Origin: Thiohalophilus sp.
Lineage (GTDB): Bacteria > Pseudomonadota > Gammaproteobacteria > UBA6429 > Thiohalophilaceae
Assembly: GCF_034522235.1 (NCBI RefSeq)
Contig: NZ_JAXHLN010000003.1
Location: forward strand, 2,108,001-2,172,000
DNA: 64,000 bases
Reading direction: 5' to 3'
Both the position numbers and the translations under genes were made by a program. The notes below the pieces were generated by a model. That model had not been told where the DNA came from. It saw nothing but the letters and a program-made list of their open reading frames with translations, and ran no database searches. Below, piece by piece: positions 1 to 64,000 of this stretch (its first letter is position 1; the number at the start of each line of letters is the position of its first letter).

Positions 1-1021
1 CGGAGGTCACCCCGTGATCGCGGATCACCGGGCGTATCAAAGTGACGGTGGAACGCACCAGGTTATCCAGATCCAGCCGCTGAATCACCGTCCTGGGTGC
101 CCGGGCGGAGGCCAGCAGATCGCCCACGATTTGCGAGCATTTACGCGCCTGACGCTCGATGACCTGGAAACGATGCGCGCCGCGTTCATCCGGAATTTCC
201 CGGCTGCCCTGCTGGGCATAGCCGATGATATTACCCAGCGGGGTATTCAACCCGTGGGCCAGCCCGGCCGCCATCTGCCCGATAGTGGCCAGCCGCTGTT
301 CCTGGCACAAGCGCGCCGTGGCGCTGCGGGCCAGGCGGTTGGCCTGTTCCAGTTCGTCAATATGACGGTGAATGTCATTTTGCAGGCGCGAAAACATTTC
401 CGCCAGTTGCTCGATCTCCTCGGGCACATTTTGTTTCAACGGCATGGCCAAGGGTGCATCGGTGTACATTGGATTGACACTGTTGGCCAGGGCGCGGACC
501 GGTTCGACCAGCCGCGCACGCAGCAGCTGGCGTAGCAGGTAAAACAGAATCACCGTCAGCACCAGCAAGCCGACAAGACCGGCCAGGGTCAGCAGCCCGA
601 CAGTCTGATCGACTGCCCGGCGATCATAGGCCACCAGCACTTCACCAATATCGCGCCCGGCCAGGTTGACGGGTTCGGCAATCGTGATAACCGAACTATC
701 CCCCGCCCGCTCACGGTTGCCTGCCTCGGCCAGCAACTCACCGTCCTCGCGTTGCACCCGGACATAAACCATGTCCCGCCCGGCACCGAGATCCTTGACA
801 TAACGTTCGAGGGTACCGTAATCGTAGGTCAGCACCGAATCCAGGGAGACGATCGCCAGTTGCCGGGCCAGGGCGCCGGCCTTGTCACGCAAGGCATCGT
901 CCAGTACGCGGCTGATGCTTTGTTGCATCACCACGCCCAGAATCAGGGCCAGAACCACCAGTGCCCCGCCCGCATAGAGGCTGATCAGCCCGGACAAAGT
1001 GATGCGGCGTTGCCTTACCAC
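1..1021 (-). CDS. Sensor histidine kinase, N-terminal part (cut by window edge)
   Basis: Membrane-bound sensor kinase of a two-component system; only the first 340 codons are inside the window, so the ATP-binding domain is missing. Read from a GTG at 1021, it has a membrane segment at about residues 11-32, a periplasmic domain of about 110 residues, a second membrane segment at about 141-163, a HAMP-like linker and a histidine box (AHGLNTPLGN, His256). The residue after the histidine is Gly, where Glu is more usual. The start overlaps the 3' end of the PhnD-like lipoprotein gene by 7 bp, so the two are probably co-translated, with the lipoprotein as ligand sensor for the kinase. This resembles arrangements such as AioX-AioS in arsenite sensing. 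The ligand is unknown. Confidence 0.85.
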   Translation of the reverse strand, partial: MVRQRRITLSGLISLYAGGALVVLALILGVVMQQSISRVLDDALRDKAGALARQLAIVSLDSVLTYDYGTLERYVKDLGAGRDMVYVRVQREDGELLAEAGNRERAGDSSVITIAEPVNLAGRDIGEVLVAYDRRAVDQTVGLLTLAGLVGLLVLTVILFYLLRQLLRARLVEPVRALANSVNPMYTDAPLAMPLKQNVPEEIEQLAEMFSRLQNDIHRHIDELEQANRLARSATARLCQEQRLATIGQMAAGLAHGLNTPLGNIIGYAQQGSREIPDERGAHRFQVIERQARKCSQIVGDLLASARAPRTVIQRLDLDNLVRSTVTLIRPVIRDHGVTS

Positions 1022-1926
1022 GGCAAGGCCTCCTGTGGGCAACCGTCTTCAACGGTACGCACCACCGCGCGCGCCAGGGAAAAGTCGCTGTCCTCGACAG
1101 GAATAAACCGGACCGGCTGACCGAAGGGCTGAAAATCCTTTGCAATATCCTCGCTTGCCGAAATCAGTATTTCCCGCAGGCGCTTTGCCAGTTCTGTATC
1201 AAAATCCGGCGCGGCGGCAATCACATGGGCGGGCAGGCTCGGGGACTCTTCCACGATACGCAACCCCCGATCCAGGTAACGTTCGGCAATCGCCTTGCGC
1301 AATCCGCCCATGTCAAAATCGCCATGCAACACCGCCAGGGCAACCCGCTCATGGCGACGCAAAAAGGCATAATCCTTCAGATCACTGAGCTGTATACCGG
1401 CTCGGGCCAGCATCACGCGTGGCACATAGTGACTGCTGAATGAATGGGGCGATCCAAAAGCCACGGTATGATGGCGCACATCATCCACCGCGCGGATCTC
1501 ACTGCCGGAGCGAACGACAAGCACGCTGTGGTAGCCGGTTTTGTCTTCACCGGCCTCGGCCGCTATCAGCTGAAGATTGCGCTCGGCGCCCTTCAGATAG
1601 TGATCGTGTGCCCGCAGATAGGGCGTGGGACCGATATAGGCCAGATCCGCCTCGTTGCGGGCAAGCCGACGGATCTGATCCCGGTAGGACAGCGCCACCT
1701 CGATTATTACCTGGCGACCCGTCTGCTGTTGAAGATAATCGGCCAGCGGTTGAAAACGACTGATGATGCGGCTCGGAGTATCATAGGGATGCACGATCAA
1801 GACCAGGGCCGACGGATCAGCCTGGGAAGAAACCTCCCCGACATTCACCGGCGGGGCTGTCTCGTCGCCACAACCGATCAGGACGGTTGCCAGCGATATC
1901 ACTGTCAGGCGTTTAATCCACCGCAT
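1015..1926 (-). CDS. PhnD-like periplasmic substrate-binding lipoprotein
   Basis: Periplasmic binding protein of the phosphate/phosphite/phosphonate (PhnD-type) family, 303 aa. The N-terminus is a lipoprotein signal with lipobox LIGC (Cys19), so it should be anchored to a membrane. The family hallmark lies at about residues 42-105: VLIVHP, a QQQTG turn, then DLAYIGPTPYL. No ABC permease or ATPase accompanies it. Instead it overlaps the downstream kinase gene, which argues for a sensory rather than a transport role. The neighbouring rhodanese and sulfur cytochromes make an oxyanion of sulfur or a chemically similar anion a plausible ligand, but this is inference. Confidence 0.85.
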   Translation of the reverse strand: MRWIKRLTVISLATVLIGCGDETAPPVNVGEVSSQADPSALVLIVHPYDTPSRIISRFQPLADYLQQQTGRQVIIEVALSYRDQIRRLARNEADLAYIGPTPYLRAHDHYLKGAERNLQLIAAEAGEDKTGYHSVLVVRSGSEIRAVDDVRHHTVAFGSPHSFSSHYVPRVMLARAGIQLSDLKDYAFLRRHERVALAVLHGDFDMGGLRKAIAERYLDRGLRIVEESPSLPAHVIAAAPDFDTELAKRLREILISASEDIAKDFQPFGQPVRFIPVEDSDFSLARAVVRTVEDGCPQEALPW

Positions 1927-2055
1927 CGCGACTCACGCTTTTGGCCCTTGTGCAAGAACGTAAACATAATACCTTAAAAGCAAGAGGTTTCCCGTCAACA
2001 AGAATAAGATAAAGCCATCGGTACTTCCAGGCTCGGCCGGGGCTTGGAACGGGGC

Positions 2056-2175
2056 GTAGGCCGGACAGAGCGCCGCAGACGGTGTCCGGCAATCTGCCCG
2101 ATACCGCTGCGCTCAATCGGGCCTACCTGACAAGCAGGGCGTAGGCCGGACAAAGCGCGAGCGGTGTCCGGCAAT
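2056..2175. repeat. REP-like palindromes between PhnD-like and rhodanese genes
   Basis: Three imperfect palindromes in tandem. Two are of the form GTAGGCCGGAC...GTCCGGCAAT (2056-2093 and 2141-2175). Between them lies one of the form GCCCGATACCGCTGCGCT...ATCGGGC (2095-2126). A close relative of the middle unit recurs at 48073-48100. They resemble enterobacterial REP/BIME units in both sequence and intergenic placement. The remainder of 1927-2197 contains no gene that I can see. Confidence 0.75.
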
Positions 2176-2197
2176 CAGCCTATGGTTCGATATTAGC

Positions 2198-3124
2198 CTA
2201 CAGGGCATACTCGGCGTCGTAAGGCTCCTCCCCTTCCACTACGGGCAAAGTCAGCTCATTCCCCCAATGCGACCAGCCGCCATTGTAGAGCCTCACATCC
2301 TTATACCCCAGTTTCTTGAGCTGCATATACGCCAGGCTCATGCGAAAACCATCATGGCAATAGACATAAACCCGCTTGTCTTTTGGAATGGATCGATACA
2401 GGTATGCCAGTTTTTCGTTTGAAAGCCATTTCTGGCTCTGACCGTCGGTACCCTCCAGACTGACGATATTGACAGCGCCGGGGATATGTCCGCCGCGAAC
2501 CGTATGGCGAATCACCTCGCCGGTGTACATATCCTGCGGGCGGGCATCCAGCAACACCACATCGGGATCACGGCGCGAGAGAACATCTTCATAAACATCT
2601 TCCCATTCCACGAAAAGTCGCGGATTGGCGGGTTTGAGTGTCACATTGCCTGGATTGACTTTGGCTTTGTCCTTGCTCAGCTCATTAAATGCCGTCCATT
2701 CGATGGTCCCGCCTTGCAGGATTTTCACCCTGGACATATCAAAACCGTACAGCTCGAGCAGAAAATAGACTCTGGAGGCCAACGCCGTGCGCGAATCGTC
2801 GTAGATAACCACCCGCGAGTCGTTATTCACGCCCCAGCCACGCAATGTTGACTGAAAATCGGCTTTTGAGGGAAACCGCATCAGGGGAACCGCACGATTG
2901 TCACCCAGGTCCTTGAAACGCTGCACCTGTACCGCCCCGGGAATGTGGCCTACCGTATAATAACGATGCGGGTGATAACGCACCTCCAGCAAGACCATAT
3001 CCGGATCGTCGATTTTTGATTCAAGCCAGACCGAATCGACCAGAAAGTCGCGTTCGGCATGAGAAAGCGAGGCCAATGCGAAAAGCAAAACACCGAGCAT
3101 TAAACGAGCACCGCCAGAAAGCAT
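2198..3124 (-). CDS. Exported two-domain sulfurtransferase (rhodanese)
   Basis: Thiosulfate sulfurtransferase-like protein of 308 aa with a cleavable signal peptide (about residues 1-23, cleavage after SHA), so it should act in the periplasm. Two rhodanese domains are visible, at about 30-145 and 165-300. The catalytic cysteine is Cys256 in the C-terminal domain, in the loop CHDGFR. The N-terminal domain has Asp at the equivalent point (YDDSRT, about residue 110) and is presumably structural, as in other tandem rhodaneses. It probably moves sulfane sulfur between thiosulfate or a persulfide and an acceptor, which fits the SoxXA-type protein encoded nearby. The exact donor and acceptor cannot be told from sequence. 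Confidence 0.9.
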   Translation of the reverse strand: MLSGGARLMLGVLLFALASLSHAERDFLVDSVWLESKIDDPDMVLLEVRYHPHRYYTVGHIPGAVQVQRFKDLGDNRAVPLMRFPSKADFQSTLRGWGVNNDSRVVIYDDSRTALASRVYFLLELYGFDMSRVKILQGGTIEWTAFNELSKDKAKVNPGNVTLKPANPRLFVEWEDVYEDVLSRRDPDVVLLDARPQDMYTGEVIRHTVRGGHIPGAVNIVSLEGTDGQSQKWLSNEKLAYLYRSIPKDKRVYVYCHDGFRMSLAYMQLKKLGYKDVRLYNGGWSHWGNELTLPVVEGEEPYDAEYAL

Positions 3125-3192
3125 TATTCGTTACCTCCAGTTAATTATCATGACTACATTTTCCATAAAACCATGATCTTCCCTGTGCTGCA

Positions 3193-3223
3193 ATAAAAAA
3201 CGGCGCGACAGAATGCCGCACCG
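3193..3223 (-). terminator. Rho-independent terminator of the small reading frame
   Basis: On the minus strand CGGTGCG pairs with CGCGCCG across a 9-nt loop and is followed by TTTTTTATT. It lies 44 bp past the stop codon of the 52-codon frame, so that frame probably sits at the end of a transcript. Confidence 0.6.
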
Positions 3224-3266
3224 CTCATGGGAGACCGCATTGGCGGTCAGGAAAATGCCCGGTTCA

Positions 3267-3425
3267 TCAATAGCCGAACTTGGCATTCAACCCAACCGTG
3301 AATGTATCGTAAGTGTTGGCACCTTCATCGCGGTTGAGGCGAACGATCCTGCCACGCTGTGCCAGACTTTCGGGAAAATAGCCCGGCAGTTCATTGAGTA
3401 ATTTCTGAGGCATGGGCTGGGCCAT
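3267..3425 (-). CDS. Small 52-aa reading frame with beta-barrel-like C-terminus
   Basis: This short frame reads from ATG at 3425 to TGA at 3267. An in-frame TAA lies two codons upstream, so it is not an extension of a longer frame. A purine-rich AAAGAGAG sits before the start and a terminator hairpin follows. The last residues (NTYDTFTVGLNAKFGY) alternate polar and hydrophobic residues and end in an aromatic, as the last strand of outer-membrane barrels does. It may be the surviving 3' end of a porin gene, or a real small protein. There is no signal peptide. Family not recognised. Confidence 0.4.
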   Translation of the reverse strand: MAQPMPQKLLNELPGYFPESLAQRGRIVRLNRDEGANTYDTFTVGLNAKFGY

Positions 3426-3601
3426 TCTTTAACTCTCTTTGTTGTCAGGATCAGGAGAAATTCCCTGATTTGCTGTTTGCAGAACAATCCTTTACAAAAC
3501 CCATGCCAATTAGAGAATCAATAATTTATGGGGGATAAAGCCTCTGGAACAGCCCACGCCTCTGGCAAATTGCAAGGACACTGGCAAAATGCCACGCTTG
3601 G

Positions 3602-4975
3602 CTACACACCGTTTCCGGATTCCCGGGGCAGCCGAATGACGATTTCCAGCCCGCCTTTCGGGTGGTTACGCAGTGTCATCTCGCCCCCATGGGAATCGAC
3701 AATATTCCGGGCAATTGAAAGCCCCAGACCGACCCCGCCCGTTTCGCGCGAACGGGATTTTTCGACGCGATAGAAAGGTTCTGTAACATGTTGCAGTTGT
3801 GCCTCCGGTATCCCCGGCCCCGAATCGACCACACGCAGGACCAGACATCCCGGTTCATCGTGAACCGACACCCGGGCCTCATAACCATAGTTAACCGCAT
3901 TATCAATCAGGTTCTCCATGCATCGGCGAAATGCGCTGAAGTTGACCGGATAGGGATCGGCCGATCCCTCCACGGTAATTTTCTGCCCCATCTCTTCGCG
4001 ATCATGCTGGATTGTCTCGAGCAGGGCCACGATATCGAGCGGCTCTCTTTGTTCGCTGGAATCGACATCGCGTACAAAATCGAGCGTTGAGATGGCAAGT
4101 TCTTGCATTTGATCGATATCTCGCTCAAATTTGTTTCTTAATTCATCATCCTCAATCTGCTGGCTACGCAGACGTAAGCGTGTAATGGGCGTCCTGAGAT
4201 CATGTGAAATCGCCGCAAGAAGGTGCTCGCGGTCGCGCATCATATGTAACAGATGGGTCTGCATGACATTAAACGCTGATGCCGCGTCACGTACCTCGCG
4301 TGGCCCCTCTTCCGGCAAGGGCGGCCGTTGCAGGTCACTGCGAAGCTTGATAGCGGCATGGGAAAGCATTCTGAGCGGTTTCGTGAGCCAGCGTACGGCA
4401 AACCAGGACAGCAGGACCACGGGAATCAACAATACGATGAGTGTCAGCAAAAGCCGTTTTGGAACCGCGTAGGGTTCAACGCCCAGTCGGTGATCGAAAC
4501 GTACCCAGCTACCGTCATCAAGCTGAACCCAGGCGGTAAACGCGCCATCGAAGTCCCCGTCATTGACGGAACTGCCGTCTGTATTGGCATCACGGCGGTA
4601 ATAATCGGACATACTGACGTGTGTTTTTCTTGATCCCACCAGCGCATTATCAAGTAGATTTTTAATATGTTGTGAATGGTCGGTTACCGCCGGATTGGCT
4701 GTACCATGCTTTACCGGTTCGGCGTTTTCCAGGGTAATATGAAGCGAGGGTGTGTTCATCACCGACAGAATGTACTCCCGATCACCCGGTCGGAGTGTTT
4801 CAAGCGCCTGGACAATACTGGCGATTCGCTGGGTCGCGTAAATTCCGCCGGCCTGGTACAGCGTCTCGCCGCGATGACTGAGCAAAATCAACCCGGCTAC
4901 GAGCTGTGCAACCAGCAGGCCACTCAGCAGAATAAGCATCAGGCGCCCGGCCAGGGTCGCAGGCCATCGCACCAT
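3602..4975 (-). CDS. EnvZ-type sensor histidine kinase
   Basis: Two-component sensor kinase of 457 aa. Membrane segments lie at about residues 11-32 and 174-194 and flank a periplasmic domain of about 140 residues. A HAMP linker follows, then a HisKA box with phospho-acceptor His258 (SHDLRTPITRL), and the ATPase domain with N box (NLIDNAVNYG), G1 (DSGPGIPE) and G2 (GGVGLGLSIARNI). Its ATG overlaps the stop codon of the response-regulator gene by one base (TAATG), so the pair is translationally coupled. The signal is unknown. The porin and SoxXA genes start divergently just upstream and are the obvious candidate targets. Confidence 0.93.
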   Translation of the reverse strand: MVRWPATLAGRLMLILLSGLLVAQLVAGLILLSHRGETLYQAGGIYATQRIASIVQALETLRPGDREYILSVMNTPSLHITLENAEPVKHGTANPAVTDHSQHIKNLLDNALVGSRKTHVSMSDYYRRDANTDGSSVNDGDFDGAFTAWVQLDDGSWVRFDHRLGVEPYAVPKRLLLTLIVLLIPVVLLSWFAVRWLTKPLRMLSHAAIKLRSDLQRPPLPEEGPREVRDAASAFNVMQTHLLHMMRDREHLLAAISHDLRTPITRLRLRSQQIEDDELRNKFERDIDQMQELAISTLDFVRDVDSSEQREPLDIVALLETIQHDREEMGQKITVEGSADPYPVNFSAFRRCMENLIDNAVNYGYEARVSVHDEPGCLVLRVVDSGPGIPEAQLQHVTEPFYRVEKSRSRETGGVGLGLSIARNIVDSHGGEMTLRNHPKGGLEIVIRLPRESGNGV

Positions 4976-5700
4976 TAATCGTATTCCTGTTCCACTTTGG
5001 CAACCAGCATGTAACCTTCATTGCGAATGGTTTTGATAATTCGGGGATCATGGCCCGTATCATTCAGGCGCCGTCTGAGTCGGCTGATCTGGACATCTAT
5101 CGAGCGATCGAACGGTCCCGCCTCGCGTCCACAGGTTATATCGAGCAGTTGATCACGGCTCAGGACACGATGGGGATGCGTCATAAACACCGAAAGCAGC
5201 CGGAATTCGGCACTGGACAGTGGCACAACCACACCTTCGTGTGACTGCAACCTGCGCAGATAAAGATCCAGTATCCAGCCGGCAAAATGAAAGCGGACAG
5301 GTTCGTTCTGTTCCGAATCCTGCGCGTGATGAACCCGCCGCAACACCGCGCGCACCCTGGCAAGCAATTCGCGAACGCTGAACGGCTTGACCAGATAATC
5401 ATCGGCGCCGGTTTCCAGCCCGGCCACGCGATCCACCTCCTCGGCCAGCGCCGTCAGCATAATGATCGGGATATCGTGTTTTGCGCGCAATTCGCGGCAC
5501 ATCGACAGGCCGTCTTCCCCGGGCAACATGATATCCAGAAGAATCAGATCAAACGGCTGCTGCTCGAACAGCAACCGCGCGGACTGGCAATCATGTGCCA
5601 TATGAGGAGAAAAGTCATTGCGAGACAAATAATTACCCAGCAGCTCACAGATCTCGGGATCGTCGTCCACAATCAGTATCTGCTTGTGTGATTCAGTCAT
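4975..5700 (-). CDS. OmpR-family response regulator
   Basis: DNA-binding response regulator of 241 aa counted from the ATG at 5700 (MTESHKQILIVDDDPE). An in-frame start 23 codons upstream would add residues unlike the family. The receiver domain has the acidic pair in VDDDPE, phospho-acceptor Asp56 (LILLDIMLPG) and the conserved lysine in LVKPF. The C-terminal half is an OmpR/PhoB winged helix (RSIDVQISRLRRRL, TIRNEGYML). It partners with the EnvZ-type kinase immediately downstream. The 244-bp divergent spacer to the porin gene would hold its likely target promoter, but I could not pick out a convincing direct-repeat operator. Confidence 0.93.
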   Translation of the reverse strand: MTESHKQILIVDDDPEICELLGNYLSRNDFSPHMAHDCQSARLLFEQQPFDLILLDIMLPGEDGLSMCRELRAKHDIPIIMLTALAEEVDRVAGLETGADDYLVKPFSVRELLARVRAVLRRVHHAQDSEQNEPVRFHFAGWILDLYLRRLQSHEGVVVPLSSAEFRLLSVFMTHPHRVLSRDQLLDITCGREAGPFDRSIDVQISRLRRRLNDTGHDPRIIKTIRNEGYMLVAKVEQEYD

Positions 5701-5944
5701 GGTCGGACCAATCGGGCGCTCGCTCTTTATATATTGTACGGGCGTACAACTTATTAAGAATACATCCATTTTTTCCCGGATTAAAGCCCGGATTTACACG
5801 CTGAAACAATTTGATACAAAACTCTCTCTCCCGGAAATACCCGGGTTACATGGTCATGGCCTGATCGACAACATCAGCCGTCCGGGCTGCTGGCATGGGA
5901 AGTATGGGGACCCATGACATCGCAATATAAAAGGGGAGAGAGCC

Positions 5945-7222
5945 ATGTATCACTCAACATTACGAAAAGTCACCTGCCTGCTGGTTTGCTGTATGGCGAT
6001 CGGCGATGTCGCCGCGGATCAGTCGGAAGGCACTTACCTGCATAGAGAATCCGATGCGTTCTGGCTGCTGGCCGGCCCGCATGCGAGAAAATTCGGACCG
6101 GGACAAAAATTCAAAAACAGGTTGTTCCTCAAACCTGTTTATACTGATTCCGAGATAGAGGCCAACAACAGTTCACTCGAGCTAAAAAATGCCCGCTTCG
6201 CCCTGTGGGGCGCGTTGTCCGACAACACGCTGGCGATGCTGCGGTTGAATTTCGACGGCTTCAATGACCGCTTCGGTCCCCCCACCGGCGATGCCACGAC
6301 CAACAACGGTCTCAAGCGGGTCACTGAAAATACTGTTGCCGATGCGTGGATCGAATACAGCTTTAATCGACATCTTCGTGTCAGGGCCGGCCAGGATGTG
6401 GTTCCGTATGGCCTGAACATGCGCACCCCGGTGGCGCTGATGAGTTTCAACGACCGGCCCGTCTGGACACGCCAGGTGTTCGCCAGAACAAGGCTGATTC
6501 GCGATATGCAGCTCCAGGCATTCGGGCAAAACGAATCAGGCAACTTGCTGTATGCCGTGGGAATTCTTCAGGGAACCGGTATCGGGGGTTCGCTGAGCGA
6601 GAGTGGAAGCGGTCCGCTTGAGTTTCGTCTTGCCAACGACAATAACGACAAGAAAGATATCGCCGCCCGCCTGGTCTGGGCCACACCGGTTCAGGGACTG
6701 AGCCTCGGTGCCTCTTATTATAAAGGCTTTCAGGGTTACAACGGTGATCCGGCCAGCAACTATCTGGCCACGGGCGGCATCACCGATGAAAAACACTGGG
6801 GCGTGGATCTGCGCTACCAGCACGGACCGCTCTGGGTTACCGCCGAATACAATCACTCCGAGATCGATCAGATGATCGTCCCGCAAAGTAGCGGCACCCT
6901 GATCCGAAGCGGCAAGGGTGAAATCGACGACTGGTACGTCGCCATGCGTTATGACGGGTTTTCCAAACGGTTCTCGCCCAAGATCCGCTACGAGCAGTTC
7001 GATACCAGCAGCGAAAGCGGTGCCATGGGGGATCCCGATCGGATACGCGGGTTCCTGCCGCCGGGTACCGAAACCACCGTGGGTATCAATTTCCGCCTAC
7101 CGACCCGGGCCCGTCCGATCAAGAATGAAATTGGCGTGGAATACACATTGTACGACGAGAAAAATGCCGCCTCCGATGCGGACAACGATCTTGTCGCCCT
7201 GTATTGGAAAGTATTGTATTAA
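5945..7222 (+). CDS. Outer-membrane porin, phosphate-selective porin O/P-like
   Basis: Predicted outer-membrane beta-barrel of 425 aa with a signal peptide ending near VAADQ (about residues 1-24). The body alternates hydrophobic and polar residues with many aromatic pairs and ends DLVALYWKVLY, an aromatic-terminated final strand. The fold and motifs, such as ARFALWGAL early and a drawn-out YNHSEID strand, resemble OprO/OprP-type porins. The start has a good ribosome site (GGGGAGAG). It lies 21 bp upstream of the SoxXA fusion gene and is almost surely co-transcribed. It may therefore let a sulfur anion such as thiosulfate into the periplasm, which is inference. Confidence 0.85.
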   Translation: MYHSTLRKVTCLLVCCMAIGDVAADQSEGTYLHRESDAFWLLAGPHARKFGPGQKFKNRLFLKPVYTDSEIEANNSSLELKNARFALWGALSDNTLAMLRLNFDGFNDRFGPPTGDATTNNGLKRVTENTVADAWIEYSFNRHLRVRAGQDVVPYGLNMRTPVALMSFNDRPVWTRQVFARTRLIRDMQLQAFGQNESGNLLYAVGILQGTGIGGSLSESGSGPLEFRLANDNNDKKDIAARLVWATPVQGLSLGASYYKGFQGYNGDPASNYLATGGITDEKHWGVDLRYQHGPLWVTAEYNHSEIDQMIVPQSSGTLIRSGKGEIDDWYVAMRYDGFSKRFSPKIRYEQFDTSSESGAMGDPDRIRGFLPPGTETTVGINFRLPTRARPIKNEIGVEYTLYDEKNAASDADNDLVALYWKVLY

Positions 7223-7243
7223 TCACGAATTACGGAGCAGGAC

Positions 7244-8581
7244 ATGATTCATAATCCAGTCAACGACAAATCACCAGGCGGTCGCCGTTGCGTGACCGAC
7301 AAGGGGGCAAGACGCATACGCATGTGGCGAATAGCCGGTCTTACCGGCCTGTGTCTGTTTCTCGGGGCACTCGTTGCCCCGAACCTCGAGCAAGCCTTCG
7401 CCCAGTCCCAACATCAGGGTGGGGGACATGGCGGTGGACACGGCGGCGGTCACGGTGGCGGTCACGGCATGGTTGCTGAGGAAGCCAAACATTTCCCCTC
7501 CGTTGCCGACGATGAAACCAAATCAATCCGTCCACCCCAGCGCAAGGCCGCCCCTGACATGGCGGGTAATCCCGAGATTGGCAAGCAGCTGGCCTACAAC
7601 CGTTCCAGGGGACGCTGCCTGAGCTGTCACGTGCTCGGTCCCGACAGCACCCAGCCGGGGAATGTCGGGCCCAATCTCAGCGATTACGGCAACTCGGAAC
7701 GGTCCCGGGCGTATACCTTTCAACATATCTGGGATGCGCGGGTGCACAATCGGCAGTCGTTGATGCCGCCGTTCGGCACCAACGAATTGCTGAGCGCCCA
7801 TGAAGTGGCGCATATCACCGCCTACCTGGCGACATTGACCCGGCCCGTTGACGATCCCGACAGAACAAGCTCGCCGCGCCGAAGCCGGCGGGAGAAGGTG
7901 TTCATCGCCGGTGTGGATCTGACCGACGCCGACGACTATATCGAGGCGGGCAAGGCGGCATTCCATCAGGTGGGTAACAACGGCCGTTCCTGCACCTCGT
8001 GCCATAGCGCCGGTAAGGATGGTCCGGATCTCGAGGGTGTGGCTGCCACCTACCCGAAATTCGATGCCGACGCCGGACGGATCGTTGCCATTCAGGATCG
8101 CATCAACCGGTGCCGTGACACCCACATGAACAGCGATCCGTTAAAACGCGGCAGTGCCCGGTTGAATGTATTGACCAGCTATATCAAGTATCTGAGTCGC
8201 GATGTCCCCATCCAGGTGGCCACCGACGGGCCGGCCGCGCAGGCCATCGAGCGGGGCGAGCAGCGCTTCCGGCGCAAGGCCGGTCAGCTCAACTTCTCCT
8301 GCGCAGACTGCCATACGGCGGCGAAGGGCCAATGGCTACGCGGACAACCGCTGAATTCGCTGGATAACACCGCCGGGGACTGGCCGAAACACTTTATCGC
8401 CGGCCACGACCTGGGGCAGATCAGCCTGCAACAGCGGATTCGCCATTGCCAGGTCGTCACCCGTACCTTTCCGCTGGATCTGGGCTCGCGGGAATATACC
8501 GAGATGGAACTCTATCTCACCGCTCTCGCCAACGGCGAGCCCGTATGGGCACCGACAAAATCGCGATTACGGGGGCAATAA
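7244..8581 (+). CDS. SoxX-SoxA fusion, tri-haem c-type cytochrome
   Basis: Predicted periplasmic cytochrome of 445 aa that joins both subunits of SoxXA, which oxidatively couples thiosulfate to the SoxYZ carrier. After a signal segment (about 27-53) and a Gly/His tract (57-75) comes a SoxX-like domain with haem site C125-x-x-C-H129 and the ligand motif SLMPPFG (Met174). A SoxA-like half follows, with haem sites C250/C253/H254 and C353/C356/H357, a conserved Cys290, and Cys402 (RIRHCQVVTR) at the place of the SoxA active-site cysteine. The C-terminus (ALANGEPVWAPTKSR) is typical of SoxA. SoxX and SoxA are normally separate polypeptides. No soxB, soxYZ or soxCD lies in the window. The ATG has a GGAG ribosome site 8 bases upstream. 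Confidence 0.88.
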   Translation: MIHNPVNDKSPGGRRCVTDKGARRIRMWRIAGLTGLCLFLGALVAPNLEQAFAQSQHQGGGHGGGHGGGHGGGHGMVAEEAKHFPSVADDETKSIRPPQRKAAPDMAGNPEIGKQLAYNRSRGRCLSCHVLGPDSTQPGNVGPNLSDYGNSERSRAYTFQHIWDARVHNRQSLMPPFGTNELLSAHEVAHITAYLATLTRPVDDPDRTSSPRRSRREKVFIAGVDLTDADDYIEAGKAAFHQVGNNGRSCTSCHSAGKDGPDLEGVAATYPKFDADAGRIVAIQDRINRCRDTHMNSDPLKRGSARLNVLTSYIKYLSRDVPIQVATDGPAAQAIERGEQRFRRKAGQLNFSCADCHTAAKGQWLRGQPLNSLDNTAGDWPKHFIAGHDLGQISLQQRIRHCQVVTRTFPLDLGSREYTEMELYLTALANGEPVWAPTKSRLRGQ

Positions 8582-8606
8582 CGTCAAAAGAAGGATGTAG
8601 CAAACA

Positions 8607-8632
8607 GGCAGGCAGCGGAAACGCTGCCTGCC
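8607..8632. terminator. Hairpin between convergent SoxXA and MBL genes
   Basis: A perfect 11-bp stem, GGCAGGCAGCG with loop GAAA and its complement, sits in the 55-bp gap between two convergent genes. The T-tracts on either side are short, so it may be a weak bidirectional terminator or an mRNA-stabilising hairpin. Confidence 0.55.
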
Positions 8633-8636
8633 TCTA

Positions 8637-9578
8637 TTACTCCCATTCCATTTGCTGATAGACCTGCTGGGCGTTGCGTCCCTTGAGCACGTCGTAATCT
8701 ACAAGATACTCGAAACGGGACTGATCCAGGGTACCGATCCGGGTAATGTCTCCGCCGCTGTCCATGAACGTCCCCACCTTCTCGCGCAGGAAAACCAGAT
8801 AGTCCAGGGTATCCCGGCGCGCGAGGCTCAGGTCGGTGGCCGGACCGTGACCGGGGACCACCACTTTCGGCTCCAACGCCGCCATCGCGTTAAAGGCCTC
8901 GATCCAGCCCTGACTATCGGAATAGGGTAAAACTCCCAACATCCGCTCCACGAACACCACATCGCCGGCAAATACGATACGCTCACCGGGCAGCCAGACA
9001 AGGGTATCGCCGGGGGTATGGGCCGGGCCAACCTTGCGAAGCTCGAAGGTCACGCCGCCAAACGTCAACATGTGTTTGTCGGTGAAGGTCTCATCGGCGT
9101 ACACGGCTTCGGTACCGTCCAATGCCGCTTTGCCCATCAGGTTACCCAGCATAAACATCTGGTCCTGCAGGCGAGCCTTCTGATCGGCCACCGCCGCCGC
9201 ACTGGCGATAATGCGCGCGCCCCGTTCCTTGAAGTAGCCGTTACCCAGCCAGCGGTGATCCTGCCCGCCGGTGTTGATCACGAGCTTCACCGGCTGGTCG
9301 GTAACCTGTTTGATCAGTGTCTTGATGGCGGCCGCACCTTGATAACTGCCGCCGGAATCGATCAGCACCACGCCATCTTTCGTCACCACGAAGCCAAAGG
9401 TGGCGTTGTTACCCAGGTTCTCCGGCGTGCGATTGCCGAAGGGGCCGACGATGGCATAAACGTGATCATTGACCTGCTGCAGGCGCAATGGAGCCTCGTT
9501 GGCCTGTACCCCCGTGCCGCCAAGTGCGAGCAGACAAAACAGCCCGACAACACGCCCCATCCGATTGAAGACTTTCAT
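8637..9578 (-). CDS. Exported metallo-beta-lactamase-fold protein with altered metal motif
   Basis: Protein of 313 aa with a signal peptide (about 1-26) and a metallo-beta-lactamase fold. Later metal ligands of the family are present: His187 (GPAHTPGD), Asp206 (FAGDVVF) and His244 (PGHGP). The signature HxHxDH is not: the equivalent stretch reads NTGGQDHRWLGN (102-113). At least one metal site must therefore be rebuilt or lost. Related exported MBL proteins (SoxH-like) accompany sulfur-oxidation gene sets, and this one is encoded tail to tail with the SoxXA fusion and upstream of neither cytochrome c'. The substrate is unknown. Confidence 0.8.
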   Translation of the reverse strand: MKVFNRMGRVVGLFCLLALGGTGVQANEAPLRLQQVNDHVYAIVGPFGNRTPENLGNNATFGFVVTKDGVVLIDSGGSYQGAAAIKTLIKQVTDQPVKLVINTGGQDHRWLGNGYFKERGARIIASAAAVADQKARLQDQMFMLGNLMGKAALDGTEAVYADETFTDKHMLTFGGVTFELRKVGPAHTPGDTLVWLPGERIVFAGDVVFVERMLGVLPYSDSQGWIEAFNAMAALEPKVVVPGHGPATDLSLARRDTLDYLVFLREKVGTFMDSGGDITRIGTLDQSRFEYLVDYDVLKGRNAQQVYQQMEWE

Positions 9579-9588
9579 ATACTCTCCC

Positions 9589-10086
9589 TCATTGATAACG
9601 AAACGCGCTGTGACAGGCCACGCACGATCGGGTGACCCGCGACAGCGCCGCCAGTGCCGGTTTCACATCATCCTCCACGCCGGCATCTCTGGCCACCACG
9701 GCAAAGCGGCTGGCGGCGCGATGCATCTCGGTACCCAGTTGGCGCATCTTTTCGGGCATGAACTGCCCCACTTCATGGGCGCCGTGCGATTCGAGCGAGG
9801 TCATCCCCAGCCGCTGCTCGGCGATCTCGCCGGCCTGGTCGAACCGGCCCTCGGCCAGGGCCGTCTGAATCTCCTGCAGGCTGAGCAGATGATCGCGCAT
9901 GTTGGCCAGGGTGTGGATACGCATCTGCTGTGGCAAGGTTACCAGCGCACGGTTGTCCGTGACCTCCGCGTCGCCTTCGTGCTGATCATGCATGGTGTGC
10001 TGGTGTGTCGGCTCGGCCCGGGCAGCGAGCATCACGACGGCCAGCAGACCGGCGGCCATCAACCCCCATCGGATTGGTTTGAACAT
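9589..10086 (-). CDS. Cytochrome c'-like monohaem protein 1
   Basis: Periplasmic cytochrome of 165 aa from the ATG at 10086. The longer frame upstream lacks a signal-like start, whereas MFKPIRWGLMAAGLL begins a proper signal peptide. After a His-rich stretch (HQHTMHDQHE) the rest is predicted all-helical and carries a single haem site at the extreme C-terminus (C155-VA-C158-H159), the layout of four-helix-bundle cytochromes c'. Such proteins bind NO or act as small electron carriers. A palindrome, ATGAT-N4-ATCAT, sits about 60 bp upstream of the start. A similar cytochrome is encoded just upstream. Confidence 0.85.
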   Translation of the reverse strand: MFKPIRWGLMAAGLLAVVMLAARAEPTHQHTMHDQHEGDAEVTDNRALVTLPQQMRIHTLANMRDHLLSLQEIQTALAEGRFDQAGEIAEQRLGMTSLESHGAHEVGQFMPEKMRQLGTEMHRAASRFAVVARDAGVEDDVKPALAALSRVTRSCVACHSAFRYQ

Positions 10087-10143
10087 CGGATCCACTCCTG
10101 TCACATTTTCCCGGTATGCTAGCCGGCAGCCGGGACAGCGGGT

Positions 10144-10157
10144 ATGATTCAAATCAT
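10144..10157. promoter_or_regulatory. Candidate Crp/Fnr-type operator, copy 1
   Basis: ATGATTCAAATCAT is a perfect ATGAT-N4-ATCAT palindrome, one substitution per half-site away from the FNR consensus TTGAT-N4-ATCAA. It lies 58-71 bp upstream of the first cytochrome c' start. A second copy is found beside the Crp/Fnr-type gene. Confidence 0.6.
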
Positions 10158-10170
10158 ATATCGCTGCAGT

Positions 10171-10752
10171 TCAGGGTTGGGATTCTGCATTCGTCGAATA
10201 CTGATAGTCCGGGATCCGGCGCTGCGGCACAGGAATCGCATCCGGCAGGCTGACCGGTGCCGGTGTCGTGTACTGCCGTTCGTTTGGCCACTCCACCATT
10301 CGTACCGCCGAATGGCACCCCATGCAGGACTGCACGGCCTCACTCATGCGCCGCAGGACTTGCTGGCGATCGCCCTGTTCGGCAGCCTCGCGGATCGCTG
10401 GCATCTTCTGGCCGTGAAAGTCGGTAGCCATGACGGCGAAGGTCTTGCTTCCGCGGCGCCGGGAAAATTTCTCCGTCTTGTCCGTATAACTCAAATCATT
10501 GGCGATGCGAGCGACTTGCGCCAGGTCATCCCGGGACAGGGCATCCAGCATGCGGCCCAGCGCGCCCAGATTATCCTGGTTCATTTTGTGCAGCAGCTTG
10601 TCCCTTGTGGTGAACGGGATGGGCAGCAGTTCACGCGTATCCCCGGGCATTGCCGCACCGGGTTTTGCCGCCGTCTCCGCCGCGGCCGGGTATCCCGTGA
10701 TAATCGCTGCCGCCAGGGTCAACACTACCAATTCCGCGAATCTCAGCTTCAT
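10171..10752 (-). CDS. Cytochrome c'-like monohaem protein 2
   Basis: Second small periplasmic cytochrome, 193 aa from the ATG at 10752 (MKLRFAELVVLTLAAAI, signal peptide). The mature part is helical with one haem site, C143-MG-C146-H147, followed by a proline-rich C-terminal tail of about 45 residues that the first copy lacks. The order haem site, then SAVRM, parallels SAFRY in the neighbour, so the two are probably ancient duplicates. It is transcribed toward the first cytochrome c' gene, with 84 bp between them, and away from the Crp/Fnr-type gene. The shared spacer holds an ATGAT-N4-ATCAT palindrome. Confidence 0.82.
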   Translation of the reverse strand: MKLRFAELVVLTLAAAIITGYPAAAETAAKPGAAMPGDTRELLPIPFTTRDKLLHKMNQDNLGALGRMLDALSRDDLAQVARIANDLSYTDKTEKFSRRRGSKTFAVMATDFHGQKMPAIREAAEQGDRQQVLRRMSEAVQSCMGCHSAVRMVEWPNERQYTTPAPVSLPDAIPVPQRRIPDYQYSTNAESQP

Positions 10753-10828
10753 AATACCTATCCTCTTGTGGCAGTTACGACGCACCTGATCGACTAAAAT
10801 ACCGTCTCATGGCCGCGTATGTATGTGT

Positions 10829-10842
10829 ATGATTATAATCAT
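10829..10842. promoter_or_regulatory. Candidate Crp/Fnr-type operator, copy 2
   Basis: ATGATTATAATCAT, a perfect palindrome of the form ATGAT-N4-ATCAT, lies in the divergent spacer. It is 77 bp upstream of the second cytochrome c' start and 44 bp upstream of the regulator start. It has the same half-sites as copy 1 with a different centre, as expected for an operator rather than a simple repeat. Autoregulation of the regulator is likely. Confidence 0.62.
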
Positions 10843-10886
10843 ATTCGACTTTCTACACTGGAATACCGCGACAAACAAAGCACCCC

Positions 10887-11504
10887 ATGGCTATAGACTG
10901 GAAAACCATCGACCCGCAACACCCGGCGTTGTCGGCCATCCCCGTTGTATTGCGGAATGCTGCCCGGCTGGATCAGTTTGCCCGCGGGCAAACGCTTTAC
11001 CATCAGGGTGACAAACCCCGCTTCATACTGTTCGTATTACGTGGCGAGCTCCGCCTGCTGCGGCGCAGCGCCGGTGGTGAGGAAATCATCCTGCAACGTT
11101 CACGGGGTGGTTTTATCGCCGAGGCGAGCCTGGACGCCCGACATTACCACTGCGACGTGGTTGCCGCCGATGATGGCGCACTGCTGGCCTTTCCCCGCAA
11201 GGCATTTGCCGACGCACTGCAAAACGACGCCGCCTTCAACCGCGCCTGGATCACGCTGCTGGCATCCGAGGTGCGCCGCCAGCGCGCCCGCGCCGAGCGG
11301 CTCTGTCTCAACAGCGCCGCCGAACGCATCCTGCATTACCTGGAAACCGAGGGCGACAACGGCATAGTGACTTTAAGTATGTCACGCAAGGCCTGGGCCG
11401 CCGAGCTGGGACTCTCCCATGAATCGCTTTACCGGACTCTGCGCCGGATGCAGGATGAGGGGATAGTACAGATTGACGGGGCAACCCTCTGTCCTGGGAA
11501 ATAG
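10887..11504 (+). CDS. Crp/Fnr-family transcriptional regulator
   Basis: Regulator of 205 aa: an N-terminal cyclic-nucleotide-binding-like beta-roll (about 20-120), a dimer helix, and a C-terminal winged helix. The recognition helix reads LSHESLYRTLRRM, keeping the Glu and Arg that contact TGA-type half-sites in CRP and FNR. There is no N-terminal cysteine cluster, so it is not an Fe-S FNR; it may sense a redox state, haem or a small ligand by another route. Two ATGAT-N4-ATCAT palindromes flank it, upstream of both cytochrome c' genes. The RQC-like gene follows after 30 bp and is probably in the same transcript. Confidence 0.88.
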   Translation: MAIDWKTIDPQHPALSAIPVVLRNAARLDQFARGQTLYHQGDKPRFILFVLRGELRLLRRSAGGEEIILQRSRGGFIAEASLDARHYHCDVVAADDGALLAFPRKAFADALQNDAAFNRAWITLLASEVRRQRARAERLCLNSAAERILHYLETEGDNGIVTLSMSRKAWAAELGLSHESLYRTLRRMQDEGIVQIDGATLCPGK

Positions 11505-11534
11505 GCAGCATCAATCGACTACAACACGACGCTC

Positions 11535-12107
11535 ATGAGCCGAAATAAACGACGCTTTCCCGTCACGCTGGACGCAAGGGGTGTCCAGTCATTGGCGCAA
11601 GATGAAATCGTCCTCATTCTGCGCGGCGCGGATGAGCTTATCATGCGCGGCGGACGCACCCTGCTGGCCAAGGTGCTCAAGGGATCGCGCGAGAAAAAAC
11701 TCATCGAGCTGGAACTGGACCACTCCCCCGCCTACGGCGCGCTGGCCAGGCTAACGATGGATGATATTCTCACTCGCATCGACTGGCTCATCCTCAATGA
11801 CTATCTCGCCATCCAGTACGACGGCCGCCTGCCACTGCTGGTCTACACCGCCCGTGGCTGGGCAATCGAGCGGGAGACTTACACCGCTGAAATGCTCGCA
11901 AGGGTCGATGCCCTCATCACCGTTACCGACACCCCGCCCGATCTCACCTGGCTCAACGACATCAACCGCGAGGTGGTGCTGTCGCTGCTGGCGCGTATCG
12001 AGTCAAGCGGCGATCCCCGTTATCTTCCCGCGCTGGAGGCGTGGTCAAGGAATACCTATAAAAAGATCCGCCAGAGGATTCGCTCGGTGATAGAAAAGCT
12101 TTCATAA
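11535..12107 (+). CDS. Stand-alone RQC-like DNA-binding protein
   Basis: Cytosolic protein of 190 aa. The central part (ELIMRGGRTLLAKVLKGSREK, then YGALARLTMDDILTRIDWLI and GRLPLLVYTARGW) follows the pattern of the RQC winged helix found at the end of RecQ helicases, here without any helicase domain. It matches what databases call RQC-minor proteins, often seen in accessory or conflict-related loci. It lies 30 bp behind the Crp/Fnr-type regulator in the same direction. Function unknown; binding to branched or distorted DNA is the likely activity by family analogy. Confidence 0.65.
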   Translation: MSRNKRRFPVTLDARGVQSLAQDEIVLILRGADELIMRGGRTLLAKVLKGSREKKLIELELDHSPAYGALARLTMDDILTRIDWLILNDYLAIQYDGRLPLLVYTARGWAIERETYTAEMLARVDALITVTDTPPDLTWLNDINREVVLSLLARIESSGDPRYLPALEAWSRNTYKKIRQRIRSVIEKLS

Positions 12108-12152
12108 ACCACAACGCGGAAGAAGCCTTCTTTTGTCGGGCCACGCATTGTG

Positions 12153-13121
12153 TCAGGAAACAAAAAAGGCGGCGATATAGCGTCCGGCGATCAGTAGCAT
12201 GAAGACGCCCAGCATCAGCTTGAGGGCGGATTGGGGGATGTATTTCTGCGCCCGAGCGCCAAGGTACATGCCGGCGAGGCCCCCGAGGCCGAACAGCACG
12301 CCCAGCGCCCAGTCAGGCTGGGTGGATAGTCCCGCCGGTGCAGGCAACACGCTGTAAAACAACACCCCGAATACCGAGGTCAGCAAGGTAGCCGCCAGCG
12401 CCGCACCGGCCACCGTGTACACCGGCAAGCCGAACAGGGTAATGCAAAACGGCGCGATGATCGCCCCGCCGCCGATGCCATAAATGCCGCCGATGATGCC
12501 GACCACGAAGGCCAGCAATACCATCGCGGGGACACTAAATGAAAAGGACTGATCCTGATAACGGAAACACACCCGCGCAGGTGAAACCGCCAGGGTCTTC
12601 ATTGCCATTGCCGGCCCGGCAGACCGTGCCGGGCTGCCGTTACTGACACCAGCACGGACCCGGCGCCAGGACATGAGGTCCGCGAAGACACGGTAGGCGA
12701 TATACAGCAGCACGCCGCCGACAAACAGCTTGAACGCCACCGGATCGGGCAGGTAGCGGACACGCACAACATAGCCGATGGCGATCCCGGGCAGGGTGCC
12801 GAGGGCGATTGCCGCCGTCAGCGACCAGAGCACGCGCCCTTCGCGCAGATAGCGGTACACACCACCGGGGATGGCAACCAGGTTGAACACCATATTCGTA
12901 GCGCTGACCGAGGGGGCGGTGTAATGCAGCACACTCATCTGAAACGGCAGCAGCAAAAAGGCCCCGGAAATGCCCACCATGGAGGTGAAAAAGCTGATGA
13001 CAAACGCCACCAACGGCGGCAGCCACAGTGCAGTCTGCACACCGGAGACGGGAAAGGTATAGATCAGGCTGTCGATAGCATCACTCCTTGCTCGATCGGC
13101 TTGCACTGAATACCAGCGCAA
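12153..13121 (-). CDS. TauE/SafE-family permease (sulfite exporter-like) 1
   Basis: Integral membrane protein of up to 322 aa with about eight hydrophobic helices and the two-fold repeat of the TSUP family. Each half begins with a glycine-rich segment (FFTSMVGISGAFLLLPF in the first half, VGIIGGIYGIGGGAIIAPF in the second). Family members export sulfite, sulfoacetate or other sulfur anions. Encoded next to the sulfur island, it could remove sulfite. A hydrophilic loop of about 40 residues separates the halves. The first 25 residues are uncertain because a later start is possible. Confidence 0.85.
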   Translation of the reverse strand: MRWYSVQADRARSDAIDSLIYTFPVSGVQTALWLPPLVAFVISFFTSMVGISGAFLLLPFQMSVLHYTAPSVSATNMVFNLVAIPGGVYRYLREGRVLWSLTAAIALGTLPGIAIGYVVRVRYLPDPVAFKLFVGGVLLYIAYRVFADLMSWRRVRAGVSNGSPARSAGPAMAMKTLAVSPARVCFRYQDQSFSFSVPAMVLLAFVVGIIGGIYGIGGGAIIAPFCITLFGLPVYTVAGAALAATLLTSVFGVLFYSVLPAPAGLSTQPDWALGVLFGLGGLAGMYLGARAQKYIPQSALKLMLGVFMLLIAGRYIAAFFVS

Positions 13122-13183
13122 AAGCCCGCACTGGATTGCGGCAAGCCGGGATTGTTGAACAGCGCGGCTTCGCCGAGGCCGGC

Positions 13184-14461
13184 TCAGAAAAAATAACGCA
13201 ACCGCAACTCCGCCCGCCAGTCATTGGGCCGTTCGCCGACGTCGGTATCACGCCCGCCGCCGAGCAGGGCCAGGCGCCCGCGCAGTTCCAGATTGGTGAT
13301 GCCGGAGTAGCTGACTTCGGGGATCAGGGTATAGCTGCTGTCGTGCAGGTTGATGATCGAGGTGGCGCCGGCGTTCCAGTACAGGGCTTCGAAGGGCTCT
13401 TTTTGTGACACCTTTATATATAAATAATCGCGCATGGGCTGGGGTGTGCCGTAACCTGCCTGGCGCGCGGCCAGCGCGGCGGGGCGCAGGGCGGGCGTGG
13501 TCGGCGTCGCGCGTGCCAGATCATAGAAGCGCTGCATCTCGTCCCGGGTGTAACCGGCGCCGTTGTGGTAGACCTCGGCGATCCAGGTGGTCTCGGCCGC
13601 GGTGAGATAACGCAGGCCGAGCAGCCAGTCAAAGGCTTCGGTCTCGCGCGTCACCAGGGTGTTGCCGGCATCGAGCACGGATTGGGTCCGATCGCCGAAC
13701 CAGGCCAGCTCGCCGTGGATCTCGAAGTTGGTGGTAAGGTTGCGGGCGAAGTCGACTCCGAACGCATCGGCTCGACTGTCACCGCTGCGCAGCAGGATAT
13801 CGATGTCGGTATCGCGGTAGAGCAGGTAGAGACGTGCCGCGAAATTGGTGTCTTTCTCGCTGCCGAAGTCGTCATTGATATCATCACTGACCGGGACGAT
13901 CACCGGTGTGAACGAGACGGTCTGCAGCGGCCCGTCGAAACTGCGCACATACTCGGCGGAGGCCAGCACAAAACCCTCGCGCGACAGCTCCGGATCGGTG
14001 GCGTCCTTGGGCCGCTCGAGGAAGCCGACGGGATTGAAGGCGTAGCCCTTGCCCCAGCGCAGTGCGCGCTTGCCGGCCAGCAGCGTCCAGCGTTCGCCGG
14101 GATCAGCATCAACGTAGAGTTCGTAGAAGCGCGTGTCGTGGCGGTTGCCGGTGTACTCGTCGAGGGTCTCGCCGTGCCACAGGGTGTTGAGGCTCGCGCT
14201 GTCCCAGCGGTACTTGCCGGTCAGTTCCAGTACGCCGCGATAGCGTTGATAACTGTCCGGGGCGCCGTCGGGAAAACTCAGGGCACTGAGCGCGGCATCT
14301 CTGTCGACCTCGATGTGCTCGGCACTGCCCTGCAGGTAGCCGCCGAACTCGTACGCTTTTTTCCCGTACTGGCTGAGATCGAAACTGAACTCGTCGGCGG
14401 CCGATACGTTCATGGCCGGCATCGCCGCGATCCAGAACGCCAACCACGCCCCTCTCAGCAT
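13184..14461 (-). CDS. Outer-membrane beta-barrel protein of ABC/LolA-like operon
   Basis: Predicted outer-membrane barrel of 425 aa with a signal peptide (about 1-21, MNVSA then ADEF) and a final strand WRAELRLRYFF ending in Phe. Motifs such as LLAGKRALRWGKGYAFNPVG recall the alginate-export/DUF1302-type barrels that travel with RND or ABC exporters and LolA-like proteins. It is the last gene of a four-gene operon (ATPase, permease, LolA-like, barrel), starting 8 bp after the LolA-like stop. It probably forms the outer-membrane end of that system. The substrate is unknown. Confidence 0.82.
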   Translation of the reverse strand: MLRGAWLAFWIAAMPAMNVSAADEFSFDLSQYGKKAYEFGGYLQGSAEHIEVDRDAALSALSFPDGAPDSYQRYRGVLELTGKYRWDSASLNTLWHGETLDEYTGNRHDTRFYELYVDADPGERWTLLAGKRALRWGKGYAFNPVGFLERPKDATDPELSREGFVLASAEYVRSFDGPLQTVSFTPVIVPVSDDINDDFGSEKDTNFAARLYLLYRDTDIDILLRSGDSRADAFGVDFARNLTTNFEIHGELAWFGDRTQSVLDAGNTLVTRETEAFDWLLGLRYLTAAETTWIAEVYHNGAGYTRDEMQRFYDLARATPTTPALRPAALAARQAGYGTPQPMRDYLYIKVSQKEPFEALYWNAGATSIINLHDSSYTLIPEVSYSGITNLELRGRLALLGGGRDTDVGERPNDWRAELRLRYFF

Positions 14462-14468
14462 AAGCGCT

Positions 14469-15218
14469 TCATTGACGCAGCTCGCCCACCCGTGGCAGGT
14501 AATCGAGGGTGAACACCTCGTCGGCGAATTCGCGCGGGCGGATCCCGTCGAACAGCATCACCGATTGATAGCCTTTGTATAACGGGCTGTCGGTGATCAG
14601 TTTCGCCGGGCGCACGATGCCGTGGCCAAAGTCCTTGATGTCGCTGTAGTGCAGGGTCTTGATCAGCAGCCCGCTGGCGGCGTAGGCCTCGATGGTCAGC
14701 GGCACGCGGGTCTGTTTGTCCACCCACATCTTCAGCCGGTCGTAGGCCACCGCCGGGCCGCGCGCCTTGAGTTCGAGAATGTACCGGCCGTCTTCCTCGC
14801 CGGCGGCGCTGGCAGTGTACTCGTCGCTGAAGTCCAGGCGCATGATATCAGCGTTGTTGAACACGCCGCCCACCACCGATTGCAGACTGGTGATCCGGAT
14901 CGGCTTGCCCACGTTGGGAATGTACAGCCACAGGTTATCGCCCAGGCGCAGGGTACTGCGGCCCTTCTCGCTGGGCGGATCGAGAAACAGCGCGACCATC
15001 TTGTCCGTGCCCTTTTTCACCGTGTAGAGCACAAACTCCTTGCGCTTGCCATCGGGCTCGATGTTGATCAGCTTGCGGTACATTTCATAGGACGCCGGCG
15101 CCATGCGTTCGTCGACTTCCTTGAGGATGGCGGTAGCGTCGAACCCGGCATGCGCGGGTACCGCCATTGCCAGAGACATGAACAGAATAACAAATTGCAT
15201 TCCCGATAGACGTTTCAT
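14469..15218 (-). CDS. LolA-like outer-membrane lipoprotein-sorting protein
   Basis: Periplasmic protein of 249 aa from the ATG at 15218, which starts a signal peptide (MKRLSGMQFVILF). The longer frame upstream is only a translation of a 7-bp repeat array and is not used here. It has the LolA/VioE-like half-barrel fold family signature seen in proteins annotated as outer membrane lipoprotein-sorting protein (GDNLWLYIPNVGKPIRI, RYILELKA, then DYLPRVGELRQ at the end). It should carry a lipid or lipoprotein across the periplasm between the MacB-type permease and the barrel. Confidence 0.82.
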   Translation of the reverse strand: MKRLSGMQFVILFMSLAMAVPAHAGFDATAILKEVDERMAPASYEMYRKLINIEPDGKRKEFVLYTVKKGTDKMVALFLDPPSEKGRSTLRLGDNLWLYIPNVGKPIRITSLQSVVGGVFNNADIMRLDFSDEYTASAAGEEDGRYILELKARGPAVAYDRLKMWVDKQTRVPLTIEAYAASGLLIKTLHYSDIKDFGHGIVRPAKLITDSPLYKGYQSVMLFDGIRPREFADEVFTLDYLPRVGELRQ

Positions 15219-15251
15219 TCGACACCTGTTCGATGATAAATCACTGTGCGG

Positions 15252-15297
15252 TTCCTCCCTCGAACCTCGAACCTCGTTCCTCGTCCCTCGCCCCTGT
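15252..15297. repeat. Heptamer array, CTCGAAC/CTCGTCC family
   Basis: Six consecutive degenerate 7-bp units starting CTCGAAC, CTCGAAC, CTCGTTC, CTCGTCC and CTCGCCC, between the permease stop and the LolA-like start. Translated, it gives meaningless repeats, which explains the spurious N-terminal extension of the LolA-like frame. Confidence 0.85.
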
Positions 15298-15300
15298 TCT

Positions 15301-16542
15301 TTATACATGGCGTAAAGCCGTAATGGGATCCATGCGCGCTGCTTTCCAGGCCGGTTGCAGGCTGGCGATGACCGCCACCAGGATCACGATGGCGCCGATC
15401 CACAATACCTCGCTCAGCGCGATCGCCGGCGCCAGTTCGATCACCTGGCGACCGAAATTGAAACTCACCGGCCACAGGTTGAGCACCCAGACCAGCAACA
15501 GGCTCAGCACGGTACCGATCACCGTACCCACCAGCCCGAGCAGCAGGCCCTCGGCGACGAACAGGCCGAGGATACGCCTCGGCGGCGTGCCGATGGCGGC
15601 GATGGTCCCGATCTCGCGGATGCGTTCGTAGACTGCCATGATCATCACGTTCATGATGGCGATAAGCACGATGCCCACCAGCATGATGCGAATGAACAGA
15701 TCCAGCAGATCGATCATGCGCGCGATGTTGGCGAACGGTGAGAGCTGATCCCAGCTGTGCACGTCCAGCATCGCCTCGCCTTTGGGATTTTTAATCTCAG
15801 CCAGGGCCTTGCGCAGTTGTGCCGCGACCTGCTCTACCCTGTCGATGTCCTTCAGACGCACAGCGATCTCGTTGACTTCATAATCGGTAATGCGCAGCAG
15901 CGTGCGCGCATCGTCCATGTGCAGATAACCGTCGCGCCCGCCGGGGCCGGTGACCGCCTCGAGTATACCCTGCACCTCGAAGGTCTGGCCGTTGACCGAG
16001 CCGTCGACGTTGGTCGCCACCAGTACCACGGTGTCACCCGGTTTGATCTTCATGCCCTTCGCCAGCAATTCCGGGATCAGCAGCTTGCCCGGCTCGATCA
16101 GTCCGTTGGCCAGCGTGCCGTCCACCAGCCGTTCGGCCAGCGCCGGCATGGCGGCGGCCTCGCGCTGCGGCACGATGCCGTTGAGGCGAATACTGGTGGT
16201 CTCGGTGAAGTTGCTGAACATGGCGCCGAACTTGAGCCGCGGCGAGATCGCCTCGACCTCGGGCATGTCCAGCGCCTGTTCGATCTTCGCCAGCGCGGCG
16301 GGCTTGATGTTGAGATTCAGCGGCAGGTTCTCGATGGAGGCGACATAGCCCTTGCGGTGCACCTGCAGGTGGCCGAGCATCGAGTCGGTAATCTGCCCCA
16401 CCATGATGTTCTTGAACGAGCCGGACACCGCGACGAACGACAGCACCGCAACAATGCCCAGGATGATCAACCCCGAGGTCAGCAGCGTGCGCCGCCAGTA
16501 ACGGGCCAGGTTGCGCGCAGCGAGTTTGAAGATGCGGATCAT
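15301..16542 (-). CDS. FtsX/MacB-type ABC transporter permease
   Basis: Permease of 413 aa: one N-terminal membrane helix (about 18-40), a periplasmic domain of about 240 residues resembling the MacB/LolC core, then three C-terminal helices of the FtsX domain (VLIAIMNVMIMAVYERIREIG marks the coupling loop). Such permeases do mechanotransmission, extracting lipids or lipoproteins from the inner membrane. Its ATG overlaps the ATPase stop by 4 bp (ATGA), so the two subunits are co-translated. A LolA-like protein and a barrel follow in the operon, suggesting delivery to the outer membrane. Confidence 0.9.
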   Translation of the reverse strand: MIRIFKLAARNLARYWRRTLLTSGLIILGIVAVLSFVAVSGSFKNIMVGQITDSMLGHLQVHRKGYVASIENLPLNLNIKPAALAKIEQALDMPEVEAISPRLKFGAMFSNFTETTSIRLNGIVPQREAAAMPALAERLVDGTLANGLIEPGKLLIPELLAKGMKIKPGDTVVLVATNVDGSVNGQTFEVQGILEAVTGPGGRDGYLHMDDARTLLRITDYEVNEIAVRLKDIDRVEQVAAQLRKALAEIKNPKGEAMLDVHSWDQLSPFANIARMIDLLDLFIRIMLVGIVLIAIMNVMIMAVYERIREIGTIAAIGTPPRRILGLFVAEGLLLGLVGTVIGTVLSLLLVWVLNLWPVSFNFGRQVIELAPAIALSEVLWIGAIVILVAVIASLQPAWKAARMDPITALRHV

Positions 16543-17231
16543 TGCGCACCTCCCGGATGATCACTCAGATGGCCGTCTTCCAGGGTGAAGGTGATCTCGG
16601 CGGCGTCCATGATCTTGGGATCGTGGGTGGAGAAGATGAACGTGGTGCCGAACTCGTCGCGCATTTTTTTCATCAGATCGATAATGCGAAAGGCGGTATC
16701 GTGATCGAGATTGGCGGTGGGCTCGTCGGCCAGCACCAGTTTGGGATGGGTGGCCAGCGCGCGCGCCACGGCGACGCGCTGTTTCTGTCCCCCGGAAAGC
16801 TGATCGGGCCGCTTGTTCGCCTGGTCGGCCATGCCCACCGCCTCGAGCAGTTCGTTGACCCGCGCCGCGCGTTTGTCCGCCGGCCAGTCCTGCACCATCA
16901 GCAACGGGTATTCGATGTTCTCGCAGGCCGAGAGCACCGGGATCAGATTAAAATCCTGAAAGATAAAACCAAGATTCGCACCGCGAAATGCCGCCGCGGC
17001 GCTGCGATCCAGTTGCGCGATATCGGTATCGAGCACCTTGAGCGTGCCCCCGGTCGGATGATCCAGGCCGCCGATCATGTTCAGCAAGGTACTCTTGCCG
17101 CTGCCGGAGGGCCCGACGAAGGCAACGAAAGCCCCCGCCTCGATGGTAAAGTCGACCCCGCACACCGCCGGGACATCGACATCCCCGGCGCGATAGGTTT
17201 TGACCAGTCCGCTGGCCGCAATCAGGCTCAT
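16539..17231 (-). CDS. LolD/MacB-type ABC transporter ATPase
   Basis: ATP-binding subunit of 230 aa from the ATG at 17231 (MSLIAASGLVKTYRAGDVDV). Thirty codons of in-frame upstream sequence are not family-like. Walker A is GPSGSGKSTLL, the signature LSGGQKQRVAVARAL, and Walker B LVLADEPTANLD followed by the switch histidine in FSTHD. It belongs to the LolD/MacB group that powers FtsX-type permeases. It is the first gene of the operon that continues with permease, LolA-like protein and outer-membrane barrel. Confidence 0.93.
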   Translation of the reverse strand: MSLIAASGLVKTYRAGDVDVPAVCGVDFTIEAGAFVAFVGPSGSGKSTLLNMIGGLDHPTGGTLKVLDTDIAQLDRSAAAAFRGANLGFIFQDFNLIPVLSACENIEYPLLMVQDWPADKRAARVNELLEAVGMADQANKRPDQLSGGQKQRVAVARALATHPKLVLADEPTANLDHDTAFRIIDLMKKMRDEFGTTFIFSTHDPKIMDAAEITFTLEDGHLSDHPGGAQ

Positions 17232-17339
17232 AAGTCGGGGACCTTCCCTGCGTGACCGGACGTCACGATCAGAGCATATACCCCGCACGCCGGAATGCAA
17301 AGCCCGCCGGGTGGCTAGCACACAGCGGGATCATTCGCT

Positions 17340-18251
17340 TCAGTTCACGGCGATCGTCATTTTCATCGAATGCGATTCCCCGGCCTTGAGGGTATAGGCG
17401 TTGTCCAGGGCATTGGCGGCCTCGACGCAGACCATGTGGTCGTATTGATCGTCGGGCATGTCGGCGAAACCTTTCGCCCCTTCGGGGCCCGGGTTCCAGA
17501 CCACGGTACTCGCGCTGTTAATTTTTTCCATCACGATCCGCCGCCCGTGGCCCTCGTCGTCGATGACCACGTCGTTGTTATGATCGACAAAAATGCATTC
17601 CATCGGCAGGGTCAGCGGCAAGGGCCCTTCCTGGGTGAAACGCTGGCCGTCCCGGCCCTTGTCGATATACGCGGTATTGTCCAGTCCCTCGATGGTCAGC
17701 CCGTCGGCCCGGGCGACATTGAAGTAGGTATGAAACGCTTCGGAAACCACCCAGTCACGTTCGCTGCGGTTCTCGCCGACCAGTTCCAGGGTCAGTTTTT
17801 CGCCCAGGGTCACGATCAGTTTGAGCATGAACGGCAGCGGCCAGGCCTGGCGAATCGAGTCATTGGGTTCGAGCTGCAATACCAGTTCGGTGGCCTCGTT
17901 ATCCACGCTGCGCACGCCGGCCACCTCCCACAGTTCATACCGGGCGACGCCGTGGCCTTTTTTGGCTGCATCGGTCGGATCCGCGCCCAGGGTGTCGGGA
18001 TCATACGGGCCAAACCACGGCCAGCAGATCGGCACGCCGCCGCGCACCGGCTTGCTGCCGTCATAGATCGCCGTCTCGCTGAGCCAGATCACCTCCTCGC
18101 CGCCGGCGGGCTGATAACTGAGCAAGGTCCCGCCATGGGTGGTGAGTGTGGCCGAACCGTGGCGATTGTTCAGCTCGATCATGATCAGTTGATCTTTTTG
18201 GCTGAAACGAACATCGGGATGGGCAAAGCGTTGGTTGAGTTCTTCGAGCAT
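17340..18251 (-). CDS. yeaD: D-hexose-6-phosphate mutarotase
   Basis: Aldose-1-epimerase-like enzyme of 303 aa interconverting the anomers of glucose-6-phosphate. Family motifs are present: GGTLLSYQPAGGEEVIWLSE near the N-terminus, the substrate loop GGVPICWPWFGP, and EAFHTYFNV with the catalytic His. The cytosolic mutarotase has no signal peptide. It is a single-gene unit between the ABC operon and the Hen1-like gene, with no evident functional partner. Confidence 0.88.
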   Translation of the reverse strand: MLEELNQRFAHPDVRFSQKDQLIMIELNNRHGSATLTTHGGTLLSYQPAGGEEVIWLSETAIYDGSKPVRGGVPICWPWFGPYDPDTLGADPTDAAKKGHGVARYELWEVAGVRSVDNEATELVLQLEPNDSIRQAWPLPFMLKLIVTLGEKLTLELVGENRSERDWVVSEAFHTYFNVARADGLTIEGLDNTAYIDKGRDGQRFTQEGPLPLTLPMECIFVDHNNDVVIDDEGHGRRIVMEKINSASTVVWNPGPEGAKGFADMPDDQYDHMVCVEAANALDNAYTLKAGESHSMKMTIAVN

Positions 18252-18379
18252 GGAATGAGCTCCCCGGGTTAACAGTTAAAAAATGGCGCGATTGAACGAC
18301 GCCTGAACAGGTCTTGCGTGTACCCGATCACATCCGGGTACCGTGATAACAGAAAATAAGATCACGATAAATTTCGGCA

Positions 18380-18441
18380 ATCGCGCCAGAGGCGCTCCTA
18401 CAGATTCCATATAAATGTGTAGGAGCGGCTGCGCCGCGAGA
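18380..18441. repeat. REP-like inverted pair, GTAGGAGCGGCTGCGCCGCGA family
   Basis: Two inverted arms, TCGCGCCAGAGGCGCTCCTA (18380-18400) and TGTAGGAGCGGCTGCGCC (18418-18435 and onward), separated by about 16 bp. A second pair of the same family lies at 47944-48014. The shape and sequence are like the REP units of pseudomonads. It abuts the 3' end of the Hen1-like gene. The rest of 18252-18442 shows no gene. Confidence 0.7.
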
Positions 18442-18442
18442 G

Positions 18443-19087
18443 TTAATCAAGGCGCGTAAACCAGGCTGTCTGGGTCGGTTGGCCGAATTCCGGATCGGCC
18501 TCGCCGATGCCGCCCAGGGTAACGCGATAGCCGTTGCGCCGGGCGACGCCCTGCGACCAGTGCCGGAACTTGTCGCGATCCCATTCAAATTCATGATCGG
18601 CTTCGCGAAATTCCCCGGGGCGTAAACCATACAGCGGATTGTATTCCCGATTGGGCGTGGTCATGTACACCACGGCCGGGCGCATCTGGCCAAACACCAC
18701 CTGCTCGGCCGCCGAGAGCGCACCCGGCTTGAGATGTTCGATGGTCTCCACCATGGCGGCGGCATCATAACCCTCAAGGTTATGCTGCGATTCGGTATAG
18801 GAGCCGTTGATCAGATCCAGCCGGGGTGAGTCACCCTGCAGATGATCGGCCAGCAACTCCCTGGCCTGTCGCAGCGAGCGCGCGCAGGTCTCCAGCCCGA
18901 CGATCTGCTCGAACTGTGGCTCGCCGGCCAGGCGATAAAGCAGGTGCCCCGAACCGCAACCGAGATCCAGCACCCGGCGCGCGCCGCTGCCCTTGAGACG
19001 GCGCAGTACCTGATCCAGCCGGGTCTCGTGCAACGGGGTCATGCGGCCCATCATCGACGGGGCCGTCAGTGAATCAATGTCCATCAA
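18443..19087 (-). CDS. Hen1-like RNA 3'-terminal 2'-O-methyltransferase
   Basis: SAM-dependent methyltransferase of 214 aa. Motif I is VLDLGCGSGHLL (39-50). The metal-binding pattern that distinguishes HEN1 is present: ETIEH (Glu114, Glu117, His118) and ADHEFEW (His165), together with TTPNREYN (143-150). By homology it 2'-O-methylates the 3'-terminal ribose of an RNA in a metal-dependent way. Bacterial Hen1 is usually part of a Pnkp-Hen1 repair pair that protects tRNAs cut by ribotoxins. Here neither the N-terminal Hen1 domain nor a Pnkp ligase is present, and the gene lies 45 bp downstream of a HelD/UvrD-like ATPase in the same direction. Confidence 0.8.
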   Translation of the reverse strand: MMDIDSLTAPSMMGRMTPLHETRLDQVLRRLKGSGARRVLDLGCGSGHLLYRLAGEPQFEQIVGLETCARSLRQARELLADHLQGDSPRLDLINGSYTESQHNLEGYDAAAMVETIEHLKPGALSAAEQVVFGQMRPAVVYMTTPNREYNPLYGLRPGEFREADHEFEWDRDKFRHWSQGVARRNGYRVTLGGIGEADPEFGQPTQTAWFTRLD

Positions 19088-19132
19088 TACGCGATCTCAA
19101 GGTTGAATATAAATCGTAATGGTACATGCCGG

Positions 19133-21196
19133 TTACGCTGTGGCGATAAACGGGCTGGCTTCACCGACGTGCGTCAACGTAAGCCGGTGCATGGCGCGGG
19201 TGCAGGCGATATACAGCAGGCTTCGATCCATCTCGGCGGCATAGTTGTCGGTATCGGCCTGGGGCACGATCACCCGGTCGAACTCCAGCCCCTTGGCCAG
19301 GGACGCCGGACAGATTACCACGCCCTGGGAGAAATGGCTGCTTTGCAGGTTCAACCGGTACACGTTGGGCAGCTCATCCTGTACCGCCTTGTATAACCGA
19401 TCGGCCTGCTGCTGGGTCTTGCAGATGATCCCCAGGGTATGATGATCGGAGGCGTCGAATTCCTGCATCAGGGCGCGGATCTGTTCCAGCTCTTTGTTGC
19501 GACTGGCAAAACCGAGTACCTGTGGCGCCTCGCCATGGCGCTCGATCGGTTCGATCGCCGCGTTGGGAGCGATACGCTGTACGAACTGGATAATTTCGTA
19601 AGTCGAGCGATAGCTCTTGTTCAGACTGGCGCAAAAGGCATGGGTGAAGACCTCGCGGATCCCCTCGGCCGTGGTGGAGCTGAACGGATTCACCGACTGG
19701 CTGGCGTCGCCGAGGATGGTTTTCTTGCACGGAAACAGGCGCGAGAGTACCGCATACTGCACCGGGGTGTAATCCTGCATCTCATCCACCAGCAGGTGTT
19801 TGACGTTGCGGTAATTCTTGCGGATCCCCTCCAGGCGCATCTTCATATAGATCAGCGGAAACACGTCCGAGTATTCCAGGCGCGCGTTCTTTGCCGGCTG
19901 AAACAGGTCCGGCTCGCCCAGCCAGGTAAAAAAGTCCTTGTAGGCATTGCGTAACGTGGTGGTCTGCATCATGCCTTTGAGGGACTCTTTGAGATCGCGC
20001 CGCTCCCGGGTGCTCAGGGTGTAGTTGTAGTAAATCCCCACCTTGCTCTCGACATCGCGGGCAATGCGGTTAATGCGCTCGGCCACCGGCGAGGCGCGAT
20101 GTTTCTCGTAGGACTCTTCCAGAAACCAGACCGGCACCGGCTTGGTGTTGATGCGCAGTTCGTGCGGTGTGAAGCGATTATCTTCCAGGTGGGCGATATA
20201 TTTATCCAGCTGTTTGAGAAAATCGAGCGAGGCCTTGGCACGAATGCGCTGCGGCAGTGCCGGGTCGTCGTTTTTCAGCAGCCGGGCATTTTGTTCATGA
20301 AAGCTTTCGAATTTGTACTGGTGTTCGAGCAGTTCCGCCGCCAGGGTCTCGATCTCGGTTTCGGCCACCTGCTCCTCGCCCAGCTCGGGCAGCACGTTGG
20401 AGATGTAATCGGCAAACACCCGGTTGGGCGAGATGATCAGAATATCCTCGGAACTTAACGACTCCTTGAAGCGGTACAGCAGGTAGGCGATGCGATGCAG
20501 GGCGATAGACGTCTTGCCCGAGCCGGCCACCCCCTGGATGATCAGCACCGAGGAGTGTTCGTTGCGGATGATGGCGTTCTGATCCCGCTGGATGGTGGCG
20601 ACGATGTTCTTCATCCGATCGTCGGCAGCCTGGCCCAGCGCTTCCTGCAGCACGTCATCGACGATATTCAGCTCGGTATCGAGCATGAACTCCATTTTAC
20701 CGTGGCGGATCCGGTACTGGCGCTTGAGGGCGATCTCGCCGGCAACCTCGCCTTCGGGGGCTTCGTAACGGGCTTCACCCAGTTCATAGTCGTAAAACAG
20801 ACTGGCGATGGGCGCGCGCCAGTCGAACACCCGGTTACGTTTGAGCTCCTCATCAAAAAAGGAATGCATGCCGATATAGATCGGCAACGGGTTGTCCCCG
20901 CCCTGCTCGATAAAATCGATGCGGCCGAAATAGGGCGAGGCGAGCAGCTTCTGGATGCGCTTTTTCTTGTCCAGCGCCGCCTCGCCGGTGAACATCGCCT
21001 GGGCGATGGATTCGCGGTTGGCGATTTTCTCCACGTGATCCATCTCGGCGCGATGTTCCCAGGAATATTCCTTCTGGGTCTGGATCTCCTCGGCATAGCG
21101 TTGCACCCGGGCATCGATATCGGCCAGGGCGCGGTGCAGGCGGGTTTTTACTTCTTCAAGATGGGCCTGTTCGTCGGCTTCGGTCTGAATCATCAT
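19133..21196 (-). CDS. HelD/UvrD-like superfamily 1 ATPase
   Basis: Protein of about 687 aa. A long N-terminal coiled-coil arm (about 5-70, EEVKTRLHRALADIDARVQRY) precedes a UvrD/Rep-type motor with Walker A GVAGSGKTSIALHR, Walker B LLVDEMQDYTPVQ and motif VI in YIACTRAMHRL. This layout is that of HelD-type proteins, which pull stalled RNA polymerase off DNA, rather than of processive helicases. Start chosen at the ATG at 21196; in-frame GTG codons at 21199 and 21214 are alternatives and no strong ribosome site decides. It lies upstream of and parallel to the Hen1-like gene, possibly one transcript dealing with damaged RNA or stalled transcription. Confidence 0.82.
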   Translation of the reverse strand: MMIQTEADEQAHLEEVKTRLHRALADIDARVQRYAEEIQTQKEYSWEHRAEMDHVEKIANRESIAQAMFTGEAALDKKKRIQKLLASPYFGRIDFIEQGGDNPLPIYIGMHSFFDEELKRNRVFDWRAPIASLFYDYELGEARYEAPEGEVAGEIALKRQYRIRHGKMEFMLDTELNIVDDVLQEALGQAADDRMKNIVATIQRDQNAIIRNEHSSVLIIQGVAGSGKTSIALHRIAYLLYRFKESLSSEDILIISPNRVFADYISNVLPELGEEQVAETEIETLAAELLEHQYKFESFHEQNARLLKNDDPALPQRIRAKASLDFLKQLDKYIAHLEDNRFTPHELRINTKPVPVWFLEESYEKHRASPVAERINRIARDVESKVGIYYNYTLSTRERRDLKESLKGMMQTTTLRNAYKDFFTWLGEPDLFQPAKNARLEYSDVFPLIYMKMRLEGIRKNYRNVKHLLVDEMQDYTPVQYAVLSRLFPCKKTILGDASQSVNPFSSTTAEGIREVFTHAFCASLNKSYRSTYEIIQFVQRIAPNAAIEPIERHGEAPQVLGFASRNKELEQIRALMQEFDASDHHTLGIICKTQQQADRLYKAVQDELPNVYRLNLQSSHFSQGVVICPASLAKGLEFDRVIVPQADTDNYAAEMDRSLLYIACTRAMHRLTLTHVGEASPFIATA

Positions 21197-21323
21197 CACG
21201 TCTGTCAAATACACTACAACTTTCTTGCCCGGTTACCGAAGCAACCGGTCAAACTCATAATACGCCTGCGGTAATCGGCGGGCGAATGCCGCCGGATTCA
21301 CACACCCGGGACAGGGTCCCGGC

Positions 21324-21863
21324 TCACGCCCCGGGCAGGGAGGCCAGCGCCTGCTCGTGCACCTGCAGGCTGTGCGGCTCGTGCAACACGAAACGGATGT
21401 GCTGCACGGTGCTCAGCTGCGGCAGTTGCCCGGCCACAGTGGTCAGCGCCACCCGGGTCGCCGCCTCCAGCGGATAACCGAACGCCCCGGTGGAGATAGC
21501 CGGAAAGGCCACGGAGGCGATGCCGTGTTCCTCGGCCAGGGCCAGGGCGTTGCGGTAACAGGCCGCCAGCAATTCCTCGGCCGGTTCGTCCATTCCGTAC
21601 ACCGGGCCCAGACAATGGATCACATAGCGGTTGGGCAGATTATGGGCCCCGGTGATCACCGCCTGCCCCGGGCGAATCGGCGCCAGCGGGCGGCCCTCGT
21701 CTTCCAGCCCCGGCCCCGCGGCCCGGTGCAGCGCCCCGGCCACGCCGCCGCCGATGCGCAGCTCGGCATTGGCCGCGTTGACCACCGCGTCCATGTCGGA
21801 CTGGCTGGCAATATCGCCCTGAATACATTCAAGGCGCACGCCGTGTAGAACCCGTTCGCTCAT
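21324..21863 (-). CDS. Macrodomain protein, ADP-ribosyl/O-acetyl-ADP-ribose hydrolase
   Basis: Single macrodomain of 179 aa from the ATG at 21863 (MSERVLHG); upstream in-frame codons do not fit the family. Ligand-binding segments are NAANAELRIGGGVAGALHRAAG and AFPAISTGAFGYP, matching YmdB-type proteins that hydrolyse O-acetyl-ADP-ribose or remove mono-ADP-ribose from proteins. It is divergent from the proVWX operon and separated from the HelD-like gene by about 110 bp. Confidence 0.9.
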   Translation of the reverse strand: MSERVLHGVRLECIQGDIASQSDMDAVVNAANAELRIGGGVAGALHRAAGPGLEDEGRPLAPIRPGQAVITGAHNLPNRYVIHCLGPVYGMDEPAEELLAACYRNALALAEEHGIASVAFPAISTGAFGYPLEAATRVALTTVAGQLPQLSTVQHIRFVLHEPHSLQVHEQALASLPGA

Positions 21864-22066
21864 GCCACCTGCCACCGCGTCGTCGTTTCGGAGCGCAAAA
21901 CTAGCACGTCTGACCCGGAATTTGTAGGGCACGCGGCTTCCCCGGTGCCCAATCTCTGTTATAGAGAGTTCATGCCAGCTTGTTGAGTGCGGAATTTCGG
22001 GGGCATAATGAACCGACATTTTTGGCACCGCCTCCCGGCAGCCGGTGTCAGCCACAGGATGTAGTC

Positions 22067-23248
22067 ATGACCGATCAGATCGTCGTCAAAAACCTGTACA
22101 AGATCTTCGGCCCGCAACCCGAGCGCGCCCGACAACTGATCGAAGAGGGCCTGGACAAGGACGCGATCTTCGAACGGACCGGTTCTACCGTGGGGGTTCG
22201 CGACGCCAGCTTCAGCATCCGCGCCGGCGAAGTGTTTGTCATCATGGGGCTCTCCGGTTCCGGCAAATCGACCCTGGTGCGCATGCTCAACCGGCTGATC
22301 GAGCCCACCTCCGGCGAGGTGTTGATCAACGATCGGGATATCGTGCAGATGAACCGGGCGGAACTGATCGATCTGCGCCGCCGCGATATCGCCATGGTTT
22401 TCCAGTCCTTTGCCCTGCTGCCCCACCTGAGCGTGCTCGAAAACGCCGCATTCGGACTCGAGATCGCCGGCGCCAATCAGAGCGAACGTGACAAGCGGGC
22501 CATGGACGCCCTGGAACAGGTGGGCCTGCACGGCAACGCCAACAGCTATCCCGATGAGCTCTCCGGCGGCATGCAGCAACGGGTCGGGCTGGCCCGGGCC
22601 CTGGCCACCGAACCCACTATTTTATTAATGGACGAGGCGTTCTCGGCGCTGGATCCGCTGATCCGGCGCGAGATGCAGGAAGAGCTGCTGAAACTGCAAC
22701 AGCAACAGGCCCGCACCGTGGTCTTCATCTCCCACGATCTGGACGAGGCGATGCGCATCGGCGATCGCATCGCGATGATGGAAGGCGGCCAGGTGGTGCA
22801 GGTGGGAACACCTCGGGAAATCCTCGATAACCCCGCCACCGAGTACATTCGCAACTTCTTCCAGGATGTGGATCTGGCCCAGGTCTACACCGCCGGCGAT
22901 ATCGCCCGGGCGCCCGAGACCCTGTTCCGGCTGGAGGAACAGCATGATGCCCAACAGCTGTTGCAGGCCCTGGCGCGACAGCAACACGAATACGCCTATC
23001 TGATCGACAGTGAACAGCGCTTTTTGGGCATCGCCTCCCGCAAGACGCTGCAACACAGCGACGGACCGATCGAATCGGCCTGTCTGCAACGGCCACGCAC
23101 CCTGCGGCACACCACTCGGCTGAACAACGTCCTCGGACGGGTTGCCGGCACTCCCTATCCGGTGCCGGTGCTGGGGCGCAACGATCAGTTTCTCGGCGTG
23201 GTGTCGCGGGCGCACTTGCTGGAAACCCTGGAGAAGAGCGACACATGA
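22067..23248 (+). CDS. proV: Glycine betaine/proline ABC transporter ATPase
   Basis: ATPase subunit of an osmoprotectant importer, 393 aa from the ATG at 22067 (MTDQIVVKNLYKIFG). Walker A GLSGSGKSTLVRML, signature LSGGMQQRVGLARAL and Walker B LLMDEAFSALDP are intact. The N-terminal extension before Walker A (LIEEGLDKDAIFERTG) is typical of ProV/OpuAA. The C-terminal part holds tandem CBS-like modules (YLIDSEQRFLGIASRKTL and PVLGRNDQFLGVVSR) that sense ionic strength in OpuA. It overlaps proW by 4 bp (ATGA). Confidence 0.93.
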   Translation: MTDQIVVKNLYKIFGPQPERARQLIEEGLDKDAIFERTGSTVGVRDASFSIRAGEVFVIMGLSGSGKSTLVRMLNRLIEPTSGEVLINDRDIVQMNRAELIDLRRRDIAMVFQSFALLPHLSVLENAAFGLEIAGANQSERDKRAMDALEQVGLHGNANSYPDELSGGMQQRVGLARALATEPTILLMDEAFSALDPLIRREMQEELLKLQQQQARTVVFISHDLDEAMRIGDRIAMMEGGQVVQVGTPREILDNPATEYIRNFFQDVDLAQVYTAGDIARAPETLFRLEEQHDAQQLLQALARQQHEYAYLIDSEQRFLGIASRKTLQHSDGPIESACLQRPRTLRHTTRLNNVLGRVAGTPYPVPVLGRNDQFLGVVSRAHLLETLEKSDT

Positions 23249-24201
23249 TGGAGGCCCTCGCCAGATTGCTCCACCCCCTGCGCCCGGCCCTGGCCGAGGG
23301 CCGCATTCCGCTGGGCGAATGGATTAGCGCCCTCGTCGACTGGCTGCTGGCCCATGCCCAGTGGTTGTTCGATGTGATCGTCTGGCTGATCGATGGACTG
23401 ACCACCTCGCTGGAGATCCTGCTGCTGGCCCCGCCGGCCTGGCTGCTGGCGGCGCTGATCGTGGCGCTGGCCGCCTGGCGGGTGAACTGGCGTTTCGCCC
23501 TGTTTGCCCTGGCCGCCCTGGCGCTGGTGCTGGGACTCGAGTTGTGGCGCGATACCCTCTCCACCCTGGCGCTGGTCCTGGCCGCCACGGTGGTCAGCCT
23601 GGTGATCGGCGTGCCTGTCGGCATCTGGGCAGCACGCAGCGACCGGGTCTGGAACGTGGTGCGCCCGGTGCTCGATTTCATGCAGACCATGCCGGCCTTC
23701 GTCTATCTGATCCCGGCGGTGATGTTCTTCAGCACCGGCAAAGTGCCCGGCACCATCGCCACCATCATCTTCGCCATGCCGCCGGCGGTACGACTCACCA
23801 ACCTGGGGATCCGCCAGGTCTCGCGGGAGATGGTCGAGGCGGGACTCGCCTTCGGCTGTACGCCGAGACAGCTGCTGTTCAAGGTACAGATCCCCGCCGC
23901 CCTGCCCTCGATCATGGCCGGAGTGAACCAGAACATCATGCTGGCCCTGTCGATGGTGGTCATCGCCTCGATGATCGGCGCCGGCGGCCTCGGCGACGTG
24001 GTGCTGCGCGGCATCCAGCGCCTGGATGTCGGCCTCGGCTTTGAAGGCGGCATCGGCGTGGTGGTGCTGGCGATCATTCTCGATCGCATCACCCAGAGTT
24101 TCGGCCAGCGCCGGCGCGCCGGGATGCTCGAGCGGCTGCGCGAGCTGTTCGGCCTCTCGGGGAATAACGCCCGCGGCAGCAAGTCGGCAGGTGACCCATG
24201 A
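23245..24201 (+). CDS. proW: Glycine betaine ABC transporter permease
   Basis: Inner-membrane permease of 318 aa with an N-terminal hydrophobic region and the binding-protein-dependent transport fold. The EAA-like coupling loop is REMVEAGLAFGCTPRQLLFKV, followed by MVVIASMIGAGGLGDVVLRG. Overlaps of 4 bp with both proV upstream and proX downstream show a tightly coupled operon. Confidence 0.93.
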   Translation: MMEALARLLHPLRPALAEGRIPLGEWISALVDWLLAHAQWLFDVIVWLIDGLTTSLEILLLAPPAWLLAALIVALAAWRVNWRFALFALAALALVLGLELWRDTLSTLALVLAATVVSLVIGVPVGIWAARSDRVWNVVRPVLDFMQTMPAFVYLIPAVMFFSTGKVPGTIATIIFAMPPAVRLTNLGIRQVSREMVEAGLAFGCTPRQLLFKVQIPAALPSIMAGVNQNIMLALSMVVIASMIGAGGLGDVVLRGIQRLDVGLGFEGGIGVVVLAIILDRITQSFGQRRRAGMLERLRELFGLSGNNARGSKSAGDP

Positions 24202-25160
24202 GCCTGCGACGCGGCATCACGTTACTGCTGGCGGCGCTCATCGCGCTCGGGTTGTTCGCCTATATCTATTTCTACGGCACACCCCTGTCGACCCCGGCCG
24301 GCCGCCCGGCGGGTGAGCAAGTCGATGTCACCCTGCCCGAGCACACCGACGATCGGACCCTGCGCATCGGCTGGACCGCGTGGGCCGATGCCGAAGTGAT
24401 CACCACGCTGGCCGAAACCCTGCTGGAGCAGCATCTCGACTACCAGGTCGAGCGGGTGATGACCGACATCGGCATCCAGTACCAGGCCGTGGCCGACGGC
24501 GATCTGGATATCATGCTCATGGGCTGGCTGCCCCAGACCCATCGCCATTACTGGCAAAAAGTCCAGCACCGGGTCACCAACCTGGGACCGATCTACACCG
24601 GCCGGCTCGGCTGGGTGGTGCCCGCCTATGTCTCCGAGGCGCAACTGGCTTCCATCGCCGATCTCCGGCAGCCCGAGGTGGCCAAACGACTCGGCCGGCG
24701 CATCCAGGGCATCGATCCCGGCTCCGGACTGATGCAATCCTCGGAAGCTGCGATGAAGGCCTATCAACTCAACGACCACTACAAACTGGTCGCCGCCAGC
24801 GGCGCCGCCATGACCGCCGTACTGGATCGCGCCTATCGCAACAAAGAGTGGGTGGTGGTCACCGCCTGGCAACCGCACTGGATCTTCGCCCGCTACGATC
24901 TCCGTTTTTTGCAAGATCCCCAGCAGATCCTCGGCGGTCGCGAACGCATCCACGCCATTGCCCGCCAGGGCTTCCAGCAGGATCATCCACCGGCGATCAC
25001 CGCCTTCTTCACCCGGCTCTATCTCAACGATGACGAGATGGCCGCGTTGCTGCTCGAGACCCAGCAAAGCGACGTCGAGACCGCCGTGCAGAATTACATT
25101 CGCGAACACCCGAGGCGGATCCGCTACTGGTTAACTGGAAAGATTGAAGAGGAGAACTAA
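24198..25160 (+). CDS. proX: Glycine betaine-binding protein, membrane-anchored
   Basis: Substrate-binding subunit (OpuAC/ProX family) of 320 aa. The N-terminus has one hydrophobic helix (LLLAALIALGLFAYIYFYG) not followed by an obvious cleavage site or lipobox, so it is probably a membrane anchor. The mature part begins the OpuAC domain (RIGWTAWADAEVITTLAE), with tryptophans typical of the betaine cage (DIMLMGWLPQTHRHYW, VVVTAWQPHWIFARYDL). It ends the proVWX operon. Its TAA stop is the first part of a 17-bp terminal inverted repeat of the adjacent palindromic element. Confidence 0.92.
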   Translation: MSLRRGITLLLAALIALGLFAYIYFYGTPLSTPAGRPAGEQVDVTLPEHTDDRTLRIGWTAWADAEVITTLAETLLEQHLDYQVERVMTDIGIQYQAVADGDLDIMLMGWLPQTHRHYWQKVQHRVTNLGPIYTGRLGWVVPAYVSEAQLASIADLRQPEVAKRLGRRIQGIDPGSGLMQSSEAAMKAYQLNDHYKLVAASGAAMTAVLDRAYRNKEWVVVTAWQPHWIFARYDLRFLQDPQQILGGRERIHAIARQGFQQDHPPAITAFFTRLYLNDDEMAALLLETQQSDVETAVQNYIREHPRRIRYWLTGKIEEEN

Positions 25161-25298
25161 ATAAGTGTTCCGAATGCCAGTCCAGAGAGATTGCTTCGTC
25201 ACGTTATTCCTCGCAATGACCTCTCTATTTACGGTCATTGCGAGCGGAGCGAAGCAATCTTTTGAACAAAGTGATCGGGTGTTCGGAGCACCTATTTA
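25158..25298. repeat. Nested palindromic element with 17-bp terminal inverted repeats
   Basis: TAAATAAGTGTTCCGAA at 25158-25174 is matched, with two mismatches, by the reverse complement of 25282-25298. Between them is a second inverted repeat built on GATTGCTTCG...CGCAATGAC (25189-25220) and GTCATTGCGAGCGGAGC (25234-25250 and onward), a type seen scattered in many bacterial genomes. About 141 bp in all, MITE-like, and without coding capacity. The left end is also found at 47818-47834. Confidence 0.7.
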
Positions 25299-25454
25299 GA
25301 AGCCAGGGCTAGTATCCTGGCGTTTATGATTCGTGAGTCGTTGTTGCGATAGAGTCTACTGCTACCTGTCTTTAGATATTTTCTCACCAAATAAATAGCG
25401 GCCCCCGCAGACCGTTTTCAGTTTCTAGCCCCTGCTACCCAGCCCCTTGAAACT

Positions 25455-25481
25455 AAAAAAGGCCCCAACGGGGCCTTTTTT
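25455..25481. terminator. Rho-independent terminator (bidirectional)
   Basis: AAAAAAGGCCCC-AAC-GGGGCCTTTTTT: a 6-bp GC stem extended by A/T pairs with T-tracts on both strands. It lies just beyond the broken tRNA-Ser 3'-end copy, in the position a terminator would have after a tRNA read on the minus strand. Confidence 0.75.
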
Positions 25482-25484
25482 ATT

Positions 25485-25551
25485 TGGCGGAGACGCCTAC
25501 AGGGAAGTAGGCGGTAGACTCTGTCAGGAACAGAGAGTCGAGGGAGGGATT
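25485..25551 (-). repeat. Broken second copy of tRNA-Ser 3' end with inserted hairpins
   Basis: TGGCGGAGA at 25485-25493 and GAGGGAGGGATT at 25540-25551 together reproduce the last 19 bases of the nearby tRNA-Ser gene (25710-25728). They are split by 46 bp of foreign sequence (25494-25539) made of two hairpins, CGCCTAC/GTAGGCG and GACTCTGT/ACAGAGAGTC, and a GA dinucleotide is duplicated at the junction. No rest of a tRNA follows. The stretch up to 25673 is non-coding and itself contains short palindromes. Confidence 0.7.
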
Positions 25552-25673
25552 ACTCGGCGCCTCCCTGCGCCTCGCCCCTACGGGGCCAGCGGCGCGATGC
25601 GCCGCTGTTCAAATTCGCTCCCGGCGAATTTGTCGAACCGAAGGGTTCTCATCAAAACCTCCCCCATCCCCAA

Positions 25674-25707
25674 ATAAAAAAACGGGCCACAAGGGCCCGT
25701 TTTTTTA
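25674..25707. terminator. Terminator of tRNA-Ser
   Basis: AAAAAAACGGGCC-ACAA-GGGCCCGTTTTTTT: a strong GC stem with T-tracts on both strands, starting 3 bp after the tRNA CCA end on the minus strand. Confidence 0.8.
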
Positions 25708-25709
25708 TT

Positions 25710-25800
25710 TGGCGGAGAGGGAGGGATTCGAACCCTCGATACGGGGTTACCGTATACACGCTTTCCAAGCGTGCTCCTTCAGCCACTCGGACACCTCTCC
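25710..25800 (-). tRNA. tRNA-Ser (anticodon GGA)
   Basis: 91-nt class II tRNA including encoded CCA. The acceptor arms GGAGAGG and CCTCTCC pair, the D arm is GTGTCCGAGTGGCTGAAGG, and the anticodon loop CTTGGAAAG with stems CACG/CGTG gives anticodon GGA. It has a long variable arm (TATACGG/CCGTATC region) and a T arm with GGTTCGAATCC. All are typical of tRNA-Ser reading UCC/UCU. A heptamer repeat array lies immediately upstream of the 5' end. Confidence 0.95.
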
Positions 25801-25803
25801 AAA

Positions 25804-25869
25804 ACAGTTTCTAGGTTCTAGCTGCTAGGAGCTAGTAACTGCAAAAGCACTCAGCACTCAGCACTCAAG
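25804..25869. repeat. Heptamer arrays, CTAG and AGCACTC families
   Basis: Two neighbouring 7-bp-period arrays. CTAG recurs at 25811, 25818, 25825 and 25832 in units such as GTTCTAG and CTGCTAG. AGCACTC then repeats three times exactly at 25846-25866. They lie directly upstream of tRNA-Ser. The rest of 25870-26173 shows no gene; it becomes A/T-rich with a TATAAT at 26048-26053 that could be a -10 element for mltF. Confidence 0.85.
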
Positions 25870-26173
25870 AAAGCGCGCAAGGTTAAACCAGATGCCCGGG
25901 CGGTGCAACGCCAATCCGGCGCCATGTTCTCGCCCGGGTTCTCGCGGTAACGGGCGCCCCGCCAATATCCTTTCAAAATTAAAGGTTAAAGCAGCGCCAA
26001 TGGGGACTGGGTGTCATTTGGTGAGTGATCGAACAATATTAGAATGTTATAATATTTATGTTTTTTATTCGGTGTGAGATACCGCACAGACGGACTTACG
26101 GTTTTTAAATTTTACTCCAGACTTGAGATCATAAAACGATAACCAGTTCACAGAATTGGAGGGTCAATACGTA

Positions 26174-27595
26174 ATGCAACGACGGGTTATTACTGCCGTG
26201 TTGGGCGCGGCCGCCCTGGGGGGCGTGGTGGCACTCAATGCCTGCACACCCCAACGCAGTGCCCTGGAGCAGGTCCTGAACAGCGGAGAGTTGCGTGTAT
26301 ACACCCGTTATGCACCGACCACGTATTACCAGAGTCCGGAGGGACCTGCCGGTCTCGAATATGAGCTGGCCCGAAGCTTTGCCGATCGACTCGGGGTACG
26401 TCTGAAACTGGTTGTCGCCGAGAATCTTGAAGAGATCTTCGCGGGACTGCGCAAAGGGCGCGCCGATCTGGCCGCTGCCGGTCTGACCGTCACCGATCAA
26501 CACCAGCAACATATTCGTTTTGCCCCGGCTTACCAGTCCATCACCCAGCAGCTGATTTATCGCCACAACAGTACCCCCAGACCCCGGAATCTCGATGAGC
26601 TTGACCAGGGGCATATCGAGGTGGTTGCCGACAGCAGTCACGCCGAACAGTTGCGTCAACTGCAAGAATCGCACGCCGATCTCCAGTGGCACGAAAACGC
26701 CAGGACAGACAGCACCGAACTACTGACGCTGGTCGCCGAGAACATCGTTGACTATACCGTCGCCGATTCCAATGAGATGGCGGTAAATCGACGTTACTTC
26801 CCCGAACTGCGCATCGCGTTCGACATCTCGGATCCGAAAAATCTTGCCTGGGCAATGCCACAAAGCGAGGACACCTCGCTCTATAACGAGGTCGAGCATT
26901 TCTTTGAGGGCTTGCGCGAATCCGGTGAACTCACCCATCTGATCAAGCAGCACTACGAATATGTGCGCAACTACAACTACTTCAGTACGCCGGTCTTCAT
27001 GCATCACGTACGCAGCCGCATGCCGAACTATCGCCGCTTATTCAAGGCAGCCGCCGATCAGACCGGTCTTGACTGGCGCTTGATCGCAGCTGTTTCTTAT
27101 CAGGAATCCCATTGGGACCCCCTGGCGGTCTCCCCCACCGGCGTTCGGGGTTTGATGATGTTAACCAACAGAACCGCCAGTCAACTGGGCGTGCTGGATC
27201 GCACCGATCCCGAAGAAAGCGTTCAGGGTGGGGCACGCTATTTACAGGGACTGCACAAAAAATTCGACGCTATTCCCGAAGACGATCGGATGTGGTTCAG
27301 TCTGGCCGCCTATAATGTCGGCTTTGGTCATGTCCGCGATGTCCAGAAGATTACCCGCCAGCGTGGCGGAAATCCAAAAAAATGGACCGACGTGAAAGCC
27401 AACCTGCCCTTGCTAACCCAGCCAAAATGGTATCGCCAGACCCGCTACGGCTACGCTCGCGGTAATGAACCGGTCAAATACGTTGATAATATTCGCAGTT
27501 ATTACGATATTCTGCGCTGGCATATTCGCCAGGACAGTCCGGCACCCGGCAACACGCTAAATTCGATTCTCGCTTATTCATCACCGGTTTTATAA
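26174..27595 (+). CDS. mltF: Membrane-bound lytic murein transglycosylase F
   Basis: Peptidoglycan-cleaving lipoprotein of 473 aa from the ATG at 26174, preceded by GGAGG at a spacing of about 11. A TTG seven codons upstream overlaps that ribosome site and is not used. The lipobox is LNAC. The N-terminal half is a solute-binding-protein-like regulatory domain (LRVYTRYAPTTYYQSPEGPAG). The C-terminal half is an SLT goose-lysozyme domain with catalytic Glu in AVSYQESHWDPLAVS and the motif GVRGLMMLT. The domain order is that of MltF, and the enzyme should act at the outer-membrane inner face. Confidence 0.94.
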   Translation: MQRRVITAVLGAAALGGVVALNACTPQRSALEQVLNSGELRVYTRYAPTTYYQSPEGPAGLEYELARSFADRLGVRLKLVVAENLEEIFAGLRKGRADLAAAGLTVTDQHQQHIRFAPAYQSITQQLIYRHNSTPRPRNLDELDQGHIEVVADSSHAEQLRQLQESHADLQWHENARTDSTELLTLVAENIVDYTVADSNEMAVNRRYFPELRIAFDISDPKNLAWAMPQSEDTSLYNEVEHFFEGLRESGELTHLIKQHYEYVRNYNYFSTPVFMHHVRSRMPNYRRLFKAAADQTGLDWRLIAAVSYQESHWDPLAVSPTGVRGLMMLTNRTASQLGVLDRTDPEESVQGGARYLQGLHKKFDAIPEDDRMWFSLAAYNVGFGHVRDVQKITRQRGGNPKKWTDVKANLPLLTQPKWYRQTRYGYARGNEPVKYVDNIRSYYDILRWHIRQDSPAPGNTLNSILAYSSPVL

Positions 27596-27614
27596 ACCCG
27601 GTCCAGGCTCGAAT

Positions 27615-28118
<504 letters not shown>

Positions 28119-28154
28119 TCAAATCATTTTTACCACAGAGACGCAGAGCATAAA

Positions 28155-28189
28155 GGAATTTTGAATTCTTAATGTTGAATTTTGAATTG
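28155..28189. repeat. Heptamer array, TGAATTT family
   Basis: Five 7-bp units (GGAATTT, TGAATTC, TTAATGT, TGAATTT, TGAATTG) upstream of tadA, of the same family as those near suhB and secF. Further along the gap, 28261-28290 forms a nested palindrome containing TACAGGGAAGTA, also present at 25498-25509. No gene is seen in 28113-28335. Confidence 0.8.
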
Positions 28190-28335
28190 AATGCGAACAC
28201 AAAATCTAAAAATATTACTTTGCGTCCTCTGCCCCCACACAACGGGCATAAACGTCTCCGCGCGACGTACAGGGAAGTACTAGTGTCGCGGGAGTCAGGA
28301 TGACGAGAGCGACCCTCTGCGTTATCTTCCAGAGC

Positions 28336-29565
28336 CTATCGACTACCGAGTGATTGCAGTTCGCGATCGCGCATGCCCAGCAGGTACAAAATCGCATCCA
28401 GGCCCAGCGTGGCGATGGAGTGTTGCGCCTGTTCACGCACCAGGGGCTTGGCGTGAAAGGCGATGCCCAGCCCGGCGATGGACAGCATGGGCAAGTCGTT
28501 GGCGCCGTCGCCGACGGCAATCACCTGTTCGGTGCTGATGCCTTCCTGTTCGGCCAGTTGCTGCAACAATTTTGCCTTCATCTGGCCGTCGATGATCTCG
28601 CCACTGACCTTGCCGGTCAGTTTGCCATTTTCAAAATCCAGCTGGTTGGCATAGACATAGTCCACGCCCAGTTTCTCTTTCAGGTAATTGGCAAAATAGG
28701 TAAACCCGCCCGAGAGGATGGCCACCTTGTAGCCAAAGTGTCGGAGTGTGGAGATAAGCCGTTCGGCGCCTTCGGTAATCGGCAGGTCCTCGGCAATCTG
28801 TTGCAAAGTCGACTCTTCAAGGCCTTCCAGCAACGCCATGCGCTGGCGAAAGCTTTCGGAGAAATCGATCTCACCGCGCATGGCAGATTCGGTAATGGCG
28901 GCCACCTGATCGCCGATGCCAGCCACTCTGGCCAGCTCGTCGATCACTTCGGTCTGAATCAGGGTCGAGTCCATATCAAAGCAGACCAGGCGGCGACTGC
29001 GCCGATACAGGTTATCTTCCTGCACGGCCACATCGATTTCCATATCCTGGGCGATCTGTAAAAACCGGGCATGCATCCCCGGGATATCCTCGACTTCCCC
29101 GGTCAGGGTCAATTGCACGGCCGCCGCCCCGCTCTGTTTCTCGGCGCGATGCAGGGAAAGCCTTCCGGAAAGCCGGCTGACGTCCTCGATATTAAACCCG
29201 TTTTCCCCCACCACTTTGGTGACGCGGGCAATATGGCGGGCGGTAATCTGCCGTCCCAGCAGGGTTACGATATGCCGGGCCTGGCCCTGGCGGGCTACCC
29301 ACTGCTCGTAATCCTGTTCATTGATGGGGGTAAAACGGATATCGAGATCCAGCTCATGGGCGCTGAACAACAGATCCTTGAACAGGGAACAGTTTTTATT
29401 CTCGTCCGGCGCCTCGATCAACAACCCGAGCGCCAGGCTGTTATGGGTCACGGACTGATCGATATCCAGCACCGGAATATCGTAATCGGCCAGTACGCCG
29501 GTCAAGCGGGCCGTGAGTCCCGGCCGGTCGCGGCCGGTGACATTAATCAGAACCACTTCACTCAT
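28336..29565 (-). CDS. serB: Phosphoserine phosphatase with ACT domains
   Basis: Final enzyme of serine biosynthesis, 409 aa from the ATG at 29565 (MSEVVLINVTGRDRPG), one base after the guaA stop; upstream in-frame codons lie inside guaA. Two N-terminal ACT-like modules (about 1-165) precede a HAD phosphatase with nucleophile Asp in CFDMDSTLIQTEVIDE, motif II in AILSGGFTYF, and AVGDGANDLPM. Coupling to guaA may simply share a promoter. Confidence 0.94.
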   Translation of the reverse strand: MSEVVLINVTGRDRPGLTARLTGVLADYDIPVLDIDQSVTHNSLALGLLIEAPDENKNCSLFKDLLFSAHELDLDIRFTPINEQDYEQWVARQGQARHIVTLLGRQITARHIARVTKVVGENGFNIEDVSRLSGRLSLHRAEKQSGAAAVQLTLTGEVEDIPGMHARFLQIAQDMEIDVAVQEDNLYRRSRRLVCFDMDSTLIQTEVIDELARVAGIGDQVAAITESAMRGEIDFSESFRQRMALLEGLEESTLQQIAEDLPITEGAERLISTLRHFGYKVAILSGGFTYFANYLKEKLGVDYVYANQLDFENGKLTGKVSGEIIDGQMKAKLLQQLAEQEGISTEQVIAVGDGANDLPMLSIAGLGIAFHAKPLVREQAQHSIATLGLDAILYLLGMRDRELQSLGSR

Positions 29566-29566
29566 G

Positions 29567-31195
29567 TTATTCCCACTCGATGGTGCCGGGGGGCTTGCCG
29601 GTAATGTCATAGACCACGCGGGAGATGCCGTCGATTTCGTTGACGATACGCCGGGAAACGTGATCCAGAAATTCATAGGGCAGATGCGCCCAGCGGGCGG
29701 TCATAAAGTCGATGGTCTCGACCGCGCGCAACGCCACCACGTACTGGTAACGACGGCCGTCGCCGGTGACCCCGACCGACTTGACCGGCATAAAGACGGT
29801 AAAGGCCTGGCTGATCTGATCGTAGAGATCATGTTTGCGCAGTTCCTCGATATAAATAGCATCGGCCAGGCGCAGCAGATCGGCGTACTTTTTTTTCACT
29901 TCACCGAGAATGCGCACCCCCAGACCGGGACCGGGAAACGGATGCCGATAAACCATATCGAAGGGCAGTCCGAGTTCCACGCCGATCCTTCGCACCTCGT
30001 CCTTGAACAGCTCGCGCAGGGGCTCGCAGAGCTTGAGTTTCATGTTCTCCGGCAGACCGCCCACGTTATGGTGGGATTTGATCAGATGCGCCTTGCCGGT
30101 TTTGGCGCCGGCCGATTCGATGACATCGGGATAGATGGTACCCTGCGCCAGCCAGGTCGCCCCTTTCGCCGTCCCTGGCTCCCGGCGCATTAGTCCATCC
30201 GTGGACGTCGCATTGGTCAGCTTGCTCGCTTCATCATCGAAGACATCGATAAACGTGTTGCCGATGATCTTGCGTTTCTCTTCCGGATCACTGACACCTT
30301 CCAACTTGCCCAGAAAGAGGTCCTCGGCATCCACGCAGATGACCCGGATGCCCATGTGTTCGGCAAAGGTGGCCATCACCTGCTCGCCTTCAAGGTGACG
30401 CAACAGGCCATTGTCCACAAACACACAGGTCAGCTGATCCCCGATCGCCTTGTGCAGCAAGGCCGCCACCACCGAGGAATCGACCCCCCCGGAAAGACCG
30501 AGTATCACTTCGTCCTCGCCGATCTGCGCACGAATGTCGTCGATACTCTGATCGATGATGTTCTCCGGCGTCCACAGCCGGCGGCAGCCACAGATCTCGT
30601 GCACGAAGCGTTCGATAATCCGCTGACCCTGGTTGGTGTGGGTCACCTCGGGATGAAACTGCAGGCCATAAAAATGCCGCTGCACATCGGCGATGCCGGC
30701 GATGGGCGCGCTGTCGGTGGAGGCCATCAGTTTGAAACCCGCTGGCAGGTCGATCACCCGATCGCCGTGACTCATCCACACATCCAGCAGCCCATAGCCT
30801 TCGGGACTGGCATGATCCTCGATATCCTTGAGCAGCGGGGTATGCCCGTGGGCACGCACCTGCGCATAGCCGTATTCATGGCGATCGCTGGTCTCCACCT
30901 TGCCGCCCAGTTGCCGGGCCATGGTCTGCATGCCGTAACAGATTCCCAGTACCGGTACACCCAGCTCGAAGATCAGCGGCCAGGCCAGGGGCGCATCCTC
31001 GGCGGTCGTGCTCTCCGGGCCGCCGGAGAGGATGATGCCATTGGGCCTGAAGTCGCGAATCTCGGCCTCGGCCATGTCCCAGGGGTGCAGCTCGCAATAG
31101 ACGCCGGCCTCACGCACCCGGCGGGCAATCAACTGGCTGTACTGGGAACCGAAATCGAGGATCAAGACGCGATCCGAATGGATATCCTGGGACAT
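29567..31195 (-). CDS. guaA: GMP synthase, glutamine-hydrolysing
   Basis: Makes GMP from XMP, ATP and glutamine; 542 aa from the ATG at 31195 ([19 protein letters not shown]). The class I glutaminase half has the nucleophile Cys in [12 protein letters not shown] and the His/Glu pair in QFHPEVTHT. The synthetase half has the PP-loop [15 protein letters not shown] and the dimerisation C-terminus ending PGTIEWE. guaB, the usual operon partner, lies 12 kb away in this window, and guaA is instead coupled to serB. Confidence 0.96.
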
Positions 31196-31346
31196 GGGCA
31201 AACTCTCAAAATGGGCCGGGATGGACAATAGAGCGGCGATGATCCCGGAAATCGCCTGAAATTTCAAGTATTTTTACTAAAATCAGTCACTTATACACCA
31301 AGACGGTCTCTGGTCCCGGCCCTGCCACACTCTATATAATGTAAGG

Positions 31347-32186
31347 ATGAAATATATCGGAGCCCATGTCAGTGCCGCCGGCGGCGTGCAGAACGCCCCG
31401 CTCAATGCGCAGACCATCGGCGCGCGCGCCTTTGCCCTGTTCACCAAAAACCAGCGCCAGTGGCAGGCCAAACCGCTGACCCGCGAGGCGATCGACGCGT
31501 TTAAAACCCATTTGCAACAGGTCGGTATCGCCGCCGAGCACGTCCTGCCACACGACAGTTATCTGATCAATCTCGGTCATCCGGAGAAAGCCGCGCTGGA
31601 AAAATCCCGCGCCGCATTTGTCGACGAGATGCAGCGTTGTGAACAGCTGGGCCTGAAACTGCTGAATTTTCATCCCGGCTCCCACCTGAACAAGATCAGT
31701 GAAAGCCAGAGCCTGGCCATCGTAGCGGAGTCCATTAACCTGGCGCTGGAACAGACCCGGGGCGTCACCGCCGTGATCGAAAACACCGCCGGCCAGGGCA
31801 CCAACCTCGGCTACCGCTTTGAGCATCTGGCCGAAATCATCGAGCAGGTTGAAGATAAGTCCCGGGTCGGGGTCTGTATTGATACCTGTCATACCTTCAC
31901 CGCCGGTTACGATCTGCGTACCCCAGACACCTGTGAAGCCACCTTTGAAGAATTCGATCGGATCGTCGGTTTTGACACTCTGCGCGGTCTGCATCTTAAC
32001 GGCTCCAAGCCGGATCTGGGCGATCGGGTCGATCGGCATGAATCGCTGGAGAAAGGCAAACTGGGACTGGCCGTGTTTCACTACATCATGCAGGACAAGC
32101 GGTTCGACGCTGTTCCCATGGTCCTGGAAACACCCGATCCGGATAACTGGGCGCATGAGATCGAATTGCTGTACAGCTGGCAGTAA
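31347..32186 (+). CDS. nfo: Endonuclease IV
   Basis: AP endonuclease of base-excision repair, 279 aa, a TIM barrel with a trinuclear zinc site. Visible motifs are [14 protein letters not shown] at the start, [24 protein letters not shown] and [15 protein letters not shown], and [12 protein letters not shown] near the end, which include the metal-ligand His, Glu and Asp residues. Confidence 0.96.
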
Positions 32187-32207
32187 CCACACAGTATCCC
32201 GGCTTCC

Positions 32208-32242
32208 CGACCGCCAACTGCCGACTGCCGACTGCCAACTTT
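32208..32242. repeat. Heptamer array, CGACTGC family
   Basis: Five 7-bp units, CGACCGC, CAACTGC, CGACTGC, CGACTGC and CAACTTT, in the 140-bp gap between nfo and fpr. Same period as the other arrays in the window but a different sequence. Confidence 0.8.
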
Positions 32243-32326
32243 CTTATACCCCCTCCCGACAGGGGTTGATTCGCCCCCCGTCAGACCTGACATAATAGGT
32301 ATCTCTCAGGTTAAACGGATTTCAGT

Positions 32327-33070
32327 ATGCCTTATTCAGAACAGACGATTACGTCCAAACGCCCCTGGGCGGAGAATATCTTTACCTTCACCACCACCCG
32401 ACCGGAAGGCTTTGAATTCAAAAACGGCGAGTTTGTGACCCTGGGCCTGCGCCCGGAAGGCAAGCTGATACCGCGTGCCTATTCGATCGTCTCCACCAAT
32501 GACGATGACCAGCTGGAATTTCTGAGCATCGCGGTGCCGGACGGTCCGCTGACCAGCCATCTGGCCCAGGTGGATACCGGCAGCTCCATCTGGATCAACA
32601 CCAAAAGCACCGGCTCATTGACTGTGAACCATGTTCAACCGGGACGCCATTTATATATGCTGGCGACCGGTACCGGACTGGCCCCGTTTATGTCGTTAAT
32701 CCGCTCCAGCGAGGCATTCGAGCAATTCGAACGGGTCATATTGATCCACAGTGTACGCCATACTCCGGCACTGGCCTACCGGGATGAGCTGGAAGCCCGC
32801 CATGGCGACGAGTTCCTGTATGTCCCGACAGTCACCCGGGAAGACTTTCCCAACACGGCACGTGGCGCCGATCTGTTTCGTTCAGGCCAGCTGACCGAAC
32901 AACTGGATCTGCCACCGGTGGATCCGAAGCAGGATCGGGTCATGCTCTGCGGCAATCCGCAAATGAACCGGGACATGAGCGAACACCTGGAACAACACGG
33001 CTGGACCATGACCAATTACAAGGGCGTGGGCAACTTCACCGTGGAACAGGCGTTTGTTCATCAGAACTGA
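32327..33070 (+). CDS. fpr: Ferredoxin/flavodoxin-NADP reductase
   Basis: FAD enzyme of 247 aa exchanging electrons between NADPH and ferredoxin or flavodoxin. FAD-binding motif RAYSIVST, NADP-binding GTGLAPFMSLI and the C-terminal region MLCGNPQMNRDMSEHL are typical of bacterial Fpr. Its last 35 bp overlap the convergent LysR-type gene. Confidence 0.94.
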   Translation: MPYSEQTITSKRPWAENIFTFTTTRPEGFEFKNGEFVTLGLRPEGKLIPRAYSIVSTNDDDQLEFLSIAVPDGPLTSHLAQVDTGSSIWINTKSTGSLTVNHVQPGRHLYMLATGTGLAPFMSLIRSSEAFEQFERVILIHSVRHTPALAYRDELEARHGDEFLYVPTVTREDFPNTARGADLFRSGQLTEQLDLPPVDPKQDRVMLCGNPQMNRDMSEHLEQHGWTMTNYKGVGNFTVEQAFVHQN

Positions 33071-33992
33071 GACCCCGATCTACACGCGGGCCGACCGATG
33101 ACTGGCGCAACATTTCGATAAACGCCTCGGCGACGGGATGATCCAGGCGCGAGCGATTGCGGGCAATCCAGAGGGTCCGCAAAATCCGAAAGCCGGTCAC
33201 CTTGATATGAAACAGTTCGCCTTCGGCGACCTTCTCCTCTACCGCAAAACGCGGCAAAAAACTGACATGCTTGCCGTGTTCCAGCATTTCCATAATGGTA
33301 TCGGTGGAGCCCACCTCCAGTGCGACGTTCAACTCCTCGATCCCAATCCGTCGCAGGGCCTGATCCAGCGATTCACGGCTCGAGGCGTTTTTCTCCCGCA
33401 GCACGAACTTCAGACGAGTCAGCTCCTCCACCGGCAACAGATCCGTGCCGGCCAGGGGGTGGCGATGACCGCAGACCAGCCACAGCTCGTCCTCGGCCCA
33501 TTTTTGCACCAGTACATCGGGATGATCCGGCGCACCTTCCATCAGGGCCAGATCCGTCAGACCGGTCGCCAGATGCGACTGTATGTTGCGGCCGTAGGCC
33601 ATGCGACTTTCGACCCGGTAGCGGGGATATTGTTCGGCAAAACGGTACAGCAGATCCGAAAGCAGGTGTTCGCCGATGGAAAAGGTTACCTCCAGGCGCA
33701 TGGAATCCTGCCCCCGTCCCATATGCAGCAGCTCTTCCTGCAGAGCGCGCTGACGATCCAACGTCTGCACCGCCAGCAGATAGACCTTCTCCCCGGCCGG
33801 GGTCAGTCGCAAGCGGCCGCTGATCCGCTCCATAAGCCGGGTACCATAGCTTGCCTCCAGGGCCCGCAGCCGCTTGGTGACCGCGGGCTGGCCAATATTC
33901 ATGGCCTCGGCCGCCGCCGAGACACCGCCTTTTTCCACCACCGCCCGCAAGGTCGCCCAGCCATTGATGTCCGGCAAATCTTTATATTCCAT
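33036..33992 (-). CDS. LysR-family transcriptional regulator
   Basis: 318-aa regulator with an N-terminal winged helix (GGVSAAAEAMNIGQPAVTKRLRALE) and a C-terminal effector-binding domain of the periplasmic-binding-protein type. It is divergent from the small membrane protein and TauE/SafE permease genes, the classical arrangement for a LysR regulator and its target. The 221-bp spacer contains an interrupted palindrome, TAGTAAATGCTTAACTA, at 34021-34037, a possible but weak LysR box. The last 35 bp overlap the fpr 3' end. Confidence 0.9.
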   Translation of the reverse strand: MEYKDLPDINGWATLRAVVEKGGVSAAAEAMNIGQPAVTKRLRALEASYGTRLMERISGRLRLTPAGEKVYLLAVQTLDRQRALQEELLHMGRGQDSMRLEVTFSIGEHLLSDLLYRFAEQYPRYRVESRMAYGRNIQSHLATGLTDLALMEGAPDHPDVLVQKWAEDELWLVCGHRHPLAGTDLLPVEELTRLKFVLREKNASSRESLDQALRRIGIEELNVALEVGSTDTIMEMLEHGKHVSFLPRFAVEEKVAEGELFHIKVTGFRILRTLWIARNRSRLDHPVAEAFIEMLRQSSVGPRVDRGLSSDEQTPVPR

Positions 33993-34213
33993 ACAAGAAT
34001 ATCCTGGTAAAGAATTTCATTAGTAAATGCTTAACTACTAGCTGATAATAGCGGCCATTATTGAGCGTAACCAGCTATTTTTACGTAAGTTTTTGTCCAC
34101 CGCAGAAGCTCCGAACTGATTCCCCCAGGCACCCGGCAGATTTTAACATTCCGCCAGGTAATAGTCGGGTATCGGAGGCCGGGGGTCAATTAATACCGTC
34201 CAGGGAGTAGAGC

Positions 34214-34486
34214 ATGACCGACCGAATCACAAACAACCCGGATCGCCGCGCAACGATGAGCCCGGCGGCCCGTAACGCTATTTTGTATGGCATCGCCAGC
34301 ATCGGGCTCTATTTCATTCTGTTTTTATTCAACAACGAAATCCGCCAGATGGCCGAAGCCATCAGCCGTGGCGATAAGACCCTGTTTTTCATACCAATTA
34401 TTATCGCATTTATTTTTTCCATCGTGCACGGCGCCTTCACCGGCACTTTCTGGGAAGCGCTGGGGCTCAAGGCCAGGAGCCACTAA
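34214..34486 (+). CDS. Small two-helix membrane protein
   Basis: 90-aa protein with two hydrophobic segments (AILYGIASIGLYFILFLF at about 19-36 and FIPIIIAFIFSIVHGAF at about 58-76). The second is followed by TFWEALGLKAR. It has a ribosome site (AGGGAG) and ends 13 bp before the TauE/SafE permease, so it probably is an accessory subunit of that permease. I do not recognise a named family. Confidence 0.75.
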   Translation: MTDRITNNPDRRATMSPAARNAILYGIASIGLYFILFLFNNEIRQMAEAISRGDKTLFFIPIIIAFIFSIVHGAFTGTFWEALGLKARSH

Positions 34487-34499
34487 CAGGAGAACATTC

Positions 34500-35585
34500 G
34501 TGGAAGCTGTCAATTTTCTTGATCTGAATTCGACCACGGTCTTTCTGCTGTTTCTGGTCGGCTTCATCGGCGGCATGGTCAGCGGGTTCATCGGCTCCGG
34601 TGGCGCCTTTGTCCTGACCCCCGCCATGATGAGTCTGGGTGCCCCGGGTGTCGTCGCCGTAGCCAGTAACATGACCCACAAATTCCCCAAGGCCCTGGTC
34701 GCCGCCATCAAGCGAAACAAGTATGGTCAGGTTGATATCAAGCTGGGAATCATCATGGGGATCTTCGCCGAGGTCGGCGTGTTTGTCGGCAAGGAGTTCA
34801 TGACCGACATTCGCAACAACTTTGGCGACACCGGCACCGACTTGTACGTCTCGGTGGTGTTTATCGTTGTCCTGGCCCTAGTGGGTGGTTACGTATTGCG
34901 CGATGCTTTCAGGTGCAAACGCGAAGGTGGCGATGTGGAAGGCGCGGAACATATCACGCCGCGTCTGGCCAAATGGGTGCAGTCGGTCAACATTCCCGGC
35001 ACCATGATGCGCTTCCGCTCCATCGGCGGCAAGCGGGTCTCCGTGCTGTTCATCGCCCCGCTGGGCTTCGCGACCGGTCTGCTGGCCGCCTCGATTGCGG
35101 TCGGTGGCTTCATCGGCGTGCCGGCCATGATGTATGTGCTGGGTGTCCCGGCCATCATGGCCTCCGCCACCGAACTGGTCGTGGCCTTTGTCATGGGCAT
35201 GGGTGGCAGTCTGTTATATGCCTGGGAAGGTTTCGTGGACATTCGTCTGGCGATGATCATCCTGGCCGGTTCCCTGTTCGGCGTGCAGATCGGTGCCATC
35301 GGCACCACCTATGTCCGCGACTACACGGTCAAGATGATCATGGGCATGATCATGATCATTGTGCTGTTCAGCCGCCTGTTCGAAATGCCAGTTTATCTGT
35401 CCGATCTGGAACTGATCAGCACCATTTCCCAAAGCACCAGCAGCCTGCTGAGCAACATCAGTTTCGGCACACTGGCTCTGGCCCTGCTCGCCGGTGCCCT
35501 GGCCATTCTGGGGGCCCTGGTCAAGGGGATAGGCGAGCACAAGAAACAACAGGCCGACTATGCCGCAGCAGTTGCCGAGGCATAA
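34500..35585 (+). CDS. TauE/SafE-family permease 2
   Basis: Membrane protein of 361 aa from a GTG at 34500 with an AGGAGAA ribosome site. The in-frame region before it overlaps the small gene in another frame. Eight or more helices are predicted. Signature segments are GGMVSGFIGSGGAFVLTPAMMSLGAPG early and GFATGLLAASIAVGGFIGVPAM in the second half. It probably moves a sulfur-containing or other organic anion out of the cell. Linked to a small membrane protein and controlled, by position, by the divergent LysR regulator. Only distantly similar to the TauE/SafE protein at 12.2-13.1 kb. Confidence 0.88.
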   Translation: MEAVNFLDLNSTTVFLLFLVGFIGGMVSGFIGSGGAFVLTPAMMSLGAPGVVAVASNMTHKFPKALVAAIKRNKYGQVDIKLGIIMGIFAEVGVFVGKEFMTDIRNNFGDTGTDLYVSVVFIVVLALVGGYVLRDAFRCKREGGDVEGAEHITPRLAKWVQSVNIPGTMMRFRSIGGKRVSVLFIAPLGFATGLLAASIAVGGFIGVPAMMYVLGVPAIMASATELVVAFVMGMGGSLLYAWEGFVDIRLAMIILAGSLFGVQIGAIGTTYVRDYTVKMIMGMIMIIVLFSRLFEMPVYLSDLELISTISQSTSSLLSNISFGTLALALLAGALAILGALVKGIGEHKKQQADYAAAVAEA

Positions 35586-35606
35586 ACGGCATAAGCCCTG
35601 TGAAAG

Positions 35607-35637
35607 AAAAAGCCCGGCCATGCGCCGGGCTTTTTTT
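35607..35637 (+). terminator. Rho-independent terminator
   Basis: AAAAAGCCCGG-CCATGCG-CCGGGCTTTTTTT, a strong GC stem with a 7-T tail, 22 bp after the permease stop and before the convergent gdhB. Confidence 0.9.
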
Positions 35638-35697
35638 GTCTGTTGGTGACAGTTCGGTAATTACACGTGGGGAAGGAACCGTCTTAAACCGCCCAGT

Positions 35698-38600
35698 TCA
35701 GGAATTCCTGTACTCACCAAGATTCCGAATCAATTTCTGCAGTTCATTCCGCGCTACATCGAGCAGGGCCAGATCCACATGCGCGGATTTAAATTCCACA
35801 AAACGTCGAGTGTAGCGTTCCAGCACCGATTTGTGAGCCTCCCGCCAGTTTTCGAGCAGTCGTTTCGCATCGGCATTATTTGTACCGTCGCTGCCCAGAA
35901 CACCGGCGGTCAAAAGACGCTGCAGGCGATACAACTCATCGCGCAGGGCAGAACGCGCCAGGCGTGTCCAGTGCTCTTTACGCGATAACTGATCGATCTG
36001 ATCCCGCAACCAGTGCAATTCCAGTTCCGCGCCAACCCGGTTGAACACCTGGGCAACAAACACCGGACTTTGCCCCGTCTGCAGGGTGACTTCGACCATA
36101 TCCAGCGCCGGAAACAGGTAGGGCAGCCCCGCTATACGCCAGGCAAAGGATTCGGGAACACCCTTTTCCTGATAATCCTGTGCGACTTTTGCCAGGACCT
36201 CACTATCGGCATCGACAACCTGGCCCGGCATGGCATCAACCAGTGAAGTCACACTGTCCATATACTTGTCGATGGTGGCGCCAATATCCAGCGGACGTGG
36301 AACATTTTGCAACAACCACAATGTGGATTGATTGGCCAGGCGACGGATAGTGCTTAACATCTCGAGCTGTACAGAGGCCTTGACCTGGTTATCCAGTAGC
36401 GCGATTTGTTGCCACAAGCCGGGTAAATCAAAGATCTTGCGGGTTACCAGATAGGCACAGGCGATCTCGGGAATCGGGGCGCCGGTATGTTCATACAAAC
36501 GAAACGCAAAAGCCATACCCATCCGGTTGATCATGCTGTTGGCAATGAATGTGGCGATAATCTCCCGGCGCAACGGATGATTGTTCATATATTGGGCATA
36601 TTCCCGGGCAATGGCCTCGGGAAAATAAATCGGCAACTCATTAACCAGGTACGACTCGTCAACCGCATCGGAAGCCAGTAATTCCTGATAAAGATCGATC
36701 TTGCTAAACGCCTGCAATACGGCCAGCTCAGGCCGACTCAATCCCTGTTCGGTACTGCGGCGTGCCGACAGATTTTCATCATCGGGCAAGTTCCAGGTCT
36801 GGCGTTGTAACAATTCCTTGCGCTCCATCGCTCGCAGCAACCGGATGTGTTCATCGAGCAATGTTGGTGCCAGGTACTCGCTGAGCGAGAGCGCCTCGCT
36901 TTGTTGGTAATTATTTATCAGAACCAGCCGCGCAACATCCTCGGTCATACTGCCAAGCAGCTGGTTACGCCGGGGCTCGTCAAGCAGCCCCTCGCGCATG
37001 GCTTTGTTGAGCAGAATTTTAATATTTACCTCATGGTCAGAACAGTCGACTCCGCCAGAGTTGTCAATAAAGTCGGTATTCAGACGCCCACCCTGCCGGG
37101 CAAACTCGATGCGGGCATGTTGCGTCAGCCCCAGATTACCCCCTTCACCAATCACCTGACAGCGCAGCTCATCGGCATTAATCCGCAGCGCGTCATTAAC
37201 CCGATCATCCGCATCATCATGACTTTCATCGCTGGCTTTAACAAAAGTCCCGATACCGCCATTCCAGAACAGTTCGACCGGTGCCTTGAGTATCGCGGTT
37301 ATAAGTTCATTCGGCGTGAGTGACGCGACTTCCACCTGCAGCGCTTTTTTTACCTGTGGTGAAAGGATAATGGATTTTGCCGAACGCGAATAAACGCCAC
37401 CGCCTTTGGAGATAAGTGCCGGATCATAATCCGACCAGTTGGAATGTGGCAGGTTGAACAGACGCTCGCGTTCCCTGAAGCTGCTCTCGGCGTCCGGCTC
37501 GGGATCCAGAAAAATCTCCTTGTGATTGAAAGCCGCTATCAGCCGGATATGACGGGATAACAACATGCCGTTGCCAAAGACGTCACCGGCCATATCCCCG
37601 ATCCCGACCACGGTAAAGTCTTCCTGCTGAATATCCTTGCCGATTTCCCGAAAATGACGCTTGACCGATTCCCAGGCACCGCGTGCGGTAATCCCCATTT
37701 TCTTGTGGTCGTAACCGGTCGAACCGCCGGAAGCAAAGGCATCATCCAGCCAGAAGTTATACTCCCGGGCGATGGCATTGGCAGTATCCGAGAAAGACGC
37801 GGTTCCCTTGTCGGCCGCGACCACCAGATAGGGATCCGGATCATCATAGCTGACCACCCGGGGCGGCGGGACCGGTTTGTCATCGACCAGGTTATCGGTT
37901 AAATCCAGCAAGCCCCGAATAAAGGTTTTGTAACAACTGACAACCCGCTGGTTTATCTCATCGCGTTCCAGTTCACGTAACTTCTGTTTAACAATGAAAC
38001 CGCCCTTCGCGCCAACGGGGATAATTACGGCATTTTTCACCATCTGAGCCTTCATAAGCCCAAAGACCTCGGTACGAAAATCTTCCTGGCGATCGGACCA
38101 GCGAATGCCGCCGCGCGCGACCTTACCCCCCCGAAGGTGGACTCCCTCGGTTTGCGGCGAGTAAACAAATATCTCGAATTGGGGTTGAGGATTGGGCAGA
38201 TCGGGGACTTTGTGCGGATCCAGTTTGAACGACAGATAGGACCGTGGCACCTGCTGACCCATGGTCTGAAAATAGTTGGTTCGCAGCATGGCCTGAATCA
38301 GGACAAACAGGCGGCGTAATATCCGGTCCGCATCAAGCGTCGGAACCTCGTCCAGCGAGCGTTGAATCGCATCATTGATCCGCTCGCTGCGCTCGGCGGC
38401 TTGCGTCTGACTGTCGGGATCGAAGCGCACGAGAAACAGATCCACCAGCATTCGGGCAATCTGGGGGTGATCGACCAGTGCCTGTTCCATATACTTCTGA
38501 CTGAACGGGAAACCGGTCTGTTTAAGATATTTGACGCAGCTTCGAATCACCACGACTTCACGCCAGTCAAGCCGGGCACGCAATACCAGGGCATTTAACC

Positions 38601-40557
38601 CGTCATTTTCCACCACGCCGTACCAGATGCGAACAAAGGCATTCTGAAAAATGTGGCTGACTTGTTCGGTGTCCAGCTGCCCTTTATGCGCATACACCAT
38701 ACCGACATCATGCAACCAGACCACGGATCGCCCGCCAGGATAAAGCCGGTGTGGCCGCTCATCGATCACTCTCAGTCCCATGTTTTCCAGAATGGGTAAC
38801 AACAGTGACAGCGACAGCGGTTCATCCTTATGAAACAATTTGAAACGGATTTTTTCCGGTGGCGCCTCCACCGGATGATACAGTCCCATCCCCAGATCCA
38901 GGCCACCGGCCAGCGCTTCCAGCTTGTGGATATCGAGCGCGGCGACTTCCGCCGAATAGTCCCCCTGATAAGATACCGGAAAGGCGGTATTATATTCCTG
39001 CAACAGTCTGTTGCCCTGCTCCTCGCCATATTCATGAATCAGCGCGTCATGCAGATCGTCACTCCAGCTGCGAATGGTGGCAGCTATCCGTTTTTCAATT
39101 TCGGCAATATCATACTGGGGTAATTCGCCGGGTGGCAGATGCAGTATCAGATGCAAGCGGGCCAGTGCCGAATCAGTCAGCCAGACGGTAAAATCCATTT
39201 CCCGGGCATTGAACAAATTGGCGAGAATATCCTGGACCTTGAGCCGGATGTCGGTATTGAAGCGATCCCGCGGTATATAAATCAGGCTGGAGACAAACCG
39301 TCCATAGGCATCGGGACGCACAATCACCCTGACTCGCTGGCGCTCCTGCAGTTGCAGAATACTGTGCGCAATCTCATACAGCTCGTCATAGGTACACTGA
39401 AACAGCTCGTCGCGCGGCAGGGTTTCAACGATATTTAACAACGCTTTTTGGGAATGGCTGTGCGGTCGAAAACCTGAGCGGCGCATTACGTACTGCACCT
39501 TGCGCCGCAGCATCGGAATGTCCGTGGCGCGGCGAATATAGGCGGCGGAAGTATAAAGCCCGAGAAAGCGCCATTCACCAGTCACATTGCCATCGGCATC
39601 GAATCGCTTGATACCGACATAGTCCAGATAGCCTGGCCGATGAACAGTCGCCCGGGAATTACTCTTGGTCAGAATCAACAAAACCGGTTCGTGGGCCTTT
39701 TGTTTTGCCTGGGGATGTAACTGCTCAAAACTGCGCGAATAGGTATTATCCTCTGCATTACGCAAAATCCCCAGCCCACTGTCAGGAATGATTTTTAAAG
39801 AGTCATTCCCTTTGCAACGTTCGAGTTGATATTCGCGATAACCGATAAAGGTAAAATGGTCCTGATCCAGCCATTCCAGAAAAGCCAGGTCTTCCTCCAG
39901 TTGCTCGTCATCCAGCGGTGGCGGGGTTGCCCTGACTTCTTCAATAATGGTTCGCAAATGTTCACGCATCGGTTGCCAGTCCTGAACACAGGCTTCGATA
40001 TCCGCCAACACACGGGCGATATCATCATGCAGCTCCTGTAGTACAACCGGATCGCTCTGGTGATCCACTTCAAAATACATGCAGGCTTCATTGGCGGTCT
40101 CATCACCAATTTCCTCCACATTGAACACCTTGCTCAGGAGCCCCTCCGCATCGCGCTCAATACGCATCACCGGATGAATAATGAGATGAACCGTCAAGCC
40201 ATGGCGGTTCAACGCCATCCGAACCGAATCCACCAGAAACGGCATATCCCGCTGAATCACCTCAACCACCGTATGGGTAGATTGCCACCCATGATCTTCA
40301 ATATTGGGGTTTTGCACCCTGACAAGGGATTGCTGCGGGTCACGCCGCTGAACGAAATTCCAGTGCGAAATCACCGCGCCGTACAGATCCTCCGGCCGGC
40401 GCTCCGTCAGGTCTTCCATAGCGACACCCGCAAAATACTGCCGGATAAAGGCCTCGATATTCTCGTGCTCTTGAGCGGGAAACTTGTCGCGAGCCCGCTG
40501 CACCACCTGATCGATCAGGTGCCGGGCATCATGTGTTGGCGTCACAAGGTTAAACAT
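35698..40557 (-). CDS. gdhB: NAD-specific glutamate dehydrogenase, large type
   Basis: Giant catabolic glutamate dehydrogenase of 1619 aa, converting glutamate and NAD to 2-oxoglutarate, ammonium and NADH. An N-terminal region with ACT-like modules (PFLVDSVRMALNRHGLTVHLIIHPV) precedes the catalytic part with RGGKVARGGIRWSDRQEDFRTE-type residues, VPVGAKGGF-like substrate motif IIPVGAKGGFIVKQ, and the nucleotide-binding stretch VVGIGDMAGDVFGNGML. The length matches the about 180-kDa class. It is a monocistronic gene between two terminator/promoter regions, so it is free-standing. Confidence 0.95.
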   Translation of the reverse strand: MFNLVTPTHDARHLIDQVVQRARDKFPAQEHENIEAFIRQYFAGVAMEDLTERRPEDLYGAVISHWNFVQRRDPQQSLVRVQNPNIEDHGWQSTHTVVEVIQRDMPFLVDSVRMALNRHGLTVHLIIHPVMRIERDAEGLLSKVFNVEEIGDETANEACMYFEVDHQSDPVVLQELHDDIARVLADIEACVQDWQPMREHLRTIIEEVRATPPPLDDEQLEEDLAFLEWLDQDHFTFIGYREYQLERCKGNDSLKIIPDSGLGILRNAEDNTYSRSFEQLHPQAKQKAHEPVLLILTKSNSRATVHRPGYLDYVGIKRFDADGNVTGEWRFLGLYTSAAYIRRATDIPMLRRKVQYVMRRSGFRPHSHSQKALLNIVETLPRDELFQCTYDELYEIAHSILQLQERQRVRVIVRPDAYGRFVSSLIYIPRDRFNTDIRLKVQDILANLFNAREMDFTVWLTDSALARLHLILHLPPGELPQYDIAEIEKRIAATIRSWSDDLHDALIHEYGEEQGNRLLQEYNTAFPVSYQGDYSAEVAALDIHKLEALAGGLDLGMGLYHPVEAPPEKIRFKLFHKDEPLSLSLLLPILENMGLRVIDERPHRLYPGGRSVVWLHDVGMVYAHKGQLDTEQVSHIFQNAFVRIWYGVVENDGLNALVLRARLDWREVVVIRSCVKYLKQTGFPFSQKYMEQALVDHPQIARMLVDLFLVRFDPDSQTQAAERSERINDAIQRSLDEVPTLDADRILRRLFVLIQAMLRTNYFQTMGQQVPRSYLSFKLDPHKVPDLPNPQPQFEIFVYSPQTEGVHLRGGKVARGGIRWSDRQEDFRTEVFGLMKAQMVKNAVIIPVGAKGGFIVKQKLRELERDEINQRVVSCYKTFIRGLLDLTDNLVDDKPVPPPRVVSYDDPDPYLVVAADKGTASFSDTANAIAREYNFWLDDAFASGGSTGYDHKKMGITARGAWESVKRHFREIGKDIQQEDFTVVGIGDMAGDVFGNGMLLSRHIRLIAAFNHKEIFLDPEPDAESSFRERERLFNLPHSNWSDYDPALISKGGGVYSRSAKSIILSPQVKKALQVEVASLTPNELITAILKAPVELFWNGGIGTFVKASDESHDDADDRVNDALRINADELRCQVIGEGGNLGLTQHARIEFARQGGRLNTDFIDNSGGVDCSDHEVNIKILLNKAMREGLLDEPRRNQLLGSMTEDVARLVLINNYQQSEALSLSEYLAPTLLDEHIRLLRAMERKELLQRQTWNLPDDENLSARRSTEQGLSRPELAVLQAFSKIDLYQELLASDAVDESYLVNELPIYFPEAIAREYAQYMNNHPLRREIIATFIANSMINRMGMAFAFRLYEHTGAPIPEIACAYLVTRKIFDLPGLWQQIALLDNQVKASVQLEMLSTIRRLANQSTLWLLQNVPRPLDIGATIDKYMDSVTSLVDAMPGQVVDADSEVLAKVAQDYQEKGVPESFAWRIAGLPYLFPALDMVEVTLQTGQSPVFVAQVFNRVGAELELHWLRDQIDQLSRKEHWTRLARSALRDELYRLQRLLTAGVLGSDGTNNADAKRLLENWREAHKSVLERYTRRFVEFKSAHVDLALLDVARNELQKLIRNLGEYRNS

Positions 40558-40968
40558 GGTTATCGACTTTCAGATTTGACCGGTGGACAAGGTTCGCTAA
40601 ATGATTATGCATCTTCCATTCGAGTCTACAAAAAAACTGCCGCTTGTGACAGGAATGTCCACGTATCTCCAGGCGCAGGGTAACAAGATAAACTGAGCAG
40701 TAAAATGCCTGTTAACACGGCGCAAAACAGGTTACCTGAAAAACTATTTGCCCCTCACCCGCACGCTAAAACCAGGCCTGGGTCAGTATTCCGTTGCAAT
40801 TGCGTGGACGGCACAAGTCATGGCTGTGTCGAACCTTCCAGTAATAAGGCGATTGGCCGTGAATCTGGCTAATTTATCATTCATAATTGCCGATATACTC
40901 AAGGTCTTCCCTAACCTGACGACATCATCACGAGATTATAATAACTAATTGTTTTTAAAGGATTTTAA
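40558..40968. other. 411-bp divergent spacer without recognised gene
   Basis: Separates the divergent gdhB and Ser/Thr kinase genes. Frames here are short and lack ribosome sites. The right part is A/T-rich and presumably carries the kinase promoter, but no clear -35/-10 pair could be assigned. Confidence 0.5.
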
Positions 40969-43476
40969 GTGACAGAGTCAACGGATCAGGAAAACCCGAC
41001 CGCGTCCGGCAAACCGCAATTGCACATACCGGGCTACCGTTTTGAACGGTTGCTGGGACGCGGCGGGATGGCGTCCGTCTACCTGGCAATCCAGGAAAGC
41101 TTTGGCCGCGAGGTGGCCATCAAGGTGCTGGAACCGGGTCAGGCCGAGACCGAGAGCTTCTCGGAGCGTTTTTTGCGCGAGGCCAAGATTGTCAGCCGCC
41201 TGTCACACCCCCATATCGTCACAGTCTATGACGCCGGTATCCATGAAGGTTATCACTATTACTCGATGGAATATGTGGAGGGCCATAACCTGAAAGAGGC
41301 CCTCCCCGAGCTGTCACTCCAGGACAAATTGCGCATCATAAAAGATGTCGCCCGGGCTCTCGATTTTGCGGGCAATAAAGGCTACGTCCACCGTGACGTC
41401 AAACCCGAGAACATCATGATCCGCAAGGCCGATGGCCATGTTGTGCTCACTGACTTCGGAATCGCCCGGGGTGATGATGTCACCAGAGGCATGACCCAGA
41501 CCGGCCGGGCTATCGGTACACCCCATTACATGAGTCCGGAACAGACCAAGGGGTTGCATGTCGATCCACGCTCGGATATCTATAGTCTGGGTGTAGTGCT
41601 GTTTTTACTCTTGTCCGGCCATGTGCCCTATGATGCCGACTCGGCAATTGCGGTGGGGATCAAGCACCTCTCGTCACCCATACCGGCACTGCCACCCGAC
41701 ATGCGAATTTTCCAGGGTATTATCAATACCTGCCTGTCGAAGAACCCGGAACATCGCTATCAGACTGCCGGCGAACTGATCGCTGCACTCGATGCCATCC
41801 CCCCCCAGGCGATTCAGGCCATCGAAGGCAGATCGCCGGCAACCCGTCCCGCAGCGCATGCAACCGATGCGGCAACTCTTGCGGAGGTCGATTATCCCGC
41901 GGCCACATCAATTCCGGGCAACAGCCTCTCGGGCACCCACTCCACGCCCACAACAGGATATACCCCTACCCAGGTTACGACCGGCGGCCAGAAAATACCC
42001 CGTCGCAAACGCCGTTCCAATGGTTTGGCATTATTCCTGTCCATCGTTGTTCTGGGGGGGATCGGTGCCGGAATCTGGTATGGCCGGGCTGAAATCAGCC
42101 GGATATGGCAAAGTCTGGAACTGCCACCATTAAACGAGATCGTTGCCAGTATAACCGGTGAATCACCGGCCGTAGTGGATAGTCCCGGGGCGGCAGCCAT
42201 AAAGACCATTCCTGCAAGCAGCGAGGCCGAACTCACCCGGACGGCCGATCCGATTCATTATATGTACGAACAACTCGAGGCCGATCCGGACAACGCCAAA
42301 ATTCTGGCACAGACCTACCGGGCTCGCCTGAGCGGGGAACAACCTGATCCCAAAGCGCGTCATCTCATGACCCTGATGCATGACTGGTTTACCGAACAAT
42401 TGCAAATCGCCTTTGATAACCATGATGTCAAACGCGCCCGCCAACTGGTGGAAGCCATGCAAGTGAGCTTTCCGCGCCTGACCGAGACAGCCCGTTTTAC
42501 GCAAATCCGAAACCGGCTGGAACAGGCCGAGTCGGTCCATATCTATCTCGACAAGGCGGCACAATATCTGGAACAGGGGGCAGTGATCGAACCGGCCGGC
42601 GCCAACGCCCTGGCAGCCTATCGATCCGTCTTGCAGCTGGCCCCCGAGCACCCTAAAGCACTGGCCGGGATTAAACACATCACCGATATCTTTCACAACC
42701 GGGCAATCCGGCATCAGGGACGTGGTGAACTGGAGGCGGCACTGGACAATGTCAAAGCAGGACTGACTGTCCACGCCGATGATCCTGAACTACAGGCTAT
42801 GCAACAGCAACTTCAAGAAGCGATCGAGACCCGAAGCAAGGTTGCAGCGTTGAACAAAAAAGGCGAGGCCGCCTTTGAACAAGGCAACCTGTTACAACCG
42901 AAAAACCGCAGTGCTTTTCACTATTATCAGCAGGCACTCAAGCTGCAAGCCGACAATCCATCGGCCAGCGAAGGACTGCAGAAAATCCAGCAAAACAAGT
43001 TGCTGAAAATCCAGTTCGAGATTCGCGAGAAGCGTTTTGAACAGGCTGAAACAATGCTCACTAATCTGGAGAGCTGGTTTGGCAAGACAGAACCGATCCG
43101 TCACTCCTGGGAAACGCTATTAAGCGCCATCGAGGATTCACAACCGAAGATCTCCGATGTGGCTTATAGTGATCTGGAAATAACATCGCTCAATATCAGC
43201 AAACCTTCCGTGCTCAAGCCGATTCGAAATCTCTATTTCGGCTTTGCCTACAAGAATCTTCCGCAAGAACAAAATCGGATAGAGGCCTACCTCATGGAAA
43301 AAACGGAGAGAGTCGCCATGGCCCATAAAACCCTGACTCTCGAAAATCAGGAGGGCAAGTATTTCGATAACCTGTTATTACCGATCAATGAAATGCAGGA
43401 AGGACGCTACAACCTGGTATTTCTGCTGAATGACAAGCCGTTGCACCGCTCATCGCTATATATCGATATTCAATAA
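40969..43476 (+). CDS. Membrane Ser/Thr protein kinase with TPR-like C-terminal region
   Basis: 835-aa Hanks-type kinase starting at a GTG with an AAAGGA ribosome site. The kinase domain spans about 22-285: P-loop LLGRGGMASVYL, Lys in REVAIKVLE, HRDVKPENIMI, DFG in VLTDFGIARG and APE-equivalent HYMSPEQT, so it should be active. After a Ser/Thr/Pro-rich linker a membrane helix lies at about 352-371 (ALFLSIVVLGGIGAGIWYG). The remaining about 460 residues are helical with TPR-like repeats (EQGAVIEPAGANALAAYRSV, FEQGNLLQPKNRSAFHYY) and a beta-rich end. Substrates unknown; convergent with guaB, 17 bp apart. Confidence 0.9.
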   Translation: MTESTDQENPTASGKPQLHIPGYRFERLLGRGGMASVYLAIQESFGREVAIKVLEPGQAETESFSERFLREAKIVSRLSHPHIVTVYDAGIHEGYHYYSMEYVEGHNLKEALPELSLQDKLRIIKDVARALDFAGNKGYVHRDVKPENIMIRKADGHVVLTDFGIARGDDVTRGMTQTGRAIGTPHYMSPEQTKGLHVDPRSDIYSLGVVLFLLLSGHVPYDADSAIAVGIKHLSSPIPALPPDMRIFQGIINTCLSKNPEHRYQTAGELIAALDAIPPQAIQAIEGRSPATRPAAHATDAATLAEVDYPAATSIPGNSLSGTHSTPTTGYTPTQVTTGGQKIPRRKRRSNGLALFLSIVVLGGIGAGIWYGRAEISRIWQSLELPPLNEIVASITGESPAVVDSPGAAAIKTIPASSEAELTRTADPIHYMYEQLEADPDNAKILAQTYRARLSGEQPDPKARHLMTLMHDWFTEQLQIAFDNHDVKRARQLVEAMQVSFPRLTETARFTQIRNRLEQAESVHIYLDKAAQYLEQGAVIEPAGANALAAYRSVLQLAPEHPKALAGIKHITDIFHNRAIRHQGRGELEAALDNVKAGLTVHADDPELQAMQQQLQEAIETRSKVAALNKKGEAAFEQGNLLQPKNRSAFHYYQQALKLQADNPSASEGLQKIQQNKLLKIQFEIREKRFEQAETMLTNLESWFGKTEPIRHSWETLLSAIEDSQPKISDVAYSDLEITSLNISKPSVLKPIRNLYFGFAYKNLPQEQNRIEAYLMEKTERVAMAHKTLTLENQEGKYFDNLLLPINEMQEGRYNLVFLLNDKPLHRSSLYIDIQ

Positions 43477-43493
43477 TCAACACGGTTGCCGTT

Positions 43494-45044
<1,551 letters not shown>

Positions 45045-45206
45045 TCAGCGGTTGCCATCTGGATTCTGACCCCGCATAATGGGTTTCAAGTACGGCCTGG
45101 TGGCATTTTCGCTCCGGCCAAATCTGAATAACAATCAAGGTCCGGCAAGGATCGTAAATAACAAACCCTGATAAACTCATAACAAGTGATTCCATCGGAG
45201 GAGCCC

Positions 45207-45509
45207 ATGAAGAAGATTGTGATTATGGCGATGACTGCAGCCCTGACTCTGGCCGCGTGTGCAACCGGTCCGAGCATGACTGAACAGCAAGCCAACAATG
45301 CCATCAGTGCCGCGAAAAGCGAGCTGAGCAAAGCCAAAAACATCGACTATGCATGGCGCGATACTGGCAAGATGATCAAGGCCGCCGAAAAAGCCGCCAA
45401 AGAAGGCGAATATGGCAAGGCGGTGGATCTGGCCAACGAAGCCAGGATGCAGAGCGAACTTGCTCAGAAACAGTACAGCGAAAACCTGAACTCTGAACCG
45501 CGTTTCTAA
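45207..45509 (+). CDS. SoxK/SoxXA-binding-protein-like lipoprotein
   Basis: 100-aa lipoprotein from the ATG at 45207 with a strong GGAGGAG ribosome site; lipobox LAAC (Cys18). The mature part is a helical hairpin (NNAISAAKSELSKAKN, WRDTGKMIKAAEKAAKEGEYGKAVDLAN) of the DUF4398 type. The segment WRDTGKMI...AAKEGEYGKAV is like the small SoxXA-binding protein (SoxK) that raises SoxXA activity in green and purple sulfur bacteria. That similarity is from memory and should be tested. If right, it is a partner for the SoxXA fusion encoded 37 kb away. Confidence 0.7.
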   Translation: MKKIVIMAMTAALTLAACATGPSMTEQQANNAISAAKSELSKAKNIDYAWRDTGKMIKAAEKAAKEGEYGKAVDLANEARMQSELAQKQYSENLNSEPRF

Positions 45510-45529
45510 ATACTCGCGATAACTGAGCA

Positions 45530-45559
45530 AAAAGGCCGGGGACTTCCCCGGCCTTTTTT
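45530..45559 (+). terminator. Rho-independent terminator of the SoxK-like gene
   Basis: AAAAAGGCCGGGG-ACTT-CCCCGGCCTTTTTT, a perfect GC-rich stem with a 6-T tail, 21 bp after the stop codon. The gene is thus a monocistronic unit. Confidence 0.92.
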
Positions 45560-45632
45560 ATTGCCCCGTCCACCGAGACGGCACTGTCCTGCCGATGACA
45601 CAACCGAGCGCGATTGCGGTATCCTCCCCCGG

Positions 45633-46988
45633 ATGAATCAGCTCAGCCCCGGACAACGCGATATCTACAGCGTCTCGCGACTCAACCGTGAGATCCGCGC
45701 CCTGCTGGAGACCGGCTTCCCGGCCATCTGGCTGGAAGGCGAGCTCTCCAACCTGGCGCGGCCCGCCTCCGGCCATCTCTATTTTTCCCTCAAGGACGAA
45801 GCCGCCCAGGTGCGTTGCGCCATGTTCCGCAATCGCAACCTGCTGCTCAAATTCCGGCCGGAAAACGGCCTGCAGGTGATGGTCCGCGCCCGGGTCAGCC
45901 TGTACGAAGCACGCGGCGACTACCAGCTGATTGTCGAACATATGGAAGAGGCCGGCGACGGCGCCCTGCGCCGCGCCTTTGACGAACTCAAGGTCAAACT
46001 GGAGGCGGCCGGGCTGTTTGCCCCCGAGCACAAACAGCCTCTGCCCCGTTTTCCGCAGTGCATCGGGGTGATCACCTCCCCCAGCGGCGCGGCTATCCGC
46101 GATATTGTTACCACCCTGCGGCGGCGTTTTCCGGGCCTGCCCGTGGTGGTCTATCCGGTGCCGGTCCAGGGCGAGAACGCCGCCCCGGCCATCGTCGCGG
46201 CTCTGCGGACTGCCGCCCGGCGCGCCGAGTGCGATGTGCTGATTCTGGCCCGCGGTGGCGGTTCGCTGGAGGATCTGTGGCCCTTCAACGAGGAGCAGGT
46301 TGCCCGCGCCCTCCATGACTGCCCGATCCCGGTGGTCAGCGGCGTGGGCCATGAAACGGACGTCACCATCGCCGATTTTGTCGCCGATGTCCGCGCTCCC
46401 ACCCCCACCGCCGCCGCGGAACTGGTCAGCCCCAGCCGGCTCGAATGGCAACAGAGCTTCTCACAACTGACGCAACGCCTGATCCGCGTCATGCAGCAGC
46501 AGCTGCGTCAGCGGGAACAACAACTGGCCTGGCTGGCCCGACAACTGCCCCATCCACAGCGCTATCTGCAATCGGTCGCCCAGCGGCTGGATGAACTGGA
46601 GATCCGGCGCAACAACGCCTGGCGTTATCAATTGCGCGAGCGCGCCGCCCGGCTCAGCACCGTGCGCGAACGATTGCAACAACACAATCCCCGGCACAAC
46701 CTGCGTCACCTTGAATCCCGGCGCCAGCAACTGACGAGTCGACTGATGCGCGTCATGCGTCGCCAGTTGGACGACAGTGGACAGCGCCTGCAATATCTGG
46801 CCAGGGCACTGGAGACCGTCAGTCCGCTGGCCACCTTGAGTCGCGGATATGCTATTGTCAGTACCGAAGCCGAGGATAAAGTCATTACCGATGTGAAGCA
46901 GATCACATTACACAGCCGTATCCGGGCACGCTTGCACCGGGGTCGTTTTACCGCCTTAATCGATGGGATCGAAGATGAAGAAAACTAG
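45633..46988 (+). CDS. xseA: Exodeoxyribonuclease VII large subunit
   Basis: 451-aa subunit from the ATG at 45633 (MNQLSPGQRDIYSVSRLN); the frame before it overlaps the terminator. N-terminal OB-fold (WLEGELSNLARPASGHLYFSLKD), catalytic domain with GVITSPSGAAIRDI, ILARGGGSLEDLWPFNEE and GVGHETDVTIADFVADVRAPTPTAAAE, then a long coiled coil (about 290-400) for XseB binding. xseB is not in the window. Overlaps the M23 peptidase gene by 14 bp. Confidence 0.95.
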   Translation: MNQLSPGQRDIYSVSRLNREIRALLETGFPAIWLEGELSNLARPASGHLYFSLKDEAAQVRCAMFRNRNLLLKFRPENGLQVMVRARVSLYEARGDYQLIVEHMEEAGDGALRRAFDELKVKLEAAGLFAPEHKQPLPRFPQCIGVITSPSGAAIRDIVTTLRRRFPGLPVVVYPVPVQGENAAPAIVAALRTAARRAECDVLILARGGGSLEDLWPFNEEQVARALHDCPIPVVSGVGHETDVTIADFVADVRAPTPTAAAELVSPSRLEWQQSFSQLTQRLIRVMQQQLRQREQQLAWLARQLPHPQRYLQSVAQRLDELEIRRNNAWRYQLRERAARLSTVRERLQQHNPRHNLRHLESRRQQLTSRLMRVMRRQLDDSGQRLQYLARALETVSPLATLSRGYAIVSTEAEDKVITDVKQITLHSRIRARLHRGRFTALIDGIEDEEN

Positions 46989-47820
46989 TCTTTTTTTACA
47001 GACGCTTGCTGTAGCCGTACTGTTTTATAGCACCGCTTTGTCCGCCAACGTTATGCCCCGTCATCAGGCCATTCCCGGTGGCGTCGCCGTTATTACTCTG
47101 AACGAGATTGATAAAGCCAGACCCGGCGCCACCTATCTCAAGAAAAAAGTGATGGTACGCGCCAATAACACGCACTGGGAAGCCGTCGTCGGAATTCCCC
47201 TGTCCGCCAAAGCCGGCATCCATCGCCTCAAGGTTGATAACGGTCAAAGCGAATACCACAAGGAATTTCGCGTGGTGGACAAGGATTATGAAACCACCCA
47301 TATCACGATCACCAACCAGCGCATGGTCTCCCCCACCAAGGAAGACATCGAGCGTCATTATCGGGAAAAGAAACAGATCATCGCGGCCATTCACAGCTGG
47401 AGCGAGCGTGACAACGTGGACACCAGTTTCATCACGCCGGTAGAGGGCCGTTTCAGCAGCCCCTTTGGCCTCAAGCGGATCTACAACAACCAGGATCGTA
47501 TCCGCCGCCACACCGGCCTGGATATCGCCGCACCCGTGGGCACGCCCATTCTCGCCCCGGCTTCCGGGACGGTGATCCGCACCGGTGACTACTTTTTTAC
47601 CGGCAATACCGTGTTTATCGACCACGGCCAGGGGCTGGTCACCATGTATTGCCATCTGGACAGGTTCGACGTCGAGGAAGGGCAGTACATCAACCAGAGC
47701 CAGAAACTGGGCGAAGTCGGCATGACCGGCCGGGTCAGCGGCCCGCATCTGCACTGGGCCGTGTTCCTCAACCAGTTCAAGGTCGATCCCAAACTCTTCA
47801 TGAGCCAGCTCGAAAATTAA
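46975..47820 (+). CDS. M23-family (LytM) peptidase, exported
   Basis: 281-aa protein from the ATG at 46975 with signal peptide MKKTSLFLQTLAVAVLFYSTALSA. An N-terminal immunoglobulin-like domain (ISLSAKAGIHRLKV region) precedes a LytM domain with the zinc ligands in RRHTGLDIAAPVG and GPHLHW, so it should be catalytically competent against peptidoglycan cross-bridges. Its TAA stop lies in a 17-bp sequence also found at the left end of the palindromic element after proX. Confidence 0.92.
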   Translation: MKKTSLFLQTLAVAVLFYSTALSANVMPRHQAIPGGVAVITLNEIDKARPGATYLKKKVMVRANNTHWEAVVGIPLSAKAGIHRLKVDNGQSEYHKEFRVVDKDYETTHITITNQRMVSPTKEDIERHYREKKQIIAAIHSWSERDNVDTSFITPVEGRFSSPFGLKRIYNNQDRIRRHTGLDIAAPVGTPILAPASGTVIRTGDYFFTGNTVFIDHGQGLVTMYCHLDRFDVEEGQYINQSQKLGEVGMTGRVSGPHLHWAVFLNQFKVDPKLFMSQLEN

Positions 47821-48100
47821 ACAAGCGTTCCGAATATCAATACAGGTAAGCGGCGCTGCCGTGATTGCCACAGGGAAGGGACGAGGGACGAGGTACGAGT
47901 GACGAGTTACGAGGCAGATCAAAACCCGAGCCTTCCCATCGATCGCAGGAGTGCTGCGCCACGATAAGCCTTGTCACGCAGCACGATCTATCGCGCCGAA
48001 GGCGCTCCTGCAAGCCATCGGTTCAGGGTATTTTACTCGTACCTCGTCACTCGTCCCTGGGCACTGTATTTTAGATACCGCTGCGCTATATCGGGCCTAC
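47818..48100. repeat. Composite repeat cluster between M23 peptidase and gene scraps
   Basis: From left to right: a copy of the proX-element end (47818-47834, TAAACAAGCGTTCCGAA); a heptamer array of GGACGAG-type units (47872-47916); an inverted REP pair of the GCGCCGAAGGCGCTCCTGCA family (47944-48014); a second heptamer array in inverted orientation (48034-48060, CTCG at 48036, 48043 and 48050); and a REP-like unit GATACCGCTGCGCT...ATCGGGC (48073-48100) related to 2095-2126. No gene is seen from 47821 to 48188. Confidence 0.8.
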
Positions 48101-48188
48101 AAATTAGTGGCCTGATATAACCGTTGCGGGATCTCGTTTAGAGAAATTCTCCCAAAAATGACTTGCCTCTCTGGTAGTCCTCCAGTCG

Positions 48189-48647
48189 TCACCCGTGACC
48201 GCGGCGGCGTTCTATACCGCCGGTCAGCTGCCGGTAATCGGGCCGGCTGCTCTGGCGCCGCTCCACACGCTGACGACATTCGCGGCGAGACCCGCTGGCC
48301 GGCTGCTCCGCGCCTTTGACCTCGATGGACCGGCTCTGGGTCTTGCCCAGTTGTGTCAGAATGCGCGGCAGCGGAAACTGCTCCAGATATTCCGAGGGCA
48401 GATCCAGCAGGCGGGATTTGAACTCGTCGGGAGCAAACAGCATGGGAATAATATTATTGTAATAACTGGCTTCCGGAGTCATTCTCAACACATCCCCTTC
48501 CCGCGCCAGATAGCCCAGCTTTTTCAACACCCGAACAAGTTCACCGAATACCTCCTCCAGATTAACGCCGTATTTCTGCCTCACCACCTGCAACGAGATT
48601 TCGGTAAAGCGCAGTTTACCGGAAGGCCTGGAATCGAAACCTCGCAA
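48189..48647 (-). pseudogene. C-terminal fragment of an unidentified (possibly radical SAM) gene
   Basis: 152-codon frame with protein-like composition (YGVNLEEVFGELVRVLKKLG, REGDVLRMTPEASYYNNIIP) but no credible start. Its upstream boundary coincides with the end of an ISAzo13-type transposase fragment. The segment LKKLGYL...LRMTPEASYYNN resembles the winged-helix tail of HemN-like radical SAM proteins, a weak match only. The Arg-rich end (RRECRQRVERRQSS) is unusual. It is probably the 3' stump of a gene cut by the insertion. Confidence 0.45.
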
Positions 48648-48649
48648 CC

Positions 48650-48995
48650 TGGCATCAAAGATGCCCTGGAAAACCTGGTTGATCCGCCGGTGATCTCAGT
48701 GGACACGAAGAAGAAGGAGTTGGTCGGGGATTTTAAGAACAATGGGCGGGAGTGGCAGCCCAAGGGGCAACCTGAGAAATCACTGGTACATGATTTTCCT
48801 CAGGATGCGACAGGCAAGGCCATTCCCTACGGCATTTACGATATGGCCAGAAATGAGGCGTGGGTGAATATTGGCCGTGATCACGATACACCGGCCTTTG
48901 CAGTTGCCTCGATCAGGCGTTGGTGGAGTTCGATGGGCAAGCAGGCCTACCCAGGGGCCGAGCAGCTGTATATCACCGCCGATGCAGGCGGTTGA
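48650..48995 (+). mobile_element. ISAzo13-family transposase fragment
   Basis: In one frame about 115 codons read as the middle of an ISAzo13-type (Rhodopirellula-like DDE) transposase: VISVDTKKKELVGDFKNNG with the first catalytic Asp, WQPKGQPEKSLVHDFP, GKAIPYGIYDMARNEAWVNI, FAVASIRRWWSSMG and LYITADAGG, where a TGA ends it. Both the N-terminal and C-terminal parts are gone and no terminal repeats were found, so the element is dead. Confidence 0.8.
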
Positions 48996-49058
48996 ATAGA
49001 TTAATAAGATCAGCCTCCTTAGGGTTTTCCCTAAGCCGTCACGGGGATAGGTGCAGGG

Positions 49059-50453
49059 CTACTTGCCGCGTTTGCTGACAAAACGGCGCAGGCGTTGGCG
49101 CTTTTGTACCTGGCGGGCGGTCAGCTTGTTCTTCTTGCCGGCAAACGGATTCTCGCCACTGCGAAATTCCACCTGCACCGGCGTACCTTCCAGGCCGAGA
49201 TGCTTCTGAAACCCGTTGATCAAATAGCGCCGATAGCCGTCGGGGACGGCGGCGGTCTGATTACCGTGGATGATGATCACCGGCGGGTTCTGCCCACCCT
49301 GATGCGCGAAGCGCAACTTGATGCGACGACCGTGGACCAGCGGCGGCGGATGAGCCTCGACCAGATACTGTAACAGACGGGTTAACCTGGCCGTGGAAAG
49401 CGTCTGTGTGGCGGATTCATAGGCGGTAACGATCGAAGCGAACAGATGACCGACGTTGGTGCCGTGCAAGGCGGAGATAAAATGGACCTCGGCAAAACTC
49501 AAAAACGGCAGCTTGGCGTCGATCTCCCGGCGTATCCAGTCGCGCTGATCTTTTTCCAGGCCGTCCCATTTATTCACCGCCAGCACCAGCGCGCGCCCGC
49601 TCTCCAGCACAAACCCGAGCAGGCTGGCATCCTGATCGCTGATCCCCTGATGGGCATCGAGTAACATCAGCACCACATGCGCATCCTTAACTGCCTGTAA
49701 CGTCTTGATGACACTAAATTTTTCGATGGTTTCATGGATCCGGCTGCGGCGCCGCACCCCGGCGGTATCGATCAACACATAGTGTTGATCATCACGCTCG
49801 AACGGCAGGTAGATGCTGTCGCGGGTGGTGCCCGGCATGTCATAAGCCAGCACCCGCTCTTCACCGAGGATGCGGTTGACCAGGGTCGATTTGCCGACAT
49901 TGGGCCGTCCGATGATCGCCACCTTGATGCCCGGCGGCACCTCCTGCGCCGACTCGTCGACATCCGGCAGGGAGACCAGAACCTGCGTCATCAGCGACTT
50001 GATCCCGCGTCCCTGACTGGCGGCGATGGCGTGGGGTTCCCCCAGTCCCAGCGCATGGAACTCGGCGGTGGCCAGCGCGGCCTCCGTACCATCCACCTTG
50101 TTGACCACCAGAAACAGTGTCTTGCCGCTCTGGCGCAAGCGCTCGGCGATGTAGTGATCATCCGGTAACAGACCGGCCCGGGCATCGACCATAAACAGCA
50201 CGATATCGGCCTGCTCCACCGCCAGCCAGGCCTGGCTGGCCATCAGGCTGTCGAGCTCCGCATCCTCGCCGCTGAGTCCACCGGTATCCACCACGATATA
50301 GGGCTTGTCACCCAACTTGCCCTCGCCGAATTGCCGATCCCGGGTCAGGCCCGGCTGATCCGCCACCAGCGCGTCACGCGAGCGTGTCAGCCTGTTGAAC
50401 AGGGTCGATTTGCCGACATTGGGGCGCCCCACAAGGGCGATGACCGGTTGCAT
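49059..50453 (-). CDS. der: Ribosome-assembly GTPase Der
   Basis: Tandem-GTPase protein of 464 aa needed for 50S subunit assembly. Two G domains: [14 protein letters not shown] at the start and [14 protein letters not shown] at about 180, with DTPG-equivalents DTGGL and DTAGV and NKxD motifs NKVD and NKWD. The C-terminal KH-like domain has the lysine/arginine-rich tail ([19 protein letters not shown]). Last gene of the hisS-yfgM-bamB-der block on this strand. Confidence 0.96.
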
Positions 50454-50498
50454 GGGATATCCTGATCAGGCTACTCGCATTAGATCGAAAAAGGCCGG

Positions 50499-51689
50499 CT
50501 ATTCGATGCGCCGAAACGCATCCAGCGAACCGTGGCGATCCACCGCAATGACCCGTTCATCCGTGACCAGTGGCGGGGTGAGCACGTTATTCTCCTTGCG
50601 AAAGGCCAGCTCGTAGCCGTCATACTCATCGGTAAACAGATAGAAGCCGGCATTGATCCGGGCCCGCCCCTTCAGCCGACCGCTCTCGCGCAACAGCCAG
50701 TGCAGATAACCATCGTAATCGGCCACCACCAGATAGGGACCGTCCAGTTGCGGCCGGGTCAAATCGCGCCGCAACAGCTTGTCCTGTCGCCACAAGGTGG
50801 CGCCGTTGCGCCGATTCAATGCCAGAACCTGACCTTCGCTGTCACTCAGATAAATCCGGTAATCATCCGCCACCATACCGGTATAGGAGGACATGTCGCG
50901 TGCCCACTGGATCCGGCCGGAACGGATATCCACCGCGGCCAGCCGGCCCTGATAGGTCACGGCATAGACCACATCATCGACCACTACCGGATCGGCATCG
51001 ATATCGATCATCCGTTCCAGCTCGGTCTTGCCCGAGGGATGACTGATCGCCGTCTCCCAGAAGATCGAACCATTATTGAGCACCAGTGCCGTCAGGCGAC
51101 CGTTATCGAAGCCGGCAATGACCAGATCATTGACAATGATCGGGGCGCTGTTGCCACGCAGGGTCAGGGCCGGGACACTGCGATCATACACCCAGCGACG
51201 CTCGCCGCCGGCCGTCTCCAACGCAAACAGTTTGCCGTCATGGGTTTTTGCGACCAGAATCTCATCGGCTACCGCCGGGCGGGCGATCACCTCACTGGAG
51301 AGTTCGCTGCGCCACAGTTCGCGCCCGTCCTCAGCCGACAGTGCCACCACTTCGCCCTGCCGGGTTCCGAAATAGAGCCTGCCGTTGTGATAGGCCGCGC
51401 CGGTGGCCAGTTGCAAACCGGTCTGCCGTTCCCAGTGCGCTTTGCCGCTGTCGAGCGCGAAGGCTTTCACATAGCCCTGATAATCTGCCGCATAAGCCAT
51501 ATCCCCATGATGGCGCACCGGTAACTGCAGATACTGCTCTCCGGCGCCCCGGCCGGCCTGGCCCGACCACACGGTATCGATCCGCAACGGCTTGTCAATC
51601 GGTTGCAGCTCCCGGGGGGGCTGCAGGTTGGGCGAAGAACCGCAGGCGCTGAGCAGCAACACCACACTCAGTAATCCAAACTGTCTCAC
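50499..51689 (-). CDS. bamB: Outer-membrane protein assembly factor BamB
   Basis: Lipoprotein of the BAM complex, 396 aa, lipobox LSAC (Cys16), with an eight-bladed PQQ-type beta-propeller (repeats such as GDMAYAADYQGYVKAFALDSG and GRLYFGTRQGEVVALSAEDG). The start overlaps yfgM by 4 bp (ATGA), and der follows 45 bp downstream, as in many gammaproteobacteria. Confidence 0.95.
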   Translation of the reverse strand: MRQFGLLSVVLLLSACGSSPNLQPPRELQPIDKPLRIDTVWSGQAGRGAGEQYLQLPVRHHGDMAYAADYQGYVKAFALDSGKAHWERQTGLQLATGAAYHNGRLYFGTRQGEVVALSAEDGRELWRSELSSEVIARPAVADEILVAKTHDGKLFALETAGGERRWVYDRSVPALTLRGNSAPIIVNDLVIAGFDNGRLTALVLNNGSIFWETAISHPSGKTELERMIDIDADPVVVDDVVYAVTYQGRLAAVDIRSGRIQWARDMSSYTGMVADDYRIYLSDSEGQVLALNRRNGATLWRQDKLLRRDLTRPQLDGPYLVVADYDGYLHWLLRESGRLKGRARINAGFYLFTDEYDGYELAFRKENNVLTPPLVTDERVIAVDRHGSLDAFRRIE

Positions 51690-52348
51690 GGCATGACCTC
51701 ACTGTCCGGCGCCCCGGCCACTGCTGACAACTCGGCCAGTTTCATCTCCAGCAACTGTCGACGCAGGGCATTTTCAGCGCCCAGCAGCGCCTGCTGATAG
51801 TGGCTGCGCGCCTCGCCTGGCTCTTCCCGTGCCTGGGCGATGTCGCCGCGGATTTCGGCATAGATCGATCCGTAACCGGCTTCATCCACCCCGTCGAGCA
51901 GTTCGGCTGCCTGTTCGGGCTGCCCCCCGGCCAGCAGCAGACGCGCCAGACGCTGGCGGGCCAGATGCCGGTATTCCCCGGTGTCGCTGTTGACCAACGC
52001 CCAGCGCAAATAGCGCTCGGCTGACTCGGGCTGGCCGGCTTCCAGCTCCAGCCGGCCCATACCCAGCGCGCCGAGCACGGCATACGCCGTGGAATCGTAC
52101 TCTTCCATCAGGGCGTCGACCGCCCTGGCGGCCCGTTCCCGGTTACCGGATTGCAACGCCATCTGAACATTGCTGTAGGCCTGGGATGCCTCGTGCTGGC
52201 TCTGCTGCTGGTGATCAAACCAGTAACGGACCCCCACGATGCCGCCGATCCCCAGCACGACACCGGCAATCACGGCGCGCCCGTTCTCCTTCCACCAGTC
52301 CTTGATCGCCTGGATGGTCTCTTCTTCACTACGTTCAAACTGTGCCAT
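51686..52348 (-). CDS. yfgM: YfgM-like periplasmic TPR chaperone, membrane-anchored
   Basis: 220-aa protein with one membrane helix (about 25-43, AVIAGVVLGIGGIVGVRYW) near the N-terminus and a TPR-rich periplasmic part (EAGQPESAERYLRWALV, LLLAGGQPEQAAELLDGV). YfgM associates with the Sec translocon and helps outer-membrane protein traffic. It sits between hisS and bamB in the conserved order. Confidence 0.93.
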   Translation of the reverse strand: MAQFERSEEETIQAIKDWWKENGRAVIAGVVLGIGGIVGVRYWFDHQQQSQHEASQAYSNVQMALQSGNRERAARAVDALMEEYDSTAYAVLGALGMGRLELEAGQPESAERYLRWALVNSDTGEYRHLARQRLARLLLAGGQPEQAAELLDGVDEAGYGSIYAEIRGDIAQAREEPGEARSHYQQALLGAENALRRQLLEMKLAELSAVAGAPDSEVMP

Positions 52349-52409
52349 CGTTTTATCCAGTCTTTATTAATAATTAAGTGCCAGCACCCCGATTCCCTCG
52401 GGCATCAGC

Positions 52410-53696
52410 TCAGTTCCCGGCCAGATCGAATTCGCGGGCCAAAAAGCCGTCGAGTTCATCCTGCGCCACTTGTTGCTGCGGCCTGTCACCGCGTAAATCC
52501 TTCACCGTCACACGCTGTTCGGCCAGCTCCTGCTCACCCAGAATCAGGGCGTAAGCGGCGCCGCTACGATCGGCTTTTTTCATCTGGCTCTTGATGCTGC
52601 CGCCGCCGCAATGAACCTGCAGACGCAACGCCGGCAAACGATCACGCAGCTGTTCGGCCAGCTGCAGCCCCGCGGTTTCGGCCTGCTCGCCGGCCGGCAG
52701 CAGATAGGCGTGCGGGCGATACGGCGTTTCGTCGAACGGCCGCTCGTCGAGCAGTGCCACCAGCCGCTCCATGCCCAGGGCGAAGCCCATCGCCGGGGTG
52801 GGCTTGCCGCCCAGCTGTTCGACCAGGCCGTCGAAACGGCCACCGGCACAGACAGTACCCTGGGCACCGAGCTTGTCGGTGACCCATTCAAACACGGTTT
52901 TGGCGTAATAATCGAGGCCGCGCACCAGTCGCGGGTTAACCCGGTATTGGATACCGACCGCTTCCAGCAGTTCCCGCAAACGGGCAAAGTGCGCGGCCGA
53001 TTCGTCGTCCAGGTGGTCCTGCAGGCGCGGTGCGGCCTCGATCAGTGCCTGCATGTCGGGGGTCTTGCTGTCAAGAATACGCAACGGATTGCTGTGCAGG
53101 CGGCGCTGACTGTCCTCGTCGAGTTGATCGAGGTGGGCGTTGAAGTACTCAACCAGGACTTCCCGATAGGCGCGACGCGCCTCGCTGGTACCCAGGGTGT
53201 TGATCTCCAGGCAAACATCCTGCGCCAGCCCGAGTCGCTGCCACAGCCGGGCCGTAAGTACGATCAACTCGGCGTCGATGTCCGGCCCGGTCAGGCCAAA
53301 CACCTCGACCCCGAGCTGGTAAAACTGGCGATAACGCCCCTTTTGCGGCCGCTCGTGGCGGAACATGGGGCCGGCGTACCACAGCTTCTGCGCCCCCTGG
53401 TTCAACAGGCCGTTCTGAATGGCGGCGCGGACACAACCGGCGGTCCCCTCCGGGCGCAGACTCAGGCTGTCGCCGTTGCGATCCTCGAAGGTATACATCT
53501 CCTTTTCGACAATGTCGGTCACCTCGCCGATGGAGCGTTTGAACAGCTCGGTTTTCTCGACAATGGGTAGGCGGATCTGCTGATAAGCGTAACCGGCCAT
53601 CAACTCACGAAATGCCTGTTCCACGAACTGCCAGCGCGGCGTCTCTGCCGGCAGAATGTCGTTCATGCCCCGGATTGCCTGGACTGCGTTTGCCAC
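52410..53696 (-). CDS. hisS: Histidyl-tRNA synthetase
   Basis: Class II synthetase of 428 aa. Motif 1 near the start ([16 protein letters not shown]), motif 2 in [18 protein letters not shown], histidine A motifs [15 protein letters not shown] and motif 3 GFALGMERL, followed by the anticodon-binding domain. Upstream the usual partner ispG is missing; rodZ lies 207 bp away. Confidence 0.96.
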
Positions 53697-53903
53697 GTTG
53701 ATATCCTGTGTTCGAGGCGCGGGGACCGCTTTGTCCCGGCGCTAAAAAATAGCCGCCATTATACGCGATTCAGACGGCGATGAGGTGGAGGATCGGGGCG
53801 CAATTTCAGCAAAACAGGTTCAGCGACGAAGCCCGATGCCGACCCGAGGAGACGACTATCGGCGAAGGTCTACTATTGCGGGAAGCCGCGCCGGTCAGGC
53901 GTT

Positions 53904-54347
53904 CTACCCCAAACCGAACGGCAGGGAGGGCATACCGAAAAACAGGCCAACGAGTCCGGCGACAATCAACAGAATCAACACGATATACAGCAGCGGCCGG
54001 GCACTGCGCGGGGTCAGGCGGACCGGTTTGTCATAGTCGATATGTTCGGGGAGCAGATCGCTGGTTTCGACATGGTCGATCTGGACGGCGGCGATAATCT
54101 CACTCTCGGGCAGCTGCAGCAAACGGGCGTAGCTGCGCAGATAACCCAGTACATAAGTTTTGCCCGGCAAGCGGGCGTAGTCATCCTCTTCCAGGGCCAC
54201 AATGGTGCTCACTTCCTGATGCAGCTGGTGAGCGACCTGCTCGCGACTCAGGTTCCTGGCTTCACGGGCTTCGCGCAAACGCTTGCCGGGCCACATACGC
54301 GGTTCGGCGGGGGGCATTTCCGGTTGTTGTAATGCCTCCCGTTCCAT
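53904..54347 (-). CDS. rodZ: RodZ-like protein lacking the periplasmic domain
   Basis: 147-aa protein: an N-terminal Xre-type HTH_25 domain (LREAREARNLSREQVAHQLH, then TYVLGYLRSYARLLQL) and one membrane helix (LLYIVLILLIVAGLVGLFFG) right at the C-terminus. RodZ links MreB to the elongasome; E. coli RodZ has about 337 residues with a periplasmic beta domain that is absent here, so the protein stops nine residues after the helix. The 207-bp gap to hisS, where ispG usually sits, has no gene. Shortening by deletion is likely. Confidence 0.85.
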   Translation of the reverse strand: MEREALQQPEMPPAEPRMWPGKRLREAREARNLSREQVAHQLHQEVSTIVALEEDDYARLPGKTYVLGYLRSYARLLQLPESEIIAAVQIDHVETSDLLPEHIDYDKPVRLTPRSARPLLYIVLILLIVAGLVGLFFGMPSLPFGLG

Positions 54348-54356
54348 ATGCGTCCC

Positions 54357-55133
54357 CTAAAGTTTACCCTGGCGTTCCAGTTTTCTCAGTTTCCGGGCTT
54401 CCTCGGAATCGGGAAACCGTCCTTTGAGTAACATGGCATAGCTGGCCACCCGATTTCTGTTACCTGCTCGACGTTCCAGCAAAATACCGAGCCACAGGCT
54501 CTGGGCATTGTGCTTGCGGCGCTCCAGAAACCGCTCCAGATACTGGCGGGACTGGGTATACAGGCTCATGTCGAAGGTCAGCCGGGCCATACCCAGATTG
54601 GCGTTGGGCAGCCGGGGATCCAGCCGCAGGGCCTTGAGGTAATACTCCTCCGCCTGCTTAAGATTGTTCTGACTCTCGGCGCACTGGGCCATGTTCTGGT
54701 AGATGCCCGCCTTGCCGGAATAAACCGGATCATCCAGTGCTTTTTCGAAATAGCGATCGGACGCGTCATACTTCTCCAGGTCACATAACAGCACGGCATA
54801 ATTGTTCAACAGCGAGGGATCCCTGGGGGTAATATCCAGCGCTGCCTTGAAATGCTGTTCGGCCTCATCGGGTCTGTCGACGCGGCGATAGAGTTCGCCC
54901 AGGTAGTGGTGTGCCCTGGCGTTGTCATCGTTGTAGTTGATCGCCTTTTGCAGCTTGCCCATCGCCCGTTCGTTATCGCCCTGTTGCATGTACTTCACGC
55001 CCAGCTCGGCATTCAGTTCAGAGGCTTCTCGCAGGCGTTCGTCTGACAAGTCCGGTTTGCTGCTGGTGGTAGTACAGGCCCCCAGCATCAGCGTCGAGAC
55101 AATCAGCAATACAAAAGGCAGATATCGGTTCAT
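54357..55133 (-). CDS. pilF: Type IV pilus biogenesis lipoprotein PilF
   Basis: 258-aa lipoprotein from the ATG at 55133 ([20 protein letters not shown], lipobox LGAC). Six TPR units follow ([40 protein letters not shown] and further). PilF/PilW is the pilotin that brings the PilQ secretin to the outer membrane. It overlaps rlmN by 4 bp and precedes rodZ by 9 bp, the usual order. Presence suggests type IV pili. Confidence 0.93.
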
Positions 55134-56245
55134 GTTCCCACCCTGTTGATTGGCATCTGTTCGGCGGTCCGCCGTAATTTGCGTTTGGTCTTGTCCAGCA
55201 CCTGGCCGGCCAACTGACCGCAAGCGGCATCGATATCATCGCCGCGAGTCTTGCGGGTCACGGTCATCAGACCGGCCTCCATCAAGATATCACGAAACCG
55301 GTTGATGGTTGCCGCATCGGAGCAGCGATAGTCGGTCCCGGGAAACGGGTTAAACGGAATCAGATTGATCTTGGACGGCACCTGACGTAACAGCTTGATC
55401 AGCGCGCGGGCATGTTCGGGTTTGTCGTTAATCCCTTCCAGCATCACGTACTCAAAGGTAATCTTGCGTCGCGAGTCGCCGTCAATATAACGCAGACAGG
55501 CCGCGATCAGTTCCTTGATCGGGTATTTGCGGTTGATCGGTACCAGCTGATCGCGCAATTCATCGGTCGGCGCATGCAATGACACGGCCAGGCTCACGTC
55601 GCTAACCTGCTTGAGCCGATCCAGCGCCGGAATCACGCCGGAGGTGCTCAGGGTCACGCGTCGCTTGGACAGGCCATAGGCATTGTCTTCCATCATGATA
55701 TTCATGGCGCACACGACATTGTCGAAATTGAGCAAGGGTTCGCCCATGCCCATCAACACCACGTTACTGATGCTGCGCGCCAGGCGCGGAATACTGTGCA
55801 GGCGCTGGTTGGCCACCCACAGCTGGCCGATGATCTCGGCGGCGGAGAGATTGCGATTGAAGCCCTGCTGGGCAGTGGAACAGAACGTACAGTCCAAAGC
55901 GCAGCCGACCTGCGAGGAGATACAGAGAGTGCCGCGATGCTCCTCGGGGATAAACACCGTTTCGATGCAGTTGCCGTTGTCCACCCGCAGCAACCACTTG
56001 ATGGTGCCGTCGCTGGAGTGCTGTTCGCTGACCACTTCCGGCGGCCGGATTTGTGCGACCTGATCGAGCTTCTCGCGCAACCCTTTGCCCAGATTGGTCA
56101 TGGCGTCGAACTCGTCGACGCCAAACTGATAGATCCATTTCATCACCTGGGTGGCACGAAAGGCCTTCTCGCCCTGCTCGGCAAAGAAGGCCTGCAAGCC
56201 GCTTTGATCCAGATTCAGCAGATTGACTTTGTCGTGCTCGCTCAA
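55130..56245 (-). CDS. rlmN: Dual-specificity 23S rRNA/tRNA adenine-C2 methyltransferase
   Basis: Radical SAM methylase of 371 aa acting on A2503 of 23S rRNA and A37 of tRNAs. The CxxxCxxC cluster ligand motif is in [15 protein letters not shown], and the methyl-carrying C-terminal cysteine is in [11 protein letters not shown]. Stop and pilF start share ATGA. Confidence 0.96.
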
Positions 56246-56269
56246 GGTGAGAAATGCTCCTGTGATGCC

Positions 56270-56701
56270 CTAGCGGGTGCGCGGACAGATTTCGTCGTCT
56301 TTGAAGAAAAACGCGATTTCGGCGCTGGCGGTTTCCGGGGCGTCGGAGCCGTGTACCGCGTTTTCATCGACGGTCTTGGCAAAATCGGCGCGAATGGTGC
56401 CCGGCGCGGCCTCCGCCGGATTGGTGGCGCCCATCACTTCGCGGTTTTTGGCGATGGCCTCGTCGCCTTCGAGCACCTGGACCATCACCGGCCCGGAGGT
56501 CATGAACTCGACCAGTTCATTATAAAAGGGACGCTCCTTGTGCACAGCGTAGAACTCCCCCGCCTGCTCCTTGCTCAGATGCAGCATACGAGCGGCGATA
56601 ATTTTCAGGCCCGCCTTTTCAAAACGGCTGTAGATCTCGCCAATCACATTCCTGGCAACCGCGTCGGGCTTGATAATGGAAAGAGTACGTTCAACGGCCA
56701 T
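56270..56701 (-). CDS. ndk: Nucleoside diphosphate kinase
   Basis: 143 aa from the ATG at 56701 ([18 protein letters not shown]). The active-site histidine is in [10 protein letters not shown] and the signature [15 protein letters not shown] is complete. Transcribed toward rlmN, 24 bp apart. Directly upstream, where the isc cluster ends in many relatives, is iscR instead. Confidence 0.96.
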
Positions 56702-56738
56702 GCAAAATGACTCCTGGATCAGGTTAGTAAGATAGCAT

Positions 56739-56762
56739 AAACCCGCACCATGGCGCGGGTTT
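56739..56762. terminator. Hairpin between iscR and ndk
   Basis: AAACCCGCACC/GGCGCGGGTTT, an almost perfect stem with short A/T ends, 38 bp upstream of ndk. It may be an attenuator or a remnant terminator. Confidence 0.45.
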
Positions 56763-56912
56763 ATACCACAAATGTTAATAGGGAATTTTATCCCCACACC
56801 GGGGTAGCAGGCAATCAGCAAGGCCGATTTCCTGGAGCATGGAGGGAATTAAACCGCCCGGCCGGGCGAGCAGGCGTCGACGACCACCGCCGAGGCCCTG
56901 AACCAAAACATC

Positions 56913-56940
56913 CCCTTGCCCCGTGCGAACGGGGCAAGGG
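56913..56940 (-). terminator. Terminator-like hairpin after iscR
   Basis: A 12-bp perfect stem (CCCTTGCCCCGT with its complement, 4-nt loop) begins 10 bp past the iscR stop; on the minus strand it is followed by GATGTTTTGG, a weak U-tract. It would separate iscR from ndk. Confidence 0.65.
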
Positions 56941-56950
56941 TGATTGGGCA

Positions 56951-57436
56951 TCAGGATTCGACCGCGACTTTGCCTTGCGGGGACTGGAAACTGGCCTGTT
57001 GCTGGCGTTCCTGGCGGGCGGCCACTTCCTGGACACCCTGGCGTTCGACCAGCTGGCCCAGGCTGATGCCTTTGAGAAAGTCGTGAATCTGATGACTCAG
57101 ATCGGTCCACAAGTCATGCGTCAGGCACTGCTGATCATCCTGGCAGTTCGACAGACCGCCGCAACGGGTGGTTTCGACCTTCTCATCAACGGCGGTGATG
57201 ACGTCGGCCACGGCCACTTCGTGTGTATCGCGGCTCAGGCGATAACCGCCGCCCGGTCCGCGGGTGCTGTCGACCAGACCGTTCTTGCGCAGCTTGGAGA
57301 ACAGCTGTTCCAGATAGGAAAGGGAGATCCCCTGGCGCTGGGAAATGTCGGCCAGCGTGATCGGCCCTTCTTTGTAATGCAGCGCCAGATCCAGCATGGC
57401 GGTGACTGCGTAGCGACCCTTGGTAGTCAGTCTCAT
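56951..57436 (-). CDS. iscR: Iron-sulfur cluster regulator IscR
   Basis: Rrf2-family regulator of 161 aa. Winged helix [19 protein letters not shown] and [14 protein letters not shown], Fe-S ligands in [19 protein letters not shown] (three Cys, spacing as in E. coli IscR) and the conserved His after them. The C-terminus has a Gln-rich tail. The promoter carries an IscR type-1 operator. Unlike the usual cluster it is followed by ndk and not by iscSUA-hscBA-fdx, so the Isc genes it should control are elsewhere or absent. Confidence 0.94.
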
Positions 57437-57486
57437 TGCACTGTCCTGTATCGTAAAATTTGGATTTACCGATTTAACTTACGGTT

Positions 57487-57515
57487 AATCTAGCAAGCCC
57501 TACTATTTTAGTCAA
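57487..57515 (-). promoter_or_regulatory. iscR promoter with IscR type-1 site
   Basis: On the minus strand TTGACT (57515-57510) and TAGATT (57492-57487) form a -35/-10 pair with 17-bp spacing. Overlapping it, GACTAAAATAGTAGGG (57513-57498) matches the IscR type-1 consensus GACTRWWWYAGTCRRS at 15 of 16 positions. This predicts repression by [2Fe-2S]-IscR. Confidence 0.75.
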
Positions 57516-57548
57516 GATTATTCCGGGCGGATTTTAACCCTATTATAG

Positions 57549-58361
57549 TCATGACTTCTCTGGTTCGCCCGGTTCGTCCGCAACTCCGATCTCGTCGGGG
57601 CCTTTCAGATCCTTGCTGCTGATATCGCAAACCTCGAGATCGGGCAGCTCGGGGACCTCGATCTCCATACCGAGCGCCTTGAGTGACTTGCACATGGTCT
57701 CCATCTGCTGATCCATGGCGTGAATGTGGTCCAGCATGCAATCGATGGCGTTGGCAACCGGATCGGGCATGTCCTGGGTGGTGCCATAGGCGTCGAAGCC
57801 GATTTTGGCGGCAAAGGCCTTGCGGCGCTCGTCCTGAGGACCCGGTTTGGCCTTGGCCACGACCCGTCCCGGAATACCGACGACGGTCGCCCCGGCCGGA
57901 ACGTCCTTGACCACCACCGCGTTGGAACCGACCCGTACCCCCTCGGCCAGGGTGATCGGTCCGATCACCTTGGCACCGGCGCCGACGACCACGTTGTTGG
58001 CCAGGGTGGGATGGCGCTTACCCTTCCGCCAGGTCGTGCCGCCCAGGGTCACGCCGTGATACAGGGTGCAATCATCACCGATTTGGGCGGTCTCGCCAAT
58101 CACCACCCCCATGCCGTGATCGATAAAAAAACGGCGGCCGATCTGCGCCCCGGGATGAATCTCGATCCCGGTCACCCAGCGGCCCAGATTGGAGAGCACC
58201 CGCGCCAGCCACTTGAGATGATAGTTCCACAGCGCATGGCTCAGACGGTGCAACAGCACCGCGTGCACTCCCGGGTAGGTGGTCAGTATCTCGAAGGTAT
58301 TGCGCGCAGCGGGATCCCGCTCGAACACGCACTGAATGTCTTCTTTAATCCGTCTGAACAT
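57549..58361 (-). CDS. cysE: Serine O-acetyltransferase
   Basis: First enzyme of cysteine synthesis from serine, 270 aa. N-terminal helical domain, then hexapeptide-repeat left-handed beta-helix ([62 protein letters not shown]). A C-terminal tail of about 75 residues after KAKPGPQDE is longer than in E. coli CysE. The order trmJ-cysE-iscR is conserved. Confidence 0.94.
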
Positions 58362-58418
58362 AATCTGTTACCGAGACCGGCCTTGTCTGATCGTCATCTT
58401 GAGTTAAAGACTTTACCA

Positions 58419-59207
58419 TTAACGCTCTGATTCTTCAGTCTTTTCGCCGCGACTTCGGGACTGGATGGCGCTCAGAATGCCGCGCAGGATGTTGATCTCC
58501 ATGCGATCCAGCTCGGCCCGGCCAAACAGCCGCCGCAGACGGCGCATGATCTGCCGTGGCGCACTGGGCTTGAGAAAATCGAGCTCGGTCAGGGTCTGTT
58601 GCAAATGCTTGTAGAGCCGCTCCAGTTCGTCGGCCGTGGCCCGCGGCTGATCGCTGTGGAAGCGGTTATCCCGCCGCCCCGCCTGTTCCAGCAGACTCAT
58701 ACGCAGTTCATACACCAGCACCTGGGTGGCGGCGGCGATGTTCAGCGAGCTGTAATCCGGATTGGCCGGGATATGCACCAGGTAGTTGCAACGATCCAGC
58801 TCGTCATTACTCAGGCCGTTATTCTCGCGTCCGAACACCAGCGCGGCATCCGCCGACTCGACCACATCCAGGACCTTGTCGGCGGCGGCCCGCGGATCCA
58901 GGCTGGGCCAGGGAATACTGCGCAGCCGGGCGCTGGCGCCCAGCACCACGGCACAACCGGCCACGGCCGCCTCCATCGAGGTCACCACCCGGGCCTGTTC
59001 CAGAATATCGGTCGCCCCCGAGGCCCGCGCCCGGGCCTCGCCGCTGGGGAATTCGGCCGGGTTGACCAGTACCAGTTGCGTCAGCCCCATATTTTTCATC
59101 GCCCGGGCCACGGCACCGATGTTACCCGGATGGCTGGTGCTGACCAGCACCACCCGTACCCGCGACAGGCGGGTGTTGAGCGCATCGTCCTGCTTTGCCG
59201 ACATCAC
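58419..59207 (-). CDS. trmJ: tRNA (cytidine/uridine-32-2'-O)-methyltransferase TrmJ
   Basis: SPOUT-class methylase of 262 aa. Knot motifs VLVSTSHPGNIGAVARAMKNMGL, ALVFGRENNGLSNDELDRC and IPANPDYSSLNIAAATQVLVYEL are complete. The C-terminal extension is helical and charged. First gene before cysE-iscR and divergent from suhB. Confidence 0.95.
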   Translation of the reverse strand: MMSAKQDDALNTRLSRVRVVLVSTSHPGNIGAVARAMKNMGLTQLVLVNPAEFPSGEARARASGATDILEQARVVTSMEAAVAGCAVVLGASARLRSIPWPSLDPRAAADKVLDVVESADAALVFGRENNGLSNDELDRCNYLVHIPANPDYSSLNIAAATQVLVYELRMSLLEQAGRRDNRFHSDQPRATADELERLYKHLQQTLTELDFLKPSAPRQIMRRLRRLFGRAELDRMEINILRGILSAIQSRSRGEKTEESER

Positions 59208-59312
59208 AAATCATCCTGTCAGTTTGATTCCAGCCTGCTACAATAGCGCACCTTGACGTCCGGCGCTCGTGCCGGCGTTTTGTTCTTTGGCAACCGGATT
59301 AAGGAAAAACTT

Positions 59313-60113
59313 GTGCACCCGATGTTGAATATCGCGGTCCGCGCGGCGCGTGATGCCGGTTTTATCATCGCCCGTAACGCGGACAAGGTCGACACCCTGA
59401 CCATTACCGAAAAAGCCGACAACGATTTTGTCAGCGAGGTGGATCGACGTGCCGAACAGGCGATCATCCGTACCCTGCACAAGGCCTATCCGGACCACAG
59501 TATCCTGGCCGAGGAAAGCGGCAGCCATGCCGGCAACGACTACGAATGGGTTATCGATCCGCTCGACGGCACCACCAACTTTGTGCACAACTTCCCGCAA
59601 TACGCGGTCTCCATCGCCCTGCGCCATAAAAACCGGCTGGAGCAGGCGGTCGTCTACGATCCCCTGCGCGAGGAGCTGTTCACCGCCAGCCGGGGTGAAG
59701 GTGCCCAGCTCAACGGCAAACGTATCCGGGTCACGCCCCGACGCGGGATCGAAGGCGCCCTGTTCGGCACCGGCATTCCCTTTCGGGACGAGCATATGCC
59801 CTACATGGACGCCTATCTGCAGATGATGCAGGCGCTGATCCCCGGCAGCGCCGGCATCCGGCGCGCCGGCTCGGCCGCGCTGGATCTGGCTTATGTGGCC
59901 GCCGGTCGCCTGGACGGTTTCTGGGAATTCGGTCTTAACAGCTGGGACATGGCCGCCGGCGTGCTGCTCATCGAGGAGGCCGGCGGATTGGTCAGCGATT
60001 TCAACGGCAATGCCAACCATATGAAAAACGGCAATATCGTCGCCGCCAACCCCCGCCTGTTCAAGGCCATGCTGCAGAAAATTCGCCCCTTCGTCCCCGA
60101 CGACCTCATTTGA
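59313..60113 (+). CDS. suhB: Inositol-1-monophosphatase family protein SuhB
   Basis: 266 aa from a GTG at 59313 with AAGGA seven bases upstream; the GTG gives the start HPMLNIAVRAARDAG, matching E. coli SuhB. Metal and substrate motifs are EESGSHAGNDYEWVIDPLDG, DPLDGTTNF and NSWDMAAGVLLIEEAGG. SuhB also acts in rRNA antitermination complexes. The TGA stop codon is part of the first unit of a TTGAATG heptamer array. Confidence 0.94.
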   Translation: MHPMLNIAVRAARDAGFIIARNADKVDTLTITEKADNDFVSEVDRRAEQAIIRTLHKAYPDHSILAEESGSHAGNDYEWVIDPLDGTTNFVHNFPQYAVSIALRHKNRLEQAVVYDPLREELFTASRGEGAQLNGKRIRVTPRRGIEGALFGTGIPFRDEHMPYMDAYLQMMQALIPGSAGIRRAGSAALDLAYVAAGRLDGFWEFGLNSWDMAAGVLLIEEAGGLVSDFNGNANHMKNGNIVAANPRLFKAMLQKIRPFVPDDLI

Positions 60114-60259
60114 ATGTTGAATGTTGAATTTTGAATTTTGAATTGAGGAGTGATCCCATTCAAAATCAAGTATTCAACATTATACCGCGCTCCGGCGTTG
60201 AGATTTTTCCGGCCGCATTAACTCAACATTCAACATTCAACATTCAACATTCAACATTT
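60110..60259. repeat. Inverted pair of TTGAATG/TCAACAT heptamer arrays
   Basis: Left arm 60110-60148 has five 7-bp units (TTGAATG, TTGAATG, TTGAATT three times). Right arm 60223-60259 has five units in the opposite sense (CTCAACAT then TTCAACA repeats). A partial right-handed copy sits at 60157-60178. The arms can pair over about 35 bp. The left arm begins inside the suhB stop codon. Confidence 0.9.
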
Positions 60260-60546
60260 TATCCTCTCCCCCCTTCACTATCCCGCAACGGGTCCGCTAT
60301 TGGGACAGTGACGCTCACCTGCAAGAGGGATGTCCGGTCGCTGCGGGCGAACTGACCTGCGGCTGATCCCCGGCAACGTCGGGATCCGCTGCGCCGGTTC
60401 AGCCATCAATTCTGTGGTGTTTTTTTGTTCGTCGCCAATACACATCGGGGGCAAAATTCATTTGACCGAGATCAAAAATTCATGCTTACTAGTCAGTAAC
60501 CGTACACATCACCAGAATATTCTGCCCGAATATTTATAAGGAGGGG
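60260..60546. other. Spacer upstream of Cys-rich membrane protein
   Basis: No gene recognised in 60260-60546. The right part is A/T-rich up to a good AAGGAGGGG ribosome site before the ATG at 60547, so the promoter of that gene probably lies here. Confidence 0.4.
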
Positions 60547-60906
60547 ATGGTGAAACGTAGTGCTTTCGCTTTAATCGCACCGCCGGTGGCAGTCTGCCGC
60601 TACGGCTGCGCCACCTGTTGCGCCGCGCCGATCGCGGTATTCTGGATCGCCGGCATCATCAGCATCATTTACGCATTTTTCGGCGGCCCGCTTGGCGTTG
60701 AGGGCATCAGCCTCGGCACCCTGGCACTGGGCGCGGCCCTGTGGGGCATTGCCGCCGTCTGGGCGGAAACAGTCATCAGGAACGTGGAAGAGGATGAAAA
60801 CGATCCCGAATGCGAAACCCGCAGCAGCACGGTCTGTCGCATGGTCCGTCCCCGCGCCGATGACTCGGACCCGATGGACGAAGTGAAAAAATTCCAGTCC
60901 CGCTAA
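60547..60906 (+). CDS. Small Cys-rich membrane protein, unknown function
   Basis: 119-aa protein with a strong ribosome site. Four cysteines are clustered near the start (Cys17, Cys21, Cys24, Cys25: CRYGCATCCAAP) directly before a membrane helix (IAVFWIAGIISIIYAFF, about 29-45). A second helix lies at about 54-75 (LGTLALGAALWGIAAVWAE). The C-terminal 40 residues are charged and hold two further cysteines. The cysteine cluster could bind a metal, haem or Fe-S centre. I do not recognise the family. It ends in a terminator and stands alone. Confidence 0.75.
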   Translation: MVKRSAFALIAPPVAVCRYGCATCCAAPIAVFWIAGIISIIYAFFGGPLGVEGISLGTLALGAALWGIAAVWAETVIRNVEEDENDPECETRSSTVCRMVRPRADDSDPMDEVKKFQSR

Positions 60907-60910
60907 AACC

Positions 60911-60934
60911 AAAAGCCCGCTATCGCGGGCTTTT
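60911..60934 (+). terminator. Rho-independent terminator
   Basis: AAAAGCCCGC-TATC-GCGGGCTTTT, 4 bp after the stop of the Cys-rich membrane protein gene. Confidence 0.88.
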
Positions 60935-60936
60935 GG

Positions 60937-61049
60937 TTAATGTTGAATTTTTAATGTTAGATTTTGAATTGTGGATGCGGATCTTTCAAACAGCTGGTCC
61001 GCAGGACACTGAAATTCAGCATTCAAAATTCAACATTCAACATTGAATT
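60937..61049. repeat. Inverted pair of heptamer arrays before secF stop
   Basis: Left arm 60937-60971 (TTAATGT, TGAATTT, TTAATGT, TAGATTT, TGAATTG). Right arm 61011-61049 in opposite sense (GAAATTC, AGCATTC, AAAATTC, AACATTC, AACATTG, AATT). Same family as the suhB pair. The right arm runs into the secF stop codon. Confidence 0.85.
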
Positions 61050-61983
61050 ACAATTGCTGGCCGGGTTGATCGGCGCCCTCTTTTTCCACCGGAATCAGGT
61101 TGGCGCTGTTGACATTGAGCGCCAGAGCAACGCTGCTGGCGACATAGATTGAAGAGTAGGTTCCGATAATAATACCCACCAGCAGTGCCGTGGCAAAGGA
61201 GTGGATCAATTCGCCGCCGAGGAAAAACATCGCCAGCACCACCAGCAACGTCGTCAATGAGGTAATAATGGTACGTGACAGGGTCTGGTTCAGCGAGGTA
61301 TTGATGACTTCCGTCGGCTGGCTCTTGCGCATGCGCAGGAAATTTTCCCGGATACGATCAAATACCACGATGGTATCGTTCAGCGAGTAGCCGATCACGG
61401 CAAGCACTGCCGCCAGCACAGTCAAATCGAAGTCCATCTGGGTGATAGAGAAAAAACCGATCACGATCACCACATCGTGAATCAGTGCGGCAATGGAACC
61501 GACTGCAAAGCGCCATTCAAAACGGGCCATGACATAGATCAGAATAAAGGCCAGCGCGATCAACATCGCCAGCCCGCCGTCATCGCGCAGCTCTTCGCCG
61601 ACCTGGGGACCGACAAATTCCTGACGGCGCATCTCGACCGACTCATTCTCCGCTTTTAATGCCTTGAGAATATCGTCACTCAGGGTCGCATTGAGCTGCC
61701 CCTCTTCCGGGGCCAGACGAATCATGACATCGCGGGAACTGCCAAAGTGCTGCACCACGGCATTATCGTAGCCGGCGCGCTCAATCGCGCTACGGACTTC
61801 GCCGAGTTCCACCGGTTCACTATAGCCGACTTCCAACAGCGTACCGCCGGTAAAATCGAGACCGAAATTCAGTCCGCGTGTCGCCAGTGAGGCAATGGCA
61901 AGAATAAGCAGTGCCGCCGACAGAAATACCGCGTAGCGGCGCTTGCCGGTAAAGTCATAGTTCGTGTTCTGGAAAATCTGCAT
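61048..61983 (-). CDS. secF: Protein translocase subunit SecF
   Basis: 311-aa inner-membrane subunit with six predicted helices and the family motifs GLDFTGGTLLEVGY and YSLNDTIVVFDRIREN. With SecD it uses the proton gradient to pull exported proteins across. secD ends 18 bp upstream; the order yajC-secD-secF is conserved. Confidence 0.95.
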   Translation of the reverse strand: MQIFQNTNYDFTGKRRYAVFLSAALLILAIASLATRGLNFGLDFTGGTLLEVGYSEPVELGEVRSAIERAGYDNAVVQHFGSSRDVMIRLAPEEGQLNATLSDDILKALKAENESVEMRRQEFVGPQVGEELRDDGGLAMLIALAFILIYVMARFEWRFAVGSIAALIHDVVIVIGFFSITQMDFDLTVLAAVLAVIGYSLNDTIVVFDRIRENFLRMRKSQPTEVINTSLNQTLSRTIITSLTTLLVVLAMFFLGGELIHSFATALLVGIIIGTYSSIYVASSVALALNVNSANLIPVEKEGADQPGQQL

Positions 61984-62001
61984 AACGCGAATCCTGTTGT
62001 C

Positions 62002-63855
62002 CTAAATAGACAGTTTGCGCAGTTTCTTGCCCGCAACCGCCAGATTGACGATGGCCCGGGTCCCCATGATGGCGGTAAACATGGAGGTCAAGATCCCGAT
62101 CGACAGGGTAATGGCAAACCCCTTGATCGGACCGGTACCAAAGACAAACAGCACCACAGCGGCGATCAGGGTCGTGATATTGGCATCGGCAATGGTCGAC
62201 AGCGCCTTGGCATAGCCGGCACTGATCGAGGCCTGGGGCGAATTGCCATTTTGTAACTCCTCGCGGATACGCTCGAAGATTAACACATTGGCATCGACCG
62301 CCATCCCCACGGTCAACACAATCCCGGCGATCCCCGGCAGGGTCAGCGTGGCCTGCAACATGGACAGCACCGCCACGATCAGCACCAGGTTCACCACCAG
62401 CGCTACATTGGCGACCAGGCCGAAGCCGCGATACCAGAAGGCCATGAAGGCCAGTACCAGGATCATGCCGATGATGACCGAGCTGGTGCCCTTCTCGATA
62501 TTGTCTTTACCCAGGCTGGGACCGATGGTGCGCTCTTCGATGATCCGGATCGGTGCGGCCAACGCCCCGGCGCGCAGCAGCAGGGCCAGATTGCTGGATT
62601 CATTCGGCTCAAGACCGGTAATCTGAAAACGCTTGCTGAACACGCCCTGGATGGTCGCCACATTGATCACTTCCTCGACCTTGCGGGTAACGACTTTCTC
62701 TTCACCATCCTCAAGGACCGTTTCGGGCTTGTATTCGATGAAGACCACCGCCATCGGCTTACCGATGTTCTGCTTGGTGACGCTGGCCATGCGGCTGGCA
62801 CCGGCGCCGTCCAGATTGACAAACACCGCCGGGGAACCGGTCTCCTGATCGAACCCGGAGGTGGCATTGGTGATGCGCTCGCCGGTAATGATCACCCGCT
62901 TTTTGAGCAAAACCGGATCGCCGCTACGCTCTTCATAGAGTCGTGAACCAAAGGGAACCCGGCCCCGCTGCGCCGCACGCACGTCATTTTCCACATCGAC
63001 GAGCCGGAACTCCAGTGTTGCGGTAGCACTGATGACAGTCTTGACCTGGGCACTGTCCTGTACCCCCGGCAACTGAATAACGACCCGCTCATCACCCTGA
63101 CGCTGGACAATCGGTTCGGCCACGCCCAGTTCGTTGATACGGTTACGCAGGGTTGTGATGTTCTGCTTGACCGCTGCTTTTTTGATCTCCGTTATCGCAC
63201 TGTCCGTCAGGCTGGCGAGAAGATAAAAAGCACCGCCACGTTCCTCTTCGATCAGCTGCAGGTCGCGCCGTTCGGCACTGATGGCGGCCTCGCCCGCCTC
63301 ACGCTCTTCGGCACCGGGAAAGCGCAGTTCCAGTGCCTCGTCTTTTTGTATTACCGACTGATAGCGAACTTTCGCCTCACGCAGAACAGTGCGCAGCTCA
63401 TTGCTCAGATCCTCGTAAGTCTGCTCCATCACCGTGTCGGTATCCACTTCCATCAGAAAGTGCAAACCGCCGCGCAAGTCCAGTCCCAGATACATCGGCA
63501 ACGCGCCAAGCCCGGTCAGCCAGGACGGCGCCGCCGGTGCCAGGTTCATCGCCGCAACATAATTGTCGCCCAGTCCCGAGCGAAGAATGTCGTTCGCCTT
63601 GAGCTGCTCCTCGACACCACCAAACCGTACCAACAAACCCTGTTCATCCAGTGTAATTCGGCTGTAGGGAATCTCATTGCCTTCCAGCAATTCCCGAACC
63701 CGGTGCTGCGCCGCGCTGTCGATCTGATTTTCGCCGGTGGCGGAGATCTGGATCGACGGGTCGGTGCCATAAACATTGGGCAAGGCGTAAACAAGGCCTG
63801 TCAGCAGAATCAACAGGATCAGAAGGTATTTCCAGAGTGGGTACTGATTGAGCAT
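62002..63855 (-). CDS. secD: Protein translocase subunit SecD
   Basis: 617-aa subunit: N-terminal helix (YLLILLILLTGLVYALP), large periplasmic head with GLDLRGGLHFLMEV and the P1 domains, then five C-terminal helices including TLPGIAGIVLTVGMAVDANVLIFERIREEL. Partner of SecF. Confidence 0.95.
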   Translation of the reverse strand: MLNQYPLWKYLLILLILLTGLVYALPNVYGTDPSIQISATGENQIDSAAQHRVRELLEGNEIPYSRITLDEQGLLVRFGGVEEQLKANDILRSGLGDNYVAAMNLAPAAPSWLTGLGALPMYLGLDLRGGLHFLMEVDTDTVMEQTYEDLSNELRTVLREAKVRYQSVIQKDEALELRFPGAEEREAGEAAISAERRDLQLIEEERGGAFYLLASLTDSAITEIKKAAVKQNITTLRNRINELGVAEPIVQRQGDERVVIQLPGVQDSAQVKTVISATATLEFRLVDVENDVRAAQRGRVPFGSRLYEERSGDPVLLKKRVIITGERITNATSGFDQETGSPAVFVNLDGAGASRMASVTKQNIGKPMAVVFIEYKPETVLEDGEEKVVTRKVEEVINVATIQGVFSKRFQITGLEPNESSNLALLLRAGALAAPIRIIEERTIGPSLGKDNIEKGTSSVIIGMILVLAFMAFWYRGFGLVANVALVVNLVLIVAVLSMLQATLTLPGIAGIVLTVGMAVDANVLIFERIREELQNGNSPQASISAGYAKALSTIADANITTLIAAVVLFVFGTGPIKGFAITLSIGILTSMFTAIMGTRAIVNLAVAGKKLRKLSI

Positions 63856-63917
63856 GAAACACGTTCCCGGATTGAGTTCGCGGCCGGCTAAAACGCCGCC
63901 GCGCGCTGTGTTTGTCG

Positions 63918-64000
63918 TTATTCTTTGTTGATGGTCTTCAGGGTACCTTTGGGCAACACGTTGACCACAGATTGCTTTTGCAATTTGACCTCGATGTTAT
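63918..64000 (-). CDS. yajC: YajC, C-terminal end (cut by window edge)
   Basis: Only the last 26 codons plus stop are inside the window (NIEVKLQKQSVVNVLPKGTL, then KTINKE). The sequence and the position 62 bp before secD fit YajC, the small accessory subunit of SecDF. Confidence 0.8.
   Translation of the reverse strand, partial: NIEVKLQKQSVVNVLPKGTLKTINKE

Follow-up and report, generated by a model that had tools for sequence, protein, structure and literature searches.

In the window, by which we mean the whole stretch of 64,000 nucleotides of Thiohalophilus DNA that was analysed, a single open reading frame encodes a SoxX domain followed by a SoxA domain (Table 1). The product is rather probably an accessory, one-chain, periplasmic tri-haem SoxXA, which would load thiosulfate or an analogue oxidatively onto SoxYZ encoded elsewhere. 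This reading is supported by scores above the cut-offs for both domains, by SoxA motifs (both CxxCH, Arg398 and Cys402) that show no variation among the 12 fused proteins aligned, and by the presence of SoxY and SoxB in the host genomes.

Table 1 Features of the fused SoxXA gene and its surroundings (positions in the window)
Feature	Coordinates	Strand	Details
Two-domain rhodanese	2198..3124	-	67.5% identity to the Sulfuricella plasmid pSCD ars-operon rhodanese
Sensor histidine kinase, divergent from porin	3602..4975	-	
Response regulator, divergent from porin	4975..5769	-	Response_reg, Trans_reg_C
Porin, phosphate-selective O/P family	5945..7222	+	PF07396, 35.8 bits, cut-off 20.9
Fused SoxXA gene	7244..8581	+	445 aa, no internal stop, three CxxCH
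Gly/His-rich N-terminal stretch, about residues 45-75	7376..7468	+	Predicted disordered
SoxX domain, residues 106-200	7559..7843	+	NCBIfam, PDB-structure match
SoxA domain, residues 228-441	7925..8566	+	NCBIfam, phmmer, PDB-structure match
GC-rich hairpin between convergent SoxXA and hydrolase genes	8606..8633	.	Fold of 8586-8640: -26.9 kcal/mol
Metallo-beta-lactamase-fold hydrolase	8637..9578	-	55-57% identity to plasmid homologues
Mono-haem c'-like cytochrome	9589..10152	-	PF01322, 23.3 bits, under cut-off 26.5
Mono-haem c'-like cytochrome	10171..10785	-	PF01322, 20.9 bits, under cut-off

The preliminary description of this DNA had proposed that SoxX and SoxA are joined in one polypeptide, and the curated NCBI equivalog models bear this out. 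Residues 122-198 matched SoxX (TIGR04485) with 88.6 bits against a cut-off of 61, and residues 230-438 matched SoxA (TIGR04484) with 168.9 bits against a cut-off of 110, both within one frame whose ATG has a GGAG a short way 5' of it. SoxX is recognised by a single CxxCH together with a distal methionine ligand; the SoxX part has its CxxCH at residue 125 and, within an MPPFG motif, Met174 as the putative ligand. In the SoxA part, CxxCH motifs begin at residues 250 and 353, the first of them paired with Cys290 as its putative ligand in the manner of di-haem SoxA, and the active-site Cys402 is preceded four residues earlier by Arg398. The residue numbers first given, those of Cys290 and Cys402 included, proved correct. 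Four other assemblies share the same fused frame (L013, L014, L095 of G018 and L112 of G377) at 49-53% identity, so that a frameshift artefact is very unlikely and the alternative of two separate genes was rejected. The hairpin 3' of the gene is absent from the terminator-scan list, and the scan for promoters and terminators gave no result exceeding shuffles.

The C-terminal half had been described as SoxA-like, and neither sequence nor predicted fold places it nearer to TsdA. In phmmer searches against the PDB, SoxA 1h31 was matched at 2.3e-27 over residues 232-438 and SoxA 2c1d at 1.4e-22 in the C-terminal half, compared with 8.9e-7 for TsdA 4v2k over residues 238-359; residues 121-202 matched SoxX 3oa8_B at 5e-8. 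An AlphaFold2 model, built without haems from 12 sequences (mean pLDDT 70.8, pTM 0.69; pLDDT below 50 at residues 45-75 and 207-225), aligned to SoxA 1h31_A with a Z-score of 22.7 over 218 residues and to SoxX 1h32_B with 11.0 over 102 residues, as against 11.9 over 102 residues for TsdA. A TsdA identity of this half was rejected, SoxA being far stronger in both comparisons. What the fused protein has in common with TsdA is the first SoxA-TsdA cytochrome domain (PF21342), but the match is much weaker and spans about half of the SoxA part. Both halves resemble in fold the heterodimeric tri-haem SoxXA of Rhodovulum sulfidophilum (1h31/1h32) and Paracoccus pantotrophus (2c1d); those proteins consist of two chains, whereas the window protein has a linker and a tail predicted to be disordered.

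As an accessory SoxXA, the protein would be exported and loaded with haem. Thiosulfate or a close analogue would be oxidised onto Cys402, the predicted ligand of the second SoxA haem, and the sulfur adduct would then be handed to the C-terminal cysteine of a SoxY encoded elsewhere in the genome. Electrons would leave through haem 1 (putatively ligated by His254/Cys290) and the SoxX haem (putatively His129/Met174) to a small cytochrome, perhaps a c'-like cytochrome from a neighbouring gene. The available sections of PMC4423706 present a Cys-S-thiosulfonate mechanism for this family and an arginine that is invariant in TsdA and SoxA.

Relatives were found with peptides of the query itself, and the sample is biased for this reason: 106 stretches encoded a relative, and among the best 80 of these 106, six loci (L013-L018) encode the two domains in a single frame. 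Candidates for alignment and trees were sought with profiles made from 12 fused proteins, and after 16 near-duplicate loci and 12 repeated or cut loci had been removed by hand the trees contained 88 SoxA and 77 SoxX rows. The fused proteins formed two groups, clade I (the window protein, L013, L014, L095 and L107/G377), with a SoxA-tree support of 100/99, and clade II (seven rows), with 100/100. The SoxX tree, from which L178 is missing, recovered the clades at 100/96 and 95/81 and joined them at 98/90, and the SoxA tree joined them weakly, at 93/50. AU tests rejected neither the placement of clade I with di-haem SoxA (p 0.469) nor that of clade II with them (p 0.501, likelihood 0.07 higher). 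A single fusion event behind both clades is favoured. Ancestry from mono-haem SoxA was rejected, both fused clades grouping with 13 separate di-haem SoxA at 100/99.

The two clades share their domain order and differ in detail. Cys290 is kept in all five clade-I proteins, whereas all seven clade-II proteins have His at this position, which in other di-haem SoxA is occupied by the Cys ligand of haem 1. Ahead of the SoxX domain we counted 6-11 His in clade I (5/5) and 0-2 in clade II (7/7, although only five residues are countable in row L108), while separate SoxX proteins (n=53) have at most three. The His-rich tail, which clade II lacks, may have a metal role. Copper has been claimed in SoxAX; PMC4423706, in the sections available, disputes the copper model on the ground that a plausible copper site is seen in none of the structures. 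Five residues past the active-site Cys stands an Arg that occurs in 13/13 di-haem and 62/63 mono-haem separate SoxA. The window protein retains it, but in two of seven clade-II and three of five clade-I proteins it is replaced, and these replacements count against an accessory SoxXA. Within clade II, the Bradyrhizobium tropiciagri protein (L018:9710-10918) is without the SoxX CxxCH and therefore may hold two haems only, and the match over the gene of L113 (G172) contains one in-frame TGA; its start is uncertain because the frame taken begins past that codon. One genome, G018, carries both fused clades (L095 and L111) plus a separate SoxA.

Three of 40 genomes searched in the window's family carry clade I (G000, the host, with G014 and G018), and the order-level search drew the same 40. 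A draw of 369 genomes from the class added one clade-I genome, G377, and two with clade II, G172 and G321; in the phylum draw (398 genomes) the window's own genome was the sole clade-I case. G014 and G784, the genome of L014, are one assembly. The fused gene is absent from the same-genus genome G038, whose syntenic contig stops about where the window gene 26156-27595 lies, and in the viral contigs searched no relative was confirmed. Clade I probably represents a new, accessory branch of fused SoxXA.

The Sox complement was determined in 13 genome entries (12 distinct genomes), which include G038. SoxY, SoxB and SoxA were found in all 13, SoxB being over its cut-off in 12. The host has three SoxY loci, all of which pass the true-SoxY model, one SoxB and two further SoxXA pairs; its sox loci are a soxX-Y-Z-A cluster whose SoxA is mono-haem, a soxX-A pair whose SoxA is di-haem, and a further two soxYZ pairs. 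A host without SoxYZ and SoxB could thus be rejected. Two of the soxYZ pairs encode identical SoxZ (L115:6177-6491 and L118:4935-5249), the result of a recent duplication. The original observation that no soxYZ or soxB lies near the fused gene holds, the nearest SoxY being ~94 kb and SoxB, on the same contig, ~1.05 Mb away. What had been drawn from it, a Sox-like pathway of different composition, is weakened because the genome contains SoxY, SoxB and other SoxXA pairs; such a pathway is possible in that the fused gene is extra and unlinked in all five clade-I genomes and stands here in an arsenic island.

Each of these five genomes has a further SoxA over the cut-off (SoxA totals: G000 3, G014 2, G018 3, G377 2, G783 3), and the fused gene lies on a separate contig from soxY and soxB or, in G000, at least 94 kb from them, with the fragmentation of the MAGs limiting statements of absence. 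Both points argue against the accessory SoxXA. An alternative is a stand-alone thiol-conjugating or electron-relaying cytochrome that would join two small sulfur species without SoxYZ, TsdA-like in effect. Such a cytochrome would fit the lack of linkage, the loss of the Arg after the active Cys in three of five clade-I proteins, and the presence of a c'-like cytochrome gene near the fusion both here and in L013, but it is unlikely, since the C-terminal half is SoxA throughout and its TsdA likeness ends near residue 324-359. A redundant or decaying copy carried along with the accreted island would agree with the two other SoxXA pairs and with the absence from G038; that every haem and active-site motif is kept and that the gene has been retained in five genomes at 49-53% identity makes this quite improbable. 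Returning to the accessory SoxXA, clade II offers a precedent. In G172, G321 and G787 no SoxA match other than this fusion was found, and in Alphaproteobacteria it adjoins sox genes: in Indioceanicola profundi (NZ_CP030127, L178; order XA-Y-Z-B-C, all five over cut-off), in B. tropiciagri (L018; Y-Z-XA-B) and in a Reyranellaceae MAG (L015; beside soxY, soxZ and soxB). A fused protein can therefore serve ordinary Sox.

The neighbours of the window gene are arsenic rather than sox genes, which is a further point against the accessory reading. The porin stop is 21 nt from the start of the fused gene, and the two are probably co-transcribed; on the other side, 55 bp separate the SoxXA stop from the hydrolase gene. 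In L013 a 36% homologue of the c'-like cytochrome 10171-10785, likewise under the Pfam cut-off, directly precedes the fused gene. Plasmid searches with the porin or this cytochrome gave no match at the limits set. A TauE/SafE exporter is encoded nearby (12153-13121); a Pseudosulfitobacter plasmid has a TauE gene near AioBA, which the exporter of the window did not match at 1e-6.

To the left of the window lies an arsenic island (G000:C3 ~2084000-2108000; L121, L120), a large part of which matches Sulfuricella pSCD. It encodes AioA, 9.1 kb upstream of the fused gene (TIGR02693, 1252 bits, over cut-off), AioB (TIGR02694, 190.7 bits, over cut-off), an ArrA-like molybdoenzyme with partners (428.9 bits, far under the cut-off of 1600), MoaA, ArsC, ACR3, ArsM, an ArsP permease, thioredoxin, OsmC and ArsR. 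It is flanked by two sets of a PhnD-type binding protein, a kinase and an NtrC-type regulator, which we take to be AioXSR-like. Across the region, 15 of 106 predicted frames match the ars stretch of pSCD, the rhodanese among them, a count that includes one antisense frame and two ArsC sharing one target. The hydrolase is 57% identical to a Pseudosulfitobacter plasmid member of an ArsR-permease-thioredoxin-MBL-OsmC cassette near AioBA and 55% identical to a Hoeflea member of the same cassette; a third plasmid homologue, from Pannonibacter, stands beside other genes (two of three in arsenic cassettes). Weaker homologues (36-41%) occur in Paracoccus and Limimaricola, that of P. denitrificans ~7 kb from soxA, presumably where SoxH would be. 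With relatives of both the rhodanese and the hydrolase in arsenic clusters, the fused gene is bracketed by arsenic-type genes. This arsenic setting, seen in one genome, is suggestive.

It raises the idea that the clade-I branch was recruited here as a dedicated enzyme that strips sulfur from thioarsenate, oxidatively passing the sulfur of monothioarsenate to SoxYZ or another thiol and freeing arsenate. Working with the island's arsenite oxidase, rhodanese and hydrolase, this enzyme, from a branch marked by a metal-binding-like His-rich tail, would couple periplasmic arsenic and sulfur oxidation. AioA with AioB upstream, the pSCD-like rhodanese between them and the fused gene, and the adjacent hydrolase with its cassette relatives all fit, and the available text of PMC6620896 cites Edwardson et al. 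2014 as proposing Sox for thioarsenate because it resembles thiosulfate. According to the same text, however, sox genes in the stronger arsenite oxidiser stayed stable or fell slightly. AioA was found in one of the 13 genome entries searched and one of the five distinct clade-I genomes, and no arsenic gene was recognised by eye in the stretches surrounding the L013, L110 and L112 clade-I genes (two proteins were HMM-scanned); the contig of L095 is only 3.3 kb long. Arsenic as a general partner of clade I is accordingly unsupported, and the thioarsenate enzyme, a reading from gene context, is unlikely.

The fusion of SoxX to SoxA is in itself already published. As described in the accessible parts of the two reports, Halorhodospira has a tri-haem protein with SoxX joined to the N-terminal end of SoxA (PMC8877833), and a fused SoxAX occurs in Beggiatoaceae (PMC11172852). 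By these descriptions both have SoxX and SoxA in one chain, as here; the Halorhodospira fusion, however, is the organism's SoxXA, and no separate SoxX is described for the Beggiatoaceae, whereas the window protein, with its His-rich tail, is an extra copy additional to separate SoxXA pairs. In the open-licence PMC literature we found neither a description of a His-rich SoxXA nor one of a fused SoxXA within an arsenic island.

In a one-chain SoxXA the two parts have a fixed stoichiometry, and a single protein needs to be expressed; SoxAX is described in the available sections of PMC4423706 as highly recalcitrant to mechanistic analysis. The accessory branch also poses a question, namely why a sulfur oxidiser should maintain a second SoxXA of different construction. 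The neighbouring arsenite oxidase, finally, makes this a concrete gene with which the proposal that Sox oxidises thioarsenates, as cited in the accessible text of PMC6620896, may be tested.
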